Shown one piece after another: positions 1 through 64,000 of a DNA stretch of 64,000 nucleotides; the stretch's first letter is position 1, and every line of letters begins with the position of its first letter. The notes below the pieces were generated by a model. That model searched no databases. It saw only the letters and a program-made list of their open reading frames with translations, and was not told the origin of the DNA. The DNA lies in the NCBI GenBank assembly GCA_015067435.1, contig SVMM01000013.1, positions 1-64,000 on the forward strand, read 5' to 3'. This stretch comes from Oscillospiraceae bacterium. Lineage in GTDB: Bacteria; Bacillota; Clostridia; Oscillospirales; Oscillospiraceae. A program made the translations under genes and the position numbers.

Positions 1-1169
1 TCGTCGATGATGCGGTAGCCGTACTGCATCACCGCGGTCGTAACCTGGATGCTGCCCGCGCCGAGCAGGATGAACTCCAGCGCGTCGGACCAGTTCTCGA
101 TACCGCCCATGGCGGAGAGGTGCATCCCCGCGAGCGCCGGGTTCTGCCCCAGCTCCGCGATGAAGCGCAGCGCAATGGGCTTTACCGCGTTGCCGCTGTA
201 CCCGCCCACGGCGGACATCCCGTGCACCGCCGGCGCGGAAACGTACGTATGCGGGTTGATGCCCGTGATGCTCTTGATGGTGTTGATGGCGGCGATGCCG
301 TCCGCGCCGCCGCGCTTCGCCGCCTCCGCCGCGGGGCTCATGCGCGCGACATTCGGCGTGAGCTTGGCGAGCACGGGGATCTTGCAGCCTCGCTTCGCAG
401 CGGCAGTAAAGCGCTCCACCAGCTCCGGCACCTGCCCGATGTCCGAACCGAGACCGCCCTCCGCCATGTTCGGGCAGGAGAAGTTCAGCTCGACGGCATC
501 CGCGCCGTTCTCCTCGCACAGCCGCGAAAGTTCCTCCCACTCCTGCTCGTTCTGTCCCATGAGAGAGGCAAGGATGAATTTCGTCGGGTAGTTTTTCTTG
601 AGTTCGCGGAAGATCGCCATGTTCTCCGCGACAGAGTGGTCGGAGAGCTGCTCGATGTTCTTAAAGCCGATGATGCTGCCGTTGTCGCCGGTGATGGCAG
701 AAAAACGCGGCGACGCCTCGTGGATGTCGAGCGAACAGATCGTCTTGAATGCCGCGCCCGCCCAGCCGGCCTCGAATGCGCGCGCACACATATCATAGGT
801 GCTGGCGACCACGGACGACGACAGCAGGAAAGGGTTTTCCAGCGGCACGCCGCACAGCTCCGTGCGCAGCAAATCCTCGTTTTCCGGCAGAGCGATCTCC
901 AACGCGGGCTTGACCTCGTCGTACAGGCGCGTCAGCAGCAAGCGGATCGGCACCTCATGCGCGCGAACGCAGGCGTCCTCGCAGGGTGCGGAGCAGCCCG
1001 CGCATGGATTCCCGGCGGGCAGGCGCGCCGCGGCGGCCTTCTCGTCGTCGAACCAGATCCCGCGCAGCAGCGCCGCGCAGTCGAGCTTCCCGCAGGCTTT
1101 GGTGCAGGGCGCGTCGCCGCAGAGCGCGCAGCCCAGCATATCCGGTCGATAGAGCTTTCTTTCAAACAT
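1..1169 (-). CDS. preA: NAD-dependent dihydropyrimidine dehydrogenase, PreA-like (3' end cut by window edge)
   Basis: Predicted FMN-dependent dehydrogenase of the dihydroorotate/dihydropyrimidine dehydrogenase family, which reduces uracil or thymine in pyrimidine degradation. About 389 residues are visible and the frame is open to the window edge. Residues 1-90 are Cys-rich (C14, C17, C22, C26, C31, then CAGCSAPCEDAC near 56-67) and resemble a shortened iron-sulfur domain of the type at the N terminus of eukaryotic DPD and GltD. The TIM barrel starts near residue 105 and contains ELNFSCPN, AKLTPN and the AMGGIENW phosphate-binding stretch. The ATG at 1169 follows GGAGGA. In E. coli PreA the iron-sulfur part is C-terminal, so this arrangement is unusual. 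Another DHOD-family oxidoreductase is the main alternative. Confidence 0.82.
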   Translation of the reverse strand, partial: MFERKLYRPDMLGCALCGDAPCTKACGKLDCAALLRGIWFDDEKAAAARLPAGNPCAGCSAPCEDACVRAHEVPIRLLLTRLYDEVKPALEIALPENEDLLRTELCGVPLENPFLLSSSVVASTYDMCARAFEAGWAGAAFKTICSLDIHEASPRFSAITGDNGSIIGFKNIEQLSDHSVAENMAIFRELKKNYPTKFILASLMGQNEQEWEELSRLCEENGADAVELNFSCPNMAEGGLGSDIGQVPELVERFTAAAKRGCKIPVLAKLTPNVARMSPAAEAAKRGGADGIAAINTIKSITGINPHTYVSAPAVHGMSAVGGYSGNAVKPIALRFIAELGQNPALAGMHLSAMGGIENWSDALEFILLGAGSIQVTTAVMQYGYRIID

Positions 1170-1239
1170 AATGCTTCCTCCGCAGACATTCTGGTTTCCC
1201 GCCTCCGCACACCGGGGGGGGCGGGCGGCCGTCTTCCGG

Positions 1240-2790
1240 TCAGTCGGCAAACGTCACCTTCACGGGATCAAAGGTCACAAGCGGCTCCCACGTGTCCAGA
1301 TCCATCGTCCGGAGCGTGATCTCAGCTTCCTTGACCGTGGGGATGTTGTCATAGTCGATGTCAAGGGAAATGCTCTCCACACAGCGCTTTCCGGCGGGGA
1401 TATCCATACCGAAGAACGCCTCGACGGCCTTGCCGTCCAGCTTGATCTCCGCCAGCTCCAGCGACACTTCCTTGCTGCCGCTGTTATAGGCATAAACGGC
1501 GATCTGCGGCCCCGCGTATTCGTTGTTCTCCGCCTTGCAGACGACCACCTTGAGGCCGTCCTTGTCGTAAACGGCCGTCCCCTCCTGATCGTAAGAGACG
1601 CTCTTGTCATACAGGCTGGTCTTGACCGTCACCGGCTCGCCGAAAGCAAAATAATCGTACTCGTATCCGTCCTCGATCTTTTCGACGGTATACGCGCTCA
1701 TCTTGAGCTCGATCTCATAAACGGCGGCGATGCCCTTCTCCCGCAGATAGTTCGTACCCACATGGAAGTCTCTGCTCTCCCCCGCGGGAACGATGGCGTC
1801 CTCATAAGTAAACCCATATTGTCCCTCCGTGGGAACATACGTGGAGGGAGACACGGAATAGGTGTTCACAAAGAGCTCGCTCGCATCCACGCCGATCAGC
1901 TTCCCGGTGCCGTTTTCGACGGTCAGGTTCAACAGAGGATCACCGTAGTCGTCATTTCCAATACCTGTAAGGGTGACCTTCACGCCTTCCTTGTCCATCA
2001 CCACGGTCTTGGGGACGATACCGGTTTCGACGGGCTCCGCGGGTTCGTTTGCCTCTGCGGCGGCAGCCGACGCAGCCTCATACTTCGACGCGCCATAGAG
2101 GAAGTAGACCATCTCTCCGCGCGGGCACGGATCGTTGGGATGAACAGCCATCGCCTCCATGTCGATCATGTCCTCGCTCAGGATGCTGTTCATCAGCGCC
2201 CATGCGATGGGAAGCTCGAAGTAGTCTCCCTCCTTTACATCGGTCAACCCGTCCTCGGAACGCAGCGCCTCAATGAGAGCCTGCACAAGGGCGTTGCCGA
2301 GATCGTCGAGCGTCAGCGCCGACATGTCGTCGGGGATCTCCGCCGCCATCGCGGCGTCAAAGGGGCTGTCCTCCATGCGGTAGAGCATGGTGAGGATCAT
2401 GCCGCGCGCGCAGGTGACGGCCGGGCTGAACATGCCGCTGCCCGTGCCGTTCGTAATGCCCTTCTCCACCGCCCACTGCACGGCGGTCTTGTACCAGCCG
2501 TTGTTCGGGTCGCTCTCCACGTCGGTGAAGGTCTGCGTCTGCGCAGGTTCGGGCTTTCCCGCCATCCGCCACAGGAAAGTGACGGCCTCGGCGCGCGTCA
2601 CGGTGTCCTCCGGGGCAAATCTCCCGCCGCCCTTGCCGTTGGTGATCTCCTTCTCCACCGCCCACTTGACGGCCTCCGCGTAATAGGCGTCCGCCGCCAC
2701 GTCGGTGAATGCGTCCGCCGCGAAAACCGGCGCCGTGCCGAGGGTCATCACGACCGCCAGCAGCAATGCAAAAAGCTTTCTGCGCTTCAT
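1240..2790 (-). CDS. Exported protein with S-layer homology (SLH) domains
   Basis: 516-residue exported protein with a signal peptide (residues 1-25, cleavage near VFAAD). Two clear SLH repeats follow (about 26-82, FTDV...WAVEKEITNG...VTRAEAVTFL, and 87-145), and a degenerate third lies near 195-235. SLH domains bind pyruvylated secondary cell-wall polymer, so the protein is expected on the cell surface. The C-terminal half (about 255-516) looks like two beta-rich modules with related openings (TVVMDKEGVKVTLTGI and TAVYDKDGLKVVVCKA), suggesting an internal duplication; I do not recognise a function for them. GGGAGG precedes the ATG. It lies 27 bp after the SLH/HAD gene, so cotranscription is likely. 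Confidence 0.85.
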   Translation of the reverse strand: MKRRKLFALLLAVVMTLGTAPVFAADAFTDVAADAYYAEAVKWAVEKEITNGKGGGRFAPEDTVTRAEAVTFLWRMAGKPEPAQTQTFTDVESDPNNGWYKTAVQWAVEKGITNGTGSGMFSPAVTCARGMILTMLYRMEDSPFDAAMAAEIPDDMSALTLDDLGNALVQALIEALRSEDGLTDVKEGDYFELPIAWALMNSILSEDMIDMEAMAVHPNDPCPRGEMVYFLYGASKYEAASAAAAEANEPAEPVETGIVPKTVVMDKEGVKVTLTGIGNDDYGDPLLNLTVENGTGKLIGVDASELFVNTYSVSPSTYVPTEGQYGFTYEDAIVPAGESRDFHVGTNYLREKGIAAVYEIELKMSAYTVEKIEDGYEYDYFAFGEPVTVKTSLYDKSVSYDQEGTAVYDKDGLKVVVCKAENNEYAGPQIAVYAYNSGSKEVSLELAEIKLDGKAVEAFFGMDIPAGKRCVESISLDIDYDNIPTVKEAEITLRTMDLDTWEPLVTFDPVKVTFAD

Positions 2791-2817
2791 AGAATCAACC
2801 TCCCTGGTCCAAACGGT

Positions 2818-4326
2818 TTACTTTTTGGTCACGCCCTCGCCGTAGATGGTCGTCCAGTCGTTTTTCATGGAGATCGGCACCCAGTCAAACTCCTCACAGA
2901 GGTCGAACATCTTCTGTGCCTTGCTCTCGCTGCCGTTCTCGCGCACGGTATCGTCGCAGCAGAGCATAAAGGCAAGGCTCGGATAGCGGTTGCCGCTCGT
3001 CACATACTCCGCCATGCTGGAGTCGCCCGTGGAGTTACCAAACGAGAGCACCGGCTGCTGCCCGATCTCCTGCGCGATGACGGTTACTTTATTGGTCTTG
3101 AGGTTCTTGATGAGAAATTCGCCGCCGAGGAGCAGCTCATCCTGATCGGTAAAGGTGTACTTGAGGCCGTCCTCGTCACCCTGATGCGAGGCGACCAACA
3201 GCTCGTCGGAGCCGATGATCTGCCGGTTGGGCAGGCCCAGCGGCGAATTGTCCGCGATGCCGCGCACGATCAGGCGGTCGGTGCCGCTGACCACGTAGAC
3301 GGTAAAGTCATTCGCTTTCAGAAGCTCCACGACCTGTAACATCGGGCGATACCAGCCCTCGCCCCGCAGCATTCCGTCGTAGCTCGGCATGGCCTGCTGC
3401 TTGAACGCCTGAATGTAGTCGTTGAACTCCTTGAGCGTCATGCCCGCGAACGCGGAGGCGACCGCCTTGCCGTGGTCGACCTCAAGACCGGCAAAGGACT
3501 TGCCCGTCTCGTTCTGCTCCTTGATCTTATTCGCAACCTCTTTTTCAAAGTCGGACGCCTTGTCCTTGTAATCCGGGTCCTCCAGCACGCGGTACTTGAG
3601 GAGCGTGTAGTCGAAATAGTTGGGATCTGTCTCGCAGAAGAGCGTGCCGTCCAGGTCGAACACGGCGATGCGGTCCTCCGCGGGGATGAAGCCTTTGCTT
3701 CCCTCATCCGTGATCACCTTCAGGTAAGCGAGCAGTTCGTTCTTCGCCGCAGCGTCATTCGTCCAGAGCGAGAGCGGATCGGCCATGCTGTCAAAGCGCT
3801 CCAACGCCTCCGCCAGCTCCGCGCGCGTGACCTTGCCGTCGGCGGCAAGCAGAACACGTCCGCCCTCGGTCTTTTCCGCAAGCAAGCCGTTGGCGAGGGC
3901 AAACTGGAAGCCCTCCATTGCCCACGAAGGCGTGGTGAAGGCGTCGTCATAGCTCAGGATGTTCGTGTTCTGCGCGGCGGTGAAGTCCATGCCCTTGTAG
4001 CGCGCATAACGGCAAAGCATGGCGGCAAGCTCCGCGCGAGTGACGGTGCGTCCGCCGTCGAGCAGCCCGTTTCCGTCTCCGTTCACAACGCCCGCGCCCT
4101 TCGCCCAGACGGCGGCGTTTGCGTACCATGTGCCCGCCGCGTCCTCGAATGCGACGGACTGGATCACCATGGGCTGCCCCTCCCGCTCATAGAGCGTCTG
4201 GAGCACCTCGCCCCGCTCCACGGGAGCGGCGGGATCGGCCGCAACGCGGTTTTCCGACGCATATACGGGCGCGGCAAGACTCATGACAAGAGCCAGCGCC
4301 AAAATCAGGCTGTTGAACCTTTTCAT
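2818..4326 (-). CDS. SLH-domain protein fused to a HAD-family phosphatase
   Basis: 502-residue exported protein. A signal peptide (1-23) is followed by SLH-like repeats (about 50-180, including TWYANAAVWAKGAGVVNGDG and TVTRAELAAML). From about residue 195 it becomes a haloacid-dehalogenase fold. Motif I is VFDLDGT with the nucleophile and acid Asp224/Asp226, motif II is VVSGTD and the last motif is GNSTGDSS. Secreted HAD enzymes of this sort are usually phosphomonoesterases; the substrate here cannot be read from sequence. The fusion suggests a phosphatase tethered to the wall. AGGGGAG precedes the ATG. It is the upstream partner of the other SLH gene. Confidence 0.85.
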   Translation of the reverse strand: MKRFNSLILALALVMSLAAPVYASENRVAADPAAPVERGEVLQTLYEREGQPMVIQSVAFEDAAGTWYANAAVWAKGAGVVNGDGNGLLDGGRTVTRAELAAMLCRYARYKGMDFTAAQNTNILSYDDAFTTPSWAMEGFQFALANGLLAEKTEGGRVLLAADGKVTRAELAEALERFDSMADPLSLWTNDAAAKNELLAYLKVITDEGSKGFIPAEDRIAVFDLDGTLFCETDPNYFDYTLLKYRVLEDPDYKDKASDFEKEVANKIKEQNETGKSFAGLEVDHGKAVASAFAGMTLKEFNDYIQAFKQQAMPSYDGMLRGEGWYRPMLQVVELLKANDFTVYVVSGTDRLIVRGIADNSPLGLPNRQIIGSDELLVASHQGDEDGLKYTFTDQDELLLGGEFLIKNLKTNKVTVIAQEIGQQPVLSFGNSTGDSSMAEYVTSGNRYPSLAFMLCCDDTVRENGSESKAQKMFDLCEEFDWVPISMKNDWTTIYGEGVTKK

Positions 4327-4377
4327 GTTTCAGATTCTCCCCTCTACTGCTGTTGATCTCTCTGCAGGCGGCTTCCT

Positions 4378-5037
4378 TCAGCGCCTCAGATACTCCGACG
4401 ACACGGGAAACTCGAAATAGGTATCCGGATACGGCTCATTCCGCAGGGCAAAATGCCACCATTCGCAGTCGATCGGCGCAAAGCCGTTGCGCACCATAAC
4501 GCGCTGCAAAAGCATCCGGTTGTTGTACTGTTCCTCCGTGACGCCCCGATAATCCGGATGCGACGCTTCGCTGAACAGGTCGAAGGGGCTGCCCATGTCC
4601 AGTTCCTTCCCCGTTGCCATATCGAGCAGCGTCAAATCGACCGCGCTGCCGCGGCTGTGGCTGGACTGCTTGGCGATATAGCCCTTTGCAAAAAGCTCCT
4701 GCTTCTCCAATTCAGGGTAGAAGTACGGCTTCATGCGGATGTCCTGATCCTCGATGCCCCACAGCACAAAGCGTCTGACCGCGCAGGCAGGGCGATAGGC
4801 GTCGAACACCTTCAGCCGATACCCCTGCACGATCATCTCGTTGCTGACGGACTTGAGCGCCCGCGCCGCCTCGATCGCCAGCAGCGCGCAGGGCTCCTCA
4901 TAGCCGTCGATCCGCTCGCCGATGAAATTATAGGTGGAATGATAGCGGATCTCCTGCACGATATGCGGCACATAGTCCGCCAGCAGCACGAACCCCGACG
5001 GGTCCATGGTCACGTCGTTCTTGCTGTCCCTTCGCAT
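4378..5037 (-). CDS. D-alanyl-D-alanine dipeptidase (VanX/DdpX-type, peptidase M15D)
   Basis: 219 residues, close to the family length. Zinc-ligand motifs of the VanX family are present: SSHSRGSAVDLTL (SxHxxGxAxD) and, near the C terminus, CEWWHF (ExxWH). Family members hydrolyse D-Ala-D-Ala, in vancomycin resistance or for recycling of the dipeptide. No vanR/S/H/A homologue is nearby, so a housekeeping or nutritional role is the better inference. I chose the ATG at 5037 because GGAGGGG lies 8 bp upstream; the open frame extends further but that part overlaps the transketolase gene. No signal peptide is seen, so it should be cytoplasmic. Confidence 0.88.
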   Translation of the reverse strand: MRRDSKNDVTMDPSGFVLLADYVPHIVQEIRYHSTYNFIGERIDGYEEPCALLAIEAARALKSVSNEMIVQGYRLKVFDAYRPACAVRRFVLWGIEDQDIRMKPYFYPELEKQELFAKGYIAKQSSHSRGSAVDLTLLDMATGKELDMGSPFDLFSEASHPDYRGVTEEQYNNRMLLQRVMVRNGFAPIDCEWWHFALRNEPYPDTYFEFPVSSEYLRR

Positions 5038-5099
5038 CGTGTTTCCCCTCCGTTTTTCATGCAGGGCATGCCTGCATGATCCGGTGAACAAGATAATTA

Positions 5100-6041
5100 T
5101 TACTCTTTCGCCATCTCGGCTGCGACTTCGATGATATGCTCCTTCGACAGGCCGAACTGCTTGAGCAGCTCGACAGCGGGACCGGAGTGTCCGAACTCGT
5201 CGTTCACGCCGATTCTGCGCACCTTGGTGGGCTGCTTCTCGCTCAAAAGTGCGCACACGGCTTCGCCGAGGCCGCCGATGACCGAATGTTCCTCGCAGGT
5301 GATGACCTTGCCGCACTCGCGCGCCGCCTTGAGGATCAGATCCTCGTCCAGCGGCTTGATCGTGCAAAGGTTGATGACACGTGCGCGGATGCCTTGCTCG
5401 CGCAGCGCCTTTCCGGCCTCCAGCGCCTCATAGGTCATCAGGCCCGTGGCGATGATGGCAATGTCGTCGCCGTCAAGCAGCACCTCGCCCTTGCCGATCC
5501 GGAAGTCCATGCCCTCCTCGTGGAACACGGGCACCGCCAGACGGCCAAAGCGCAGGTAGACCGGCCCCTTGTGCTCGTACGCCGCCTTGACCGCGCACCG
5601 CGCCTCCACGTCGTCGGCGGGGCACATGACCACCATGCCGGGAATGGAGCGCATGAGGGCGAAGTCCTCGCAGCACTGGTGCGAGGCGCCGTCCTCGCCG
5701 ACGGAGATGCCGCCGTGCGTCGCGCCGATCTTGACGTTCAGATGCGGATAGCCGATGGAGTTGCGCACCTGCTCAAACGCGCGCCCCGCGGCGAACATGG
5801 CGAAGCTGGATGCGAACGGCACCATGCCCATCGATGCCGCACCCGCGGCGACCGCCATCATGTCCCCCTCGGCGATGCCGCAGTCGAAGTGGCGGTCGGG
5901 ATACGCCTTCTTGAACATCGCGGTCTTCGTGGCGCCGGCAAGGTCCGCGTCGAAAACCACCAGATCGGGATGCTCCGCGCCAAGCTGTACCAGCGCGTTG
6001 CCGTAACTGTCGCGCGTTGCGATTTTTTTGATCTCGGCCAT
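5100..6041 (-). CDS. Transketolase, C-terminal subunit (split type)
   Basis: 313 residues carrying the pyrimidine-binding and C-terminal domains of transketolase (MATRDSYG-like start, DADLAGATKT, FDCGIAEGDMMAVAAG with the catalytic Glu, then the YLRFGRLAVPVF segment). It pairs with the upstream gene, whose stop is one base away, to make one thiamine-diphosphate enzyme of the non-oxidative pentose phosphate pathway or of a related 1-deoxysugar route. Splitting transketolase into two genes is common in Clostridia and archaea. The last residues (EHIIEVAAEMAKE) are the normal C terminus. Confidence 0.92.
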   Translation of the reverse strand: MAEIKKIATRDSYGNALVQLGAEHPDLVVFDADLAGATKTAMFKKAYPDRHFDCGIAEGDMMAVAAGAASMGMVPFASSFAMFAAGRAFEQVRNSIGYPHLNVKIGATHGGISVGEDGASHQCCEDFALMRSIPGMVVMCPADDVEARCAVKAAYEHKGPVYLRFGRLAVPVFHEEGMDFRIGKGEVLLDGDDIAIIATGLMTYEALEAGKALREQGIRARVINLCTIKPLDEDLILKAARECGKVITCEEHSVIGGLGEAVCALLSEKQPTKVRRIGVNDEFGHSGPAVELLKQFGLSKEHIIEVAAEMAKE

Positions 6042-6042
6042 C

Positions 6043-6888
6043 TTACATCGCCTCCAATTCTTTCAGCTTTTTGTCCAGCTCCGCCATGGCCTGCGCGTAC
6101 TCGTCGTCGTTCGGCGCCTTTCCGTGCCAGCCCGCCTGATCCTCCATGTACGACACACCCTTGCCCTTGACGGTGGTCATGATGATGGCGGTGGGAACCC
6201 CCTTTGTCTCCCTTGCCTTTGCGAACGCGGCCTCCATCTGGTCGAAGTCGTGGCCGTCGATCTCCTGCACCGCGAAGCCAAACGCTTTGAGCTTTTCAGG
6301 GATCGGGTAAGGGCTCATGACGTCCTCGATCTTGCCGTCGATCTGGAGGTTGTTGTTGTCGATGACAACGCAGAGATTGTCCAGCTTGTAGTGGTGGGAA
6401 AGCATGAACGCCTCCCACGGCTGACCCTCCTGGATCTCGCCGTCGCCGAGCAGGGCGTAGACGCGGCAGTCCATGCCCTTGTGCTTCGCCATCAGCGCCA
6501 TGCCCGCGGCGGCGGACACGCCCTGCCCCAGCGAGCCGGTGGACATGTCGACGCCCGGTGTCTCGTTCATGTTCGGGTGTCCCTGCAAACGGCTGCCGAT
6601 ATGGCGGAGGGTCTTGAGCTCTTCCGCCGGGAAGAAGCCGCGCTCCGCCAGCGCCGCATACAGGCCCGGTGCGGTGTGGCCCTTGGAGAGGACGAAGCGG
6701 TCACGCCCCTCCCACTTCGGGTCGTCCGGACGAATGTTCATCTCTTTGAAATACAGGTAGGTAAACAGATCCGCGGCGGAGAGGCTTCCGCCCGGATGAC
6801 CGGACTTTGCGCTGTGCGTCGCTTCGATGATCCCCTTGCGGACCCGGCAGGCGGTCATCATCAGGTTCTTTTTTTCATCAGGTTTCAT
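6043..6888 (-). CDS. Transketolase, N-terminal subunit (split type)
   Basis: 281 residues forming the thiamine-diphosphate pyrophosphate-binding half of transketolase. The cofactor motif is visible as GDGEIQEGQPWEA followed by VIDNNNLQ (GDG...NN), and HSAKSGHPGGSLS and SKGHTAPGLYA are family signatures. It is translated just ahead of the C-terminal subunit, with a one-base gap. AAGGAGG precedes the ATG, and a consensus sigma-A promoter lies 33-61 bp upstream, so this pair has its own transcription start separate from the glycerate genes. Confidence 0.93.
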   Translation of the reverse strand: MKPDEKKNLMMTACRVRKGIIEATHSAKSGHPGGSLSAADLFTYLYFKEMNIRPDDPKWEGRDRFVLSKGHTAPGLYAALAERGFFPAEELKTLRHIGSRLQGHPNMNETPGVDMSTGSLGQGVSAAAGMALMAKHKGMDCRVYALLGDGEIQEGQPWEAFMLSHHYKLDNLCVVIDNNNLQIDGKIEDVMSPYPIPEKLKAFGFAVQEIDGHDFDQMEAAFAKARETKGVPTAIIMTTVKGKGVSYMEDQAGWHGKAPNDDEYAQAMAELDKKLKELEAM

Positions 6889-6920
6889 AACAGTCCTCCT
6901 TATCCATCCTATATTGAATA

Positions 6921-6949
6921 ATTGTATAGTACCGCATTTTTTCTGTCAA
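6921..6949 (-). promoter_or_regulatory. Sigma-A promoter of the transketolase pair
   Basis: On the minus strand TTGACA (6944-6949) and TACAAT (6921-6926) are separated by 17 bp, directly upstream of the N-terminal transketolase gene. Confidence 0.8.
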
Positions 6950-7021
6950 GCCTTTCGCAGAGGCTGCAAAAGCCCCTCCGGCCTTTGATATCCGGGCAGG
7001 AAGCGTCTTGCGCAGCAGCCT

Positions 7022-8149
7022 TTACCGAATTGCCGCAATCAACCGGAGCACATCCTCCAGCGTCGCGCGATAGTACGCCGCGCTCTCGGTGGCATAGTCC
7101 GCGAACGCTCTCGCCGCGCGGTCGATGCCGAAGATCGCCGTCACGCCGAGGCCGTATGCCTCCTCAGCGCCCTCACCGACACAGCCGACGATGGCGACGA
7201 GCGGAATGTTCTTCGGTTTCGTGCGCTTTGCAATGCCGGAGATGGCCTTGCCGTGGATACTTTGCGCGTCGATGCGCCCCTCGCCGGTGATAACCAGCTC
7301 CGCGCCGTCGAGCTTCGCGTCAAAATCCACCACGTCCAGCACCGCTTCGATGCCGGAGCGCATACGCGCGTTCAAAAACGCCATACAGCCCGCGCCCATG
7401 CCGCCCGCCGCGCCCGCGCCGGGCAAGTCGGCGACGCGCTTGCTGAAATCGCGTTCGATGATCTCCGCAAGGTGGGCAAGGTTCGCGTCCAGCCGCTCCG
7501 CCATTGCGGCATCCGCACCCTTCTGCGGTCCAAAGATATGCGCCGCGCCGCGCTGCCCGCACAGCGGATTGTCCACATCAGACATCAGCGTCAGTGTCAC
7601 GCCGGAGAGCAATTCTTCCGTCTCCGTGTTGTCGATATGGGTGATGCGGTCCAGCGTACCGCCAACGGGGACGAACACCCTGCCGTCCGCGTCGTAAAAC
7701 CTTGTTCCCAGCGCTGCGGCGCAGCCGCAGCCGCCGTCGTTCGTGCAGCTACCGCCAAGGCCAAGCAGGATCTCCGTGCAGCCGTTCCCGACCGCGTGGC
7801 GCAGAAGCTCGCCCACGCCGTAAGTGGTCGTGGCGGATGGGTCGCGGCGCCCGCCCACCATCGGCAGTCCCGCCGCACTCGCCATTTCGATGATCGCACG
7901 GCTTCCGCTGCGGGCATAGGACGCGTCGACGCGCTCGCCCCACGGACCGCTGACGCTGGCCGCGACCGGCTTCGCGCCGACGGCGTCGACAAAGCAGCCG
8001 ACCGTGCCCTCGCCGCCGTCGGCGACCGGAATTGCGATCACCTCGCAGCCGGGGATGATCCGCGGGACGCTCTCGCGGGTGATCGCACAGATGTCCCGGC
8101 TGGACAGCGTGCCCTTGAAGGAGTCGGAGATGACGACGATCTTCTTCAT
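7022..8149 (-). CDS. glxK: Glycerate kinase (GlxK/GarK, type II family)
   Basis: 375 residues, full family length. Family signatures: SDSFKGTLSS at the N terminus, PVADGGEGT near residue 43, GLGGSCTNDGGCG, and AAGGMGAGCMAF. The enzyme phosphorylates D-glycerate to a phosphoglycerate (usually the 2-phospho product in this family). Its start codon lies one base after the stop of the hydroxyacid dehydrogenase gene, so hydroxypyruvate reduction to glycerate and its phosphorylation are encoded as one unit. Both products enter lower glycolysis. Confidence 0.93.
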   Translation of the reverse strand: MKKIVVISDSFKGTLSSRDICAITRESVPRIIPGCEVIAIPVADGGEGTVGCFVDAVGAKPVAASVSGPWGERVDASYARSGSRAIIEMASAAGLPMVGGRRDPSATTTYGVGELLRHAVGNGCTEILLGLGGSCTNDGGCGCAAALGTRFYDADGRVFVPVGGTLDRITHIDNTETEELLSGVTLTLMSDVDNPLCGQRGAAHIFGPQKGADAAMAERLDANLAHLAEIIERDFSKRVADLPGAGAAGGMGAGCMAFLNARMRSGIEAVLDVVDFDAKLDGAELVITGEGRIDAQSIHGKAISGIAKRTKPKNIPLVAIVGCVGEGAEEAYGLGVTAIFGIDRAARAFADYATESAAYYRATLEDVLRLIAAIR

Positions 8150-8150
8150 T

Positions 8151-9131
8151 TCACGGATTCACCACGTTCTGCGGCGCGCCGTCGAGCCATGCGAGGACGT
8201 TCTCGACTGTCGTGTCCATGATGCGCGCCCGGCTGCCCTTCGCGCCCCAGCTCATGTGCGGCGTGATGATACAGTTCTTCGCTGTGAGCAGCGGATTGTC
8301 GCCGTGTATCGGCTCGGTGGACACCACGTCCAGCGCCGCGCAGGCAACCTTGCCGCTGTTGAGCGCGTCCGCGAGATCCTGCTCCACCACCATCTGTCCG
8401 CGGCTGTTGTTGATGATGATGACGCCGTCCTTCATTTTGGCGATGTTCTCCTTGTTGATGATACCGGTGTTGAACGGGAACAGCGGCATCTGGAGCCCCA
8501 GTACGTCCGAGCGTGCAAACAGCTCGTCCAGCGTAACATACTCCACGCCCAGCGCCTTCGCCTCGTCGGTCTCGCGCGCGTCGTAGGTGATGACGTGCAT
8601 GCCCAGCGCCCTGGCGATCTCGGCGGTGTGGATGCCGATGTTGCCGCAGCCCAGCAGGCCGTAGGTCATGCCCGCCAGCTCGATGAGCGGATAGTCCCAG
8701 AAGCACCAATCGGCGTTTTGCTCCCACTTGCCCGCGTGCACCGCGTCGCTGTGGTGGCCGATGTGGTGGCAGGCTTCCAGCAGCAGCGCGATGGCAAACT
8801 GGCTGACGCTGCGCGTGCCGTACACGGGCACGTTGGAAACGGGGATGCCCTTCTCCTTCGCGTACGCAACGTCCACGATGTTGTAGCCCGTGGCAAGCAC
8901 GGCGATAAACTTGAGGTTGGGGCATCGATCCATCGTCTCACGGGAGATGGGCGTCTTGTTGACGATCGCGACGTCCGCGTCGCCGATCGCCTCGGCGATC
9001 CGCGGTGATTCCTCGTAGGAGACGCGGTCGTGGACCGTCAACTCGCCAAAGGCTTTGAGCCCGTCCCAGCTCAGATCGCCGGGATTTTCGGTGTAGCCGT
9101 CCAAAACAACGATTTTCACAGCATTTTTCAT
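8151..9131 (-). CDS. D-2-hydroxyacid dehydrogenase (glycerate/hydroxypyruvate dehydrogenase type)
   Basis: 326 residues. The NAD-binding site reads YGLLGCGNIG (GxGxxG). The catalytic Arg, Glu and His of the family sit in NNSRGQM, VSTEP and TPHMSW. NAD-dependent reduction of hydroxypyruvate to D-glycerate is the best guess because the glycerate kinase gene follows after one base. The start at 9131 is supported by GGGGGAGG 8 bp upstream; a longer in-frame reading upstream enters the leucine-rich-repeat gene and has no ribosome site. Another 2-hydroxyacid could be the true substrate. Confidence 0.9.
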   Translation of the reverse strand: MKNAVKIVVLDGYTENPGDLSWDGLKAFGELTVHDRVSYEESPRIAEAIGDADVAIVNKTPISRETMDRCPNLKFIAVLATGYNIVDVAYAKEKGIPVSNVPVYGTRSVSQFAIALLLEACHHIGHHSDAVHAGKWEQNADWCFWDYPLIELAGMTYGLLGCGNIGIHTAEIARALGMHVITYDARETDEAKALGVEYVTLDELFARSDVLGLQMPLFPFNTGIINKENIAKMKDGVIIINNSRGQMVVEQDLADALNSGKVACAALDVVSTEPIHGDNPLLTAKNCIITPHMSWGAKGSRARIMDTTVENVLAWLDGAPQNVVNP

Positions 9132-9150
9132 ACAAATACCTCCCCCGTCT

Positions 9151-11055
9151 CTACCGGATCGGACTGAGCATCGGAGGCTCGTCCACGCTCGTCGCCGTGA
9201 GGTACAGCATCTCCTCCGAATCGGTGTGGAACGCGATCTGCCCGGTTTCGCCGCTGTGTGTGACCAGCTCGCCGTACAGTCTGTCGTCCGAGCCGTAGCC
9301 GGATTCAAAGCGGAGATTGCGCACCCAGCCGTCGCGGCAGAAGAAGCTGTCGGTGTAAACGATTTGGTTCTGATTGTCGTTTTTGTCCGCGAAATACTTG
9401 ACCTCCCCGGTCACCCTGCCGTTCAGCCGGACCTGCATCACCGTGCCGTCAAAGGTCAGCCGCACGTCGGCAAGGCGCCCCGCGCCGCGGAACACCCGGC
9501 CGCCCTCCAGCGACTGCGTCCAGTAGTACGGCTGATCCTTCTGCGCGCCCGTCTCGTTCGTTTCCATGGTGGGCGCGCCCTGCGCCTGCTCGCGCTCCCA
9601 CGCGTCGCGCCGGTTCACGGCGGCGGGCGGCACGCTCACCGCGCAGGTTTCGGGAAAGCTGGGCTTCGCGCCCTCCTCCGCGCCGTAATAATCCGGAATG
9701 GGGCCGGTAAAGGCCGCCGTCTTCAGGCTCGCGCACTCGCCGAACGCGTCCTCGCCGATGCTGCACACATTTTTCCCGAAGGTGACCGCCGTAAGCGCGC
9801 TCTGATAGAACGCCTTTTCCCCGACGCTGCACACGCCGTCCGGGATCGTCAGCGCACCGCTGAGCGCGGAGCAGCGGCTGAACGCGGCGGACTGGATGTG
9901 CTCCAGCGACGCGGGCAGCGGGGAGAGCGCGGCAAGGTTCCCGCAGCCGGCGAAGCTGCCATGCCCGACGGAGCGCAGCCCTGCGGGAAGCGTCAGCGTT
10001 CCCGTGAACGACGTTTCGGCGAACGCGTAATCCCCCACAATGAGGAGCGAGGGCGGAAGCTCCAGCTTGCCCGTCATGCCCTTACAGTCGCGGAAGGTCT
10101 CCTTGCAGACCACCTTGAGCCCTTTGGACAGGCGGAGCGCGGTCAGACTCTCATCGCTCCGGAACGCGCCGGAGCCGATCATTGTAACGCTGTCCGGGAT
10201 CGTCAGCGTACCGCTGAGGTTCTTGCAGTAGGCAAAGGCGCGCTCGCCGATCCACGTCAAACCGTCCGGCAGGGTCAGCGACCCGTCGAAAGTGCAGCTG
10301 TGGAACGCGGATTCGCCGATCCTCGTCACCCCCTCGGGGATCGCGAGATCGCCCTTGAGCGATTCGCAGCCGTTGAAGCAGCTGAACGGGATCGCGGTCA
10401 GCCCCTTCGACAGCCGGAGCGTCCCGTCAAAGCCGCAGATCGAAAAGGCGTAGCTCCCGAGCGAGGTCACGGAATCGGGCAGCGTCAGATCGCCGCGCAG
10501 CTTTTCGCAGTGGTAAAACGCGCTTTTGCCGATGCTCTCCAGCCCGTCCGGGAACGTGAGCTCGCCCGCCGCGCCGACCATCTCCTCAAACGCCTCATCC
10601 CCAATCGTCTTCAGCGAGCGGGACAGTCTGATCCCCGTGAATCCTTTGCAGTGTTCGAACGCGTAGCCCCCGACGGTCTCCACCGCGTCCGGCAGCGTCA
10701 GCGTCCCCGTGAGCTGGTTGCAGCCGTAGAACGCGAATTCCCCGATCTCGCGCAGCGTGCCCGGCAGCGTCAATTCACCGCTGAGCTGGTGGTTGGAGTA
10801 GAACGCCTCCCGCGCGATGGAGGTGACGCCCTCGGAGATGACCAGCTTTTGGATGGGATAGTCGCTCCACATAAAGCGGTTGGTCGTAACCATCTCTCCG
10901 CTGCCCGTGATGGTCAGCGTCTTGGTCTTCCGGCTGTACTCCCAGGTCATATTCTCCCCGCAGGTTCCGTTTTCCGTAAGGGCTTTGCCCGAACCGCAGC
11001 CGAAAACATTCATAAGCATCGTTCCAATCATCATGATCGTCAGCACTCTTTTCAT
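9151..11055 (-). CDS. Leucine-rich-repeat (BspA-like) surface lipoprotein
   Basis: 634 residues. The start MKRVLTIMMIGTMLMNVFGCGSG is a lipoprotein signal with the lipidated Cys near residue 20. Residues about 60-470 are a run of roughly 23-residue repeats of the LRR_5/BspA type (pattern LTLPDGLESIGKSAFYHCEKL). The C-terminal 120 residues (after QKDQPYYWTQ) form an unrelated beta-rich module I do not recognise. BspA-like proteins are surface exposed and often bind host or microbial ligands. It lies 19 bp ahead of the dehydrogenase gene. A probable sigma-A promoter lies at 11126-11154. Confidence 0.88.
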   Translation of the reverse strand: MKRVLTIMMIGTMLMNVFGCGSGKALTENGTCGENMTWEYSRKTKTLTITGSGEMVTTNRFMWSDYPIQKLVISEGVTSIAREAFYSNHQLSGELTLPGTLREIGEFAFYGCNQLTGTLTLPDAVETVGGYAFEHCKGFTGIRLSRSLKTIGDEAFEEMVGAAGELTFPDGLESIGKSAFYHCEKLRGDLTLPDSVTSLGSYAFSICGFDGTLRLSKGLTAIPFSCFNGCESLKGDLAIPEGVTRIGESAFHSCTFDGSLTLPDGLTWIGERAFAYCKNLSGTLTIPDSVTMIGSGAFRSDESLTALRLSKGLKVVCKETFRDCKGMTGKLELPPSLLIVGDYAFAETSFTGTLTLPAGLRSVGHGSFAGCGNLAALSPLPASLEHIQSAAFSRCSALSGALTIPDGVCSVGEKAFYQSALTAVTFGKNVCSIGEDAFGECASLKTAAFTGPIPDYYGAEEGAKPSFPETCAVSVPPAAVNRRDAWEREQAQGAPTMETNETGAQKDQPYYWTQSLEGGRVFRGAGRLADVRLTFDGTVMQVRLNGRVTGEVKYFADKNDNQNQIVYTDSFFCRDGWVRNLRFESGYGSDDRLYGELVTHSGETGQIAFHTDSEEMLYLTATSVDEPPMLSPIR

Positions 11056-11125
11056 ATTATTCTTTCACCCGATTCAGTTTTTTGACTCCCGTTCGTCTTC
11101 CTCTCTCTTTTTATTATCAAATAAT

Positions 11126-11154
11126 ATCATAAACGAATTTCACACACAATTCAA
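11126..11154 (-). promoter_or_regulatory. Sigma-A promoter of the LRR lipoprotein gene
   Basis: Minus strand TTGAAT (11149-11154), 17-bp spacer, TATGAT (11126-11131). The surrounding 100 bases are AT-rich in contrast to the coding DNA. Confidence 0.6.
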
Positions 11155-11212
11155 CAGGATTTCTTGTCTCAACAATGCGTTGCGGTATCCTGCGAAAAAT
11201 GTCTTTTTCCTC

Positions 11213-11241
11213 TTTCCAATAAGCAAAAAATGGAGTATAGT
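11213..11241 (+). promoter_or_regulatory. Probable promoter of the MFS/small membrane protein operon
   Basis: TTTCCA (11213-11218), 17-bp spacer, TATAGT (11236-11241), followed by AAGGAGG at 11254-11260. The -35 box is weak. Confidence 0.4.
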
Positions 11242-11268
11242 GAGTAAAAATGCAAGGAGGTTGATGCG

Positions 11269-12351
11269 GTGCCCCGTATAATGAACCGGGCCGAACGGCT
11301 CCACACGCGCAAGATCCACGCGCCTCCCGCCGGACTGTACGCCCTTTTGATGCTTGATTCGCTCTCGCATCTGCTGGTGGACGCCCTGTGCGCCGCGACG
11401 GTGCTCGGCGGCCTGCGGGCGTCGTCGGAGGAGCTTTCCGCGTTCATCCTCGTCTACAACACGCTGGCATTTTCCACCCAGTGCCTCGTCGGGCTTGCGG
11501 CGGACAGGCTCCGGCGGCACGCCGTATCGGCAAGCGCGTCGATTCTGCTGATCGTCGCGGGCTTTGCGCTGCCGCTGCCGTCTGTACTGCGGGTATGCTG
11601 CGTCGGCGTCGGGAACAGCGTGTTCCACGTTGCCGGCGGCGCGATGACGCTGGAGCGCAGCGGAGGGCGCGCCGGCGCGCTGGGCGTGTTCGTCGCGCCG
11701 GGTGCGATCGGACTGGCGCTGGGCACGCTGTGGCCGGAGCTGGGCGCCGTGTTCGCGGCGCTGTTGGCGCTTTGCGCCCTTGCTGTGATCCCGCTGGAGC
11801 GGCGCGCGCCGGAGCCGGATACCCCCCCTGCCGAAGACGGCGGCGAGAGCGAGCTCGCCGTGCCGCTGCTGGCACTCGCAGTGGCGGTGCGCGCGGTGGG
11901 CGGCTCCGCCGTCAGCTTCCCGTGGAAAAGCGGCGCGGCGCTGTCGCTGTTGACGGTGCTGTTCGTGTTTGCGGGCAAAACCGCCGGCGGCTGGGTCTGC
12001 GACAGGCTTGGCGCGCGGCGGACGGCGCTGCTTTCGATCATTCCCGCTGCGCTGCTGATCGCGTTTTGCTCCGCTTGGGCGGTGCCGTCCCTCATAGGAC
12101 AGTTTGCCCTGAACCTCACCATGCCGGTGACGCTGTGGCTGCTGTACCGCGCCATGCCGGATGCGCCGGCCTTCGCGTTTGGGCTCGCGGCGTCGGCGCT
12201 GTGGCCGGGGACGATCGCGGGGCAGCTGATGACGCTGACGGGACCCGCGCTGTGGGGCTGCGTGCTCGTCAGCTTCCTCTTTGGACTCTGGGCGATTCTG
12301 TATGCCGAAAAGAAGATTGGAGAAGGGAGGAAAGAACATGAAGCAGATTGA
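11269..12351 (+). CDS. Major-facilitator-like permease
   Basis: 360 residues with about ten hydrophobic segments, shorter than the usual 12-helix, roughly 400-residue MFS protein. The stretch LFVFAGKTAGGWVCDRLGARRTALLS is an MFS loop signature (G-x-x-x-D-R-x-G-x-R-R). Overall it recalls the fosmidomycin-resistance-like branch, but the substrate is not readable. I chose GTG at 11269 because AAGGAGG ends 8 bp before it and the nearby ATG at 11264 is out of frame. Its 3' end overlaps the next gene by 14 bp, the first of a chain of overlaps with three tiny membrane proteins. Confidence 0.7.
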   Translation: MPRIMNRAERLHTRKIHAPPAGLYALLMLDSLSHLLVDALCAATVLGGLRASSEELSAFILVYNTLAFSTQCLVGLAADRLRRHAVSASASILLIVAGFALPLPSVLRVCCVGVGNSVFHVAGGAMTLERSGGRAGALGVFVAPGAIGLALGTLWPELGAVFAALLALCALAVIPLERRAPEPDTPPAEDGGESELAVPLLALAVAVRAVGGSAVSFPWKSGAALSLLTVLFVFAGKTAGGWVCDRLGARRTALLSIIPAALLIAFCSAWAVPSLIGQFALNLTMPVTLWLLYRAMPDAPAFAFGLAASALWPGTIAGQLMTLTGPALWGCVLVSFLFGLWAILYAEKKIGEGRKEHEAD

Positions 12352-12604
12352 ACGCGGCACGGCGCTGCTGGCGGCAGGCTGTCTCTGTATGATGCCCGCC
12401 CGCGCGGACGCGCTTGGGGAGCCTTTCGTTATTTTTGCAATCCCACTGCTGATGCTCGCGCTTGCCATTCTCGCGCTGTCGCTGCTGATCCGCGCCATCA
12501 AAAGGCTGCGAAACAAAAAACGCGCCCGCAGGGAAGCGGACGCGATGAAAAACGAATCCATCAACGAAAGTGAGGAAAACAAAGATGAAAAAACTGTTCC
12601 GTAG
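12338..12604 (+). CDS. Small membrane protein with signal-like N terminus (88 aa)
   Basis: 88 residues starting inside the permease gene, with GGGAGG 8 bp before the ATG. A hydrophobic leader (TALLAAGCLCMMPARADA) is followed by a second hydrophobic segment (FVIFAIPLLMLALAILALSLLI) and a basic tail (KRLRNKKRARRE) that should face the cytoplasm. The tail ends in acidic, Asn-rich residues. I do not recognise the family. It shares leader, short extracytoplasmic stretch, helix and basic tail with the next gene. Confidence 0.6.
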   Translation: MKQIERGTALLAAGCLCMMPARADALGEPFVIFAIPLLMLALAILALSLLIRAIKRLRNKKRARREADAMKNESINESEENKDEKTVP

Positions 12605-12773
12605 TGCGCTCGTGCTCCTGACCGCGGCGGTATTGAGCGTTCCCGCGTTCGCCGACGTGATCGATGAGCCGAGGCCGGAGCCCGGTTCGTTCCTTCCCGT
12701 GCTGGCGATCGCTGTCGTTTTGATCGCCGCGGTGCTTCTGGTGGTAACGATCCGCCGCCGCAAGCGCAAATGA
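12585..12773 (+). CDS. Small membrane protein with signal peptide and RRRKRK tail (62 aa)
   Basis: 62 residues. MKKLFRSALVLLTAAVLSVPAFADV is a signal peptide with a likely cleavage after AFA. Then comes a short acidic/proline-rich stretch (IDEPRPEPG), one helix (FLPVLAIAVVLIAAVLLVVTI) and RRRKRK. The gene overlaps the previous one by 20 bp and the next by 4 bp. The architecture is that of a mini type-I membrane protein. I do not recognise the family. Confidence 0.6.
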   Translation: MKKLFRSALVLLTAAVLSVPAFADVIDEPRPEPGSFLPVLAIAVVLIAAVLLVVTIRRRKRK

Positions 12774-13075
12774 GCCTTTTTGCCGCCTGCGCGCTGACGG
12801 TGCTGCTGGAAACGCCGCTGTTTTTCCTTGCGGGGTATCGGAGCCGGGATGAAATCACCGTGGTGGTCTGCGCAAACGTCGTAACCAACCTGCTGTTGAA
12901 TCTGACCGCCGCGTATCTCCTGCAGGGCCGCCTCACGATCGCGTATTCTCTGGAGCTGGCGGTCGTCGCGGCGGAGTACGCGGCGTATGCCCTCGCATTT
13001 GGGCGGTCGAAGCGGCTTTTTCTGCTGACGCTGGCGGCAAACTGCCTGTCCTTCGGGGTCGGGCTGCTGCTTTAG
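12770..13075 (+). CDS. Small polytopic membrane protein (101 aa)
   Basis: 101 residues with three or four hydrophobic segments (ACALTVLLETPLFFLAGY, VVTNLLLNLTAAYLL, LELAVVAAEYAAYALAF, LLTLAANCLSFGVGLLL). Starts at an ATGA overlap with the preceding gene, so translation should be coupled. A rho-independent terminator follows directly. I do not recognise the family. The conserved-looking ETP and NLLLN segments could be used for a profile search. Confidence 0.6.
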   Translation: MSLFAACALTVLLETPLFFLAGYRSRDEITVVVCANVVTNLLLNLTAAYLLQGRLTIAYSLELAVVAAEYAAYALAFGRSKRLFLLTLAANCLSFGVGLLL

Positions 13076-13077
13076 GT

Positions 13078-13105
13078 GCTGCTCCGGAAACGGGGCAGCC
13101 CTTTT
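13078..13105 (+). terminator. Terminator of the MFS/small protein operon
   Basis: Stem GCTGCTCC (13078-13085) pairs with GGGGCAGC (13092-13099) with one G-T wobble, followed by CCTTTT. It lies between convergent genes. Confidence 0.6.
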
Positions 13106-13632
13106 CAGTTCAGCGTCAGCCTTGCCTTTTCCAGAACCATCACCAGAACCGGGATCAGCACGATGTGCAGGATGATGCCGGGGATCGCGCCCGTCACCGC
13201 GCCGGCGAAAAACGCCGAGAGCGGGAACTCCGAGCCGGAGAGCCCCGCGAGCAGATAGCGCGCCGCGCCCCAGACAAGCCGTCCGCCGATCATTGCGAGG
13301 ATCAGCGCCGCGTAAACGCTCCACGTCTTCCGCGGCAGCAGCTTGTAGAGGATACCTGCGAGCGCGCCGTAGGCGGCAAGCTCAAAGGTCATGGCGATGG
13401 CGGTCGGGTACAGCGGGGGCATGCCGAACAGCGCCGAGCGCAGCAGCGGCGCGATCAGCCCCACCGCCATGCCCCACTGCCAGCCGCAGACAAACCCGCA
13501 CAGCAGCACGGGGATATGCATGGGCGAAAGCATCGCGCCGATCTCGGGGATCTGCCCCGTGATGAACGGCAGAACCAGCGCAATGGCAAGATAGAGCGCG
13601 GAATAGATCATTCTGCGGTTGCGTTCCGCCAC
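13105..13632 (-). CDS. ECF transporter S component (membrane substrate-binding subunit)
   Basis: 175 residues with about five or six hydrophobic helices. The N-terminal half (ALVLPFITGQIPEIGAMLSPMHIPVLLCGFVCG...GLIAPLLRSALFGMPPLYP) is typical of ECF S components. These bind a vitamin or cofactor and work with a shared EcfA/A'/T module, which is not in this window. I start it at GTG 13632 because GGGAGG lies 8 bp upstream; an internal ATG at 13611 is the alternative. It is the last gene of the MoxR operon and follows the lipoprotein gene by 14 bp, so the lipoprotein may feed the same substrate. Confidence 0.8.
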   Translation of the reverse strand: MAERNRRMIYSALYLAIALVLPFITGQIPEIGAMLSPMHIPVLLCGFVCGWQWGMAVGLIAPLLRSALFGMPPLYPTAIAMTFELAAYGALAGILYKLLPRKTWSVYAALILAMIGGRLVWGAARYLLAGLSGSEFPLSAFFAGAVTGAIPGIILHIVLIPVLVMVLEKARLTLN

Positions 13633-13646
13633 TGTCCCGTCCTCCC

Positions 13647-14663
13647 TTACTTCGAGTAAGCGTACTGCCCCGCGTACGCGCTGCCGGACGCCTCCTGCGT
13701 GAGCGCGCGCAGCGCCTCGTCCGCATCCACATCCTCCATCTGCTCGGGATACAGCAGCTTGGCGAGATACACCATCGCCGCCGTCCGTCCCGCGCTTGTC
13801 TCCAAAAGCTGCCGGGACAGCACAAGCGTCCGCCCTTCCCGGATCGCGCCGATGTTCGCCCATTCCGGGCGCACAGCCAGCTCGTCGCAAAGCGTCTGCG
13901 CCGCGAGCGGGTCGAGTGGCCCGCCGTCCATGGCCTTCACCACGGCGTCCGGGTTTTTTCGGAAGACCCAGCCGTCGTCGACGGTCAGGTTTTCCTCCAG
14001 CAGCTTCGCCGACACATCGTACGCACCCGCGCCGATGATGATTTGATGCTCGTCCGAGGTCTTGAAAACCGTGCGGTGGTCCTCGTCCGTCTCCCAGTAC
14101 ACATAGAGTCGCTTACATTCAAAAAGGCTGCCGAGGCGGGAATCCAGCAGCGTCAGATAATAGGTCTGCACGCTCTCGGCGACCTCCCCGCTCTCGTCGA
14201 CGCCGAGCTGCTCCGCTTCATCCGCGCGCACGGTCTCCGTCGCGCTCAGCTCGGCTCCCACCGCCTCCGTATTGGCGCCTCCGGCCGCTTCGCCGCCGTC
14301 CGCGGCGGTTGCGTCCGCGGGTTGCTCCGTCTCCGCATACAGCGGCGTTTCCGCGTCCGGCGTCAGCTCGCCGCTCGCGTTCTCTGCGAATTCACGGCGC
14401 TCCGAGGTCTCGTCCTGCTCCGCGGGCGCGTCCGGCTCCGTTGCCGGCTCCTCCGGCTGCTCCGGCGGTTCCTCCGGCAGCTCCTGCGGAGGCTCCTCCG
14501 GCGGCGCAGTTGCGGCGTCTATGCGAACGGGCGCGGCAGCTTCCTGTACCGGAGGCTCCTGCGCCGTTTGCACGGGCGGGCTCTCCCGTTCGATCACGCG
14601 CGTGCGGCAGGCGCAGAGTGTCAGCCCCAGCGCCAGCAGCAGTATGAACTTTGCCTTTCGCAT
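13647..14663 (-). CDS. Lipoprotein: Pro/Glu-rich linker plus C-terminal half of a BtuF-like binding fold
   Basis: 338 residues. The signal peptide MRKAKFILLLALGLTLCACR ends in a lipobox. Residues about 25-165 are low complexity, rich in Pro, Glu and Ala (EEPPQELPEEPPEQPEEP), likely an extended wall spacer. Residues about 165-338 resemble the second lobe of iron-complex/cobalamin binding proteins: DDGWVFRKNPDAVV, EWANIGAIREGRTLVLSRQL and MVYLAKLLYPEQMEDVDADEAL match the family pattern at the end of the fold. The first lobe appears to be absent. It sits between the TgpA-like and ECF S genes, 3 bp and 14 bp from them. Confidence 0.65.
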   Translation of the reverse strand: MRKAKFILLLALGLTLCACRTRVIERESPPVQTAQEPPVQEAAAPVRIDAATAPPEEPPQELPEEPPEQPEEPATEPDAPAEQDETSERREFAENASGELTPDAETPLYAETEQPADATAADGGEAAGGANTEAVGAELSATETVRADEAEQLGVDESGEVAESVQTYYLTLLDSRLGSLFECKRLYVYWETDEDHRTVFKTSDEHQIIIGAGAYDVSAKLLEENLTVDDGWVFRKNPDAVVKAMDGGPLDPLAAQTLCDELAVRPEWANIGAIREGRTLVLSRQLLETSAGRTAAMVYLAKLLYPEQMEDVDADEALRALTQEASGSAYAGQYAYSK

Positions 14664-14666
14664 GGC

Positions 14667-15977
14667 CTACACCTCACAGAGACAGTCTTTGTATTTCAGA
14701 CGCAGCCTCGTCCGTCGATCCGCCTGTTTGTAGAGCGTCGCTTCCGTCCTGTCCAGCAGCGCGCGGATCGCGGCGCGCTGCCCGTCGTCCATCGCATGTT
14801 CGCTGTATGCCGCCTCCTGCCAGATGGCTGCGCCTTCGGCGTACTGCGCGGCATACTCGTCCGACATCATTTGCCTGACCGCCTCTTCGCACTGTGCGAA
14901 CGGGCGGTTTTCCGTTTGCAGCCCCGCCGCGCGGAGCCAGCGCATCGTGTGCGTGAACATCGCGCGGATCGCGGCGGCGTTGTCGGCGTCTCCGAACGCC
15001 GCCCGCCTCTCCGCGGCGAGGCGTTTCGCCCTGTTCAGCAGCAGGAACGGCAAAAACGGCACGACCAGCAGCGCGACGATCGCCAGCAGCAACAGCACAA
15101 TGCGCAGAAAATCGATCCGGCGCGGAAGGGATATCTCCTGCTCGTTCTCCGTCTGCCGCTCATATTCCTGTCGTCCGGTCTCGCCCGCGTCGTCCGCGTT
15201 CGCCGCCTCCTCGTGCTGCCGCGACTCCTGATGCACGGGGGCGTTTTCCGTCTCCGGCTGCGCCGCGGGCTGCGCCGCGCTGAAAGCGAGAGTGCCCAGC
15301 TCGTCGCGCAGATGCTCCGAATACGCCTCCACCGCCGCGTTGGGACGCGGCGCAAGCAGAAATACGGCGAGCGCAACAGCGGCCGCCCCCGCGAGCAGCG
15401 CCGCGCCGTTCGGGGAGATCGCGTCCTCCCGCAAAAGCAGCAGCGCGAGCAGCGCAAAGAGCAGGATGTTTTGCCATGCAGGCGGCGTCACGCCGAAATA
15501 CGCCTCAGCAAAGGCTATGGCAAAAAACAGCGTCAGCGCATTGATCCGCCGCCGCGCTGCAAACGCGCAGAGCGCGCCGCCGAACAGTGCGAGCCACGGC
15601 AGCGCCGCGCGCGGCGAGGCCGCCTCCGCGACCGAAAAGTATTCATAGGCGTAGGCGTTGACCGCCTCGCTTGCATCAAAGAGCCGGTTTGCGAGCACCG
15701 CCGCCCCGTCGCGGGCGGAGGAAAACGCCATCGCGCCCAGCGACAGCACCAGAGATACGAGCAAAAGAACGCGTCCCCAGCGCGGCGGCGCGAAAGCCAT
15801 GATTGCCGCCACCGCCGCGCCAGCCAGCAGCGCGGGTGCGTATAGCTCAACGCCAAGGATCGACGCAAATGCCAGCGCCAGCGCCGCATAGAGCGCAAGC
15901 GGCAGGATCACCCCTTGGAGTCGCGCCGCGCGGCGCGCCGGCTCTGCCGTATGGATTTGTAAGGCGGCACCCTGCAT
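14667..15977 (-). CDS. TgpA-like membrane protein lacking the transglutaminase domain
   Basis: 436 residues. Several helices occupy about 20-235, then a polar extracytoplasmic stretch rich in Gln/Glu/Asp (about 240-285), one helix (about 293-317, IVLLLLAIVALLVVPFLPFLLL) and a helical C-terminal tail (AKRLAAERRAAFGDADNAAAIRAMF...) like DUF4129. In the usual MoxR-DUF58-TgpA operon the middle part is a transglutaminase core with a Cys-His-Asp triad; here no such domain or catalytic Cys is seen between the helices. The gene is 11 bp from the DUF58 gene. Confidence 0.65.
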   Translation of the reverse strand: MQGAALQIHTAEPARRAARLQGVILPLALYAALALAFASILGVELYAPALLAGAAVAAIMAFAPPRWGRVLLLVSLVLSLGAMAFSSARDGAAVLANRLFDASEAVNAYAYEYFSVAEAASPRAALPWLALFGGALCAFAARRRINALTLFFAIAFAEAYFGVTPPAWQNILLFALLALLLLREDAISPNGAALLAGAAAVALAVFLLAPRPNAAVEAYSEHLRDELGTLAFSAAQPAAQPETENAPVHQESRQHEEAANADDAGETGRQEYERQTENEQEISLPRRIDFLRIVLLLLAIVALLVVPFLPFLLLNRAKRLAAERRAAFGDADNAAAIRAMFTHTMRWLRAAGLQTENRPFAQCEEAVRQMMSDEYAAQYAEGAAIWQEAAYSEHAMDDGQRAAIRALLDRTEATLYKQADRRTRLRLKYKDCLCEV

Positions 15978-15988
15978 CGTGTGTGCTC

Positions 15989-17116
15989 CTATAACTCAAT
16001 AAAGTGCAATTCCTCCCGGTATCCGGCGTCGGAAAATGGGATCGTAACGGCGCCAGCCGTCTCTGCCGCGGGCGAAGCGGTCAGGAGCGTCACGCGGTTG
16101 CCGCGGCAGAATGACTCCGCATCCGGCGGCGGCGCCGCGCTGACGACGGCGACGTGGGCGTAGGGCGTCTCGGCCAGCAGGCGCGAGAGCGCGCCGTCGT
16201 CGGCTTCCCACGCGAGCGTCAGGAAGCGCTCCTCCATCGCGCGAAAATCCACATCATTCTGCACCTCCGTCAGCAGGAACCGCCCCGCCTCCGCAAACGC
16301 GGCGGTGTGGGCGTATCCCCCGTTCACCAACGCGCGGGAGACGGAGAGAAACACCTCCGCCATCGCGTCCGCCGCCTCCGGCGGGACACCCTCCCGCTCC
16401 GAGAGCAGGTTGCGGAAGACCAGCAGCGTCTGGTTGACCACCGGAAGCCCCAGCTCGCGCAGCATCAGCGCATCTGTCTTCTGCGACAGCTTCCAGTGGA
16501 TCTGGCGGATCGGATCGCCGGGGCGGTACTCGCGAATGGCAAAGGTCTCGCTCGGGTCGCTGCCCGGCTTCGTCTGCGAATACCGCTCGCTGTCGGAAAT
16601 GACCGTCGTGTTCTCCGTCAGCAGCACGGACGGCAGGAACAGCTCCGGCTCGACCGTGGCGAATTCTCCGTCACAGGAGCCCGCCGAAAAGCGGCCGATG
16701 CCGAACAGATCCTCCGTCCACGCCTCCGCCGCAAGCCGCAGCGTGCCGCAATGCGCCGTGCCGACCGCCAGCGTCAGCGCCGAGCGTCCGGAAAGCCGGG
16801 GTGAAAAGGAAAACGCCGTTTCCGCGCGCTCGTTCGTCAGCCGGTTCTCACAGACCGCGCGCCCCGCAGTTCGGGAAAAAACACCCAGCGGTTCCACCGC
16901 AAGCGAGGCGTGCAGCGCGTTTCCCTTCGCGCAGCGCGGCGGGACGGCAAGCGTCATCCGGACGCGCGCCGCCCTGCGTTTTGCCGAGAGGATCGACACC
17001 GTGGGCAGAAGGATTGAGGCAAGCAGCAGCGTCAGCGTCGCGGCGTTGTTCTCAAAAAGCCAGAGCACCGCGGCGGCGACGAGCCATGCCGCCCACGCAA
17101 GTCTGCGTTTCCACAT
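15989..17116 (-). CDS. DUF58 domain protein
   Basis: 375 residues. Two N-terminal hydrophobic segments (LAWAAWLVAAAVLWLF, ATLTLLLASILLPTVSIL) are followed by a beta-rich region. The DUF58 signature IREYRPGDPIRQIHWKLSQKTDALMLRELG lies near residues 195-225, and the tail should be von Willebrand factor A-like. DUF58 proteins accompany MoxR ATPases, which are thought to act as chaperones for protein complexes. It overlaps neither neighbour but is 1 bp from the MoxR stop. Confidence 0.88.
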   Translation of the reverse strand: MWKRRLAWAAWLVAAAVLWLFENNAATLTLLLASILLPTVSILSAKRRAARVRMTLAVPPRCAKGNALHASLAVEPLGVFSRTAGRAVCENRLTNERAETAFSFSPRLSGRSALTLAVGTAHCGTLRLAAEAWTEDLFGIGRFSAGSCDGEFATVEPELFLPSVLLTENTTVISDSERYSQTKPGSDPSETFAIREYRPGDPIRQIHWKLSQKTDALMLRELGLPVVNQTLLVFRNLLSEREGVPPEAADAMAEVFLSVSRALVNGGYAHTAAFAEAGRFLLTEVQNDVDFRAMEERFLTLAWEADDGALSRLLAETPYAHVAVVSAAPPPDAESFCRGNRVTLLTASPAAETAGAVTIPFSDAGYREELHFIEL

Positions 17117-17117
17117 G

Positions 17118-18059
17118 TCAGTGCCCGCGCGTGTCCGGCACCTCGACGGACTTGAGCAGTTCCGCGAGCACCTGCTCCGCCGAGACGCCGGAGAGCCGCG
17201 CCTTCTGCGTCAGGATGATGCGGTGGGCGCACACGTCGGCAAAGACCGCGCGCACGTCCTCCGGCACCACATAGTCGCGCCCCTCCAGATACGCATGCGC
17301 CTTCGACATACGGTCGAGGAACAGCACGCCGCGCGGGCTGATGCCGATCTCGGTCATGGGATGCTCCCGCGAGGCAAGCGCGAGCCGCGTGAGATAGGAC
17401 AGGATACTATCCTTCGACGTCACGGCGCGCACCTCGCCCTGCATCCGCACCACGTCCTCGCGCGTTACGGACTGCTTCACGCTCTCCAGCGGGTCATGCT
17501 CCTGCCGGGCGCGCAGCAGCTCCATCTGTGCGTCGTAGTCCGGATAGCCGATGGAGAGGCGCACGAGGAAACGGTCGACCTGCGCGTAGGGAAGCATCTG
17601 CGTCCCCGCCGTACCGACGTTGTTCTGCGTGGCAATCACGATAAACGGCTTTTGCAGCGGGTAGGTGTTCCCGTCCACCGTGACCTGCCGCTCCTCCATC
17701 GCCTCCAGCAGCGCGGACTGCGTCTTGCTCGACGTGCGGTTGATCTCGTCGCCGAGCAGCAGATTCGTATCGTTCACAACGCCGCGCTGATAGGTGAACG
17801 CGCCGGTATCCTTGTTGTAGACGGAAAAGCCGATGATGTCGCTCGGCAGCACGTCGGGCGTGAACTGGATGCGGTGGTATGTAAGGCCCAGCGTACGGCT
17901 GAGCGCCAGTGCCAGCGTCGTTTTGCCGACGCCCGGCACATCGTCGAGCAGGATATGGCCGTCCGACAAGATCGCCATCAGGATCTTCCCGATGACAGCG
18001 CGCTTGCCGGAGATCGCCTTTTCCACTTCTTTGATGATCGATTCCAGTTCATTGTTCAT
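17118..18059 (-). CDS. MoxR-family AAA+ ATPase
   Basis: 313 residues, normal MoxR length. Walker A is PGVGKT (residues 42-47). Walker B reads LLLGDEINR, followed by SKTQSALLEAMEERQVTVDG and the sensor region IATQNNVGTAGTQMLPYAQVDRF. MoxR ATPases are chaperone-like and nearly always sit next to DUF58 genes. I prefer the ATG at 18059 (AGGGAG upstream, conserved N terminus) to the ATG 48 bp further up, which has no ribosome site. First gene of a five-gene operon. Confidence 0.92.
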   Translation of the reverse strand: MNNELESIIKEVEKAISGKRAVIGKILMAILSDGHILLDDVPGVGKTTLALALSRTLGLTYHRIQFTPDVLPSDIIGFSVYNKDTGAFTYQRGVVNDTNLLLGDEINRTSSKTQSALLEAMEERQVTVDGNTYPLQKPFIVIATQNNVGTAGTQMLPYAQVDRFLVRLSIGYPDYDAQMELLRARQEHDPLESVKQSVTREDVVRMQGEVRAVTSKDSILSYLTRLALASREHPMTEIGISPRGVLFLDRMSKAHAYLEGRDYVVPEDVRAVFADVCAHRIILTQKARLSGVSAEQVLAELLKSVEVPDTRGH

Positions 18060-18097
18060 GGCAGATGCTTTGTCTCCCTTTTTATTGTTGCCGGGGT

Positions 18098-18126
18098 ATT
18101 GTAGCATAAGAACCGAAAAAGGGCAA
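18098..18126 (-). promoter_or_regulatory. Promoter of the MoxR operon, overlapping an upstream terminator
   Basis: Minus strand TTGCCC (18121-18126), 17-bp spacer, TACAAT (18098-18103) with an extended TGC in front of the -10. The -35 box lies in the descending arm of the terminator of the preceding gene. Confidence 0.55.
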
Positions 18127-18143
18127 GCGTGCGCCTGCCCTTT
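18114..18143 (-). terminator. Terminator of the duplicated 5'-nucleotidase-C gene
   Basis: Minus strand stem AAAGGGCA/TGCCCTTT (18136-18143 with 18118-18125) followed by TTTTTC. Confidence 0.6.
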
Positions 18144-18158
18144 CCCTGTTTTTTCAGT

Positions 18159-20228
18159 TTATTTGCTCGTGACCACCATCGTGTTCGACGCCTGGTCGTA
18201 ATCGACGCCGAAACCCAGCTTCTCACCCAGCTCGCGGAGCTTGAAGAAGTTGTTGCCGCCGATGTTGAAAGCGGTGAGGTCGGTGACGGGCGCGCCGTCA
18301 ATGATGAGCTTCTGTGCGCTGCGAACCGCAGTGGCGGACTTGTCGGTGCCCGTCGCCAGCTCGCCGCCGACGTCGGTGTACGCCTCGCCGGTCTTGACGG
18401 CGATGGTGTTGCTCGCGGCGTCATAGTCGACGGAGAACTGCGAGCCTGTGCCGCTGAGCAGCGCAGCCATGTCGCGCAGCTTGAAGTAGTTGCTGCCGTC
18501 GATGTTGTAGATCTCCGCTGTCTGCGCCTCGCCGTTGACGGTGAGGTTCTGGCGCGTCAGAACCACGGCGGCCTTCCCCGCGACCGTGACGCGGCCCTGC
18601 GGTGCGGCATAGCTCTCGCCGACGGCGCCGGCAAGCGTCTCCTTGAGGTACATCCACACCACGTCGCGCACGACGGCGGAGGTGATGGTGCTCTTGTCGT
18701 TGGTCTCGGCGGCCGCCTTGAACACATAGGAGGAATCCATGCCGTTGAAGTTCGCGTTGCTGGTGATAACGGCATAGGTCGCGGCCTCGTCGAACGCCTT
18801 GCCGTCCACCTCGGTGATAATCACACGCTGCACGGACGCCGCCTTGTACCACGGTGCCTTGTACTCCTCGCCCTTGTCGAACGCTTTTGCGGTATCGACT
18901 GTGTACTTCATGCCGGAAACCTGCATGAAGGACGCGCACGCCGCGGCGGTCGCCTCGCTGTAGGGCAGCCCCTGCGCCGCCACTTCCAGCGCCTCGCGCA
19001 GCTGCGCGCCGGTCATGTAGACCACGGCGACCTTGTTGGGATAAGGCAGGACCTCCGCCAGCTCCGCCGCGCCGAAGGAGCCGGCGTCGATATCGGCGCG
19101 CAGATTACCGCCGTTCCACAGCGCGACGATGTGGTCGGCGTCGACCGCGATTGCGGTGTTGCCCGCCGTCACGTCGTCCTCTTCAAAATAGCCGTTGATC
19201 GTACCGGACGCCGCGAACCAGCGCAGCGCGTCCGTCCACAGGTCGCCGAGGTTGGTCTCGCCCTTGCGCGCCGCGTCATCCGCTCCGCTGAGCTTCACGG
19301 CGCTGTACGCCTCCACGCTGTCGTCCAGCTCGACCACATTGCCGTGGGCGTCCGTAAAGAGCAGCTTGATTCGTCCCTGCGCCTTGGCGTAGGTATCCTC
19401 CTTGACGATATTGTCCAGCTCCTCGTCCAGATACATCCACACCACGTCGCGCACGACCGCCTTGGTGATGGCGCTCTTGTCGTTGGCGGCGGCAGCCTCC
19501 TTGAACAGATAGGAGGAATCCATGCCGTTGAAGTTCGCGTTGCTGGTGACAACGGCATAGGTCGCGGTCTCGTCGAACGCCTTGCCGCCCACCTCGGTGA
19601 TCGTCACGCGCTGCACGGACGCCGCCTTGTACCACGGTGCCTTGTAGACCTCGCCCTGATCGAAGGGCTTGGAGATGTCGACCGTGTATTTCATGCCGGA
19701 AACCTGCATGAAGGACGCGCACGCCGCTGCCGCCGCCTCGCTGTAGGGCAGCCCCTGAGACGCCGCCTCCAGCGCCTCGCGCAACTGCGCGCCGGTCATG
19801 TAGACGACGGCGACCGTGTTGGGATAGGGCAGCACCTTCGCCAGCGTCTCCGCGTTGAACTTCCCGGCGGGGATATCCTCGCGCAGATTGCCGCCGTTCC
19901 ACAGCGCGACAACATGCTCCGTGTCGACCGCGAGCTTGCTGTTGCCCGCCGTCACGTCATCCTCTTCAAAATACCCGTTGATCTTGCCCGACACGGCGAA
20001 CCAGCGCAGCGCGTCCGTCCACAGGTCGCCGAGGTTGGTCTCATGCTTCCGCGCGGCGTCGTTCGCACCGGACAGGCCGGTTTCGGCATAGGCCTCCAGC
20101 GTATCGTCCAGCTCGATGACGTTGCCGTGCGCATCTGTGAACTGCGCCGCCGAAGCGGGCGTCACGGCAAGCGTAAAGAACATGCTGACCGCAAGCAGGA
20201 TGCCAAGATATTTCCGCATTATTTTCAC
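18159..20228 (-). CDS. Exported protein: two 5'-nucleotidase C-terminal domains plus copper-amine-oxidase-like module
   Basis: 689 residues. Signal peptide 1-28 (ends TPASAA). Two near-identical copies of the 5'-nucleotidase C-terminal (substrate-specificity) domain follow: about 29-289 and 290-550, each with NLGDLWTDALRWF, ALWNGGNLR, MTGAQLREALE, FMQVSGMKYTVD and TSNANFNGMDSSY. The metallophosphatase domain that normally precedes this domain is missing, so nucleotidase activity is doubtful. Residues about 555-689 are a copper-amine-oxidase N-terminal-like (stalk) module, also found in the 24.4-26.2 kb protein. The GTG at 20228 follows GGAGGG with good spacing; the ATG three codons later is too far away. 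Confidence 0.82.
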   Translation of the reverse strand: MKIMRKYLGILLAVSMFFTLAVTPASAAQFTDAHGNVIELDDTLEAYAETGLSGANDAARKHETNLGDLWTDALRWFAVSGKINGYFEEDDVTAGNSKLAVDTEHVVALWNGGNLREDIPAGKFNAETLAKVLPYPNTVAVVYMTGAQLREALEAASQGLPYSEAAAAACASFMQVSGMKYTVDISKPFDQGEVYKAPWYKAASVQRVTITEVGGKAFDETATYAVVTSNANFNGMDSSYLFKEAAAANDKSAITKAVVRDVVWMYLDEELDNIVKEDTYAKAQGRIKLLFTDAHGNVVELDDSVEAYSAVKLSGADDAARKGETNLGDLWTDALRWFAASGTINGYFEEDDVTAGNTAIAVDADHIVALWNGGNLRADIDAGSFGAAELAEVLPYPNKVAVVYMTGAQLREALEVAAQGLPYSEATAAACASFMQVSGMKYTVDTAKAFDKGEEYKAPWYKAASVQRVIITEVDGKAFDEAATYAVITSNANFNGMDSSYVFKAAAETNDKSTITSAVVRDVVWMYLKETLAGAVGESYAAPQGRVTVAGKAAVVLTRQNLTVNGEAQTAEIYNIDGSNYFKLRDMAALLSGTGSQFSVDYDAASNTIAVKTGEAYTDVGGELATGTDKSATAVRSAQKLIIDGAPVTDLTAFNIGGNNFFKLRELGEKLGFGVDYDQASNTMVVTSK
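18576..20141. repeat. Tandem duplication, unit 783 bp, inside the 5'-nucleotidase-C gene
   Basis: Unit 1 spans 19359-20141 and unit 2 spans 18576-19358. Each begins (minus strand) with the codons for FTDAHGNV and has a 261-codon period. Long stretches are identical at both DNA and protein level. Confidence 0.85.
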
Positions 20229-20266
20229 AAGTAATCCCTCCTACAATAAACGGCAAATGCCGCAAA

Positions 20267-20845
20267 TTACTTTCTCACGCCCGAAACCTGATACATCTCG
20301 TCATTGGAGATCGTCACATCCACGTCGAACCACGGTTCGAACACTCCGGCAAGCTCGCGCTCATCCAAAAGCCCGATCGACACGCAGCTTGCCGCGCCCG
20401 CATGGTGCCTCTCGATCATTTCACGGCTCATGCCGTGCGCCACGGAAAGCCGCCCGCCCTGCTTCGTAAGCCCCGCAAGGACTTCGATCAGCCGTTTGGG
20501 AGCGGGAAAATGCGGAAATGCGTTATAGACCATGACCGCGTCGAACCGGTGATCGAACGGATAGGTCTCCGCGTCGCCGCAGATGACGTGGGCAAGCGGG
20601 AACTTCTCCTGTGCGCGCTTCGCCATCTCGGGCGAGATGTCGATGCCCGTCAGCGAGGCAACGCCGCGCGCGAAATAGTCCGGAAACAGCACGCCCGTGC
20701 CGCAGGCGACGTCCAGCACGTCGATCCCCTCGCGGATACCGCCGTTGTCAAGGATCGTGCGGATCACATCCTCGTTGCGGATCATTTCGGCATCCCACGA
20801 AACCGCGCAATGGTTAAAAAAGTCAATGACTTCGTTCTTTTCCAC
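20267..20845 (-). CDS. SAM-dependent methyltransferase (class I)
   Basis: 192 residues. The SAM-binding motif I reads VLDVACGTGVLFPDYF, followed by LTGIDISPEMAKRAQEKF and FDAVMVYNAFPHF, typical of ubiE-like methyltransferases. Substrate unknown. I chose GTG at 20845 (GGGGAG 8 bp upstream) because it gives the usual short N-terminal helix; an upstream ATG 12 codons earlier has no ribosome site. It lies upstream of the 5'-nucleotidase-C gene on the same strand, 38 bp apart. Confidence 0.85.
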   Translation of the reverse strand: MEKNEVIDFFNHCAVSWDAEMIRNEDVIRTILDNGGIREGIDVLDVACGTGVLFPDYFARGVASLTGIDISPEMAKRAQEKFPLAHVICGDAETYPFDHRFDAVMVYNAFPHFPAPKRLIEVLAGLTKQGGRLSVAHGMSREMIERHHAGAASCVSIGLLDERELAGVFEPWFDVDVTISNDEMYQVSGVRK

Positions 20846-20907
20846 CCAAGCGACTCCCCAATAAAATAGTATCATGTTCATTTTAATACGTGGGATTCCC
20901 GCCGCAC

Positions 20908-20959
20908 AAGCCCCCCGGGGGGTTATATTTCATGGAAAAAATATCCCCCCATGGGGCTT
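20908..20959. repeat. Inverted repeat with nested palindromes
   Basis: The arms AAGCCCC-NN-GGGGGG-(T)TATATTT (20908-20930) and its reverse complement (20938-20959) flank a 7-base loop. Each arm is itself palindromic around the C6/G6 tract. It lies upstream of the methyltransferase gene in a 300-base stretch without a protein gene (20881-21182) that otherwise holds only the hairpin at 21097 and a possible -10 box. Confidence 0.6.
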
Positions 20960-21096
20960 CTCATGGCAAAAATGATCTGCTATACTGTGTTTGCTTGAGA
21001 TCTGAAGCGGGCTGCGTCTTGTCACGGGGGCGCGGCCCGTTTCGCATACAGCAAAAAGCTGAATCGGCATGGTGCAAAGCCGGTATCGTATCCGCA

Positions 21097-21134
21097 GGCA
21101 AGGGCATCGGCGACGCTGCGCCGATGCCCTTGTT
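21097..21134 (-). terminator. Hairpin downstream of rsgI, likely terminator
   Basis: CAAGGGCATCGG (21099-21110) pairs perfectly with CCGATGCCCTTG (21121-21132), extended by two C-G pairs around a 6-base loop. It has no clear U tract on the minus strand. Confidence 0.45.
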
Positions 21135-21182
21135 CGTATGATTCGCTCTGATGCTGTGCATTTTCTTGCCGTTTCGTGTCGT

Positions 21183-22010
21183 TTATCCCTGTTCCGGCGC
21201 GTTCTGCCCGTCGTTTTGCGGCGGTCCCTGTTCCGGTGCGCCCTGCCCGCCGCCTCGCGGCGGCTGTGCGATGGAATCGCTGTTCCCCGCACCGTCGTCG
21301 GGCGGGGGCGGCGGAGCGGGCTCCCCGCGCGGCTCCGGATCGTCTCCGCCCCACACGGGCGGCTCCTTGTGATCGCGCTCGAAGCCGAATCTGCCGGCGC
21401 TGTGATGCTCGCCCATCGCCTGCCTGCGCTCGGCGCGGCTCGTCTCGAAGATATAGGCGGGCGATTCGCCAACGCGCTCCACCGAGCGCTCCGCAAACTC
21501 CTTCAGCTCCGTCGCGCGTCTGTCGTTGTCCGTGGCGACGCCGACGATGACCGCACCGTCCTCCGTGCCGCGATAACCCCTGTCGTGCAGACGCTCCATC
21601 GTGATGTTGAGCGCGTCCTCCGCGCGGTGGCGCCGCACCTCGCCGGACAGGCTTTCCGCCAGTTCCTTTGTGTTCTCGTCGAGCGCGTCCACCGCGATGA
21701 CTCTGCCGAAGTGGTTGATCGTCAGTTCGATGGCGGAATCCTCGTCGACGTCGAACGAAACGTAAGCGCTCGCCGTACTGCCCATATAGCCGAACGTGCC
21801 GCCCGTGAGCGAGAGCGCCAGCATCGCGGCAACAGCGCCGCGCATCCAGCGCTTCCGCTTCCTGCTCGGGAACGTAACGACCTCCGCGGCAAGCTCGATG
21901 GTCTCGCCCACCGCTCCGGCATGGCGCGTTTTGACGAACGTGCCGTCCTCGCAGAGGACTACAGCCTCTTCGCCGCGCCGCTCCAGTATGATCGCTTTCA
22001 TGCCGTTCAC
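21183..22010 (-). CDS. rsgI: RsgI-type anti-sigma factor
   Basis: 275 residues. Residues 1-50 are the RsgI N-terminal anti-sigma domain (MKAIILERRGEEAVVLCEDGTFV). One helix lies at about 58-78. The following extracytoplasmic part carries the conserved RsgI segment (SFDVDEDSAIELTINHFGRVIAVDAL). The C terminus is Pro/Gly/Gln rich (EPAPPPPPDDG ... NDGQNAPEQG) and, unlike cellulosomal RsgI proteins, has no carbohydrate-binding domain. Its ATG overlaps the sigI stop by 4 bp. RsgI holds SigI inactive at the membrane until a signal triggers proteolysis. Confidence 0.9.
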   Translation of the reverse strand: MNGMKAIILERRGEEAVVLCEDGTFVKTRHAGAVGETIELAAEVVTFPSRKRKRWMRGAVAAMLALSLTGGTFGYMGSTASAYVSFDVDEDSAIELTINHFGRVIAVDALDENTKELAESLSGEVRRHRAEDALNITMERLHDRGYRGTEDGAVIVGVATDNDRRATELKEFAERSVERVGESPAYIFETSRAERRQAMGEHHSAGRFGFERDHKEPPVWGGDDPEPRGEPAPPPPPDDGAGNSDSIAQPPRGGGQGAPEQGPPQNDGQNAPEQG

Positions 22011-22738
22011 GCCCCTTTGACAAACGCCAGATAACCGGCGAGAATGGGAAAGTCTCCGTCTAAAATCTCTGCCGCTGCAATGATATACTTGCGGTGCCGC
22101 TCCAGTATCTTGCGGATCACGCCGCTTGCCTCGCTGAGCTCCTTGATGGGCAGAAGGCGCTTGAGCCGCATCTGCGTCATCAGAACCACGCTGGCGATCA
22201 GCGTGCGCACCGCCTGGCCGCAGCTCCGCTTCGTCTTCTCCGCCTTGGGCGAGGCGTCTGCGAGGTCGAAGAACGAGAAACCATACAGCTGCAAAATACC
22301 CTGCATTTCGGCGATCTCCGCGCGCGCTTTGCTCGCCGTGTCCTCTCCCGGTGCGGCATCCGCCTCCTCCGCCATGCGCTGCTGCACGCGCAGGTTGACG
22401 CCGCCCGCCTCCTCTTCCTCCAATGCGTCCTCGAACACGGCAGGGGTGACGCTCAACTCGTCCGCGTGCCGCCCCTCCGTGCGGAGGTAATCGACAATGC
22501 GGCGGCGGATCACCATGGCGGCAAGACCGTGAAAGGAGCCTTTGCCCTCCTCATAGCTTTGCACCGCCTCATGGAACGCCATGAGCGCGACCGACCACTC
22601 ATCGTCGCTGTCTGTAATATAGCGGTGTGTCGTTTCCGAGGCAACGCGAAGCATCCATGCCTTTTGGCTCTCCGCCAGCTCGTCGAACAGCCCCTCGTCA
22701 TGCTTTGCGGCAAGGGCCTTCTGCTCCAGCGCATCCAT
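22007..22738 (-). CDS. sigI: RNA polymerase sigma factor SigI
   Basis: 243 residues. Sigma-70 region 2 is visible (DDEWSVALMAFHEAVQSYEEGKGSFHGLAAMVIRRRIVDYLR), followed by a C-terminal SigI-type region (LPIKELSEASGVIRKILERHRKYIIAAAEILDGDFPILAGYLAF). SigI controls heat-shock and wall genes in Bacillus and cellulosome genes in Clostridium thermocellum. AAAGGAGAG precedes the ATG. The rsgI start is coupled through ATGA. Two candidate target promoters lie nearby (24306-24337 and 26315-26346). Confidence 0.92.
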   Translation of the reverse strand: MDALEQKALAAKHDEGLFDELAESQKAWMLRVASETTHRYITDSDDEWSVALMAFHEAVQSYEEGKGSFHGLAAMVIRRRIVDYLRTEGRHADELSVTPAVFEDALEEEEAGGVNLRVQQRMAEEADAAPGEDTASKARAEIAEMQGILQLYGFSFFDLADASPKAEKTKRSCGQAVRTLIASVVLMTQMRLKRLLPIKELSEASGVIRKILERHRKYIIAAAEILDGDFPILAGYLAFVKGA

Positions 22739-22774
22739 AGCGTTCTCTCCTTTTGTTCATCGGGATCGAAACAA

Positions 22775-22803
22775 ACTATAACATGGAGCCGGAAAAACAT
22801 CAA
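22775..22803 (-). promoter_or_regulatory. Sigma-A-like promoter of sigI-rsgI
   Basis: Minus strand TTGATG (22798-22803), 17-bp spacer, TATAGT (22775-22780). No SigI-like box was seen here. Confidence 0.5.
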
Positions 22804-22860
22804 GGTCGGCTGCCGCCGCAATGCGCCGCCCCGTATCGCGTCTGTCCCGTCGGGGCGCCG

Positions 22861-23526
22861 TTACAGCGCCTCCTTCGTGGTCGGTTTGCCGCAAACGATG
22901 GTCAGGTTGCCGTTGCGCTCGCGCAATTCGTCGAGAAATGCCTTGGTCGTGCGCGCATCCCGAAGGATAATCTTATACGCCAGCTCGTAGAGCGTGCCCA
23001 TATTCGTCGTCTTGACGCGTTCCAGCTCCGCGGAGGCTGTGTACTTTGCGAACAGGTCGTCAAACAGCCCGTCGTAGTCGAGGTTTTCGGGGATCGTGAT
23101 CTTCAGCTCGCGCTCGTCCGCGCGCCCCGCGCCGAAGCCGGTCGCGGTCAGCAGCAGCGAGAACGCCGCCATGATGCAGAAGAACGCCGCCGCCAGCACC
23201 ACATAGCCCATACCGGTGGCAAGCCCGATGGCGGTCGCAAGGAAGACCATGCCGATCTCCTTCGCGCTGCCCGGCGCGCTGCGGAAGCGGATGAGTCCGA
23301 ACGCGCCCGCCACCGCGACGCCCGCGCCGATGTTGCCGTTGACCAGCATGATGATGACCTGCACCATCGCGGGCAGCATGGCAAGCGTCAGGACAAAGCT
23401 CTGGGAATACCTGTTTTTATACATAGCCAGCGCCGCCGAGGCGAGGCCGAGGATAAGGGAAACCGCCGTGCAGATAAAGAATGCGGAAGCCGTGATCTCG
23501 GTTCCGGTAATGATCGTGTTAAGCAA
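22861..23526 (-). CDS. DUF4956 membrane protein (partner of VTC polymerase)
   Basis: 221 residues. Four hydrophobic helices in residues 8-125 are followed by a soluble C-terminal domain (ADERELKITIPENLDYDGLFDDLFAKYT...) with the DUF4956 pattern, including RFRSAPGSAKEIGMVFLATAIGLATGMGY. It almost always neighbours VTC-domain genes. TTG at 23526 is the likely start: AAGGAGG is 9 bp upstream and the codon overlaps the VTC stop (8-bp overlap). The function is unknown; a membrane partner for polyphosphate synthesis or export is an inference. Confidence 0.85.
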   Translation of the reverse strand: MLNTIITGTEITASAFFICTAVSLILGLASAALAMYKNRYSQSFVLTLAMLPAMVQVIIMLVNGNIGAGVAVAGAFGLIRFRSAPGSAKEIGMVFLATAIGLATGMGYVVLAAAFFCIMAAFSLLLTATGFGAGRADERELKITIPENLDYDGLFDDLFAKYTASAELERVKTTNMGTLYELAYKIILRDARTTKAFLDELRERNGNLTIVCGKPTTKEAL

Positions 23527-24253
23527 TGGAACGCGCCTCCTTTTTATAATCGTCAAGATGATAGGGTCTCAGGACAGCCTGCTTGTAGTAGGCTCCGTAC
23601 TTGGAAAAGGTCGTGGAAACGATGTGGTTTTCGCTCAGCAGCCGCGCCAGCCACAGCGGCGCCGTGCCGGGGATCTTGATCTCCATCAGAATCTGGTCGT
23701 CTCGCAGAAGGGGCTTGCAGTTATCGCCGCTGCGGAGATCGACGTCGGTGTCGCGCCAGCGCAGGCCGCGGTCGAAGGTGATGCGCAGCTCGTCGTTCTC
23801 AACGCCGGCATAGGCCTCGCGGTCATAGGCGATGTAAACGGCGGGCGCGGGATGGTAGAAGCTCACAAACCAGTCGATCTCACGGCTGATCTGGCTCTCC
23901 TTCGGCGGTCTGCCGCCGCTCAGCCAGTCTGCCGCCTGCGCCGCCGTCATCGTAACGCGGCGCTTGTACACGACGCCGTCGAACTTCTTCTTGATCTCGG
24001 CGAACGCAAGTCCGTCGTCGCCCGGCACGCCGTAGCTGCGCACGCGGAGCTTTTCCTTGTACGCCGGTTTTTCCAGCGACGCGCGGATCAGGGCATAATC
24101 GGCGGTGTCATAGTACACGTTGCCGATGGTGTAGCGCGGGTGCTCGTCGGGCCGCATCGTGAACGCCATGCCGCGGAGCATCGCCCGATACTGCGCCGGC
24201 GTGAGCATATATTTCTTTTCATACCGCTTAAAGCAGCTTTGTATCTCGCTCAT
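23519..24253 (-). CDS. VTC-domain polyphosphate polymerase-like protein
   Basis: 244 residues. It has the beta-barrel tunnel family pattern of the yeast Vtc4 catalytic domain: KRYEKKYMLTPAQY, GNVYYDTADYALIRASLEKPAYKEKLRVRSYG, FAEIKKKFDGVVYKRR, and a late EIKIPGTAPLWLARLL. The basic residues lining the tunnel (Arg/Lys in KRYEKKY, KEKLRVRSY, KKKFDGVVYKRR) are present. In Vtc4 they make polyphosphate from ATP. The ATG at 24253 follows AAGGAGG. A SigI-like promoter lies 53-84 bp upstream. Confidence 0.88.
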   Translation of the reverse strand: MSEIQSCFKRYEKKYMLTPAQYRAMLRGMAFTMRPDEHPRYTIGNVYYDTADYALIRASLEKPAYKEKLRVRSYGVPGDDGLAFAEIKKKFDGVVYKRRVTMTAAQAADWLSGGRPPKESQISREIDWFVSFYHPAPAVYIAYDREAYAGVENDELRITFDRGLRWRDTDVDLRSGDNCKPLLRDDQILMEIKIPGTAPLWLARLLSENHIVSTTFSKYGAYYKQAVLRPYHLDDYKKEARSIA

Positions 24254-24305
24254 GTTGTCTGCCTCCTTCGGGCGGAGGATCGCTTTGTCCCGCCCTCTGG
24301 TATAG

Positions 24306-24337
24306 TATTCGGAGGCCTCCCTCCGATTTTTGGGGTC
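24306..24337 (-). promoter_or_regulatory. SigI-like promoter of the VTC/DUF4956 pair
   Basis: On the minus strand GACCCCAAAAA, 14 other bases, then CCGAATA. The same two blocks at exactly the same spacing stand upstream of the Cthe_2159-like gene. ACCCC(C) and CGAA are the -35 and -10 elements reported for Bacillus SigI promoters. Confidence 0.5.
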
Positions 24338-24354
24338 GGACGGCATAATTATCA

Positions 24355-24386
24355 CAAAAGAGGCGCGCGGCTTTTTTCGCCGCGCG
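24355..24386 (-). terminator. Terminator of the Cthe_2159-like gene
   Basis: CGCGCGGC (24364-24371) pairs with GCCGCGCG (24379-24386). On the minus strand CCTCTTTTG follows. Confidence 0.6.
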
Positions 24387-24405
24387 TCCCGAGCCGATAT
24401 TTGCT

Positions 24406-26247
24406 TTATATGCTTGTCACAAGCATCGTGCGGGTGGTCTCGTCGTAATCGACGCCGAAGCCCAGTGCCGCGCCGAGCTCGCGCAGCCGGAAAAAGTTGT
24501 TGCCGCCGAGATTGTACGCCGTCAGCGCCACGGTGCGCCCGTCGATCACAAGCGTCTGCGCGCTCCTTACGCAGCTTGCGGAGCGGTCTGTGCCGCGTTC
24601 CAGCTCGCCGCCCTGCGGCGTGTAGCCCCGGCCCGTCGTGATGATGATTGTGCGGCTCGCCGCGTCATAGTCGACCGAGAACTGCGCCCCCGTGCCGCTG
24701 AGGAGCATGGCGATGTCGCGGAGCTTAAAGTAATTGCTGCCGTTGATGTTGTAGATCTCGGCGTTTTGAGCCGCGCCGTCCACGGTGAGATTCTGCGTCG
24801 TGGGGGCGACTGCCAGGGTTTCCTGCCGAGCGTCCGCCGCGGATGCGGTCTGCTGCTCGCCGTTTTGTTCCTGTGTCGGCGGCGTCATCTGGCCGCGGGG
24901 ACCGTTCTGATTCATCTCGCCGCGCCGGTCATCCTGTCCCATTTCACCGGGCATGCCGTCACGTCCCTGCGTCGGCGGCATCATCTGACCCTGCCGGCCG
25001 TCCTGCGTCATCTCGCCGCGCCGGTCATCCTGTCCCATCTCGCCGGGCATACCGCCCATCTGACCGCCCATTCCCGGGCCGCCCATCATGTTGTCCGGGC
25101 CGGCGACGCCGCTCTGGTTGTTCAGCACGAAGTCGTCGGACACGTACAGCGAGCCGTCGTAATCGATACCTGCGTCGCCGCCGTTGCTGGCGCTTTTGAT
25201 GGTCGCGCTGCCCGCGATCAGGTTGACGTTGCCATTGGAATCAAGGCCGTCGAATCCGGCGTTCACGCTCACGCTGCCGCCGGTGATGTTGATGGAATAC
25301 GCCAGCTCGTTCGTATAGGTGCCGTCGCTGTTGGCGGCGTTCACGCCGTCATCGGTGGAGGTCAGGCTGATCGTACCGCCCGCGATGTTCACGACCGTTG
25401 CCTCAATGCCCTCGTAGCTCTTGCTGATCGTGACGCTCGGGCCGTTGCCGTTTGCGCCGATGGTAAGGATTCGGTCGGCGTGGATCGCGTCGTCGCCCGC
25501 GCTGATATTCAGCGTACCGCTCAGGATCGCCACGTCGTAACCGCCGTTGATCGCGTCGTTCGCCGCAGTGATGTTGAGCTTCAGGCCGCCGTTGATGACC
25601 AGCGTGGTCTCATCGCCCGTCTTGATGCCGTTTTTGGCGCTGCCGTTGAGCGTCAACGTGCCGTCGCCGGTCAGATACGCCGCCGCGCCGTCCTTGACCT
25701 TGAGCGCCGCGCCGTCATAGGCGTCGGCAACATCCGCCTCGGCGGAGTTTTCATCGTCTGGATCTTCCGCGTCGGTGAGCGTCACGCTGCCGGAGACGAT
25801 GAGCTTCGCCTCCGCCGTTTTGTTGATCGAAAGCGGCGCGCCCTCGGTGCTGGTGAGGTTCAGATCCTTGAGGATCAGCACCACGCCCGTCGTGCCCTTG
25901 GTGACGGTGATGCTTCCGTCCGCGCAGGTGCCGGTGACGATGTAGGTGCCCGACTCCTTGATCTTGACCTTGTTGTTGTCGTCCGTCATGGTGATGGTCG
26001 TCGCGTTTGCGTAGTCCGCCGTGAGGGACGCGGCGCTGTTCGTGGTGTTGCCCTGCGCGATCGTTCCGGGTTCGCTCGCGTACTCGATGTTTGCGCTCTG
26101 CCTCTGTCCGAACGACGCCTGACCGTTCCGCAGCTCCGTTTGCCCGCCGCCGAACGACGCGCTCGCGATCGTACCGCCCACAAGCAGGGATAAGCACAGG
26201 CCGCATGCCGCAGCCGTTTTCACATACTTCTTATTCATTTTATTCAT
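24406..26247 (-). CDS. Exported Cthe_2159-like beta-helix protein (DUF4353) with copper-amine-oxidase-like C-terminal module
   Basis: 613 residues. Signal peptide 1-30. Residues about 70-385 match the Cthe_2159 polysaccharide-binding beta-helix family (GTYIVTGTCADGSITVTKGTTGVVLILKDLNL, KNGIKTGDETTLVINGGLKLNITAANDAINGGYDV, DDGVNAANSDG). Residues about 390-470 are a Met/Gln/Gly/Asp-rich repeat (MGQDDRRGEM twice). The last 130 residues are a copper-amine-oxidase N-terminal-like module almost identical in layout to that of the 18-20 kb protein. Cthe_2159 homologues often accompany VTC and DUF4956 genes, as here. A SigI-like promoter lies 68-99 bp upstream. Confidence 0.85.
   Translation of the reverse strand: MNKMNKKYVKTAAACGLCLSLLVGGTIASASFGGGQTELRNGQASFGQRQSANIEYASEPGTIAQGNTTNSAASLTADYANATTITMTDDNNKVKIKESGTYIVTGTCADGSITVTKGTTGVVLILKDLNLTSTEGAPLSINKTAEAKLIVSGSVTLTDAEDPDDENSAEADVADAYDGAALKVKDGAAAYLTGDGTLTLNGSAKNGIKTGDETTLVINGGLKLNITAANDAINGGYDVAILSGTLNISAGDDAIHADRILTIGANGNGPSVTISKSYEGIEATVVNIAGGTISLTSTDDGVNAANSDGTYTNELAYSINITGGSVSVNAGFDGLDSNGNVNLIAGSATIKSASNGGDAGIDYDGSLYVSDDFVLNNQSGVAGPDNMMGGPGMGGQMGGMPGEMGQDDRRGEMTQDGRQGQMMPPTQGRDGMPGEMGQDDRRGEMNQNGPRGQMTPPTQEQNGEQQTASAADARQETLAVAPTTQNLTVDGAAQNAEIYNINGSNYFKLRDIAMLLSGTGAQFSVDYDAASRTIIITTGRGYTPQGGELERGTDRSASCVRSAQTLVIDGRTVALTAYNLGGNNFFRLRELGAALGFGVDYDETTRTMLVTSI
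24913..25038. repeat. Short tandem repeat coding for the MGQDDRRGEM linker
   Basis: A 30-base sequence is present at 24913-24942 and again at 25009-25038 (period 96 bases), within the low-complexity linker of the beta-helix gene. Confidence 0.75.
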
Positions 26248-26314
26248 TGAGATACCGCCTTTCCAATCGTTGGTAGAATTCGTTTCGTCCGGGAAACTTT
26301 GCCCCTTGCTTATC

Positions 26315-26346
26315 TATTCGGAAAGACATGCCTGTTTTTTGGGGTC
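26315..26346 (-). promoter_or_regulatory. SigI-like promoter of the Cthe_2159-like gene
   Basis: Minus strand GACCCCAAAAA, 14 bases, CCGAATA: identical blocks and spacing to 24306-24337. No convincing sigma-A boxes were seen in the same gap. Confidence 0.5.
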
Positions 26347-26380
26347 GCAAGAAAAAAAAGGCGAAAAAATCTGTGAACGC

Positions 26381-26430
26381 AAAAAGGGGCCGGGGCAGCC
26401 GCTTTTGCAGCCGTCCCGGTCTCCCCTTTC
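26381..26430 (-). terminator. Terminator of desulfoferrodoxin gene
   Basis: Imperfect GC-rich hairpin around 26386-26430 with CTTTTTG after the stem on the minus strand. Confidence 0.55.
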
Positions 26431-26453
26431 GGATGTCGCTGTGATTCCCCGCC

Positions 26454-26828
26454 CTACGCTTTCCAGAGCGAGTGCAGATTGCAATAGGCGTAGACCGCCT
26501 CGACCTCGTCGCCCTCACAAAGCATAAAGCACGCCTTGGGCGCGTCGCCGGGCTTGAGCGCCTTGCGCTGGTTGCCCTGCTTGGTCTGGATCGAGATCCA
26601 CTCGATGTAGTGCGCGTCGAGCATCGGATGCTCCACCGCGCCAACCGTGACGGTGACCTTGTTCCCCTCCACGGTATAGACCGGGACGTGCTTCTCGTGC
26701 GCGCCGTCGCTCGTGCCGGGAACGATCTCCTTCATCGGCTTGCCGCAGCAGGTGATCGGGCATCCCTCCACCTTGACCGCAGCGACCATGTTTCCGCAAT
26801 GCTCGCAAATAAAGAATTTCTGCTCCAT
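26454..26828 (-). CDS. dfx: Desulfoferrodoxin (superoxide reductase)
   Basis: 124 residues, normal length. The desulforedoxin centre uses C8, C11, C27 and C28 (FICEHCG, TCCGKPM). The catalytic neelaredoxin centre shows E45-K46-H47, MLDAHYIEW and the C-terminal YCNLHSLW, which supply the His/Cys ligands and the Glu-Lys pair. It reduces superoxide to peroxide using rubredoxin electrons in anaerobes; the rubrerythrin gene 5 kb away would remove the peroxide. The ATG at 26828 follows AGGAGGGG. An in-frame open reading extends far upstream but is antisense to the kinase gene. Confidence 0.95.
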   Translation of the reverse strand: MEQKFFICEHCGNMVAAVKVEGCPITCCGKPMKEIVPGTSDGAHEKHVPVYTVEGNKVTVTVGAVEHPMLDAHYIEWISIQTKQGNQRKALKPGDAPKACFMLCEGDEVEAVYAYCNLHSLWKA

Positions 26829-26859
26829 GCCTCGCCCCTCCTTATCAGAATGTAGGTTT

Positions 26860-26888
26860 ATTATATCGGATACACAGCGCCGGCGCAA
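26860..26888 (-). promoter_or_regulatory. Promoter of dfx
   Basis: Minus strand TTGCGC (26883-26888), 17-bp spacer, TATAAT (26860-26865). Confidence 0.65.
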
Positions 26889-26944
26889 GCATGAATTGCA
26901 GCCGGTCCGTGTCAACTTGTTGCAGGACTTTCTTGACGTGGCAC

Positions 26945-26972
26945 TTGCCCTCGGCAAAAAACGTGCTATAAT
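26945..26972 (+). promoter_or_regulatory. Promoter of the hybrid kinase gene
   Basis: TTGCCC (26945-26950), 16-bp spacer, perfect TATAAT (26967-26972) preceded by TGC. It is divergent from dfx. Confidence 0.6.
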
Positions 26973-27011
26973 ATATGGTGAGAGAATGGGCATGCAAGGG
27001 AGGCACGACGT

Positions 27012-30000
27012 ATGACTTCCGGAACGCTGTTTGATTATCTGATGAGTATCCGCATGCAGATTGCCTGCTTTATCATCCTGCAATTCATCGTCTGGACTTT
27101 CTTTTCGGTCATCCGCAAGCATACCTACGCCAACCGTCTGTTTTCCGCGCTGCTGTTTGCCACGATCCTCAATCTGCTTCTCGACATGGCAACCGTCTAT
27201 ACGCTCGGTCATATCAGCACCGTTCCCTTTCTTCTCAACCGTATATTGTATACGAGTTATGTTGTGAGCAGCGTGGCGATCCTTTACGTCACGTATCTGT
27301 ATGTTAAAAGCATCACGATTGAGCTCTCTCCCAAGCCCTTTGAATTTGTTCCGGTGATTCTCTCCGTTCTCAGCGCGGCGTTTCTCCCGTCGGAGATCGT
27401 TCAGACGCAGCACGGACAGGCCATTGCCTCCGGTCTTGCCATCAGCGTTCCCTACATGAGCGCGGCGGCCTATTTTGTCGTGTGCAACATCCTCCTCATC
27501 CGTTTTCGCAAGCGCATGGAAACAAAGGTCAAGCGCGGCATTGTCACGGCGCTTATCAGCCTTTTGATTATCACCATCATTCAGACCCTCCAGCACGATT
27601 TCCTGATTGCCGGCGTCGGCTACACGGTCATCGTCATCGCGCTCTTTTATACGCTGGAAAGCCCCGACGCCCTGCTGATTGAAAAGCTGGCGTACGAGCG
27701 CAACCGCGCGAACGAGGCAAACCGCGCCAAGTCCTCCTTCCTCGCCAAAATGTCCCATGAGATCCGGACGCCCATCAACGCCATTCTCGGTATGGATGAA
27801 ATGATCCTGCGCGAGAGCAGCGAGCGCGAAACGCTCATCTACGCGTCGGATATCCAGTCGGCGGGCAAAACGCTCCTCTCCCTCGTCAATGAAATTCTGG
27901 ATTTCTCCAAGGTCGAGGAAGGCAAAATGGAGATCATCCCGACGCAGTATGAGCTCAGCTCGGTGATGAACGACCTCGTAAACATGATCCGCGAACGCGC
28001 GGACAAGAAGGGCCTCCGTCTTGAGGTGGAGCTGGATGAAAGCACGCCCCACCTGCTCTTCGGCGATGCGGTCCGCATCCGGCAATGCGTGCTGAATCTT
28101 CTGACAAATGCCGTGAAATACACGGAATCCGGCTCCGTGACGCTCGCCGTGAGCTATGTCGCGCTCAGCGACAAGTCGATCCTCCTGCGCTTCCGTGTGT
28201 CGGACACCGGCATCGGGATCAAAAGCGAGGATATGGATCTTCTGTTCTCCCCCTTCGCCCGCATCGAGGAATCCCGCAACCAGTCCATTGAGGGCACCGG
28301 CCTCGGCATGAGCATCACCAAGCAGCTGATCGAGCTGATGGGCAGTACCCTGCAAGTCAAAAGCAGCTATGGCGAGGGCTCCGAATTCTCCTTTGTCATT
28401 GAGCAGCCGGTCATTCGGTGGGATCCTGTCGGCCCCTTCACCGCGCATGACTCCAACGTTCAGCGCAGCGCATACCGCGAGCTGTTCCACGCGCCCGACG
28501 CGCACATTCTGGTCGTGGACGACATGCCGGTCAATCTGACCGTGATCCGCGGGCTGCTGAAAAAAACGCAGATCGCCATTGACACCGCGTCCTCCGGCCA
28601 GGAAGCGCTGCGGATGGCGGCGGAGCGCGCTTACGACGTTGTTTTCATCGATCACATGATGCCGGAGATGGACGGCATCGAGACGCTGCACGAGCTGAAA
28701 AAGCTGCCGCATCTGAAAGGCGCCGTATTCATTGCCCTGACCGCGAACGCGATCAGCGGCGCGCGCGAGATGTACATCAACGAAGGCTTTTCCGACTATC
28801 TCTCCAAGCCTGTGGACGGCAGCCGTCTGGAGACCATGCTGGTCAACTATCTTCCGGACGAAAAACTGTCCGCGCCGGTCTCGCCCCCGTCGGCAGAAGA
28901 CGATTCGCGTCCCGCCGTGCTGATCGCGGACGACGACGAATCCGTTTTGGATTTTGTGACGAAAACGCTTGCGGACAACTACCGCACCAGCATCTGCCGT
29001 ACCGCGGCGGACGTCGCCGAGCAGGCGGAGCGGCAGTCCCCCTCTCTCATACTGCTGAGCATCCGGCTGAACGGCGCAAGCGGATTTGAAGTGCTGCAAA
29101 TGCTCAAGCGCAATACAAAGACGCGCGACATCCCCGTCGTCTTCCTCACGGACGAGGAGAATCTGGACGTCGAGCTGCTGGGACTGCGCAACGGCGCGGC
29201 GGACTTCATCCGGAAGGCATATCTGCCCGAGGTCCTGACGCGGCGCGTGCGCCGCACCATTGATATCAGCCGCATCCAGTCCGACCTGCAAAAGGAGGTC
29301 AAGCGCCAGATCCTCCGCACCGAACGTTTGAGCCGCGAGATGATGCTCACGCTCTCCAAGGCGGTCGACGCCAAGGATCATTTCACAACCGGCCATTCCG
29401 AGCGCGTGTCGGCATATTCCGCGGAAATCGCGCGGCGCCTGGGCAAAAGCATGCAGGAGCAGGAACATGTCTACGAGACGGCGCTGCTTCATGATGTCGG
29501 CAAAATTGGCGTGAGCGAGGATGTTCTCAACAAGACCGGAAAGCTGACCGAGGAGGAGTTCGCCGCGATCCGGCGTCACACCGTCATCGGCAGCGAGATA
29601 CTCAGCACGATCACCGAAATGCCGGATCTTGCCGCCGGCGCGCGCTCCCACCACGAGCGGTTTGACGGCTCCGGTTATCCCGACGCGCTCAAGGGCGCCG
29701 AAATCCCCGAGATCGCGCGCATCATCTGTGTGGCGGACTGCTACGACGCCATGACCTCCACACGCACCTACTCCCCCGTCAAGACGCGTGAGGAAGTCCG
29801 CGCGGAGATCGAGCGGTGCAGCGGCACGCAGTTTGACCCGAGCATCGCCCGCGTGATGATTGCCATGATCGACGAGGACGTTGATTTCCGCATGAACGAG
29901 CAGTCCGGCGGACTCGATATCTGGAAGAACCACGAACAGCTCTGGTCGCTGACGCAAAAGGCTTCCGGCGCGGCGGCACCGCCTCCGGATGACAAGGGAA

Positions 30001-30584
30001 ACCTCCCCGGCTGGCTTTACGGCACGGAGGGGCTGGACGTATTCGAAGGGCTTCGCTGCTGCGGCTCGCCCGAATCCTATCTGGACGTGCTGAAGGTCTA
30101 TGCTGACACCGCGCCCTCGAATGCGGACGAGATCGCCGCCTACTGGCGCGCGGGCGATCTGGAGGGCGCCACCGTCAAGGTACACGCGCTCAAAAGCACA
30201 TCCAGAACCATCGGCGCAACGGAGCTCGGCGCGTTTGCCGAACGGCTGGAAGCGGTCGGCAAGGCGGGCGATTCGGCAGCCTTTGGCGCGGAGATCGACT
30301 CGCTGCTGCACTATTATCGTACGCTCGGCAATCTGCTTGCGCCGCTCCTCGTCCGCGAGGACGACGCATCGCTCCCCGTCATCGAGCCGGAACAGCTCAA
30401 CGAGGCCTATGACGCGATCCGCGAGTTCACGGAAGCAATGGATTATCAAAGCGTCGCCTTCACCGTCGATTCCCTTCGCGCCTACCGTATTCCGAGCGAA
30501 GAGCGGGCGCGCTTTGACAGGCTTGCGCACGCGGTGGAGAATTTCGACTGGGATCAGATCGGTGAAATACTGAACAGGAATTGA
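27012..30584 (+). CDS. Membrane hybrid histidine kinase with two receivers, HD-GYP and Hpt domains
   Basis: 1190 residues. About seven N-terminal helices (10-215) are followed by HisKA with phospho-acceptor His249 (AKMSHEIRTP), then a catalytic ATPase domain (NLLTNAVKYTES, DTGIGI, GTGLGMSI). Receiver 1 has Asp547 (VVFIDHMMPEMDG). Receiver 2 (ADDDES start) has Ser683 where the Asp should be (LILLSIRLNGASG), so it is probably a pseudo-receiver. An HD-GYP domain follows with HD827-828 and HHERFDGSGYP 880-890, predicted to hydrolyse cyclic-di-GMP. A C-terminal Hpt has His1058 (KVHALKSTSRT). GGGAGG precedes the ATG. The companion regulator starts 12 bp after the stop. Confidence 0.92.
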   Translation: MTSGTLFDYLMSIRMQIACFIILQFIVWTFFSVIRKHTYANRLFSALLFATILNLLLDMATVYTLGHISTVPFLLNRILYTSYVVSSVAILYVTYLYVKSITIELSPKPFEFVPVILSVLSAAFLPSEIVQTQHGQAIASGLAISVPYMSAAAYFVVCNILLIRFRKRMETKVKRGIVTALISLLIITIIQTLQHDFLIAGVGYTVIVIALFYTLESPDALLIEKLAYERNRANEANRAKSSFLAKMSHEIRTPINAILGMDEMILRESSERETLIYASDIQSAGKTLLSLVNEILDFSKVEEGKMEIIPTQYELSSVMNDLVNMIRERADKKGLRLEVELDESTPHLLFGDAVRIRQCVLNLLTNAVKYTESGSVTLAVSYVALSDKSILLRFRVSDTGIGIKSEDMDLLFSPFARIEESRNQSIEGTGLGMSITKQLIELMGSTLQVKSSYGEGSEFSFVIEQPVIRWDPVGPFTAHDSNVQRSAYRELFHAPDAHILVVDDMPVNLTVIRGLLKKTQIAIDTASSGQEALRMAAERAYDVVFIDHMMPEMDGIETLHELKKLPHLKGAVFIALTANAISGAREMYINEGFSDYLSKPVDGSRLETMLVNYLPDEKLSAPVSPPSAEDDSRPAVLIADDDESVLDFVTKTLADNYRTSICRTAADVAEQAERQSPSLILLSIRLNGASGFEVLQMLKRNTKTRDIPVVFLTDEENLDVELLGLRNGAADFIRKAYLPEVLTRRVRRTIDISRIQSDLQKEVKRQILRTERLSREMMLTLSKAVDAKDHFTTGHSERVSAYSAEIARRLGKSMQEQEHVYETALLHDVGKIGVSEDVLNKTGKLTEEEFAAIRRHTVIGSEILSTITEMPDLAAGARSHHERFDGSGYPDALKGAEIPEIARIICVADCYDAMTSTRTYSPVKTREEVRAEIERCSGTQFDPSIARVMIAMIDEDVDFRMNEQSGGLDIWKNHEQLWSLTQKASGAAAPPPDDKGNLPGWLYGTEGLDVFEGLRCCGSPESYLDVLKVYADTAPSNADEIAAYWRAGDLEGATVKVHALKSTSRTIGATELGAFAERLEAVGKAGDSAAFGAEIDSLLHYYRTLGNLLAPLLVREDDASLPVIEPEQLNEAYDAIREFTEAMDYQSVAFTVDSLRAYRIPSEERARFDRLAHAVENFDWDQIGEILNRN

Positions 30585-30595
30585 GAGGTAACCTT

Positions 30596-31351
30596 ATGGC
30601 AGACAAAGTCTTGCTGATTAGCCGGGGCACGGCATTTCTGACCAACGCCCTTGTCGCCAGTCTCAAAATCGCCGGCATCACGGCGGAACAGGCCGGCTAT
30701 GAGATCGAACAGGTGAAAAAATATGAGCAGGATACCGATTTATTCCTGTTTTTTGTCGGAAACGAGGATTTTCTCCCCACCCCGCTGTTGCAGCACCTGC
30801 GCGACCTGTGCGCAGACGGCACGAAGGATTTTTGCGTCCTCGGATACAGCAAGGAGATCACGGAAATCGAGGAGATCATTCCAAAGGAGATGATCCGGCG
30901 CGAGTTTCTGCGCCCGATCGACGTGAAGACCATCACCGAGCAGCTTTGTGCGCTTCTTCATTCGCCGGAGCCGAAGGTTCACGGAAAGAGCATCCTGCTC
31001 GTTGACGACGACGCGGCATTTCTGCGAATTTTGCAGGGCTGGCTGTCCGAGCAGTACGAAGTCACCTCCGTCAAGTCCGGTATGCAGGCACTCACCTGTA
31101 TCGGATCGCATTTGCCGGATCTTGTCCTGCTGGACTACGATATGCCGATCACAAACGGCCCGCAGGTGCTGGAAATGATCCGCAGCGAGCCGTACTCCGC
31201 GCAGCTCCCCGTGCTCTTTCTCACCGGGAAGAATGACCGCGACAGCGTTATGACCGCCATGACGCACAAGCCGGACGGTTACCTGCTCAAGACCTCGGGC
31301 AAGGACAGCATTCTGTCCGCCGTGCATGATATCTTTGCCAAAACAAGCTGA
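30596..31351 (+). CDS. Response regulator with pseudo-receiver and receiver
   Basis: 251 residues without a DNA-binding domain. Residues 1-122 look like a degenerate receiver (MADKVLLISRG..., REFLRPIDVKTITEQL) lacking the phospho-acceptor. Residues 128-251 are a normal receiver (SILLVDDDAAF, LVLLDYDMPITNG with Asp180, FLTGKN, YLLKTSG). It is probably phosphorylated through the Hpt of the upstream kinase. GAGAGG lies before the ATG at 30596. It ends just before a strong bidirectional terminator. The output partner is unknown. Confidence 0.85.
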   Translation: MADKVLLISRGTAFLTNALVASLKIAGITAEQAGYEIEQVKKYEQDTDLFLFFVGNEDFLPTPLLQHLRDLCADGTKDFCVLGYSKEITEIEEIIPKEMIRREFLRPIDVKTITEQLCALLHSPEPKVHGKSILLVDDDAAFLRILQGWLSEQYEVTSVKSGMQALTCIGSHLPDLVLLDYDMPITNGPQVLEMIRSEPYSAQLPVLFLTGKNDRDSVMTAMTHKPDGYLLKTSGKDSILSAVHDIFAKTS

Positions 31352-31361
31352 CGTCAAGCTG

Positions 31362-31408
31362 ATGCAAAACGTCCGGCGGCGCCGAAAGCGCCGCCGGACG
31401 TTTTGCAT
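31362..31408. terminator. Bidirectional terminator between response regulator and rubrerythrin
   Basis: A perfect 21-bp stem (31362-31382 with 31388-31408) and 5-base loop CGAAA. The stem ends are AT-rich, with AAAA on one arm and TTTT on the other, so both converging genes are served. Confidence 0.85.
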
Positions 31409-31438
31409 GATCGTTTCCTCAGCGGGAAAACGGTCCTG

Positions 31439-32086
31439 TCAGTAGTTTTCCGCGTTGATCTCAAAATAACTCTGCGGGTGGGCGCAGACCGGGCATACCT
31501 CGGGCGCCTTCGTGCCGACGACGATGTGGCCGCAGTTGCGGCACTCCCAGACCTTGACCTCGCTCTTTGCGAATACCTGCTGCATCTCCACGTTCTTCAG
31601 CAGCGCGCGGTAGCGCTCCTCGTGATGCTTCTCGATAGCGGCGACGCCGCGGAATTTCTCCGCCAGCTCGGAGAAGCCCTCCTCCTCTGCGGTCTTGGCA
31701 AAGCCCTCATACATATCCGTCCACTCATAGTTCTCGCCCGCTGCGGCGGAAGCGAGGTTCTCCGCCGTGGAGCCGATGCCGTTCAGTTCCTTGAACCAGA
31801 GCTTCGCGTGCTCCTTTTCATTGTCGGCGGTCTTGAGGAACAGCGCCGCGATCTGCTCGAAGCCGTCCTTCTTCGCCTTGGAAGCAAAATAGGTGTACTT
31901 GTTGCGCGCCTCGGACTCGCCGGCGAACGCCGCCATCAGGTTTTTTTCCGTCTGCGTGCCCGCATACTTGTTCGCGGGCACGTGCTGTTCCAGCTTGTCG
32001 CCGCTCTGCTTGCACTTGGGACATACGGGGTTTGCGTCATTCGACTCAAACACCGCCCCGCAGACCTTGCACTTGTAAGTCGCCAT
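31439..32086 (-). CDS. rbr: Rubrerythrin with rubredoxin-like domains at both ends
   Basis: 215 residues. An N-terminal rubredoxin-like knuckle pair (C6/C9 and C22/C25) is followed by the four-helix di-iron domain ([48 protein letters not shown]) and a C-terminal rubredoxin ([12 protein letters not shown]...[12 protein letters not shown]). The iron-binding Glu and His residues are present. It reduces hydrogen peroxide to water in anaerobes. The MerR gene lies 78 bp upstream on the same strand, and no separate promoter is clear, so joint transcription is likely. Confidence 0.95.
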
Positions 32087-32164
32087 GTGTGGTAGTCCTC
32101 CTTTTTCAATCGTTACGCGCTCATATCCGCGCGTCTAATCGGCCGTCCCCGCACGGGCGCGGCC

Positions 32165-32566
32165 TTACGGTTCTTCCTCCGGTATCGCCGCCTTGTCCCA
32201 GGTGAGGACGCCCGTCTTGATCGCCTCGTCGTAGCGGGAGATCTTATAGTCCAGACGCCGCAGCGTTTTCCGATAGCTCTCCAGCTTCGCGTTTACGTCC
32301 GTGCGCACCTGCTCCAGCAGATCCCTGCGCGCGCGGAGCGTGTCGTTTCCCTCCCGGAAGAGCCGCATGTACTCAACCAGCATTTCGATGGGAACACCGG
32401 CGCTTCTCATGAAGATGGCGCTCTCGACCCAGCGGATCGCCTCCTCGTCATAATCTCTGACGCCGCCCTTGGTTCGCTTGACCGCCGGGATCACGCCGAC
32501 TCTCTCATAATATCGCAGCGTGCCCGCCGCGATATTATACCTCTCGCAGACCTCTTTGATCGTCAT
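32165..32566 (-). CDS. MerR-family transcriptional regulator
   Basis: 133 residues. The N-terminal winged helix is standard (MTIKEVCERYNIAAGTLRYYERVGVIPAVKRTKGGVRDYDEEAIRWVE), followed by a dimerisation helix. No Cys for metal or redox sensing is present, so the signal is unknown. The promoter in front of it has the long 19-bp spacer typical of MerR-controlled promoters, suggesting autoregulation and control of the rubrerythrin gene. It probably responds to oxidative or small-molecule stress (inference). Confidence 0.88.
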   Translation of the reverse strand: MTIKEVCERYNIAAGTLRYYERVGVIPAVKRTKGGVRDYDEEAIRWVESAIFMRSAGVPIEMLVEYMRLFREGNDTLRARRDLLEQVRTDVNAKLESYRKTLRRLDYKISRYDEAIKTGVLTWDKAAIPEEEP

Positions 32567-32605
32567 ATCGCACGCCCCTTGTCCGTTTTTTTCTTACGCG
32601 CGATT

Positions 32606-32636
32606 ACTATACACCATAAAGTTCACTACAAGTCAA
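32606..32636 (-). promoter_or_regulatory. MerR-type promoter with 19-bp spacer
   Basis: Minus strand TTGACT (32631-32636), 19-bp spacer, TATAGT (32606-32611). Good boxes with an over-long spacer are the hallmark of promoters that MerR proteins twist into an active form. Confidence 0.65.
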
Positions 32637-32720
32637 GCGGTTTTTCCCGTCGCGCCAAAAAGAGGAAACGAACAATCTCATTTCTTCATTGCATGGCCGC
32701 CGTTGGTCTTTTCATACTCG

Positions 32721-32749
32721 TTGCTTTTTTCAGTTTGTCATAATATAAT
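32721..32749 (+). promoter_or_regulatory. Promoter of the phzF-like gene
   Basis: TTGCTT (32721-32726), 17-bp spacer, TATAAT (32744-32749). Confidence 0.65.
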
Positions 32750-32803
32750 ACCCGCACGGAAGTTTTTTATCCAAAGTCGCAGTTTTTTGGAAAGGCTGGC
32801 AAG

Positions 32804-33703
32804 ATGAAATACTACATCGTTGATGCATTCACAACCGAGCCCTTCGGCGGAAATCCGGCGGGCGTCGTGCTTTTGGACGAAGGGTGCGATTTCCCGGACG
32901 ACGCGTTCTGCGTCAAAACCGCGCGGGAGCTGCGCTACTCCGAGACCGCCTTTGTCAAGCGTCTGGACGAGCGGTCCTTCCATATCCGTTACTTCACTCC
33001 GACGGCGGAGGTCGGGCTATGCGGCCACGCGACCATCGGTTCGTTCACCGCACTGCGTCAAAGCGGCAGGGTCGGCGACGGCGACCACCGGCTCCATACG
33101 GCGTCCGGCGAACTGTGCGTGACGGTTCACGGCGGCAGCGTCATCATGGATATGGCGGCGCCCGCCGCCCTTGCGGAAATCACGGACGAAACCGCGCTGG
33201 CGGAGCTGTATGACGTAATGGGCCTCGACTGGGCGGAACAGCGCCCGCACGGGCTGTCGCTCCTCCCGCGGCTTGTTTCGACAGGGCTTCCCGACATTCT
33301 GCTGCCCGTCTGGTCACGCGGGGAGCTCGCGCGCATCGAGCCGGATCTTCCGGCGCTCACGGCGCTGTCGGAGCGCTATGAGGCGGTCGGCGTCCACGCC
33401 TTCACCCTCGACGGCGATGACGCGACCTGCCATGTGCGGGATTTTGCGCCGCTTTACGGGATCAACGAGGAATCCGCCACCGGAACCGCCAACGGCGCGC
33501 TGGCCTATTACGGGCTTCTCAACGGCTTCATCGCCCCGGGCGACGATTGCAGCTTTGTGCAGGGCGAGAAAATGGGACGCCCCTCCGTCATCCGCGCCCG
33601 CATTGAGCGCAGCGGTGACGGATACGCCGTCCGCGTCGGAGGCGAGGGCGTCGTTGTGGCGGAGGGCACGCTGCTCGCAGCGCCGGCGGGCGAAAACACT
33701 TGA
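32804..33703 (+). CDS. PhzF-family isomerase/epimerase
   Basis: 299 residues, family length. The start KYYIVDAFTTEPFGGNPAGVVLLDEG is diagnostic, and the catalytic Glu lies in LRYSETAFV. FTPTAEVGLCGHATIGSF and NEESATGTANGALAYYG complete the two-fold pseudo-symmetric fold. Most members are of unknown substrate; they isomerise or epimerise small molecules without cofactors. GGAAAGG precedes the ATG. The ArsC-like gene follows after 13 bp with its own AGG-rich site. Confidence 0.9.
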   Translation: MKYYIVDAFTTEPFGGNPAGVVLLDEGCDFPDDAFCVKTARELRYSETAFVKRLDERSFHIRYFTPTAEVGLCGHATIGSFTALRQSGRVGDGDHRLHTASGELCVTVHGGSVIMDMAAPAALAEITDETALAELYDVMGLDWAEQRPHGLSLLPRLVSTGLPDILLPVWSRGELARIEPDLPALTALSERYEAVGVHAFTLDGDDATCHVRDFAPLYGINEESATGTANGALAYYGLLNGFIAPGDDCSFVQGEKMGRPSVIRARIERSGDGYAVRVGGEGVVVAEGTLLAAPAGENT

Positions 33704-33716
33704 TCGGAGGATCGCC

Positions 33717-34058
33717 ATGAATATCCAGATCTTCGGCACAAAGAAGTGCTTTGACACGAAAAAGGCGGAGCGCTACTTTAAGGAGCGCCGCGTCAAGTAT
33801 CAGATAATCGACCTCAGGGAAAAGGGCATGAGCCGGGGCGAGCTGCAAAGCGTCGTGCAGGCGGTGAAAGGGCTTGACAATCTGCTCGACCCCGATGCAA
33901 AAGACAAGCAGACGCTGGCGCTGGTAAAGTATCTTGTGGACGCGGACAAGCTGGATAAGGTGTTTGAAAACCAACAGCTCATCAAGACGCCCGTGGTGCG
34001 CAACGGAAAGCTTGCGACGGTCGGCTATCAGCCCGATGTCTGGAAAACGTGGGAGTGA
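33717..34058 (+). CDS. ArsC/YffB-like thioredoxin-fold protein
   Basis: 113 residues. Starts NIQIFGTKKCFDTKKAERYFKERRVKYQIIDLREKGMSRGEL, the arsenate-reductase family pattern with one Cys (C10) and no CXXC of Spx type. The family cis-Pro region is KTPVVRNGK. No arsenic resistance genes are nearby, so a real arsenate reductase is not implied; a glutathione- or thiol-linked role is equally possible. GGAGG is 6 bp before the ATG. Confidence 0.85.
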   Translation: MNIQIFGTKKCFDTKKAERYFKERRVKYQIIDLREKGMSRGELQSVVQAVKGLDNLLDPDAKDKQTLALVKYLVDADKLDKVFENQQLIKTPVVRNGKLATVGYQPDVWKTWE

Positions 34059-34075
34059 CACGAGGCACAATGCCA

Positions 34076-34104
34076 TTTACAATCCAGTCAAATCATGGTA
34101 ATCT
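34076..34104 (+). promoter_or_regulatory. Promoter of the propeller-HD-GYP/GH3/GPH operon
   Basis: TTTACA (34076-34081), 17-bp spacer, TAATCT (34099-34104). Confidence 0.5.
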
Positions 34105-34173
34105 TATGGCAAAAGCAATGCGGAAACGCCTGCCTGCGCAGGGGCGGTCTCAAGCGTGAAAGGACAGAAAAGC

Positions 34174-37100
34174 ATGGGGCACTACGATGCAAGCGCAAGA
34201 AATGAAAAAATCGTCAGGTTCGGCCGTATCTTTCTGGGCATGATCCTGACGCTGTTTCTGACCGCGCGGACTCCCTGTGTCGGCGCATTTGAGCAGGGTG
34301 TCTCCTCGCAGAACGCCTCCGGCACCGCGAACCGCCCCGTTTCCGTCGACCTCGTCGGGCGCACGGAGGGCTATTCGGCGGTGCTGTACAACAACCTGAA
34401 CGGCCTGCCCACCTCCGAGGCGAACGCCATCGCCGAGACGGAGGAGGGCTTTCTCTGGATCGGCAGCTACGGCGGACTGATCCGCTACGACGGCAACACC
34501 TTCGTGCGTATGGACTCCACCACGGGCGTGGGCAGCGTCAAGTGCCTCTATGTGGACAGCAGCGACCGCCTGTGGATCGGGACGAACGACACGGGCGTCG
34601 CGGTCATGGAGCGCGGCGAGTTCCGGATGTGGGGCAAGGCAGACGGCATGAAATCGACGCACATCCGCGCCATCACGGAGGATGAAAACGGAACGATCTA
34701 TGTTGCCACCACCTGCGGCATCGCGCTGATCGACGCGGAGGGAAACCTCGCCATGATGGAAGACGCCGCCATTGCCGAGATGAACATGCGCGATCTGCGG
34801 AAGGGCAGCGACGGAGTGATCTACGGCCTGACCAACTTCGGAGACCTCATGACCATTCAGGACGGCAAGCTCAGCAGCTTTCTGAGCAGCACAGACAACC
34901 CCGTCGAGGGGGCGGGCTCCGTTCTCCCCGATCCGGAAAACCCGGGTTACATCTATTTTGAGGGCAAAAACTTCGGTTTGTTCCACGGAAACCTGAAAAA
35001 CGGTCTTGCCGGCGCAAAAGAGATCGACATCGCACCGCTGACCTATGTGTCGCAGATGGAGTATATCGACGGCAAGCTCTGGATCTGCGCAGGGAATGGG
35101 ATCGGCGTTCTGGACGGTACTGGCTTCCACAAGCCGGAAAATCTGCCCATGAACACCTCGGTCGGCCATGTGATGACCGATTATCAGGGCAACCTGTGGT
35201 TCACCTCCACGCGCCACGGTTTGATGAAGGTGGTGCCGAACCAGTTTTCAAACGAATTCGAGCGCTTTGATCTGCCGGAGACGGTGGTCAACTCCACCTG
35301 CATGTGCGACGGGAAACTGTTTGTCGCCACGGATACAGGGTTGATCGTACTCGATGAGCGCGGTCCGTTGTCCAGCCTCCCGCTGACGAAGGCGGCAACC
35401 GCCTCCGGGAAAGCGTTGGAAGCGGACGACCTGCTTTTGCTGCTGGACGGCTGCCGCATCCGCTCCATCATCCGGGACAGCCGGGAGCGCCTCTGGATCT
35501 CCACCTGGCGCAAATATGGCCTGCTACGCTACGACCGGGGCGAGCTGACCGCCTTCACCGAGGAGGACGGGTTGCTCTCCGGCAGTCTTCGTTCCGTCTG
35601 CGAGCGGGAGGACGGCTCGATCCTCGTCGCGGTCACCGGCGGCGTGAACGTGATCCGGGGCGACCGCATCGTCGCCGGCTACGGCGAGGCGGACGGCATC
35701 GTCAACACCGAGAGCCTCACGGTTGCGGAGGGAACGAACGGCGATATCGTCCTCGGCACCAACGGCGGCGGCATCTATGTCATCGGCGCGAACGGCGTGC
35801 GGAGCATCGACGTCGAGGAGGGTCTTCCCTCGGACATTGTGATGCGCCTCAAGCGCGACCCGGAGCGGGATGTGATCTGGATCGTCGCCAGCAGCGCCAT
35901 CGCCTATATGACCCCCGATTATCAGGTGACGACGGTGCAGCGATTCCCCTACGCGAACAATTTTGACCTCTACGAGAACAGCAAGGGGGACGTATGGGTG
36001 CTCTCCAGCAACGGCATCTACGTCACGCCGGCGGAGGAGCTTCTTGCCAACGGCGAGATCAACCCCGTGTTTTACGGCATCGCCAACGGGCTGCCCTGCA
36101 TCACCACGGCAAATTCCTACAGCGAGCTGACAGCGGACGGAAACCTGTACATTGCCGGCGGCACGGGCGTGGCGAAGGTCAACATCGAAACGCCCTTTGA
36201 AAACGTTGACGACCTGAAGACCGCGGTGCCCTTCATCGAGACGGACGGCAATCGCGTCTACCCCGACGAAAACGGCGTGTTTACGATCCCTTCCCATGCG
36301 CAGAAGCTGACAGTTTACAGCTTTGTGTTCAACTACTCGCTCAGCGACCCGCAGGTGAGCTATCAGCTGGAGGGCTTCGAGCAAAGCAGCTCCACCGTCA
36401 GCCGCAGCGAGCTGCTGCCCGTGGACTTTACGAACCTGCGCGGCGGTGACTACAGCTTCGCGATCCGGCTGCATGACGCCATGGGGCGCGGGAATAAGGA
36501 AATGTCCGTGCGGATCGTCAAGGAAAAGGCGTTTTACGAGCAGACGTGGTTCTTCGTCGGCACGGCGCTGCTTGCGCTTGCGATCCTTGCGGCCGCCGTG
36601 CGGCTGTACGTCCGCAGGAAAACGCACAAGCTGGAAAAAAAGCAGCAGGAGAACATGACCTTTATCCGCGAGATCACCGAGGCGTTTGCAAAGGTGATCG
36701 ATATGAAGGACAAATACACCCGCGGCCACTCCACCCGCGTGGCACATTATACGGCGCGTCTGGCGGAGGAGATGGGCTTCGACAAGGAAACCGTGGAAAA
36801 ATACTACCGCATCGCGCTGCTGCATGATATCGGAAAGATCGGCGTCCCGCCGGAGGTGCTGAACAAAAACGGCAAGCTGACGGACGACGAGTTCGAGACC
36901 ATCAAGTCCCATACGACGAAGGGCTATGAGGCGCTCAAGGACATCAGCATCATGCCGGAGCTCTCCGTCGGCGCGCAGGCACACCACGAGCGTCCGGACG
37001 GGCGCGGCTATCCCAACCACCTCAAGGGCGACGAGATCCCGCGCGTGGCGGAAATCATCGCCGTGGCGGACTGCTTCGACGCGATGTACTCCAACCGCCC

Positions 37101-37323
37101 ATACCGCAACCGCATGAACTTCGACAAGGTCGTCTCCATTATCAAGGAGGTGTCCGGCACGCAGCTGGCACCCGACGTGGTGAACGCCTTCCTGCGGCTG
37201 GTGGACAAGGGCGAGTTCCGCGCCCCGGACGACCACGGCGGCGGCAGCATGGAAAACATCGAAAACATCCGCAGCGGGGCGGACGATCAGGCTGTCGAAA
37301 TGACGGCGGAAAAGAGAGGTTGA
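34174..37323 (+). CDS. Membrane sensor with beta-propeller and HD-GYP output
   Basis: About 1049 residues. A signal anchor near 10-30 is followed by an extracytoplasmic propeller of two-component-regulator type repeats (GFLWIGSYGGLIRYDG, DRLWIGTNDTGVAVM, GNLWFTSTRHGLMKV, ERLWISTWRKYGLLRYD) to about residue 680. Next come a Y_Y_Y-like domain (SYQLEGFEQSSSTVSRSELLPVDFTNLRGGDYSFAIRL), one helix (about 785-808) and an HD-GYP domain with HDIGKIG and HHERPDGRGYP, predicted to degrade cyclic-di-GMP. Such propellers in Bacteroides sense oligosaccharides. ATG 34174 has AAAGGA upstream; a GTG at 34156 is possible. The GH3 gene starts 3 bp after the stop. Confidence 0.88.
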   Translation: MGHYDASARNEKIVRFGRIFLGMILTLFLTARTPCVGAFEQGVSSQNASGTANRPVSVDLVGRTEGYSAVLYNNLNGLPTSEANAIAETEEGFLWIGSYGGLIRYDGNTFVRMDSTTGVGSVKCLYVDSSDRLWIGTNDTGVAVMERGEFRMWGKADGMKSTHIRAITEDENGTIYVATTCGIALIDAEGNLAMMEDAAIAEMNMRDLRKGSDGVIYGLTNFGDLMTIQDGKLSSFLSSTDNPVEGAGSVLPDPENPGYIYFEGKNFGLFHGNLKNGLAGAKEIDIAPLTYVSQMEYIDGKLWICAGNGIGVLDGTGFHKPENLPMNTSVGHVMTDYQGNLWFTSTRHGLMKVVPNQFSNEFERFDLPETVVNSTCMCDGKLFVATDTGLIVLDERGPLSSLPLTKAATASGKALEADDLLLLLDGCRIRSIIRDSRERLWISTWRKYGLLRYDRGELTAFTEEDGLLSGSLRSVCEREDGSILVAVTGGVNVIRGDRIVAGYGEADGIVNTESLTVAEGTNGDIVLGTNGGGIYVIGANGVRSIDVEEGLPSDIVMRLKRDPERDVIWIVASSAIAYMTPDYQVTTVQRFPYANNFDLYENSKGDVWVLSSNGIYVTPAEELLANGEINPVFYGIANGLPCITTANSYSELTADGNLYIAGGTGVAKVNIETPFENVDDLKTAVPFIETDGNRVYPDENGVFTIPSHAQKLTVYSFVFNYSLSDPQVSYQLEGFEQSSSTVSRSELLPVDFTNLRGGDYSFAIRLHDAMGRGNKEMSVRIVKEKAFYEQTWFFVGTALLALAILAAAVRLYVRRKTHKLEKKQQENMTFIREITEAFAKVIDMKDKYTRGHSTRVAHYTARLAEEMGFDKETVEKYYRIALLHDIGKIGVPPEVLNKNGKLTDDEFETIKSHTTKGYEALKDISIMPELSVGAQAHHERPDGRGYPNHLKGDEIPRVAEIIAVADCFDAMYSNRPYRNRMNFDKVVSIIKEVSGTQLAPDVVNAFLRLVDKGEFRAPDDHGGGSMENIENIRSGADDQAVEMTAEKRG

Positions 37324-37326
37324 CCT

Positions 37327-39684
37327 ATGGATCAAAAGGACAAGCTGCGGCTGGTGACCGGCGACGGAACATGGCACACGGCGGCGGCGGGCGGCGTTCC
37401 CCCGCTCTGCCTGTCCGACGGGCCGCACGGCCTGCGGAAGCAGGAGGAGGGCGTCATCGGCACAATTGCCGGCGCGCCGTCCACCTGCTATCCCACGGCG
37501 GCGGCGCTGAGCTGCTCCTGGGACGCGGAGCTGACGGCGCGCGTGGCGGACAGCATTGCGCAGGAGGCACTGCAGGCGGGGGTCTCCATCGTACTCGGCC
37601 CCGGCGTCAACATCAAGCGCAGCCCCCTGGGCGGCCGGAACTTCGAGTATCTGTCCGAGGATCCGCTGCTCACGGGGACGCTTGCATCCGCCTATGTCAA
37701 AGCGGTCGAGGCGAAAAGCGTCGGCACCTCTCTCAAGCATTTTGCGGGCAACAGCCAGGAGACACGGCGCAACACCGCCAACAGCATGATCGACGAGCGC
37801 GCGCTACGGGAGATCTATCTCGCCGCCTTTGAGCGCGTGGTGAAGGAGGCAAAGCCATCCACCATCATGGCGGCGTACAATCGCCTTAACGGCGCGTTCT
37901 GCTGTGAGAACAGACGCTTGCTCACGGATATCCTGCGCGGCGAATGGGGTTACGAGGGCTTTGTGCTGTCCGACTGGGGCGCATGCGCCGATCTGCCCGC
38001 CTGCATCGCCGCGGGCATGGATCTTGAAATGCCGGACAGCCACGGTTTCCACTACGAGGCGCTGCGGCGGGCGGCGGAAACCGGCGCGCTGCCGCCGGAA
38101 GCCCTTGACCGCGCGGTGGAACGCATCGCTGACGCCGCGGGAAAATACGCGGCGCGCGCAAGCGTTCCGCCCATGCGCGTCGATCCCCACGCCGTTGCGC
38201 TGGAGGCGGCGCTGGGCAGCGCCGTGCTGCTGAAAAACGACGGTATTCTGCCGCTGCGCGAGGACGCGTCGGTAAAGGTGATCGGCGCGCTGGCACGGGA
38301 AATGCATGTGCAGGGCGGCGGCAGCAGCCACATCAGCATCCGGCGCGCCCCCGACGCGGCGGCGGAGCTGGAGCGCCTCGGCCTGACGGTGCGCTACGCG
38401 CCCGGCTACCGCACGGATGTTTCCTCCTTCGACGCGCTGCTGGAGGCGCAGGCGCTCAACCTCTGCAAGCCGGGGGATATCGTGCTGTTCTTCGGCGGAC
38501 TGACCGACCGGACGGAGGGCGAGGGCTTTGACCGCCGCGATTTCACGCTGCCGGAAAACCAACTGCATCTGCTCTCCCGCATCCGCGCCAAGGGCTGCCG
38601 CGTAGTATTCGTCGCTTTCGGCGGCTCGCCCTTCGCCATGGACTTTCTCGACAGCGTGTCCGCCGTGCTGCATATGATGCTGCCCGGCGAGGCAGGCGGC
38701 GAAGCCTGCGCCGCGCTGCTGACCGGCAGGGTCAATCCCTGCGGCAAGCTGTCGGAGACGTGGCCGCTGCGCGTGGAGGATACGCCCTGTTATGACTGCT
38801 TCGGCAAGGACACCGACGACGTGGAATACCGCGAGAGCCTGTTCGTGGGCTACCGCTATTACGACACGTTCCGCATTCCCGTGCGCTTCCCCTTCGGCTT
38901 CGGCCTGAGCTACACACATTTTACTTACAGCAATTTGACAATCGAGCCGGAGGACGGCAAGCGGCGCGTCTGCTTCGATGTAACGAATGACGGCGGCATG
39001 GACGGCTGCGAGATCGCGCAGGTATATGTGAAGAACCCGCGGGGCAACGTGCTGCGCCCCGACCGGGAGCTGCGCGGCTTTACCAAGCTCCGTGTCGGCG
39101 CGGGGCAGACTGTGCACGCCTGCGTCATGCTGGACGAGCGCGCGTTCTCCGCGTGGCACATGGACCGCAGCGCCTTCGCCGCCGTGGGCGGAGAGTATGA
39201 GATCCAGGTCGCTTCGTCGCTCGACGCCGTGCAGCTGCGCCAAAGCGTCACGGTGGAGGGTGTCGACGGCTGGCGCGACGACCGCGCGGCGCATCCCGCC
39301 TATTTCCGCCGGGACAGCTCGCCGCTGCGGATCACGAGCGAAGAGTTCGCCGCATGGTACGGCCGGCCGCTGAGCCGCTTTGACGAGATCGGACCGGGCG
39401 GCTATACCGTGAGCTCATCGCTCTCGCAGCTTGCAAAGCATTCGTTTCTGGCGCGCACGCTGCTGCGCATCGCCCTTCATGCGCTGCCCAAGATGTATCC
39501 CGGACGCGCTCCGGACGACGCGGAGCTCATGATGCTCCGCGAGGGGCTTCTCCACGGCACGGCGGACTTCGTGGCGCTGCAAAGCGGCGGAATGATCCCC
39601 TATCGGCTCATCCTCGCCGCCGTGGCGGAGGCAAACGGCCATCCCCTGCGCGCGCTCGCCAATCGGAGGAGGAACAGGAAATGA
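37327..39684 (+). CDS. Glycoside hydrolase family 3 beta-glucosidase-type enzyme
   Basis: 785 residues. The GH3 N-terminal domain (GPGVNIKRSPLGGRNFEYLSEDP, KSVGTSLKHFAGNSQE) carries the nucleophile Asp216 in GFVLSDWGA. The second GH3 domain (LLKNDGILPLREDASVKVIGALA) and a fibronectin-like C-terminal domain (FPFGFGLSYTHFTYSNL...GCEIAQVYVKN) follow. No signal peptide is seen, so the sugar is probably cleaved inside the cell after uptake by the GPH transporter encoded next. The exact linkage is not readable. The ATG overlap with the transporter implies coupled translation. Confidence 0.92.
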   Translation: MDQKDKLRLVTGDGTWHTAAAGGVPPLCLSDGPHGLRKQEEGVIGTIAGAPSTCYPTAAALSCSWDAELTARVADSIAQEALQAGVSIVLGPGVNIKRSPLGGRNFEYLSEDPLLTGTLASAYVKAVEAKSVGTSLKHFAGNSQETRRNTANSMIDERALREIYLAAFERVVKEAKPSTIMAAYNRLNGAFCCENRRLLTDILRGEWGYEGFVLSDWGACADLPACIAAGMDLEMPDSHGFHYEALRRAAETGALPPEALDRAVERIADAAGKYAARASVPPMRVDPHAVALEAALGSAVLLKNDGILPLREDASVKVIGALAREMHVQGGGSSHISIRRAPDAAAELERLGLTVRYAPGYRTDVSSFDALLEAQALNLCKPGDIVLFFGGLTDRTEGEGFDRRDFTLPENQLHLLSRIRAKGCRVVFVAFGGSPFAMDFLDSVSAVLHMMLPGEAGGEACAALLTGRVNPCGKLSETWPLRVEDTPCYDCFGKDTDDVEYRESLFVGYRYYDTFRIPVRFPFGFGLSYTHFTYSNLTIEPEDGKRRVCFDVTNDGGMDGCEIAQVYVKNPRGNVLRPDRELRGFTKLRVGAGQTVHACVMLDERAFSAWHMDRSAFAAVGGEYEIQVASSLDAVQLRQSVTVEGVDGWRDDRAAHPAYFRRDSSPLRITSEEFAAWYGRPLSRFDEIGPGGYTVSSSLSQLAKHSFLARTLLRIALHALPKMYPGRAPDDAELMMLREGLLHGTADFVALQSGGMIPYRLILAAVAEANGHPLRALANRRRNRK

Positions 39685-41114
39685 CGCCTCTCGACAAGCG
39701 CACCAAATGGTCATACTGCATCGGCGCGACGGGGCGGGACATGGCATACGTGCTGGTGAGCATGTTTCTGCTGCTCTACGTGCAGTACACCATGAACCTG
39801 ACGGCGGCGCAGTTCAGCGTCATCACCGCCTGCATGGTGGTCTGCATGGTCTGGGACGCCGTCAACGACCCGATGATGGGCATCATCATCGAAAACAGCC
39901 GCCTCAAATGGGGCAAGTACAAGCCGTGGATCTTCGCCGGCTGCATCCTCAACGCCATTGTCATCATCTGTCTGTTCACCCTGCGTCCCACCGGCTGGGC
40001 GTTCGTCGCCTTCTACGGTGTGGGATATCTTCTCTGGGGCATGACCTACACGATGAACGACATCTCCTATTGGGGCATGCTGCCCTCGCTCAGCTCCGAC
40101 GCCTCCGTGCGCAACACGCTGGTCACACTGATGAGCGTCTTCATCTGCATCGGCCAGTTTTCCGTCGCCGCCATTGTGCCCACGCTGATCGCGGGCAACG
40201 CCGTGCAGACCTACCGTGTGATCGCGCTGGTCGTCGCGCTGTGCTTTATCGCCTTTCAGATGCTCACCGTGTTCGGCGTGCGCGAGTGCGAGCGCGAAGA
40301 CACGGCGGAGCGCGTGACGCTGGGCGGCATGTTCCGCATCTTCCTGCGCAACGACCAGCTGATCGCAAGCGGCGTGAGCTATCTCCTGTTCAACGTGGGG
40401 CAAAACCTGCTCTTTCTGTTCGGCGTCAACTTCTTCTACGTGGAGTTCGGCTACGCCGACGGCGGCGATCTGGTGTTCTGGTTCACGGTGATGTATGGTC
40501 TCGGTACGCTGATCTCGCAGGCGATGTTCGCCTTCTTGAACAAGCACTTCACCCGCGCGAGGCTGCAGCGCCTCGCCGTCATCTGCCTGATGGCGGGATA
40601 TCTCGCCTTTCTGGGCTTCGGTTACGTCCTGCCGCGCAGCGTCGTGCTGCTCAATATGATCGCCTTTGTGATCTTCTTCTGTCAGGGTCTCTACAATCTG
40701 GTGCTGCTGGTGATGGTCAACAACACCATCGAGTATGACGAATACCGTTTCCACGAGCGTCATGACAGCATCATTTCCGCCGTCCGCTCGTTCGCGGTCA
40801 AGCTCGCCAGCGGCATCGACCAGGGGTTGAGCACGCTGGTGCTCATCATCAGCGGCGTCTACGCCGTCAGCCAGAAGATCAGCGCGCTGGAAACGCAGGC
40901 GAACGAGGGGCTGCTGGACAAGGCGTCCGTGCTCGCGCAGGCAGACGCCTGCATCGCGCAGCTCGGCCCCTCACAGGCGTTCGCGCTTCGCTTCGGTATG
41001 GTGCTGATCCCCGTCGTTACGATCTCCGTTTCCTATCTGCTGCTGCGCAGGAAATACACGCTGACGGAGGAGAAGTACGAGGAGATCGTCCGCTCCCTGC
41101 AAGAGAAAAGCTGA
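39681..41114 (+). CDS. GPH-family sugar:cation symporter
   Basis: 477 residues with about twelve helices. The MelB/XylP-type signature is near the N terminus (VWDAVNDPMMGIIIENSRLKWGKYKPWIFAG) followed by MNDISYWGMLPSLSSD and, later, NTIEYDEYRFHERHDSIISAVRSFAVKLASGI. It is a glycoside symporter using Na+ or H+. The start codon overlaps the GH3 stop (ATGA), so the imported sugar and the intracellular GH3 enzyme belong together. A bidirectional terminator follows. Confidence 0.9.
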   Translation: MTPLDKRTKWSYCIGATGRDMAYVLVSMFLLLYVQYTMNLTAAQFSVITACMVVCMVWDAVNDPMMGIIIENSRLKWGKYKPWIFAGCILNAIVIICLFTLRPTGWAFVAFYGVGYLLWGMTYTMNDISYWGMLPSLSSDASVRNTLVTLMSVFICIGQFSVAAIVPTLIAGNAVQTYRVIALVVALCFIAFQMLTVFGVRECEREDTAERVTLGGMFRIFLRNDQLIASGVSYLLFNVGQNLLFLFGVNFFYVEFGYADGGDLVFWFTVMYGLGTLISQAMFAFLNKHFTRARLQRLAVICLMAGYLAFLGFGYVLPRSVVLLNMIAFVIFFCQGLYNLVLLVMVNNTIEYDEYRFHERHDSIISAVRSFAVKLASGIDQGLSTLVLIISGVYAVSQKISALETQANEGLLDKASVLAQADACIAQLGPSQAFALRFGMVLIPVVTISVSYLLLRRKYTLTEEKYEEIVRSLQEKS

Positions 41115-41136
41115 CGCCCCCCTTCCCCGCATACAG

Positions 41137-41172
41137 TACGCCCCCAGACCGAACCAGCGGTTTGGGGGCGTA
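41137..41172. terminator. Bidirectional terminator after the GPH transporter
   Basis: Stem TACGCCCCCAGACC (41137-41150) with GGTTTGGGGGCGTA (41159-41172), one G-T wobble, between convergent genes. Confidence 0.7.
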
Positions 41173-41223
41173 TTATCGTTTCCTGATGTAACATATGATA
41201 TTTTATATTTCCCGGATCATTTC

Positions 41224-41928
41224 CTATCCGACCAACGCCGTCCACAGCGCCGAGATCACAAACGCCAGCGGCAATCCGGGCAGCAAATTCAATACCTGTA
41301 TGTCGGTCTTGATCTTGCCGAGCCGAAGCCCCGCCGTCAGCGTCACGATACCGCCCACGGCGGAAAAGTCCGCGATCATCTCCGGCGTGATGTACGGCGC
41401 GACCAGCCCCGCCGCGGCGAACAGGATCAGATACACGCTTACCTGTACCACGCACAGGCAAGGAACGATCTTACCAAGGATCGTCGCAAAGATACACGCC
41501 GTCACGCCGTCCAAAATCGCCTTCGTCACGAGGATGCTGCCGTCGCCCGTCATACCCTCGTACAGCGCGCCGTACCAGCCGGTGCCGCCGAAGCAGAACA
41601 GGATAATCACCGTGCTGACCTGCGCAAGGTAGGCCTCATTTGCCTCCGCGCCGCGCATCAGGCGCTTCGTCAGCGTCGACACGCCTGCGTTTACCCGATT
41701 CTCCAGTTGCAGCGCCTCGCCGATAACGGCGCCGATCACAAGCGTCAGCACCGCGGCTGAGAGTGTGTGCACGCGCAGGATCAGCACGATGCCCATCACG
41801 ATCGCAGCAATGGCAAGAATGTTGTTGAGCAGCGTCTTCCACCGCCCGGTCATCCGGCTCCCCAGCAGGCAGCCGACCACGCCGCCCGCCAGCGTCGCGG
41901 CAACGTCCGTCATGATTCCGCTCGGCAT
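41224..41928 (-). CDS. DUF554 membrane protein
   Basis: 234 residues with about seven hydrophobic segments. The start (DVAATLAGGVVGCLLGSRMTGRWKTLLNNILAIAAIVMGIVLIL) and the middle (FCFGGTGWYGALYEGMTGDGSILVTKAILDGVTACIFATILGKIVP) fit the DUF554 (YdfK/YqgA) family, whose function is unknown. It has its own near-consensus promoter on the minus strand. It is not linked to its neighbours by transcription. Confidence 0.88.
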   Translation of the reverse strand: MPSGIMTDVAATLAGGVVGCLLGSRMTGRWKTLLNNILAIAAIVMGIVLILRVHTLSAAVLTLVIGAVIGEALQLENRVNAGVSTLTKRLMRGAEANEAYLAQVSTVIILFCFGGTGWYGALYEGMTGDGSILVTKAILDGVTACIFATILGKIVPCLCVVQVSVYLILFAAAGLVAPYITPEMIADFSAVGGIVTLTAGLRLGKIKTDIQVLNLLPGLPLAFVISALWTALVG

Positions 41929-42022
41929 GATTGTGTCCCTCCCAATGCTTTGTATGCCTTCTCCGGCGCAAAACCATAATTAAAATTGATATATTTCACT
42001 TGTTATTATGATTTCTGCGTAT

Positions 42023-42051
42023 AGTTTACTCCATTCAAAAGTCTTTGTCAA
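42023..42051 (-). promoter_or_regulatory. Promoter of the DUF554 gene
   Basis: Minus strand TTGACA (42046-42051), 17-bp spacer, TAAACT (42023-42028). It lies in an AT-rich gap of 281 bases that also holds the esterase promoter. Confidence 0.7.
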
Positions 42052-42122
42052 TTTGAATTGCCGCCGCAACCGGAAATTTTTTCGAGAATTTTATGATTTT
42101 TTTCGCTTTTCCTCTTTTCAAA

Positions 42123-42152
42123 TTGAAATCTATCTGTTATACTCGGTATAAG
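42123..42152 (+). promoter_or_regulatory. Promoter of the first alpha/beta hydrolase gene
   Basis: TTGAAA (42123-42128), 18-bp spacer, TATAAG (42147-42152). Confidence 0.5.
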
Positions 42153-42209
42153 TAAAAATCATTTTCTTGTTGTTTTTCTATAAATTTCTGTTATTACGGA
42201 GGTAGAGGC

Positions 42210-43157
42210 ATGGAACCGAAGGCATATCCCGGCTACGAGTACAACGTCAACCTGTATCGGATCATGGCGATGGGCACCGAGGAGGAGAAGGCCGCGGCAC
42301 GCGAGGCGCAGCGCAAGTACATCAGCGCATACACCAAGCCCGACGATCTTCGCATGGAGGATATCACCATCCCCGGCGGCGATGGTCAGGATATGAAGCT
42401 GCGCGTGTTTACACCGGCGGGACTGCCCGAAAACGCGCCCATCGTAATGGACGTCCACGGCGGAGGCTGGGTGGCCGGAAGCTTGGATATCGACAACTAC
42501 CGCTGTATCGCGCTTGCGACCGGCACGCCCGCCATTGTGGTCAGCGTGGACTACCGCCTCTGCAATGCGGATGTGCACTTCCCTGCCCCGCTCATGGACT
42601 GCTATGCCGCCGTGATGTGGCTCTCCGAGCACGCCGCCGAGATCGGCGGCGACGCGAAGCGCATCGCGCTCCACGGCACCAGCGCCGGCGCTAACCTCTG
42701 CGCGGGCCTTGCGCTCTACATTCGTGACCACTCCGGCCCCGACCTGTCGCTCGTGGTGCTCAACTGCCCGCCGCTGTTCCTCAAGAACACGTATTCCCGG
42801 CGCCAGTTCCCCTGGTTCGTGCTGAACACGGATGACAAGCGCGACGCGCCCGAAATGGTCTTCCTCGGCGATTTGAATGGTGCCGTGCCCTCGTATTACG
42901 CCTTCCCCGGCTACTGCACCGATCTGGAGGGCCTTCCGCCCCATTACATCATCTGCGGCGAGTACGACACGCTGCGCGACGACGGGGTCGATTACGCCGT
43001 GCGTCTGCTCCAAACCGGCGTTCCCTGCGAGATGCAGGTTGCGCCGCGCGTCGGCCATGGCTTCTGCGTGGTGGATCACCCGTTGACGCACTGGGTGCAT
43101 GCCGGTATCTGCGGCTCCCTGCGCCGCGAATTCGGCATGGATATCGTCGAATTCTGA
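42210..43157 (+). CDS. Alpha/beta hydrolase (HSL-type esterase)
   Basis: 315 residues, cytoplasmic. The oxyanion-hole motif HGGGW begins at His83. The nucleophile Ser158 is in HGTSAGANLC (GxSAG), and the Asp and His lie near ICGEYDTLRDDG and RVGHGFCVVD. Family members hydrolyse short esters, often acetyl or feruloyl groups from plant sugars or drug-like compounds. CGGAGG precedes the ATG. It has its own promoter and a strong terminator after it, so it is transcribed alone, but it lies next to a LysR regulator and a second hydrolase. Confidence 0.9.
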   Translation: MEPKAYPGYEYNVNLYRIMAMGTEEEKAAAREAQRKYISAYTKPDDLRMEDITIPGGDGQDMKLRVFTPAGLPENAPIVMDVHGGGWVAGSLDIDNYRCIALATGTPAIVVSVDYRLCNADVHFPAPLMDCYAAVMWLSEHAAEIGGDAKRIALHGTSAGANLCAGLALYIRDHSGPDLSLVVLNCPPLFLKNTYSRRQFPWFVLNTDDKRDAPEMVFLGDLNGAVPSYYAFPGYCTDLEGLPPHYIICGEYDTLRDDGVDYAVRLLQTGVPCEMQVAPRVGHGFCVVDHPLTHWVHAGICGSLRREFGMDIVEF

Positions 43158-43211
43158 TTGTGCCTTTTTCATCCCCGGCCGGGCTTCAGGACCCCGTCCG
43201 GGCTTCCTCCG

Positions 43212-43243
43212 ACCGGACCGCCCCTTGCGCGGTCCGGTTTTTT
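43212..43243 (+). terminator. Terminator of the first hydrolase gene
   Basis: Stem ACCGGACCGC (43212-43221) with GCGGTCCGGT (43229-43238), followed by a run of T. Confidence 0.85.
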
Positions 43244-43261
43244 CTACCAGGCAAAATCGCT

Positions 43262-43290
43262 TTGACAGCGCTGCCTGAACACGATATAAT
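43262..43290 (+). promoter_or_regulatory. Consensus promoter of the LysR/hydrolase pair
   Basis: TTGACA (43262-43267), 17-bp spacer, TATAAT (43285-43290): a perfect sigma-A consensus. Confidence 0.85.
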
Positions 43291-43320
43291 ACATACAACG
43301 ACGGATCGGAGGCTTTCATC

Positions 43321-44259
43321 ATGCTCAACCGGGAATATGAATATGTCGCTGCCATCGCACAGGAGGGTACGCTGTCCGGTGCGGCGCTGCGTCTGGGCGT
43401 GTCCCAGCCCGCGCTGACACGCTTTCTCCAAAAGGAGGAAACGGAGCTGGGCACCGCGCTGTTCCAGCGCATCAACAACCGCATGATACCCACCTATGCC
43501 GGAGAATGCTATCTGGACTACATCGAACAGATCTTTCTGCTGCAAAAGCGCATGATGGCAACGATGGCGGACATCGCCAAGTCCGATCTCGGCCGCCTGC
43601 GCGTCGGCATCACCGGCATCCGCCGCCCGTTCACGATCTTCTCCGTCATCCCGCAGTTCAAGAAAAAGTACCCCGAGATCGACCTGACGCTCAGCGAGTG
43701 CGCAAGCGATGATCTGGAGCGGATGCTGGAGGAACTGACGCTGGACTGCATCGCCGTAAACGTGACAAAGCAGCGCGAGGAGTTCACCTACATCCCCATC
43801 GCGCAGGAGGAATACGTTCTGGCGGTGCACAAGGACGACCCGCTGCTGGGCAGGGCAAAAAAGAAGAAGGGCTCCAAGTACCCCTCCATTCGTCCGGATC
43901 AGCTCGCGGACAGCTCTTTCATCATGCTCAGCCGTCACCACCGCATCCGGCAGTTTGCCGACGCCGTTCTGGACGGCAACCGGATCCCGTACCACGTTTC
44001 CATGACCTCCCGCAATCTGGACAGCGCGCTGGAGGCCGTGGCAAACAATCTGGGCGCGACGTTCACGCCGGAGGTGCAGCTCGCCTACATCCTCGGCTCG
44101 AAGAACATCCGCTACCTTTCCATCGACACGCCGGGAACCGCCTATCAGTTTTGCCTTGCCTACCGCAAGGGCGCGTATCTCCAGCCCTGCGCCAAGGATT
44201 TCATGGAGCTGTTCCAGTCCGCTTTTCACGAGCACCCGCCCACCGAGGTCTGGTCATGA
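43321..44259 (+). CDS. LysR-family transcriptional regulator
   Basis: 312 residues. Standard N-terminal helix-turn-helix (YVAAIAQEGTLSGAALRLGVSQPALTRFLQKEE) and a two-lobed effector domain (LRVGITGIRRPFTIFSVIPQFKKKYPEIDLTL). The effector cannot be predicted; because it is translationally coupled (ATGA) to the following hydrolase it probably controls that gene or the hydrolase upstream. Its promoter is a consensus one, which is unusual for a regulator and suggests autorepression. Confidence 0.92.
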   Translation: MLNREYEYVAAIAQEGTLSGAALRLGVSQPALTRFLQKEETELGTALFQRINNRMIPTYAGECYLDYIEQIFLLQKRMMATMADIAKSDLGRLRVGITGIRRPFTIFSVIPQFKKKYPEIDLTLSECASDDLERMLEELTLDCIAVNVTKQREEFTYIPIAQEEYVLAVHKDDPLLGRAKKKKGSKYPSIRPDQLADSSFIMLSRHHRIRQFADAVLDGNRIPYHVSMTSRNLDSALEAVANNLGATFTPEVQLAYILGSKNIRYLSIDTPGTAYQFCLAYRKGAYLQPCAKDFMELFQSAFHEHPPTEVWS

Positions 44260-45185
44260 GAGACTATCTGTCCGTCCCCCATGTGGACGATCCGCTGGAT
44301 GTCTCCGATATTCCCCGCCAAAGGCGCGGACTGCAATACCTTGCGCCGGACGGCTCGGCGCGCGCGTTCGACCTGTATTACCCCGACACGGGAAGCGGCC
44401 CGTTTCCGGTGATCCTCAGCGTTGCCGGCGGAGCATGGTATTACGGTTGCCCGTCCTCCGTGCATCTCGGCAGGACGATCCACAACAGCGTCCGGCGCGG
44501 CTACGCCTTTGCCAGCATCGCCTGCACCAGCAGCAGATACCGGAAGTTTCCCTACCAGATCGCCGAGGTCAAGTGCGCCCTGCGCCATTTGCGCCGCGAG
44601 GCGGAGGCGCTGGATCTGGATACGGACTTTGTCGGCTGCTGGAGCGCCTCGTCCGGCGCGCACCTCTCGCTGCTCGCGGCGCTGACGGAGCATGATGCAT
44701 ACTTTGACACGGAAAACGACGGCATCTCCTGCCGGATCGACGCGCTCGCCGCCGTTTATCCCTGCTTCCGGCTGGACGTCTCCGAGGCGGATTTCCGCGC
44801 CATCGGCTTAGAGGCGGACAATCTCCGCTCCGGCCCGCGCTGCATGGACTCCATTTTTCTCGGCGCGCCCGTGGAGGACAGTCCGGAGCTGTGCCGCCTC
44901 GCCGCGCCGATCACCCACGTACATTCCGGTGCGCCGCCCATGCTGCTGCTGCACGGCACGGCGGATACCACGGTCCCCTACACGTTCACGCTGGAATTTG
45001 CCCGCGCCCTGCGGAACGCCGTCGGCGCGGAAAACGTTTATACGCGCTTCCTCCCCGGCGCGGTTCACAGTGACCCGCGCTTCAAGGATGACGCGATGAG
45101 CACGGAGGTGCTGGATTTCTTCGACCGCGTCCGTCTGGGGCAGCTTCCCTGCCCGCCGGAATGTCAAAACCGCGATCTCCCGTAA
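44256..45185 (+). CDS. Alpha/beta hydrolase with altered nucleophile elbow
   Basis: 309 residues. The oxyanion segment is VAGGAWYYG. The nucleophile elbow reads CWSASSGAHLS, with Ser132 in the expected place but Ser130 where the family has Gly (GxSxG becomes SxSxG). The remaining triad residues fit LLHGTADTTVPYTF (Asp) and GAVHSDPRF (His). It resembles acetyl-ester or feruloyl hydrolases of the BD-FAE group. Its start overlaps the LysR stop. ATG at 44256 is chosen over longer in-frame readings because of the coupling. Confidence 0.85.
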   Translation: MRDYLSVPHVDDPLDVSDIPRQRRGLQYLAPDGSARAFDLYYPDTGSGPFPVILSVAGGAWYYGCPSSVHLGRTIHNSVRRGYAFASIACTSSRYRKFPYQIAEVKCALRHLRREAEALDLDTDFVGCWSASSGAHLSLLAALTEHDAYFDTENDGISCRIDALAAVYPCFRLDVSEADFRAIGLEADNLRSGPRCMDSIFLGAPVEDSPELCRLAAPITHVHSGAPPMLLLHGTADTTVPYTFTLEFARALRNAVGAENVYTRFLPGAVHSDPRFKDDAMSTEVLDFFDRVRLGQLPCPPECQNRDLP

Positions 45186-45229
45186 AAAGCCCCCGGCAGG
45201 GCTGTCATAATCCGTGATTTCGGCCGCGT

Positions 45230-45694
45230 TTATGTGTTTTTCACATAGCGCGGTCCTTCCTCGCCGACAGTGCCGGTCGGCACAAACCCGCACTTTTCAA
45301 GTACGCGCTGGGATGCCTTGTTGTCGGGGTCTGTCTCCGCCTCCACGCGCCTCACCCCCGGCTGCCGCAGCGCCCATGCCGCAAGCGCGTCGACCGCCTC
45401 CGTCGCGTAGCCGTTCCCCTGATATTCCTCGTCGATACCGTAGCCGATCTCGACGCTTCCGTCGGTGCCAAATCCCTTGAAGCACAGGTCGCCGATGTGC
45501 GTGCCGTCCTCGCGCTCGATCATCCACATCGCGTACCACTCCCACTGCTCCGGGTGGTCAAGGCAGCCTTGCAGCATCTCCTTGTACGCCGTGACCAGAA
45601 CATCGTCGATCTGCGTTTCGATGAAACGCTCCATTTCGTCCTGCGCGGCGATATACAGGCGCAGCCGTTTCGTCTCCAGACATATGGTTTTCAT
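45230..45694 (-). CDS. GNAT-family acetyltransferase (RimJ-like)
   Basis: 154 residues. The acetyl-CoA binding motif A is IGYGIDEEYQGNGYATEAVDALAAWA, and the C-terminal Cys-free tail ends in KCGFVPTGTVGEEGPRYVK. It is probably an N-terminal or small-molecule acetyltransferase. I choose the ATG at 45694 because AGGAGG lies 6 bp before it; the ATG two codons upstream abuts the ribosome site. No link to the neighbours is clear. Confidence 0.85.
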   Translation of the reverse strand: MKTICLETKRLRLYIAAQDEMERFIETQIDDVLVTAYKEMLQGCLDHPEQWEWYAMWMIEREDGTHIGDLCFKGFGTDGSVEIGYGIDEEYQGNGYATEAVDALAAWALRQPGVRRVEAETDPDNKASQRVLEKCGFVPTGTVGEEGPRYVKNT

Positions 45695-45747
45695 CGTCAT
45701 CCTCCTGCCGTTCAGGCGTAAAAGCTGATTTCATACGAATACACCAA

Positions 45748-45783
45748 ACAGCCTCCGGAAAACAGCTGCTTCCCGGAGGCTGT
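45748..45783 (-). terminator. Terminator of the TRAP operon
   Basis: Stem ACAGCCTCCGG (45748-45758) with CCGGAGGCTGT (45773-45783); TTTGGTGT follows on the minus strand. It lies about 88 bp after the dctP stop. Confidence 0.55.
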
Positions 45784-45870
45784 ATTTTGCTTTATCTGCC
45801 CCTTTGCGCCCTTCATCCGGTCAGTCCGAACGGAGCAATGCAAAAGGGGATTCTTCCTTTTAGGGGACGA

Positions 45871-47007
45871 TCAGCCGTTGGCGGCGGCGATCGCAGCTTC
45901 AAGGATGTTCATGGCCTCGTCGCCAACGTCGCTGCGGATCAGGTCATACGCGGGCTTCGCGGCCTCGCGCATCTTGGCGTAGTCCGCATCCGTCAGGTCG
46001 ATGACCTCAAGACCGGCATCCTTCATCTGCTGCAGGGCGGCGTCGTTGTCCGCAATGTTGAGCTCATAGGCATACTGGTCGATCACGTTCACGCAGACCC
46101 AGTCGAGCAGGGCGCGGTAATCCTCGGGGAGGTTGTCATAGAACGCCTTGTTCATGTAGATACCGGACCACATGATGACGTGGTGGGTGTTGACAATGTA
46201 CTTCTGCTGCTCGTAGAGCTTGGAAGAGGAGATCGTGTTGTAGGCGTTCTCCTGCGCCTCGACCAGGCCCTGCTGGAGCGCGAGATACAGATCGCTGAAC
46301 GGAACGGGGGTCGGGTTGCAGCCCCAGGACTGCCAGTAAGCGATGGCGGTCGGGTTTTCCAGCGTGCGGATCTTCAGGCCGGCGAGATCCTCATAGCTGC
46401 GGATCTCCTTGTTGGAGCTGGTCTCACGGAAGCCGCCCGGAACGAGGGAGAGGACCTTGAGGCCGAGGGACTCATAGATGCCCTGCGTGTACTTGAACAG
46501 ATCGCTGTCGCGGCCGATCATGGCGAGCGCCTGCTCGTTGCTGTTGACCAGGTTCGGCGCGTCGAAATAGCTCAGGCGCTTGTCGACCAGACCGCCGGAG
46601 GTGCCGCTGCCGAGCTGGATGGAGCCCTCGCGGAGCGCCTGATCGTTCTCGGGCACGCTGCCGAGCTCGCCGTTGGCATAGATCGTCACGGTGATGAGGC
46701 CGTTGGAGCGGGTCTCCATCTCCTCCTTGAACTTCAGCGCGATCTTATGACCCGCAGAAGCCTCCGGGGAGTTGTGGGACCAGATGATGTTGACGGGCGT
46801 GGTGCTGGTGATGGCGGGGGCGCCGTCGGAGGACGCCGCAGGGGTCGTCGTGTCGCCGCCGGCGGGCTGCGTCGCGGGCTGCGTCGCAGGCTGGGTCGTG
46901 GTCGGCGTGGTCGTCTGCGTGGTGGGGGTCGTGTTCTGGAGGCACGCGGTCATGGCAAGAACCATAACGGCGGCAAGAGCCAGAGCAAGGAGCTTCTTGA
47001 TTTTCAT
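45871..47007 (-). CDS. dctP: TRAP transporter substrate-binding protein (DctP family)
   Basis: 378 residues. Lipoprotein signal MKIKKLLALALAAVMVLAMTACLQN. A Thr/Gln/Pro-rich spacer (about 25-60) precedes the two-lobed binding domain (IWSHNSPEASAGHKIALKFKEEME, GSGTSGGLVDKRLSYFDAPNLV, LAGLKIRTLENPTAIAYWQSWGCNPTPVPFSDLYLALQQGLVEAQENAY). The conserved Arg that pairs with the ligand carboxylate is in LKIRTL. Substrates are usually acidic sugars or dicarboxylates. ATG at 47007 follows AAAGGAAG. Last gene of the operon. Confidence 0.92.
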   Translation of the reverse strand: MKIKKLLALALAAVMVLAMTACLQNTTPTTQTTTPTTTQPATQPATQPAGGDTTTPAASSDGAPAITSTTPVNIIWSHNSPEASAGHKIALKFKEEMETRSNGLITVTIYANGELGSVPENDQALREGSIQLGSGTSGGLVDKRLSYFDAPNLVNSNEQALAMIGRDSDLFKYTQGIYESLGLKVLSLVPGGFRETSSNKEIRSYEDLAGLKIRTLENPTAIAYWQSWGCNPTPVPFSDLYLALQQGLVEAQENAYNTISSSKLYEQQKYIVNTHHVIMWSGIYMNKAFYDNLPEDYRALLDWVCVNVIDQYAYELNIADNDAALQQMKDAGLEVIDLTDADYAKMREAAKPAYDLIRSDVGDEAMNILEAAIAAANG

Positions 47008-47082
47008 AATGAAATCTTCCTTTCTTTCATAAATGGATGTACGGTTGATATTTTTCGGCGAATGCCGGAATACCACATGGTC

Positions 47083-48378
47083 TTACGCGCGCCCCAGCAG
47101 GAGCAGGGAGATGCCGGGCATGAAGGTAATCATCAGCAGCGCGACGATGAAGAACGCCATCGGAACGAGCACCTTCTTGCCGAGCTCGCTCGCCGTGGCA
47201 TCCGCCAGCGGCGCGGCGACGAACAGGTTCAGACCCATCGGCGGGCTGACGAGGCCGACGGCGAGGTTCGTCACCAGAATGATGCCGAAGTGGATGCCGT
47301 CGATGCCAAAGCTCTTCGCCGTGACCAGCAGGATCGGACCGAGAATGGCGATCGCGGAGCCGGTGTCCATGAACATGCCCATAATCAGCAGCACGATGTC
47401 GAGCGCGATGAGGAACGTGTACGGGCTGTGGAACGTCTGGGTGAGCAGATTCGAGATCAGCGCCGGCGCGTTGAGCAGAGACAGGATGCGTCCGAAGGAG
47501 ATCGCAAACGCGATCAGCAGTGCGATGGGTGCGTAGGAGCGGACCGCCGCCTTGAGGTGGCCCCACAGTTCGCTGATTTTCATCGTCTTGTAGATGAACA
47601 CGCTGACAATGATGGCGTAGAACACGGAAATGCACGCAGCCTCGGTCGGGGTCAGAGTGCCGGAGTAAATGCCGCCGAGGATGATGACCGGCGTGAGCAG
47701 CGCCCAGAAGCCGTCCATAATCACGCGGACGACGCCGCGCTCGCGCAGCTTGCCGACGGCGGCGTTGATCTTTTCCCTGTCCTCGCCGTTCTTGATGCAG
47801 TAGATCACGCAGTAGACCATCAGGCACAGCGCGATGACGATGCCGGGCAGGATACCGCCGGTGAACATCTCGCCGACGGACTCGCCGGTGGTGACACCGT
47901 ACATGATGAACGGAATGGACGGCGGGATAATAACGCCGAGGCCGCCCGCCGTCGCCACGATGGCGGCGGCAAACTTCTTGTCATAGCCCAGCTCCACCAG
48001 CACGGGGATGCACATGCCGCCGACCGCGGCGACAGTCGCGGGGCCGGAACCGGAAATCGCGCCGTAGAACAGGCAGGTCACAACGACAGCGCAGGGCATA
48101 CCGGCCTTGAGCTTGCCGACGAACACGGCAAACACGTCGAACAGCTTGCGCGAGATGCCGCCGCGCGCCATGATCGCGCCGGAGAGCATGAACAGCGGGA
48201 TCGCCAGCACGCTGATCGTATCCAGTCCGGAAATGAACGCGCGCATGACATAGTTGGCGTTGCCGGGGAAGGTCGCGGTCGCCAGAGAGGGATAAAGCGT
48301 GACGGAAATCATGGTGATGGCCAGCGGAAGGCCGAGGAACATCATCACGACAAAGCCGCCGAATACGATGCCCAACAT
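47083..48378 (-). CDS. dctM: TRAP transporter large permease (DctM)
   Basis: 431 residues with about twelve helices, carrying DctM patterns such as GLPLAITMISVTLYPS, DTISVLAIPLFMLSGAIMARGGISRKLFDV, SGSGPATVAAVGGMCIPVLVELGYDKKFAAAIVATAGGLGVIIPPSIPFIMYG and PMGLNLFVAAPLADATASELGKK. It is the ion-coupled transport subunit. Its start directly abuts the dctQ stop. A 75-bp gap with a small hairpin separates it from dctP, possibly adjusting the level of the binding protein. Confidence 0.95.
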   Translation of the reverse strand: MLGIVFGGFVVMMFLGLPLAITMISVTLYPSLATATFPGNANYVMRAFISGLDTISVLAIPLFMLSGAIMARGGISRKLFDVFAVFVGKLKAGMPCAVVVTCLFYGAISGSGPATVAAVGGMCIPVLVELGYDKKFAAAIVATAGGLGVIIPPSIPFIMYGVTTGESVGEMFTGGILPGIVIALCLMVYCVIYCIKNGEDREKINAAVGKLRERGVVRVIMDGFWALLTPVIILGGIYSGTLTPTEAACISVFYAIIVSVFIYKTMKISELWGHLKAAVRSYAPIALLIAFAISFGRILSLLNAPALISNLLTQTFHSPYTFLIALDIVLLIMGMFMDTGSAIAILGPILLVTAKSFGIDGIHFGIILVTNLAVGLVSPPMGLNLFVAAPLADATASELGKKVLVPMAFFIVALLMITFMPGISLLLLGRA

Positions 48379-48864
48379 TTACTGCTCCTCCCCCTTTCCG
48401 AACGTCTTTTTGCAGAACCGGAAGATGTCCTGCACGCCGCGGATCGTTCCCAGGCCCATGCCCAGCGGGATCGCGGCATACACGTACTTGATCGGCAGCT
48501 GCATCGCCGCGCTGATGCTGGTCGTGGACTGGATCAGGCCGATGGATTTGTAGGTCAGGTACGCATACACAACGACGGTCAGCACCTTGGCAAACAGGTC
48601 GATGATGAACTTGACCGGCTTGGGAAAGAAGTTGTACACCGCGTCCACGCGGATGCTCAGGCCCTTGCGGATGCAGTAGCCCGCGCTGAGCATTCCGCTG
48701 TACACAAACAGGTAGCGGCAGACCTCCTCCGCCCATGTAAAGCCGCCGTGGAACAGATTTCTGGCAATGACCTGCACGAACATGACCAGAGAAAACGCCG
48801 CAAGCAGGATCACCATCAGGATCTCTTCCAGATTCTCTTCCAGATAGACCCACACTTTTTTCAT
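48379..48864 (-). CDS. dctQ: TRAP transporter small permease (DctQ)
   Basis: 161 residues with four helices (EEILMVILLAAFSLVMFVQVIARN, WAEEVCRYLFVYSGMLSAGYCIRKGLSIRVD, FIIDLFAKVLTVVVYAYLTY, LPIKYVYAAIPLGMGLGTIRGV). The order DctQ-DctM-DctP is one of the usual ones. The ATG at 48864 follows GGAGGAGGAG; the more upstream ATG overlaps that site. It is transcribed from a near-consensus promoter at 48925-48953. Confidence 0.9.
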   Translation of the reverse strand: MKKVWVYLEENLEEILMVILLAAFSLVMFVQVIARNLFHGGFTWAEEVCRYLFVYSGMLSAGYCIRKGLSIRVDAVYNFFPKPVKFIIDLFAKVLTVVVYAYLTYKSIGLIQSTTSISAAMQLPIKYVYAAIPLGMGLGTIRGVQDIFRFCKKTFGKGEEQ

Positions 48865-48924
48865 CTTGGTTCTCTCTCCTCCTCCAAAGCTCATTATTAC
48901 TTTTGCTTATTCTTTTCGATAAAA

Positions 48925-48953
48925 AATATAACATCTGATTATTTCTCTGTCAA
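48925..48953 (-). promoter_or_regulatory. Promoter of the TRAP operon
   Basis: Minus strand TTGACA (48948-48953), 17-bp spacer, TATATT (48925-48930). The 225-base gap also holds a CAATTG-flanked stretch, but no operator can be assigned. Confidence 0.75.
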
Positions 48954-49058
48954 TATCTTTCTTCACAATTGGGGCGTTTTCATCGTCTGCCGGCATAATT
49001 TATCCGTATTGCACAACATTGGCCGCTGTCAATTGTTCAAATCGGCGTGGGCGAGAGC

Positions 49059-49102
49059 AAAAAAGCCCCGCCTATGGTCTGTCAAAAGACGAAAGGCGGA
49101 GC
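49059..49102 (-). terminator. Terminator of the nucleoside hydrolase/kinase/acetyltransferase genes
   Basis: GCCCCGCCT (49065-49073) pairs with AGGCGGAGC (49094-49102) with one mismatch; CTTTTTT follows on the minus strand. Confidence 0.7.
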
Positions 49103-49118
49103 AGGCAATATAGATGTT

Positions 49119-49574
49119 TCATATAAAATGGTACACAAGATTGACGCAGTCCGGCGCGTCCTTGTCGACGTAGCCGGTGTCGGCAAAGCCTGCCTTCTCA
49201 TAGACGTGCAGGGCGGGCGCGTCGGTCTTCTTGACGCAGACCTCGGCGCAATCGTACTTGCGCTCGGCGGCAAGCTCTGCAAGGATCAGCCGCAGCGCCT
49301 CCGTTCCGTAGCCCTTGCCCTGAAAGCGCGCGTCGATCATGAACTGCTGGAGATCATAGCAGGCGGGCTCCTCGTCCATGTCCTTCACCAGCGCGAGGCC
49401 GACCGCACCGCCGTCCGCAGCGATGCCGAAAACCCTCGCGCGGCAGGCACGGTAGGCATATCCCCGCGCAAGGATGCCGGACGCACTGTCGAGATAGCCC
49501 TTCTGGTCGTCGCGGACGGAAAGGCTCCGCACCGCGAGAAAATTCTGTTCGTCGATGTCAAACAGTGTTACCAC
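49119..49574 (-). CDS. GNAT-family acetyltransferase
   Basis: 151 residues. Motif A is FMIDARFQGKGYGTEALRLIL, followed by VCVKKTDAPALHVYEKAGFADTGYV. The GTG at 49574 has GGGGGAGG 8 bp upstream; the nearby ATG is out of frame. It is the third gene after nucleoside hydrolase and kinase on the same strand, 31 bp from the kinase stop. Substrate unknown. Confidence 0.88.
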   Translation of the reverse strand: MVTLFDIDEQNFLAVRSLSVRDDQKGYLDSASGILARGYAYRACRARVFGIAADGGAVGLALVKDMDEEPACYDLQQFMIDARFQGKGYGTEALRLILAELAAERKYDCAEVCVKKTDAPALHVYEKAGFADTGYVDKDAPDCVNLVYHFI

Positions 49575-49605
49575 GTTTCATTCCTCCCCCATGATATCCG
49601 GAGCG

Positions 49606-50502
49606 TCAGGCATCCACGCGCGCGAGGACCTCGTCCCTCGTCGGGATGGACGGCGCGGCGCCCGGCCTCGTAACGGCGATCGCCGCCGCGGCGGAGGCGA
49701 AGCGCATGGCGCGCGCCGCGTCAAAGCCGTTCAAGATGCCCGCGAGGAAAAAGCCCGTATAGGTATCCCCCGCCGCGGTCGTGTCCACCGCCGTCACCCG
49801 CTCCGCCGGACAACGGATCATACCGTCCCGCGCGGCGTAAATGGAGCCGTTCTCACCCAGCGTCAGGACAATCGCTGTCGCGGGGAGGCTCTTCCGCAGC
49901 TCCTCCGCCATATCCCCCGGGTCGGCGTGCGCGTCACAGCCGAGCAGCTGCGACGCTTCGATCTCGTTGAGCAGCAGGAAATCCGACAGCGGCAGCAGCG
50001 GACGCAGCGTTTCATCCATGGGCGAGGGGTTCAGCGCAATGCGCATACCGCGTGCCTTTGCCCGTTCGAGCAGGTAGCCCGGCTCGCTGATCTCGTTCTG
50101 CGCCACCAGCACGTCGGGCGCGGAAAAGTGCGCCAGCGTCCGGTCGATCTGCTCGTGCGTGACCGCACGGTTCGCCCCGCCGTAGAGCAGGATGCAGTTG
50201 TCTCCCTCCGGTGTCTTCTGAATGACGGCATGTCCCGTCCGCACATCGTGCAGGCAGGCGACAAACGACGTATCAACGCCCGCGGCACGCAGTTCTTCCG
50301 CAAGAAACGCGCCATCCTCCCCGATCGCTCCTGCGTGGAAGGTCTTTATGCCCGCGCGCGCCAGCGCAACGGACTGGTTCAGTCCCTTTCCGCCGCTGAA
50401 GCTTTGCAGTTCGGTTGCCGCCAGTGTTTCCCCTTTACGGACAAAGCACGGTACCTGATAGACGTAGTCTATGTTCAGCGAGCCGAAGCACAGCACCCTC
50501 AT
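49606..50502 (-). CDS. PfkB-family sugar kinase, ribokinase-like
   Basis: 298 residues. The N-terminal PfkB signature is FSGGKGLNQSVALARAG and the C-terminal one is VDTTAAGDTYTGFFLAG with the catalytic Asp (usual GAGD is AAGD here). N-terminal FGSLNIDYVYQVP is typical of ribokinases. Translationally coupled (ATGA) to the nucleoside hydrolase gene, so ribose released from nucleosides is the likely substrate. Confidence 0.9.
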   Translation of the reverse strand: MRVLCFGSLNIDYVYQVPCFVRKGETLAATELQSFSGGKGLNQSVALARAGIKTFHAGAIGEDGAFLAEELRAAGVDTSFVACLHDVRTGHAVIQKTPEGDNCILLYGGANRAVTHEQIDRTLAHFSAPDVLVAQNEISEPGYLLERAKARGMRIALNPSPMDETLRPLLPLSDFLLLNEIEASQLLGCDAHADPGDMAEELRKSLPATAIVLTLGENGSIYAARDGMIRCPAERVTAVDTTAAGDTYTGFFLAGILNGFDAARAMRFASAAAAIAVTRPGAAPSIPTRDEVLARVDA

Positions 50503-51452
50503 GTCGCGCCCTCTTCTTCACCGTAGCGGCGCAGGCAGTCCTCGACGATATCCCAGAAGCGCGGCACGTCCACGTCAACGGCAACGTCCGCCGTGGCGGG
50601 AAGGCCAAGATAGCCGTAGTAATCGCAGTTTGTCCGCCCGTAGGACTGCTCGCTGCGCAGGTCGATCTGCACGTTCATCGGCTTCGTCGTCAGCAGCTTC
50701 GGGTCGATCAGCGACGCGATCGTCAGCGGATCGTGCAGGGGGCCGCCCTCCATGCCGAAGACCTCCTTCTGCGTTTTGCAGAAATGGCGCATCAGATCTA
50801 CAAACAGACGTGACGCGCCGTTGTTCACCTGTGCCATGCGCTCCACGATCTCCGGATAGCAAAGCACCTTGTGCGTCACGTCCAGCCCGACCATGGTGAC
50901 GGGCCGCCCGGCGGTAAAGCACACGTGCGCCGCCTCCGCGTCCACAAGGACGTTGAATTCCGCAGCGGGCGTCACGTTGCCGTTGGCGTAGGCGCCGCCC
51001 ATGAGAACGATCCGCCGGATCTTTTCGACGATCCGCGGCTCCATGCGCATCGCCATGGCGAGGTTCGTCATCGGCCCGGTCGTGACCACAATGATATCCC
51101 CGTCGGAGGCAAGCAGCGTCCGGATCATGTAGGAAACGGCGTGCTCCGGCTCCACCGTCTTGTGCAGCGGCGGAAACACGGGGCCGTCCAGTCCGGTCTC
51201 GCCGTGGATGTCCCCCGCCGCGCGCGGCTCGCGTACCATCGGGCGGCCGCAGCCCGCATAGACGGGGATATCCCTGCCCAGCCATTGCAGCACCCGGCAG
51301 GCGTTTTTCTGTGTCTTTTCCAGCGTCTGGTTGCCCGCGACCGTCGTGACGCCCAGCAGCTCGATCTGCGGGCTGTTCGCCGCCAGCATGATCGCAACCG
51401 CGTCGTCGTGTCCCGGATCGCAGTCGAGGATGATCTTTTGCCGCTCCATCAT
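50499..51452 (-). CDS. Inosine/uridine-preferring nucleoside hydrolase
   Basis: 317 residues. The calcium-binding motif is ILDCDPGHDDAVAIMLA. VTTVAGNQTLEKTQKNA, TTGPMTNLAMAMRMEP, EFNVLVDAEAAHVCF and a late PLHDPLTIASLIDP are family signatures, with the catalytic Asp and His in place. It splits nucleosides to base and ribose. Start: two adjacent ATG codons (51452 and 51449) follow AAAGGGCG; I list the first. Cotranslated with the ribokinase-like gene. Confidence 0.92.
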   Translation of the reverse strand: MMERQKIILDCDPGHDDAVAIMLAANSPQIELLGVTTVAGNQTLEKTQKNACRVLQWLGRDIPVYAGCGRPMVREPRAAGDIHGETGLDGPVFPPLHKTVEPEHAVSYMIRTLLASDGDIIVVTTGPMTNLAMAMRMEPRIVEKIRRIVLMGGAYANGNVTPAAEFNVLVDAEAAHVCFTAGRPVTMVGLDVTHKVLCYPEIVERMAQVNNGASRLFVDLMRHFCKTQKEVFGMEGGPLHDPLTIASLIDPKLLTTKPMNVQIDLRSEQSYGRTNCDYYGYLGLPATADVAVDVDVPRFWDIVEDCLRRYGEEEGAT

Positions 51453-51525
51453 TTCACGCCCTTTCCCAATTCCATTGTTTTGGACAAACGATATCATCAT
51501 ACGGGTTTTTCCCGAAGCCGCAGCC

Positions 51526-52449
51526 CTACAGCCACTTCTTTTTCCGGAAGAAGATCAGGCTCGCGATCACGATCACAACGCTGATGGCGATCACCAGCGG
51601 ATAGCCGAATTCCCACTCCAACTCCGGCATATAGCGGAAGTTCATGCCGTACCAGCCGACGATGAGCGTAAGCGGCATGAAGATCGTCGTCACGACCGTC
51701 AAAAGCGTCATGGTGCGGTTCTGGCGCACCTCCAACTGCGCGTTGTAAAGGTCTCGCACCTGCATGGTATGGTCGCGCAGGGACACCGCCGAATCGTGCC
51801 GCCGCGCCATGCGGTTCATGAAAAGGTGCATATAACGCAGATTCTTTTCGGTGAAAAAGCCGTTTTCGTTCTCCTCCAGCTCCTGCGTCATGTCGATGAT
51901 CTGCTCATAATGCACCAGTAGCTCGCGGATGTCGCCCCGGATCTCGTTGACCCGGGCAAGGTCGCCCTCGCCCTCCGAGGCAAGGATCTCATCCTCAATG
52001 GCATCAAGCTCCGCCTCGTACCGCTCCATGATCGGGAGGTCGCGGCTGACGACAAGCTCCAGAAAATCATACAAAAAGCGCTCCAGACTCGGCTCTCTCC
52101 ACCGCTTGGTCCGCCGAATGGTTTCGATCATCTGCTCCGCCATGCCGCTGTCGTCGATAAACACGACGCCTTTTTCATCCAGTGCGAAGGCGAACCGATG
52201 ATCCCGCTCCGTCAGCGCCTGCCGGTCGGGGATCTGGAACGTACCTGTCAGGGAGTCGTAGTTGACCTCCGCCTTGGTGTTGTGGATGTTCCCCACGTCC
52301 GGTTCAAGCTCAATGCCCATATCGAAGCGGTCGCGGCTCTTCTGCCACTCCGGCGTAGTCATCACGGCGACATACTGCCGTTCAGTCTGCCCGTGCAGCT
52401 CCTCCTCCGTACAGGGGCGCATATTCTCCTCAAGCAGATAGCAGCCCAT
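51526..52449 (-). CDS. corA: CorA-family magnesium/divalent cation transporter
   Basis: 307 residues. A long N-terminal cytoplasmic domain is followed by a coiled region (ERYEAELDAIEDEILASEGEG) and two C-terminal helices (TMTLLTVVTTIFMPLTLIVGWYGMNF, YPLVIAISVVIVIASLIFF) with the signature YGMNF between them and a basic tail. ATG at 52449 follows GGAGGAAA. The 120-base leader contains a branched hairpin (52504-52546). Confidence 0.95.
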   Translation of the reverse strand: MGCYLLEENMRPCTEEELHGQTERQYVAVMTTPEWQKSRDRFDMGIELEPDVGNIHNTKAEVNYDSLTGTFQIPDRQALTERDHRFAFALDEKGVVFIDDSGMAEQMIETIRRTKRWREPSLERFLYDFLELVVSRDLPIMERYEAELDAIEDEILASEGEGDLARVNEIRGDIRELLVHYEQIIDMTQELEENENGFFTEKNLRYMHLFMNRMARRHDSAVSLRDHTMQVRDLYNAQLEVRQNRTMTLLTVVTTIFMPLTLIVGWYGMNFRYMPELEWEFGYPLVIAISVVIVIASLIFFRKKKWL

Positions 52450-52503
52450 CGTATTTCCTCCCTTTGATCTCTTTCTCACACACTGCGGTAGAAAGCGCGG
52501 CGC

Positions 52504-52546
52504 AGCGCCCGCGGGAAAACGTCCTTGGACGCATTCGGCGGGCGCT
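52504..52546 (-). repeat. Hairpin in the corA leader
   Basis: AGCGCCCGC (52504-52512) pairs with GCGGGCGCT (52538-52546); inside it CGTCC (52521-52525) pairs with GGACG (52528-52532). No T tract follows on either strand, so it may be a regulatory structure rather than a terminator. Confidence 0.35.
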
Positions 52547-52573
52547 TGACCGTGCCGTATATCCTCGTTTTGT

Positions 52574-52601
52574 ATTTTATCAGGCTTTTTTGATATTGCA
52601 A
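52574..52601 (-). promoter_or_regulatory. Promoter of corA
   Basis: Minus strand TTGCAA (52596-52601), 16-bp spacer, TAAAAT (52574-52579). Confidence 0.5.
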
Positions 52602-52659
52602 CACTCTGCGTTGTATTTATTTGGCGCTGCAAAGCACAGGTTTCCGGACAATTTTGGCG

Positions 52660-52688
52660 TTGCCCGCCGCGGCTCTTTGCGCTATAAT
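52660..52688 (+). promoter_or_regulatory. Promoter of the helicase gene
   Basis: TTGCCC (52660-52665), 17-bp spacer, TATAAT (52683-52688). Confidence 0.65.
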
Positions 52689-52752
52689 ATCATGTGATGC
52701 AAAAGGGTCGGTTTCCGCGGAAATAGCGCGGGGCAAAGGAAGGAAGGTGTCC

Positions 52753-54930
52753 ATGGGAATGCCGAAGGAGCGCGCAGACGACTGTCTGGCCGGACTGAAC
52801 GACGCCCAGCGCTGCGCCGTCACCACGACGGAGGGCTTCGTGCGCGTGATCGCGGGCGCGGGCTCCGGCAAAACGCGGGCGCTGACGCACCGGTTCGCTT
52901 TCCTCGTGAACGAGCTGGGCATCCTGCCCGGCAACATCCTCTGTGTCACGTTCACCAACAAAGCGGCAAACGAGATGCGCCAGCGCATCCACAACCTCAC
53001 CGGCGACAACGACACCGGCTACATCTCCACGTTCCACGGGTTCTGTGTGTCGGTTTTGCAGGAGGACAGCAACGCCGTCCAGTATCCCAAAAGCTTCCTT
53101 GTGCTCGACAATTCCGACATCGACGACATGCTCAAGATCATCTACGAGGAGCGCGGTCTGACGCTGCGGAACATGACCTTCGGCAGCGCGCGCGATATGA
53201 TCGAGATACAGAAACTTTTCAAAAAGCCGGAATATTATCTCGATCTCATCGGCATGTCTCTCGACGCGCTGCACGAAAAGTTTCTCGCCGCTTCGACCAC
53301 CGAGGATATCATATTCTACGGCTATCTGTATCAGGAGAAAAAGTGCTTCGGCCTCGACTACAACGATCTTATCAAGTTCACGCTCTACATCTTCTCGCAG
53401 GACGCGGACGTCCGTCTCAAATGGCAGAAGCGCCTCGAATACATCATGATCGATGAGTTTCAGGACATCGACGCGCTGCAATATGAGCTGATGGAAGCGC
53501 TGTGCGGCTATCACAAAAACCTCTTTATCGTCGGCGACCCGGATCAAACCATCTACACGTGGCGCGGCGCGAGCGTGAAATACCTGTTGGAATTCGACAG
53601 GCAGTTTCCGGGCACAAAAACGATCATGATGACGGAGAATTACCGCTCCACGCCGCAGATCCTCGCGGCGGTCAACTCCATGATCGCGCACAACGCCAAC
53701 CGCATGAAAAAAAACCTCATCCCTACGCTTCCGGATGGGGAAAGCGTGCTCTGCCACCACGCGGACACCGCCGAACAGGAGGCGGAGTGGATCGCCGGAC
53801 AGATCGAGGCGCTCCATGCTCAGGGCGTCGCGTACCGCGACGTCGCCATCCTTTACCGCGCGCACTACATCACACGCAACCTTGAAAGCGCCCTTCGCCG
53901 GGTAAAGCTCCCCTACCACATCTACAGCGGCGTGCCGTTCTACGCACGCGCGGAGATCAAGGACGCGCTCTCGTACCTGCGCCTGATTGCCTATCGGGAC
54001 GACCTCTCGTTCCGGCGCGTCGCCAACGTGCCGAAGCGAAGCCTCGGCGAGCGGCGGATGCGATTTCTGGAGGAACGCGCGCAGGCGGAGCAATGCTCGC
54101 TTTACGACGCGCTGCGCAAAAACCTCGACGACGAGATATTCAAACGCACAAAAGCAGCGCAGCTCGTCCGGCTGGTGGAGACCTTCGCCGCGAACTGTGC
54201 CGAGCGCCCGATTTCCGAGCTTCTTTCCGACCTTCTGGACAAGAGCGGCTACGAAACCATGCTGCGCACGGAGGGAAGTCAGGAGCGGCTGGATAATCTC
54301 GCGGAGCTCAAGCAGTCGGTCTTCGAGTACGAAACCACCTGCGGCGAGGAGAGCATGCTGGAGCACTACCTCGCGCATGTGGCGCTGTTCACCAACAGCG
54401 ATACAGCGGAGGAAGACGACCGCGTCAGATTGATGACCATTCACGCCGCAAAGGGGCTGGAATTCCCCTATGTGTTTCTCTGCGCGATGAACGAGGGCGT
54501 CTGCCCGTCCAAGAAGACCGACACCAGAGAGAAGATGGAGGAGGAGCGGCGGCTCGCATTCGTGGCGATGACGCGCGCGGAAAAGCGTCTGTTTCTCTCC
54601 GAGGCGGAGGGCTGGAACCTCGACGGCTCGCCGCGCTATCCGTCCCGCTTCGTGCTGGACATCGATCAGGAGCTGCTGGAATACACCCGCAAGCCCGCCG
54701 CCTCGCTCGTAGCCGATGCGCGGAGCTTCATCGACGCATCCGACCGCTGCCTGCCGGAGAGCCTCGACGACCTTGTCTTTGCCGCCGGAACGCGGGTGCG
54801 GCACCGGGTGTTCGGGGACGGCACGGTCGTGGACGTCGACATGGACCGCCGCGCCCACATCGTCCAATTCGACGACATGAGCACACCGCGCGCGATCTCG
54901 TTCAAGGCAAAGCTGGAGCCCTGCCCGTAA
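52753..54930 (+). CDS. pcrA: UvrD/PcrA-type superfamily 1 DNA helicase
   Basis: 725 residues. Walker A AGAGSGKT, then GNILCVTFTNKAANEMRQRI, DEFQDIDALQYEL (motif II), GDPDQTIYTWRGA (motif III), TENYRSTPQIL (motif IV), MTIHAAKGLEFPYVFL (motif V) and EERRLAFVAMTRAEKRL (motif VI). The C-terminal RHRVFGDGTVVDVD...RAISFKAKL resembles the PcrA C-terminal SH3-like domain. It unwinds DNA 3' to 5' in repair and replication. ATG at 52753 follows AAGGAAGG and a promoter lies just upstream; a longer in-frame reading would start before that promoter. Confidence 0.93.
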   Translation: MGMPKERADDCLAGLNDAQRCAVTTTEGFVRVIAGAGSGKTRALTHRFAFLVNELGILPGNILCVTFTNKAANEMRQRIHNLTGDNDTGYISTFHGFCVSVLQEDSNAVQYPKSFLVLDNSDIDDMLKIIYEERGLTLRNMTFGSARDMIEIQKLFKKPEYYLDLIGMSLDALHEKFLAASTTEDIIFYGYLYQEKKCFGLDYNDLIKFTLYIFSQDADVRLKWQKRLEYIMIDEFQDIDALQYELMEALCGYHKNLFIVGDPDQTIYTWRGASVKYLLEFDRQFPGTKTIMMTENYRSTPQILAAVNSMIAHNANRMKKNLIPTLPDGESVLCHHADTAEQEAEWIAGQIEALHAQGVAYRDVAILYRAHYITRNLESALRRVKLPYHIYSGVPFYARAEIKDALSYLRLIAYRDDLSFRRVANVPKRSLGERRMRFLEERAQAEQCSLYDALRKNLDDEIFKRTKAAQLVRLVETFAANCAERPISELLSDLLDKSGYETMLRTEGSQERLDNLAELKQSVFEYETTCGEESMLEHYLAHVALFTNSDTAEEDDRVRLMTIHAAKGLEFPYVFLCAMNEGVCPSKKTDTREKMEEERRLAFVAMTRAEKRLFLSEAEGWNLDGSPRYPSRFVLDIDQELLEYTRKPAASLVADARSFIDASDRCLPESLDDLVFAAGTRVRHRVFGDGTVVDVDMDRRAHIVQFDDMSTPRAISFKAKLEPCP

Positions 54931-54952
54931 CTGCGCATCTTTCCCGCAAAAC

Positions 54953-54991
54953 ACGCCCGCCGGACGGTTTCCGATACCGACCGGCGGGCGT
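54953..54991. terminator. Bidirectional terminator between helicase and deacetylase genes
   Basis: ACGCCCGCCGG (54953-54963) pairs with CCGGCGGGCGT (54981-54991); TTGCTTT follows on the plus strand and GTTTTGC on the minus strand. Confidence 0.75.
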
Positions 54992-55054
54992 TGCTTTGCG
55001 CATATTCACTTTGCCGGAGCCGGATCCGCGACGCGGTACGCTGCGCCGGCTTTC

Positions 55055-56368
55055 TTAATGTGTCCTGTGCTTTTCCGCAAGCGTATGCAGGCGATCCAGG
55101 ACCGCCGCGCCCGCGCCGCGCGTGACCTCCTGCCCGGGCAGGAATTCGCTCTTCTCATTGCCGCGGAAAACACCGAGCACGGAGCAGAAGCCGACGTCCG
55201 CGATCGCCCAGCCGGCGATCTGCGCGCGGTCGGCATAGGGTGCCGAAGCGCTACCCACGGGAACGGTGACGCCGTACAGGCGGGCAAAGCGCGCCGCGAC
55301 GACGGCGAACTCCTGCCGTGTGATGGGTTTGTCCGGCGCAAAATACTTCGCCGAGACGCCGTTCATCACGCCGGCGGCGTGCGCCCACGCAATATAGGGC
55401 GCGGCGGCGCTGTCCCTCGGCACGTCGGCAAAGGGGTCCGCGGCGGGGATTACCACGGCCGCGCCGTACAGCCGTCCGAGCGCAACGGCAGCCTCCCCGC
55501 GCGTCATGGAGAAGTTGGGCAGGAACTCGCCCGCTTCGTTGCACGACATCAATCCCGCGTCAAGCGCGTAGCGGATAGACGAAAATGCCCAGTGGGTATA
55601 CAGCTTGCTCTCGTCGTACCATTCGCTGCGCGGGCAGCGGTTGACGCCGGTGTTCCGCACGCGGGTGTAGACCTTCCCCGCCTGCGCTTCGACGCCGCGC
55701 CGCCAGAGCAGCTCGTCGACCGTCACCATCTCGAAGTCCTTGCCCTCCAGCGCGGTGAGCAGATTGTCCAGTCCGCGGGCGGTGCTTTTGTGCGTTTCGT
55801 GCATCAGCACGATGTCCCCGTCCTGCACCACCGAGACGGTGTAGCTCGTCAGGCGCGCCGAATCCTGATACTTCCAGTCCTCCGTGTCCACGCTCCACAT
55901 GACGAGCGGCACGCCCGCGGCATTCGCCACGCGGCTGCTGTAATCGCCGTAGGGCGGGCGGAGATAGAACCCGGTCGCGCCGGTCCCTTTGAGGCCCGTG
56001 ACCTCCGTCAGCGCCGCGGCGACGGAGCTGATTTGGCGCCTGACCTCGGCGTCGGATTTCTTGCTCAGCTGGGGATGATCCCATGTGTGGTTCGCGACCT
56101 GGTGTCCCTCCGCCGCCATGCGCCGCACCTGATCGGCAAATTCGCTGATCTTATAGCCGTTTAAGAAGAAGGTCGCCTTTGCGCCGTGCGCTTCCAGTGT
56201 ATCGAGGATCTGATCGGAATACGTCCCCGGTCCGTCATCGAAGGTCAGCGCGACCAGCTTCTGATTCGGACGCTCATAGGCAGACGCCGCCAGCGCGATC
56301 GGCGCAAGGCCGAGACACAGGACGGCAGCCAGCACAAAGGACGCCGCGCGATATGCAAACGCTTTCAC
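55055..56368 (-). CDS. Exported polysaccharide deacetylase (NodB) with SLH domains
   Basis: 437 residues. Signal peptide 1-27. The NodB domain (about 35-230) has TFDDGPGTYSDQ (catalytic and metal-binding Asp pair), ANHTWDHPQL (the two metal-binding His) and FYLRPPYGDYSS. Three C-terminal SLH repeats follow (HWAFSSIRYALDAGLMSCNEAGEFLPNFSMTRGEAAVALGRLY, and two more to the end). It likely removes acetyl groups from peptidoglycan or a wall polysaccharide at the cell surface. The GTG at 56368 has GGGAGG 8 bp upstream. Confidence 0.92.
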   Translation of the reverse strand: MKAFAYRAASFVLAAVLCLGLAPIALAASAYERPNQKLVALTFDDGPGTYSDQILDTLEAHGAKATFFLNGYKISEFADQVRRMAAEGHQVANHTWDHPQLSKKSDAEVRRQISSVAAALTEVTGLKGTGATGFYLRPPYGDYSSRVANAAGVPLVMWSVDTEDWKYQDSARLTSYTVSVVQDGDIVLMHETHKSTARGLDNLLTALEGKDFEMVTVDELLWRRGVEAQAGKVYTRVRNTGVNRCPRSEWYDESKLYTHWAFSSIRYALDAGLMSCNEAGEFLPNFSMTRGEAAVALGRLYGAAVVIPAADPFADVPRDSAAAPYIAWAHAAGVMNGVSAKYFAPDKPITRQEFAVVAARFARLYGVTVPVGSASAPYADRAQIAGWAIADVGFCSVLGVFRGNEKSEFLPGQEVTRGAGAAVLDRLHTLAEKHRTH

Positions 56369-56433
56369 GGCATTTTCCTCCCGTTCCCGCTGCCACGCTG
56401 TTGTTTTCCGTGCACAGCAGATTTTATATTGCA

Positions 56434-57486
56434 TCATATTGGGAGAATTGTCAACTGTTTCCCGCTGTTTTTTGCATTTTCACGCACGCAAAGCGGATTC
56501 TCGTAGAGTTTCCCGCCGTTTGCGAAAAAGTTATAGGAGCGGCAGCCGCCGGCGCACACCGCGCCGTGAACGCACGTGCCGCATTTTCCCGTGAGCTTTT
56601 CCGGCGTAAATTTCCGGTTGTAGGCAAACGCGTCCGGGTCCTCCCAGATATCGCGCAGGCTGCGCTGCCGGAGGTTGCCCTCAATGAAGCGCGCGTCGTA
56701 CATCGACTCGCAGCCGCGGACATTACCCACGCTGTCGATGCCGACGGCAATCAGCCCCGCGCCGCACCCGTCGAACGAATAGCTCGGCGTGCCGCGCAGC
56801 ATCCCCTCCTCCGGCGTGTAATAGCCGATGTTATCCGCGATACCGAGCGCAAAGGGCGCCGCGGGGGCGTCTTTCGCCACAAAATCGATAACCGCCGCCG
56901 CGTCGAAGCACACGTCGACGCCGTTCTGCGCGGCGCCGCCCATGGGCGAGCATGCCTGCAGCTGCCATGCAAAAATCGGATAGCTTCGCAGCGTATCATA
57001 CAGCTCGCCCAGCAGCGGCGCGTTGTCCGCGCGCAGCGTGCTGATGACGGACGCCGGTATCCCCGCCGCCGTCAGCGCGCCAAGGGCCTCCAGACACAGG
57101 CGGTAGCTGCCCGCGCGGCGATACGCGTCGTGCACGCGCTCCGGGCCGTCCAGCGACACCGCTACGGACTCGACGCGAAGCGCCGCCAGCTCGCTCAGCA
57201 GCTCCGGCGTCATGCGGTATCCGTTGGTGATGATGCACACGCGGATGTCCCGCCGCGTGAGCGCGGAGACGATCTCACGCCAGTCGGGGCGCAAAAACAC
57301 CTCGCCGCCGATCAGCGATACGCGGCGGCAGCCCAGCTCCGCGAGCTGGGCTGCCACGTCAAGACATTCGGCGGTGCTCAGTTCGTCCGGGCGCGCATTC
57401 CCGCCGCCGGAGCCGCAGTAGGCGCAGCGGAACGGACAGGCAAGCGTGATCTCCCAGACGCACTGGCGCAGTTTGTAGGCACTCAT
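56434..57486 (-). CDS. Radical SAM/SPASM enzyme, candidate peptide maturase
   Basis: 350 residues. The radical SAM cluster ligands are C17, C21 and C24 (TLACPFRCAYC), followed by LIGGEVFLRPDW and ITNGYRMTPEL. The C-terminal SPASM domain has the complete seven-cysteine pattern: C-x12-G-x4-C, then C-x2-C-x5-C-x3-C (KCGTCVHGAVCAGGC), then C in NPLCVREN. SPASM enzymes with both auxiliary clusters commonly modify ribosomal peptides. The start codon overlaps the stop of the small YAGP/zinc-ribbon gene (ATGA), which makes that protein the obvious candidate partner. Sulfatase-maturase-like or other roles remain possible. Confidence 0.9.
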   Translation of the reverse strand: MSAYKLRQCVWEITLACPFRCAYCGSGGGNARPDELSTAECLDVAAQLAELGCRRVSLIGGEVFLRPDWREIVSALTRRDIRVCIITNGYRMTPELLSELAALRVESVAVSLDGPERVHDAYRRAGSYRLCLEALGALTAAGIPASVISTLRADNAPLLGELYDTLRSYPIFAWQLQACSPMGGAAQNGVDVCFDAAAVIDFVAKDAPAAPFALGIADNIGYYTPEEGMLRGTPSYSFDGCGAGLIAVGIDSVGNVRGCESMYDARFIEGNLRQRSLRDIWEDPDAFAYNRKFTPEKLTGKCGTCVHGAVCAGGCRSYNFFANGGKLYENPLCVRENAKNSGKQLTILPI

Positions 57487-57782
57487 TCCCAGGAAAGCTC
57501 CGAGCCGCAGTTGGGGCAGAATTTGCTTTTGGCATGGAGAGGGCTCCCGCACTGCGGGCAGAAACCGACCCGCTCCTGCTCTTCCTGCGGTTCAGGGGGC
57601 TGCTGTGCCTGCTGCTGCGACTGCTGAAAAAACATCATGCCGTTCAGAGCACCGTTCGGCGGCATGTTCGGACCCGCGTAGGTCATCATCATCTGCGCCG
57701 GCCCGGCGTAGACAAAACCCATCGGCGGATCAGGCTCCTTCTTGTTGAGAGGATAGTTGTCCCTGTTCTCCGGTTTTGGCAT
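57483..57782 (-). CDS. Small YAGP-repeat protein with C-terminal zinc ribbon, candidate radical SAM substrate
   Basis: 99 residues, no signal peptide. The N-terminal half has two copies of YAGP at residues 25-28 and 35-38 (GFVYAGPAQMMMTYAGPNMPPNG). Then come a Gln/Pro/Glu-rich linker (53-70) and a zinc ribbon at the C terminus (C75, C78, C89, C92: CPQCG...CPNCG). GGAGGTGA lies 9 bp before the ATG. It is cotranslated with the radical SAM/SPASM gene. I do not recognise a named family; a precursor or scaffold for modification is an inference from the gene pair. Confidence 0.75.
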   Translation of the reverse strand: MPKPENRDNYPLNKKEPDPPMGFVYAGPAQMMMTYAGPNMPPNGALNGMMFFQQSQQQAQQPPEPQEEQERVGFCPQCGSPLHAKSKFCPNCGSELSWE

Positions 57783-57816
57783 ATTGCCGCGTCACCTCCG
57801 TTCGATTTCTGTTCAC

Positions 57817-57845
57817 AGTATAGCACACCGCGCCGCGGAGGGAAA
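57817..57845 (-). promoter_or_regulatory. Extended -10 promoter of the YAGP/radical SAM pair
   Basis: Minus strand TATACT (57817-57822) preceded by TGC (extended -10), 17-bp spacer to a weak TTTCCC (57840-57845). Confidence 0.5.
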
Positions 57846-57914
57846 GAGGCAAAACCCAGGGATTCGCCAAAGTGTGGCGCGCCGCCATAAAATCACGTTT
57901 TGTTCCGTCGGGCG

Positions 57915-60353
57915 TTACCTCCCCATCACCACGGTCACGTCGACCGTCTCGCCGGTCCCGGCGATCGGGAGCACGTTTCCGGCAAGCTCACTGCCGTTTA
58001 CCCTGACGGACTTGACACCGTGCTGCGCACCCGCGGCGTTGTCCACCGTGATGCGATAGGTCGCGCCGCGATAGCGCCGAGTGACTGTAAAGCCCTTGAG
58101 CGACGCGGGGACACAGGGATCCAGCCGCAGCCCGTCCAATGTCGGCGTCACGCCGAGGATCGCCTGGCTGACGCTGACGAACGTCCACGCGGCGGTGCCG
58201 GTAAGCCAGCTGTTCTTGCCTTCGCCGAAGCTCGGCGCGTCACAGCCCGCGATCATCTGGCTGTAGACGTACGGCTCGGTGCGGTGGATCTCGCTGATGT
58301 CCTCGATGTAGGCGGGCGCGGTGCGGCGGTAGACCTCAAACGCGCGGTCACCGTGGCCGAGCGTCGCCTCGGCGCAGACGATCCACGGGTTGTTGTGGCA
58401 GAAGATGCCCGCGTTCTCCTTGTATCCCGGCGGATAGCTCGTGATCTCGCCCAGCTCAAGGTGATAGCGCGTATACGCGGGCTGGAGCAGCACGATGCCG
58501 TACTTGGTGTCGAGGCGTTCCTTAACGCTCTCCAGCGCCTTCTCCGCCTCGCCGCTCTCTTTGCCGATGCCCGCCATGACGCACATACCCTGCGGCTCGA
58601 TATAGATCTGGCCCTCCTCGCACTCCCGGCCGCCGACGACGTTGCCGTGGGCGTCATAAGCGCGGCGGAACCACGCACCGTCCCAACCCGCGGTCAGTGT
58701 CGTGCGCTCCATCTCGGCGACGGCGTTCTCCGCCTCCGCCGCCTCGTCCGCGCAGCCGACGTGGCGCAGGATGTCCGCCCACGCGCGCCCGTACTTGACG
58801 AACATGCCCGCGATGAACACGCTCTCCGCCACGGGGCCTTCGCTGGGGCCGGTGGTCTGGAAGCTCTCGCCCGGCTGCTCGGAAAAGCAGTTGAGGTTGA
58901 GGCAGTCGTTCCAGTCGGCGCGGCCGATGAGCGGCAGTCGGTGGGGGCCAAGGTGCGTTTTCGTATAGTTGAAGCTGCGCCGCAGGTGCTCCATGAGCGG
59001 CTGCGCAAGGCTCTCGTCGTTGTCAAAGGGTACGCTCTCGTCGAGGATGGAGAAATCCCCCGTCTCGCGCAGATACGCGTCGGTGCCCGCGATCAGCCAG
59101 AGCGGGTCGTCGTTGAAGCCGCTGCCGACGTCGAGGTTGCCCTTCTTCGTAAGCGGCTGGTACTGGTGATAGGCGCTGCCGTCGGGGAACTGCGTCGCCG
59201 CGATGTCGAGGATGCGCTCGCGCGCGCGTTCGGGGATGATGTGCACGAAGCCCAGCAGATCCTGGCAGGAATCGCGGAAACCCATACCGCGCCCCATGCC
59301 GCTTTCAAAGTAGCTGGCGCTGCGGCTCATGTTGAACGTGACCATGCACTGGTACTGGTTCCAGATGTTCACCATGCGGTCGAGCTTTTCGTCGCCGGTG
59401 CGGACGACGTAGCCGCCGAGCAGCGCGTCCCACCGCCTGCCCAGTGCGGCGAACGCCGCGTCAAACTGCGCATCCGTCGCGTAGCGCGCCATCATCTCCC
59501 GCGCGCGCGCCTTGTTCACGACGCCGGGGGCCTCCCATTTCTCCTCCCGCGGATTTTCGATATAGCCGAGGCCGAAAATGATCGTTTCGCTCGCACCCGG
59601 GGCAAGCGTCAGGTCAAACTGCTGCGCGGCGACGGGCTGCCAGCCGTGGGCGATGCTGCCGGTGCAGCCGTTGCCGAACACCGCCTCAGGATGCGCCGGA
59701 GAGCCGTACACACCGAGGAACGCCTCACGCGCGGTATCAAAACCGTCGGGCGTGCGGTTTGCCCAGAACACGGCGTAGTGGTCGCGCCGCTCGCGGTATT
59801 CGGTCTTATGGTAGATCGCCGCGCCGTCGACCTCCACCTCGCCGGTGGAGTAGTTGCGCTGGAAGTTGGACGCGTCGTCCATCGCGTTCCAAAGGCAGAA
59901 CTCCGCATAGGGGAACAGCGAAACTGTTTTCGCCTCGTCCGACACGTTCGTCACGCGCACGCGCATCAGCAGACAGTCGTCGCCCATCGGAACGAAAAGC
60001 TCCTGCGTCGCACGCAGTCCGCCCTTTTCGCCCTCAATCACCGTGTACCCCATGCCATGGCGGCAGATATAGCTGTCAAGCTCCGCCTGCACCGGCTGCC
60101 AGCCGATATTCCACACCGAGCCACCGTCCTTCAAATAGATGTGAAAGCCCTCGGAATCCAGCGGCGCGTTGTTGTAGCGATAGCGCGTCAGGCGGCGCAG
60201 ACGCGCGTCGCGGTAGAAGCTGTACCCGCCCGCCGTGTTGGACAGCAGCGTAAAAAAGCTCTCGCTCCCAAGGTAATTGATCCACGGAAGCGGCGTGCGG
60301 GGCGTGGTGATCACGTACTCCCGGCGTTCGTCGTCAAAGTGTCCGAACTGCAT
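57915..60353 (-). CDS. GH94 phosphorylase, cellobiose phosphorylase type
   Basis: 812 residues, full GH94 length. The N-terminal start [29 protein letters not shown] is typical of cellobiose phosphorylases. The catalytic Asp is in [24 protein letters not shown] and [11 protein letters not shown] lie in the (alpha/alpha)6 barrel. It converts cellobiose (or a related beta-glucoside disaccharide) plus phosphate to glucose-1-phosphate and glucose, saving ATP. AGGGAG lies before the ATG. It is divergent from the LacI gene, with a shared operator; the ABC importer downstream of that regulator probably brings in the disaccharide. Chitobiose phosphorylase is the main alternative. Confidence 0.88.
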
Positions 60354-60375
60354 GACAACATCTCCCTTTTTTGTT

Positions 60376-60391
60376 ACGAAAACGATTTCGT
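60376..60391 (-). promoter_or_regulatory. Probable LacI operator, GH94 side
   Basis: Minus strand ACGAAATCGTTTTCGT, a palindrome with ACGAAA/TTTCGT arms. The first 12 bases are identical to the site at 60628-60639. It lies between the -10 box and the GH94 start. Confidence 0.6.
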
Positions 60392-60408
60392 GTTGCTAAT
60401 TATCACAT

Positions 60409-60437
60409 ATCGTAGCTGATTTTTTTGAAAAATGCAA
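60409..60437 (-). promoter_or_regulatory. Promoter of the GH94 gene
   Basis: Minus strand TTGCAT (60432-60437), 17-bp spacer, TACGAT (60409-60414). Confidence 0.6.
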
Positions 60438-60592
60438 GTCTTTTTTTATTTTCTTAAATCATAATATATTTTGAAAGAGGGGGATGCGTACAAATTTCGC
60501 AAAAGTTTCGTTATTGTTCATAAAAACATTTGGAAAAATCTGTCAACGTCAAACAAATTCGTTCTAAATTTATACTTTTTCGGAAAAACCTC

Positions 60593-60621
60593 TTGCATTT
60601 TCTTACGTGATGTTGTATTTT
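60593..60621 (+). promoter_or_regulatory. Promoter of the lacI-like gene and ABC importer
   Basis: TTGCAT (60593-60598), 17-bp spacer, TATTTT (60616-60621); same -35 box and spacing as the divergent GH94 promoter. Confidence 0.6.
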
Positions 60622-60627
60622 TTCATT

Positions 60628-60639
60628 ACGAAATCGTTT
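60628..60639 (+). promoter_or_regulatory. Probable LacI operator, regulator side
   Basis: ACGAAATCGTTT, shared with the GH94-side site, positioned at the expected transcription start of the regulator gene, so autorepression is likely. Confidence 0.55.
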
Positions 60640-60659
60640 AAGTGAGGGGCTGATCCGAA

Positions 60660-61670
60660 GTGGTATCCCTGAAGGATATCGCCCAGCGCTGCGGCGTTTC
60701 GGTCGCCACGGTGAGCAAGGCGCTCAACGGTCAGCCGGACATTGGCGAGAACACACGCGTGCGTGTTCTTCGCGCCGCGGACGAGCTCGGCTACATGGCG
60801 AACGCCGCGGCAAGGGCGCTGAAAACAAACCGCACCTATAATATCGGCGTTCTGTTTGTTGACAACCGCCACAGCGGTCTCGCCCACGAGTTCTTCTCGA
60901 CAGTGCTCGACAGCCTCCGCGTCGAGGCCGAGCGCAGCGGCTACGACATCACCTTTATCAACAGCAATCTGGGCAACCGCCCGTGCAGTATTTTGCAGCA
61001 TTGTCTTTATCGCGGCGTGGACGGCGTGGTCATCGTTACGGCGAACTTCCGCGACCCCATGGTGATCGAACTGGTGGAATCCGAGCTACCGGTGGTGACG
61101 ATCGACCACGTGTTCAACAACCGCGCTGCGATCCTGTCCGACAACGTCGAAGGCACCGAGGCTCTGGTGCGCTACGCCGCATCGATGGGACACCGCAGGA
61201 TCGCCTTCATCCACGGCGAGCTGACCTCGCTGACGAATCTCCGGCTGGTGGGCTTCCACCGCGCCTGTGAGAACCTGGGGATCTCCGTCCCGGACGAATA
61301 CATCCGCGAGAGCGACTACCACGACACAGAGGGCTGCTACCGCGTCTGCCGCGAGCTGCTGGAACTGCCGGAGCGTCCGGACTGCATCCTGTTTCCGGAC
61401 GATTACTCCTACATCGGCGGCATGAACGCCATCCATGACGCCGGTCTGCGCATACCGCAGGACATCTCGGTCATGGGATACGACGGCATCAACCTCTCGC
61501 AGGTCATCAGCCCGCGCCTCGCCACCTATCGCCAGAACACCGGCGAGCTGGGTCGGCTTTCGGCGTCAAAGCTGATCGAACTGATCGAGCGGCCCAAAAC
61601 CGCGCTGCTCGACCGCGTGATCGTCTCCGGCGAGCTGCTGGCGGGCGAAAGCGTTTCCAGAATTACCTGA
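60660..61670 (+). CDS. LacI-family transcriptional regulator
   Basis: 336 residues. The N-terminal helix-turn-helix is VSLKDIAQRCGVSVATVSKALNGQPDIGENTRVRVLRAADELGY. The ligand domain follows (NIGVLFVDNRHSGLAHEFFSTVLDSLR, DNVEGTEALVRYAASMGHRRIAFIHGEL, DCILFPDDYSYIGGMNAIHDAGLRIPQDISVMGYDGI). GTG at 60660 follows GAGGGG. It probably represses the divergent GH94 gene and itself in the absence of a disaccharide or its product. Confidence 0.92.
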   Translation: MVSLKDIAQRCGVSVATVSKALNGQPDIGENTRVRVLRAADELGYMANAAARALKTNRTYNIGVLFVDNRHSGLAHEFFSTVLDSLRVEAERSGYDITFINSNLGNRPCSILQHCLYRGVDGVVIVTANFRDPMVIELVESELPVVTIDHVFNNRAAILSDNVEGTEALVRYAASMGHRRIAFIHGELTSLTNLRLVGFHRACENLGISVPDEYIRESDYHDTEGCYRVCRELLELPERPDCILFPDDYSYIGGMNAIHDAGLRIPQDISVMGYDGINLSQVISPRLATYRQNTGELGRLSASKLIELIERPKTALLDRVIVSGELLAGESVSRIT

Positions 61671-61747
61671 CGGTGATTCGCGGGGCGACCCGCATCATAT
61701 AATCACAACCGAAAAAGAAGCACAAAAATATTAGGAGGATTAAAAAC

Positions 61748-63052
61748 ATGAAAAAAATTGTCTCGCTGCTGCTTCTTCTCGCAATGGTTCTCTCCCTCGC
61801 CGCGTGCGGCGGAGCGAGCAAGCCCGCCGATACCGGCGCGCAGGGCAAAGTCTTCAACATCTACGTATGGAACGAGGAGTTCAAGGGCTGGTTCGAGAAG
61901 TATTACACCGTTCCCGAGGGCATTACCGTGAACTGGGTCATCACCCCGAGCGATGGCGGCGGTTATCAGAAGAAGCTCGACGAGGTGCTGCCGAACAACA
62001 CCAACGCCGCTGCCGATGACAGAGTCGATCTGGTCGTTGCCGAAGCCGACTACATCATCAAGTACGCCAATTCCGACGTTACGCAGGACGTCACCAAGAT
62101 CGGCGTGACCGATTTCTCCAACACCTATCCGTACACCGTTCAGGCTGCGTCCGATGCCAACGGCGTCGTCAAGGGCGTCGGCATCCAGTGCTGCCCGTCC
62201 GCGATGATCTATCGCCGCTCCATCGCCAAGGACGTGCTCGGCACCGATGATCCCGCGCAGGTTCAGGCGGCCGTTAACAGCTGGGCCAATTTCGACGCCG
62301 TCGCCGCGAAGGCCAAGGCCAAGGGCTATTATATGACCGCTTCCGACGCCGAGACCTATCGTGTGTTCTCCAACAACACCAGCGCTCCGTGGGTCGACGC
62401 CAACAACAACCTCCAGATCTCCCCCGAGATCCAGGCGTGGATCGCGCAGGCTGAGGATTACTCCAAGAACGGCTACACCATCAACACCGGTATCTGGGAT
62501 CAGGACAAGAACGACCAGATGTTCGCTTCCGGCAAGACCATGTGCTTCTTCGGCCCGGCGTGGTACTTCAACTTCTGCATGGGCAACGCGCAGGATGCCG
62601 AAAAGGGCTGCTCCGGCGACTGGGCGATTTGTGAAGGTCCGCAGGCACATTTCTGGGGCGGCACCTGGCTGCTCGCCGCGACCGGCAGCGACAACACCGA
62701 GATGATCGCCGACGTCATGAACGCGTTCATCAACAACGAAGAGCTCTGCTCCAACCTCGTTGAAAAGGAGAGCCAGTTCACCAACAACCAGAAGGTCAAC
62801 AACAAGTACGCCGCGGACGCCACCTATGGCAACGCCTTCCTCGGCGGCCAGAACGACACCGCCGTGTTCGCCGAGATGGCCAAGAACATCAAGTTCGAGA
62901 ACCAGACCATCTACGATCAGATCTGCAACGAGCAGATTCAGAGCAACATGCGCGAGTACTTCAAGGGCACGGTCGACAAGGACACCGCCATGCAGAATTT
63001 CTACAAGGCGATCAAGGAGAACTATCCCAACGTCAACGTCCCGCAGGCTTGA
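61748..63052 (+). CDS. ABC sugar transporter substrate-binding lipoprotein
   Basis: 434 residues. Lipoprotein signal MKKIVSLLLLLAMVLSLAACGG. The mature protein fits the family 1 extracellular binding proteins for oligosaccharides (FNIYVWNEEFKGWFEKYYTVPEGITVNWV, DLVVAEADYIIKYANSDVTQDV, FASGKTMCFFGPAWYFNFCMGN, HFWGGTWLLAATGSDN). AGGAGG precedes the ATG. The LacI-family gene is 77 bp upstream. A stable hairpin after the stop probably raises its mRNA level relative to the permeases. Confidence 0.92.
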   Translation: MKKIVSLLLLLAMVLSLAACGGASKPADTGAQGKVFNIYVWNEEFKGWFEKYYTVPEGITVNWVITPSDGGGYQKKLDEVLPNNTNAAADDRVDLVVAEADYIIKYANSDVTQDVTKIGVTDFSNTYPYTVQAASDANGVVKGVGIQCCPSAMIYRRSIAKDVLGTDDPAQVQAAVNSWANFDAVAAKAKAKGYYMTASDAETYRVFSNNTSAPWVDANNNLQISPEIQAWIAQAEDYSKNGYTINTGIWDQDKNDQMFASGKTMCFFGPAWYFNFCMGNAQDAEKGCSGDWAICEGPQAHFWGGTWLLAATGSDNTEMIADVMNAFINNEELCSNLVEKESQFTNNQKVNNKYAADATYGNAFLGGQNDTAVFAEMAKNIKFENQTIYDQICNEQIQSNMREYFKGTVDKDTAMQNFYKAIKENYPNVNVPQA

Positions 63053-63088
63053 TTTTGTTCGTACATCGTCAACCCTTTCTTACGCTTT

Positions 63089-63120
63089 CGCGGAGGCAAG
63101 GCTCCGGCTTTGCCTCCGCG
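63089..63120 (+). terminator. Hairpin between binding-protein and permease genes
   Basis: CGCGGAGGCAA (63089-63099) pairs with TTGCCTCCGCG (63110-63120). No T tract follows, so it is more likely an mRNA-stabilising or attenuating structure than a full terminator. Confidence 0.5.
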
Positions 63121-63211
63121 GGCGTAAAGCCCCGGCCGTCCGATCAGAGCGCGCCGCATCGCAGCGCGCCGTGATGAGGCGGCAGAAACGATCCGCAAGG
63201 AGGAACCGAAC

Positions 63212-64000
63212 ATGAAAAAGAAAAAAGGCATCAGCTACGCAAAATGGGGATACATCTTCATTTTGCCCTTTTTTGTGGCCTATTTTATCTTTACCTTCAT
63301 CCCGCAGGCGCTGACCGTCTACAACAGCTTCTTTGAGAACTATCGTCAGGGGCTGACCCAGATCGGCCCGAACTTCGTTGGCCTTCGCAACTACATCACG
63401 CTCTTTACGCCCGACGCCAACGGCACGATCGACATTCTCAAGTATGCCGGCAACACCATCATTCTCTGGCTGCTCGGCGCCGTGCCGCAGATCCTCGTCG
63501 CGCTGCTGCTGGCGATCTTCTTCACCAGCTACCGTCTGAACATCAAAGGTCAGCAGTTTTTCAAGACGGTGATCTACATGCCGAACCTCATCATGGCGTC
63601 AGCGTTCTCCATGCTGTTCTTCACGCTGTTCTCCACCGTCGGCCCGGTCAATCAGGTCATTCAGGCGATGGGCTGGAGCGACGTTGCAATCGACTTCTTC
63701 GCCAGACGCGTCACGGTGCGCGGGCTGATTTCTCTGATGAACTTCCTGATGTGGTTCGGCAATACGACGATCCTCCTGATGGCAGGCATCATGGGCATCG
63801 ACCAGAGCCTGTTTGAAGCTGCAAATATCGACGGCGCGAGCTCCGTCCAGACGTTTTTCCGCGTCACGCTTCCGCTGCTCATGCCGATCCTCGTTTACAC
63901 CGTCATCACCGCGATGATCGGCGGCCTCCAGATGTTCGATGTGCCGCAGATCCTGACCAACCGCGGCGGCACGCCCAACCGTACGTCCACAACGCTGGTA
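63212..64000 (+). CDS. ABC sugar transporter permease (cut by window edge)
   Basis: About 263 residues are visible and the frame is open to the edge. Membrane protein of the MalF/UgpA type: YAKWGYIFILPFFVAYFIFTFIPQALTVYNSFFENY, GNTIILWLLGAVPQILVALLLAIFFTSYRL and the ATPase-contact loop EAANIDGASSVQTFFRVTLPLLMPILVYTVI (EAA motif). AAGGAGG precedes the ATG. The partner permease is expected just beyond the window. Confidence 0.9.
   Translation, partial: MKKKKGISYAKWGYIFILPFFVAYFIFTFIPQALTVYNSFFENYRQGLTQIGPNFVGLRNYITLFTPDANGTIDILKYAGNTIILWLLGAVPQILVALLLAIFFTSYRLNIKGQQFFKTVIYMPNLIMASAFSMLFFTLFSTVGPVNQVIQAMGWSDVAIDFFARRVTVRGLISLMNFLMWFGNTTILLMAGIMGIDQSLFEAANIDGASSVQTFFRVTLPLLMPILVYTVITAMIGGLQMFDVPQILTNRGGTPNRTSTTLV

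Follow-up and report, generated by a model that had tools for sequence, protein, structure and literature searches.

What does a radical SAM enzyme with a SPASM domain act on when the gene it overlaps encodes a small protein that combines YAGP motifs with a zinc ribbon? The question is posed by two genes, P0001 and P0002, in a window of 64,000 nucleotides (the whole stretch of DNA analyzed here) from an Oscillospiraceae genome. The original prediction, made from this window, took the pair for a candidate new RiPP-like system with no visible leader peptidase or exporter, with the YAGP segment as the modified core and the zinc ribbon or the linker as the recognition element, and asked whether a YAGP-encoding gene is a constant neighbor of the enzyme.

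A gene pair with a complete SPASM enzyme

The anatomy first described for the small protein (99 residues, two YAGP motifs at a spacing of ten residues, and a CxxC ribbon at the C-terminus) was confirmed by its coordinates and by Pfam (Table 1). The motifs lie at residues 25-28 and 35-38, and the ribbon, which reads CPQC...CPNC and holds all four cysteines of P0001, exceeds the cut-off of PF13240 (Zn_Ribbon_1, 25 bits). The predicted ATGA overlap of the P0001 stop codon with the P0002 start is also present. The Pfam matches of P0001 were zinc ribbons only, DUF1843 not being among them, and the 25 families listed out of 33 at E 0.1 include no Nif11 or nitrile-hydratase-like leader. A scan for promoters and terminators returned nothing exceeding chance.

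Table 1. Features of the YAGP locus, by position in the window
Feature	Position	Strand	Basis
YAGP-repeat/zinc-ribbon protein gene P0001, 99 aa, proposed substrate	57483..57782	-	ORF translation, Pfam, homologues
GGAGG, a good ribosome-binding site for the YAGP gene	57795..57799	-	sequence before ATG; functional role inferred
NYPLNK segment, counterpart of KKYPWxK near the N-terminus in many homologues	57741..57758	-	sequence comparison
First core site VYAGP, residues 24-28	57699..57713	-	translation, repeat alignment
Second core site TYAGP, residues 34-38	57669..57683	-	translation, repeat alignment
Zinc ribbon (residues 74-96), which may serve in recognition or as a scaffold	57495..57563	-	PF13240, 30.6 bits
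Radical SAM/SPASM enzyme gene P0002, 350 aa, overlaps YAGP stop by ATGA	56434..57486	-	ORF, Pfam, alignment, tree
CxxxCxxC radical SAM motif, residues 17-24	57415..57438	-	translation, homologue alignment
SPASM domain, seven invariant cysteines, residues 241-333	56488..56766	-	Pfam, homologue alignment

P0002 is, as first proposed, a radical SAM protein with a complete seven-cysteine SPASM domain, matching PF04055 at 96.3 bits and the SPASM family PF13186 at 28.9 bits. All ten expected cluster cysteines are present and invariant in 13 aligned homologues: C17, C21, and C24 in the radical SAM motif and C241, C259, C302, C305, C311, C315, and C333 in the SPASM domain. A GTG start that would give an ORF of 372 residues is less likely than the 350-residue start. 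The AlphaFold model of P0002 (mean pLDDT 72.2, the SPASM half mostly below 55, best match SkfB) confirms a SPASM-type barrel only and does not tell the reaction.

Downstream of the enzyme, with an overlapping ORF start, lies a gene for a polysaccharide deacetylase with three SLH stretches (55055-56437), the likelier start of which is a later GTG ahead of a signal-peptide-like segment. We considered this gene as a part of the module and excluded it because no such neighbor recurs.

The enzyme and the repeat occur together

Homologues were gathered by enzyme sequence alone, without use of the YAGP gene. A search of genome contigs gave 12 close enzymes (59 to 71% identical in the best segment) and, as 13th match, an archaeal relative (L048) at 35%. 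The enzyme is rare: it was found in 6 of 394 genomes in a sample of the order, the window's own included, and beyond its own genome in 5 of 391 genomes in a sample of the class, where 13 genomes gave a match (own included), five further ones at 488 to 608 bits and seven at about 300 bits. The pair as a whole is distributed over some gut and rumen Clostridia.

Among the 23 enzymes of the YAGP type, a YAGP-repeat gene adjoins the enzyme in 20, lying upstream in 19 and downstream in one (L075), and L073 and L074 have such a gene on both sides. In the 19 upstream cases, 20 to 120 nt separate the stop codon from the codon of a conserved (V/A)(W/F)E motif in the enzyme. The expectation that the neighbor always carries YAGP thus held for these 20 and failed for the other three. 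Two of them (L042 and L046) have no YAGP gene nearby and encode a YAGP/double-zinc-ribbon protein elsewhere in their genomes (G902 and G903), and the third (L071, in G091) has an adjacent ORF with only the degenerate motifs VYAPP and IYASP. The YAGP genes in trans were identified by reading the proteins, with profile E values that were weak for L042 (0.08 and 0.12 in G902) and modest for G903 (9.6e-4 and 0.03).

The reverse search, with a profile of the repeat only, was run on the same 394 order genomes and gave seven matches at E 0.01. Five of these genomes carry the enzyme, so that five of the six enzyme-bearing genomes have repeats. In G271, YAGP occurs without the enzyme, on a contig that ends right after the YAGP gene. 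The match in G449, a single site at E 0.009 in an unlikely, perhaps random ORF, was dropped, which leaves a co-occurrence table of 5/1/1/387 (Fisher p = 4.7e-10). A search with the whole YAGP protein was set aside: it picked up zinc ribbons in 57 of 150 family genomes, and the loci fetched from it (L002 to L035) have no YAGP in any ORF of at least 25 codons. Judged from these sequence comparisons, the pairing of enzyme and repeat is real and general.

The module is an accessory element here, since in 17 other genomes of the genus no stretch of DNA matching the operon exceeds 66 nt and five sister loci have a different gene after the phosphorylase. The best match to P0002 in plasmid records was 37% identical (among the 30 matches listed of 329, 12 of which were fetched), and viral contigs scanned with the enzyme alignment held no relative.

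Little else accompanies the pair. No further gene family recurs across the YAGP loci, other shared clusters being limited to close relatives, and a comparison at the level of shared gene clusters, rather than of individual peptidase families, revealed no recurring leader peptidase. The predicted lack of an exporter is borne out within the fetched neighborhoods (which extend at most 6 kb to either side and less where contigs are short), where none of the 23 loci has a C39-type exporter like that of a clostridial relative (L079). An ABC protein upstream in L038 was rejected as an importer-type cassette with 28% identity over the ATPase only.

The repeat is conserved as a peptide

We aligned 87 Y[AG][GAV]P repeats from 23 neighbor proteins, leaving out copies with under 8 residues ahead of the motif or under 13 behind it. 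Their consensus is VYAGP: Tyr and Pro occur in all 87, Val precedes Tyr in 82, the position after Tyr (+1) is Ala in 79 and Gly in 8, and Gly follows at +2 in 82. The residues that follow are mostly Glu or Asp and then an aromatic or Met pair; Met, Phe, or Ile is frequent at position -4, and the remaining linker varies freely. Proteins carry between 1 and 10 copies, with two in P0001, and the repeats lie in disordered linkers that are acidic or rich in Pro and Gln. The 72 exact VYAGP copies use 4 Val, 2 Tyr, 4 Ala, 4 Gly, and 3 Pro codons, and this synonymous variation indicates that selection acts on the peptide.

Outside the repeats, a Tyr-Pro occurs at least once in each of the 23 proteins, typically as KKYPWxK near the N-terminus. 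The CxxC...CxxC pattern is present in 20 of 23, and the three proteins without it (L073, L074, and L075) belong to one genus; at two of these loci, a second, ribbon-bearing YAGP protein is encoded on the enzyme's opposite flank. NCBIfam has no model that describes YAGP proteins, the 15 members scanned giving only zinc-finger-type and other weak matches. One protein in G903 (L110:1027-1827), which adjoins a DUF6935 gene, joins YAGP sites and a double zinc ribbon to some 150 N-terminal residues that have no Pfam match.

A SPASM enzyme that adjoins a small protein with cysteines could belong to an ordinary thioether RiPP system (a sactipeptide or ranthipeptide) with the ribbon cysteines as donors, and both the presence of Cys at position -2 in 16 of the 87 repeats and the inclusion of SkfB among the best solved relatives of the enzyme fit this idea. 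We consider it very improbable: 71 of the repeats have no Cys at that position, P0001 has no cysteine beyond those of its ribbon, and the NCBIfam sactipeptide models score P0002 far under their cut-offs (StsB, 118 against 625 bits). Membership in the thioether RiPPs was accordingly rejected for want of conserved core Cys donors. Chance, with a short motif and nothing else to join the two genes, is scarcely credible as an explanation of the neighborhood, being refuted by the association itself, that is, by 87 repeats in 23 proteins, their synonymous codons, and the co-occurrence of repeat and enzyme.

The enzyme belongs to the nif11-3/GDL maturase clade

In a tree of 43 enzymes, which did not include PlpX itself, the 23 YAGP enzymes all group together (support 100/100) inside a clade of 37 (support 100/99). 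The rest of this clade comprises a Nostoc TIGR04103 maturase (L133), three GDL maturases, a Tropicibacter enzyme, seven clostridial enzymes, one from an Agathobacter plasmid, and one archaeal enzyme. Outside it fall two MftC enzymes, one TIGR04053 member, one NirJ, and two unnamed enzymes, a small set on long branches that drew a program warning. The clade shares fourteen positions, among them Gly25, Trp174-Gln175, Gln177, Met182, Asn184, and Gly221, that no more than one of the six outsiders has.

Profile scores point the same way. The best NCBIfam match of P0002 is TIGR04103 at 229.3 bits, which misses the cut-off of 725 widely, followed by TIGR03913 at 211.8 bits against 591.75; of eight further clade members scanned, six have TIGR04103 as their best match and two TIGR03913. 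Among the matches listed, the Nostoc enzyme is the nearest named relative of P0002, at about 36% identity. The view that the window enzyme belongs to the nif11-3/GDL maturase clade is supported by these comparisons, and the enzyme is not the orphan that an isolated RiPP-like system would suggest.

Most relatives lie beside proteins with xYG or xYA motifs

Most neighbors of these relatives share a theme. The Nostoc locus has a Nif11 precursor (51 bits) that ends in IALYGLPPELF, followed by the enzyme and a 71-residue ORF. At GDL loci, six of eight DUF1843 precursors contain xYG or xYA (LYAAG, MYAAS, PYGAG, LYGGA, PYGVA, and PYGPA), and the other two have xYM. All seven clostridial relatives have a neighbor with at least three xYG/xYA copies. 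In five of these loci (L077, L078, L079, L080, and L082), the neighbors are GG-leader peptides with 3 to 5 copies, including LYGI, KYGV, KYAIP, and LYGIP, and KYAIP and LYGIP occur together in one peptide. A C39-type ABC exporter is found in four of the seven fetched loci, and with the GG-leader peptides it makes secretion of the product probable. The enzymes themselves carry a TPR tail in all three cases scanned. To our knowledge, these multi-copy systems (L077 to L083) have no published name.

Evidence elsewhere in the clade is thinner. An unannotated, hence weaker, 35-residue ORF at the Agathobacter locus ends in VMYGTGVRM, and three consecutive ORFs upstream of the Thermoplasmata enzyme (L048), also unannotated and hence weaker, have xYG near their C-termini; L136 has no convincing partner. 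A scan for multiple xYG/xYA copies was passed by none of six loci outside the clade, which were shorter (4 to 5 kb against 6.6 to 12 kb), and by none of seven other clade loci, which have single or no copies.

Two clostridial loci encode, beside splicease-like enzymes, 315-residue proteins (L081:3293-4240 and L083:4345-5292) in which KYG(V/I/Y)P recurs roughly ten times or more, as KYGVP and KYGYPCG among others. The L081 protein matches chagasin (I42), a protease-inhibitor domain, at 46.3 bits against a cut-off of 27.2, and no such domain was detected in L083. Both proteins are candidates for a poly-ketoamide protein inhibitor. Our literature search found nothing on chagasin together with radical SAM enzymes, nor on TIGR04103.

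GDL-type enzymes also contain CxxC...CxxC pairs, at the C-terminus in L134, L135, and L141 and at the N-terminus in L136. These pairs are ribbon-like in two or three of the GDL enzymes and in L136, and two of the three GDL enzyme tails give weak zf-ChsH2 matches. A theme of ribbon-ribbon recognition may be suggested from these sequences, and we put it no higher because the Pfam matches of the tails fall below the cut-off.

The precursors also bear on whether YAGP is modified at all. The repeats could instead be docking motifs, with the zinc-ribbon protein serving as an adaptor or activator for an enzyme that modifies something else, and their place in disordered, acidic or Pro/Gln-rich linkers, the lack of an exporter and of a recurring leader peptidase, and the existence of YAGP proteins in trans or fused to an unrelated N-terminal domain (L110) would all agree with such a role. 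We think it improbable, as the xY(G/A) motif of the relatives sits in evident precursors with GG leaders or Nif11 domains. VYAGP is well supported, on comparative grounds, as the target site of the enzyme, and the original notion of a modified core survives in this form, with the site adjacent at 20 of 23 loci, in trans at two, and adjacent in degenerate form at one.

Likeness to spliceases and the proposed reaction

PlpX is the characterized enzyme of the splicease type and excises tyramine from X-Tyr-Gly, giving an alpha-keto-beta-amino acid. We take its SPASM family, IPR026482, to be equal to NCBIfam TIGR04103. The family assignment of PlpX is given in one paper (PMC11002830), and a second gives MYG and LYG as the natural sites of PlpX/PlpY, 135.0757 Da as the mass loss, and PIRP(L/G)YGLPI as the sequence of splicing tags, which failed at most of the positions tried within one test protein (PMC10533398). 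The YAGP system resembles the spliceotides in that the window enzyme shares a clade with the Nostoc TIGR04103 member and the sites are Tyr-centered, present in several copies per precursor (as a family), and followed by Pro at +3, as in the tags and the Nostoc LYGLP. It differs in its sites, which in the window are VYAG and TYAG rather than XYG and have Gly at +1 in just 8 of the 87 family repeats, while the clade relatives mix xYA and xYG. It also differs in having a protein-sized substrate with a zinc ribbon in place of a Nif11 or NHLP leader, and in loci that lack other RiPP genes and a recognized partner in the PlpY position; among the gene families of YAGP neighborhoods, a comparison not specific to RREs, no third gene recurs. 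Strict membership in the spliceotides (PlpX type) was rejected on the missed TIGR04103 cut-off, the motif, and the lack of a Nif11 or nitrile-hydratase-like leader among the Pfam families listed.

The other branches of the clade are likewise close in some respects only. GDL/DUF1843 systems (TIGR03913) fall in the same clade and have mostly xYG/xYA precursors and a CxxC...CxxC tail, which sits on the enzyme and not on the substrate, and their DUF1843 precursors have one site each; the missed TIGR03913 cut-off and the lack of DUF1843 in P0001 exclude the window pair from them. The clostridial systems share the clade, the repeats, and, in L081 and L083, a protein scaffold, and they differ in the TPR tail of the enzyme, the GG-leader peptides, and the C39-type exporter.

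Because the enzyme lies in the nif11-3/GDL clade and related precursors carry xYG or xYA, we read the YAGP system as a splicease-type variant. The YAGP sites share Tyr, a small +1 residue, and Pro at +3 with LYGLP and KYGVP, which makes tyramine excision the likeliest reaction. A moderately probable reading, and the one we favor, is thus a zinc-ribbon, splicease-like branch that would modify the VYAGP sites of a cytoplasmic protein, most likely by excising tyramine at V-Y-A(G)P.

SPASM enzymes are also known for Tyr crosslinking, for oxidative decarboxylation and Val-Tyr coupling, and for epimerization. That YAGP is modified by one of these other Tyr-directed reactions (a C-C or ether crosslink, mycofactocin-like decarboxylation or Val-Tyr coupling, or epimerization) is unlikely, if a serious contender. 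Mycofactocin chemistry acts on a C-terminal Tyr, whereas the YAGP sites are internal. The two systems have in common a SPASM enzyme and a Val-Tyr substrate (for mycofactocin, see PMC8326336), and the YAGP sites have Ala rather than Gly at +1. TIGR03962, the mycofactocin model, is the third NCBIfam match of P0002, at 137.5 bits against a cut-off of 265; this shortfall and the position of both MftC rows outside the 37-member clade led us to reject membership, and the precursor is different as well. Against other Tyr chemistry in general, xY(G/A) followed by Pro at +3 is a feature that the nearest relatives retain and the PlpX tags share.

In the splicease-type reading, the two genes would form a post-translational module in which the radical SAM/SPASM enzyme modifies the YAGP-repeat protein, with one event per VYAGP copy. 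Each event would probably be a backbone edit that cuts out part of the Tyr, by analogy with spliceases. The ribbon, perhaps with the KKYP motif, may replace the leader/RRE pair in holding the substrate to the enzyme. As no C39-type exporter was found in the fetched neighborhoods, a ketoamide protein would act inside the cell, where we speculate that the product, bearing several electrophilic alpha-ketoamides, could inhibit a protease or capture a nucleophile. Protease inhibition, also speculative, fits the chagasin-bearing cousin and published splicease activity, the reaction being described as widespread and its products as protease inhibitors (PMC11002830, PMC10373908, PMC11117315).

Implications

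The YAGP pair may be considered, provisionally and from sequence comparison, a novel zinc-ribbon branch of splicease-like systems. Our literature search, which covered sources apart from the main splicease survey, found no description of a YAGP, radical SAM, and zinc-ribbon precursor, and such loci may already be on record in that survey. The larger proposal is tentative, and we hold it to be possible rather than probable: a cytoplasmic protein-splicing system in which a zinc-ribbon scaffold, a VYAGP array, and a stand-alone enzyme would yield backbone alpha-ketoamides without leader, RRE, or exporter. If this is true, splicease specificity would have widened from XYG to VYA(G)P with a zinc ribbon replacing leader recognition, poly-ketoamide proteins would be active intracellularly, one conceivable role being that of multivalent protease inhibitors, and L081, with its xYG scaffold and chagasin domain, would encode a cousin that is either secreted or retained in the cell. 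A minimal pair of one enzyme and one tagged protein would then perform multi-site backbone editing, offer a splicing tool that works with a tag of five residues and no leader, and show a radical SAM enzyme finding its substrates through a zinc ribbon. Nif11-3, GDL, the clostridial xYG peptides, and YAGP, separately named families, would be tied to one motif and one testable reaction, and electrophilic ketoamide proteins would be linked to the physiology of Clostridia in the rumen and gut.
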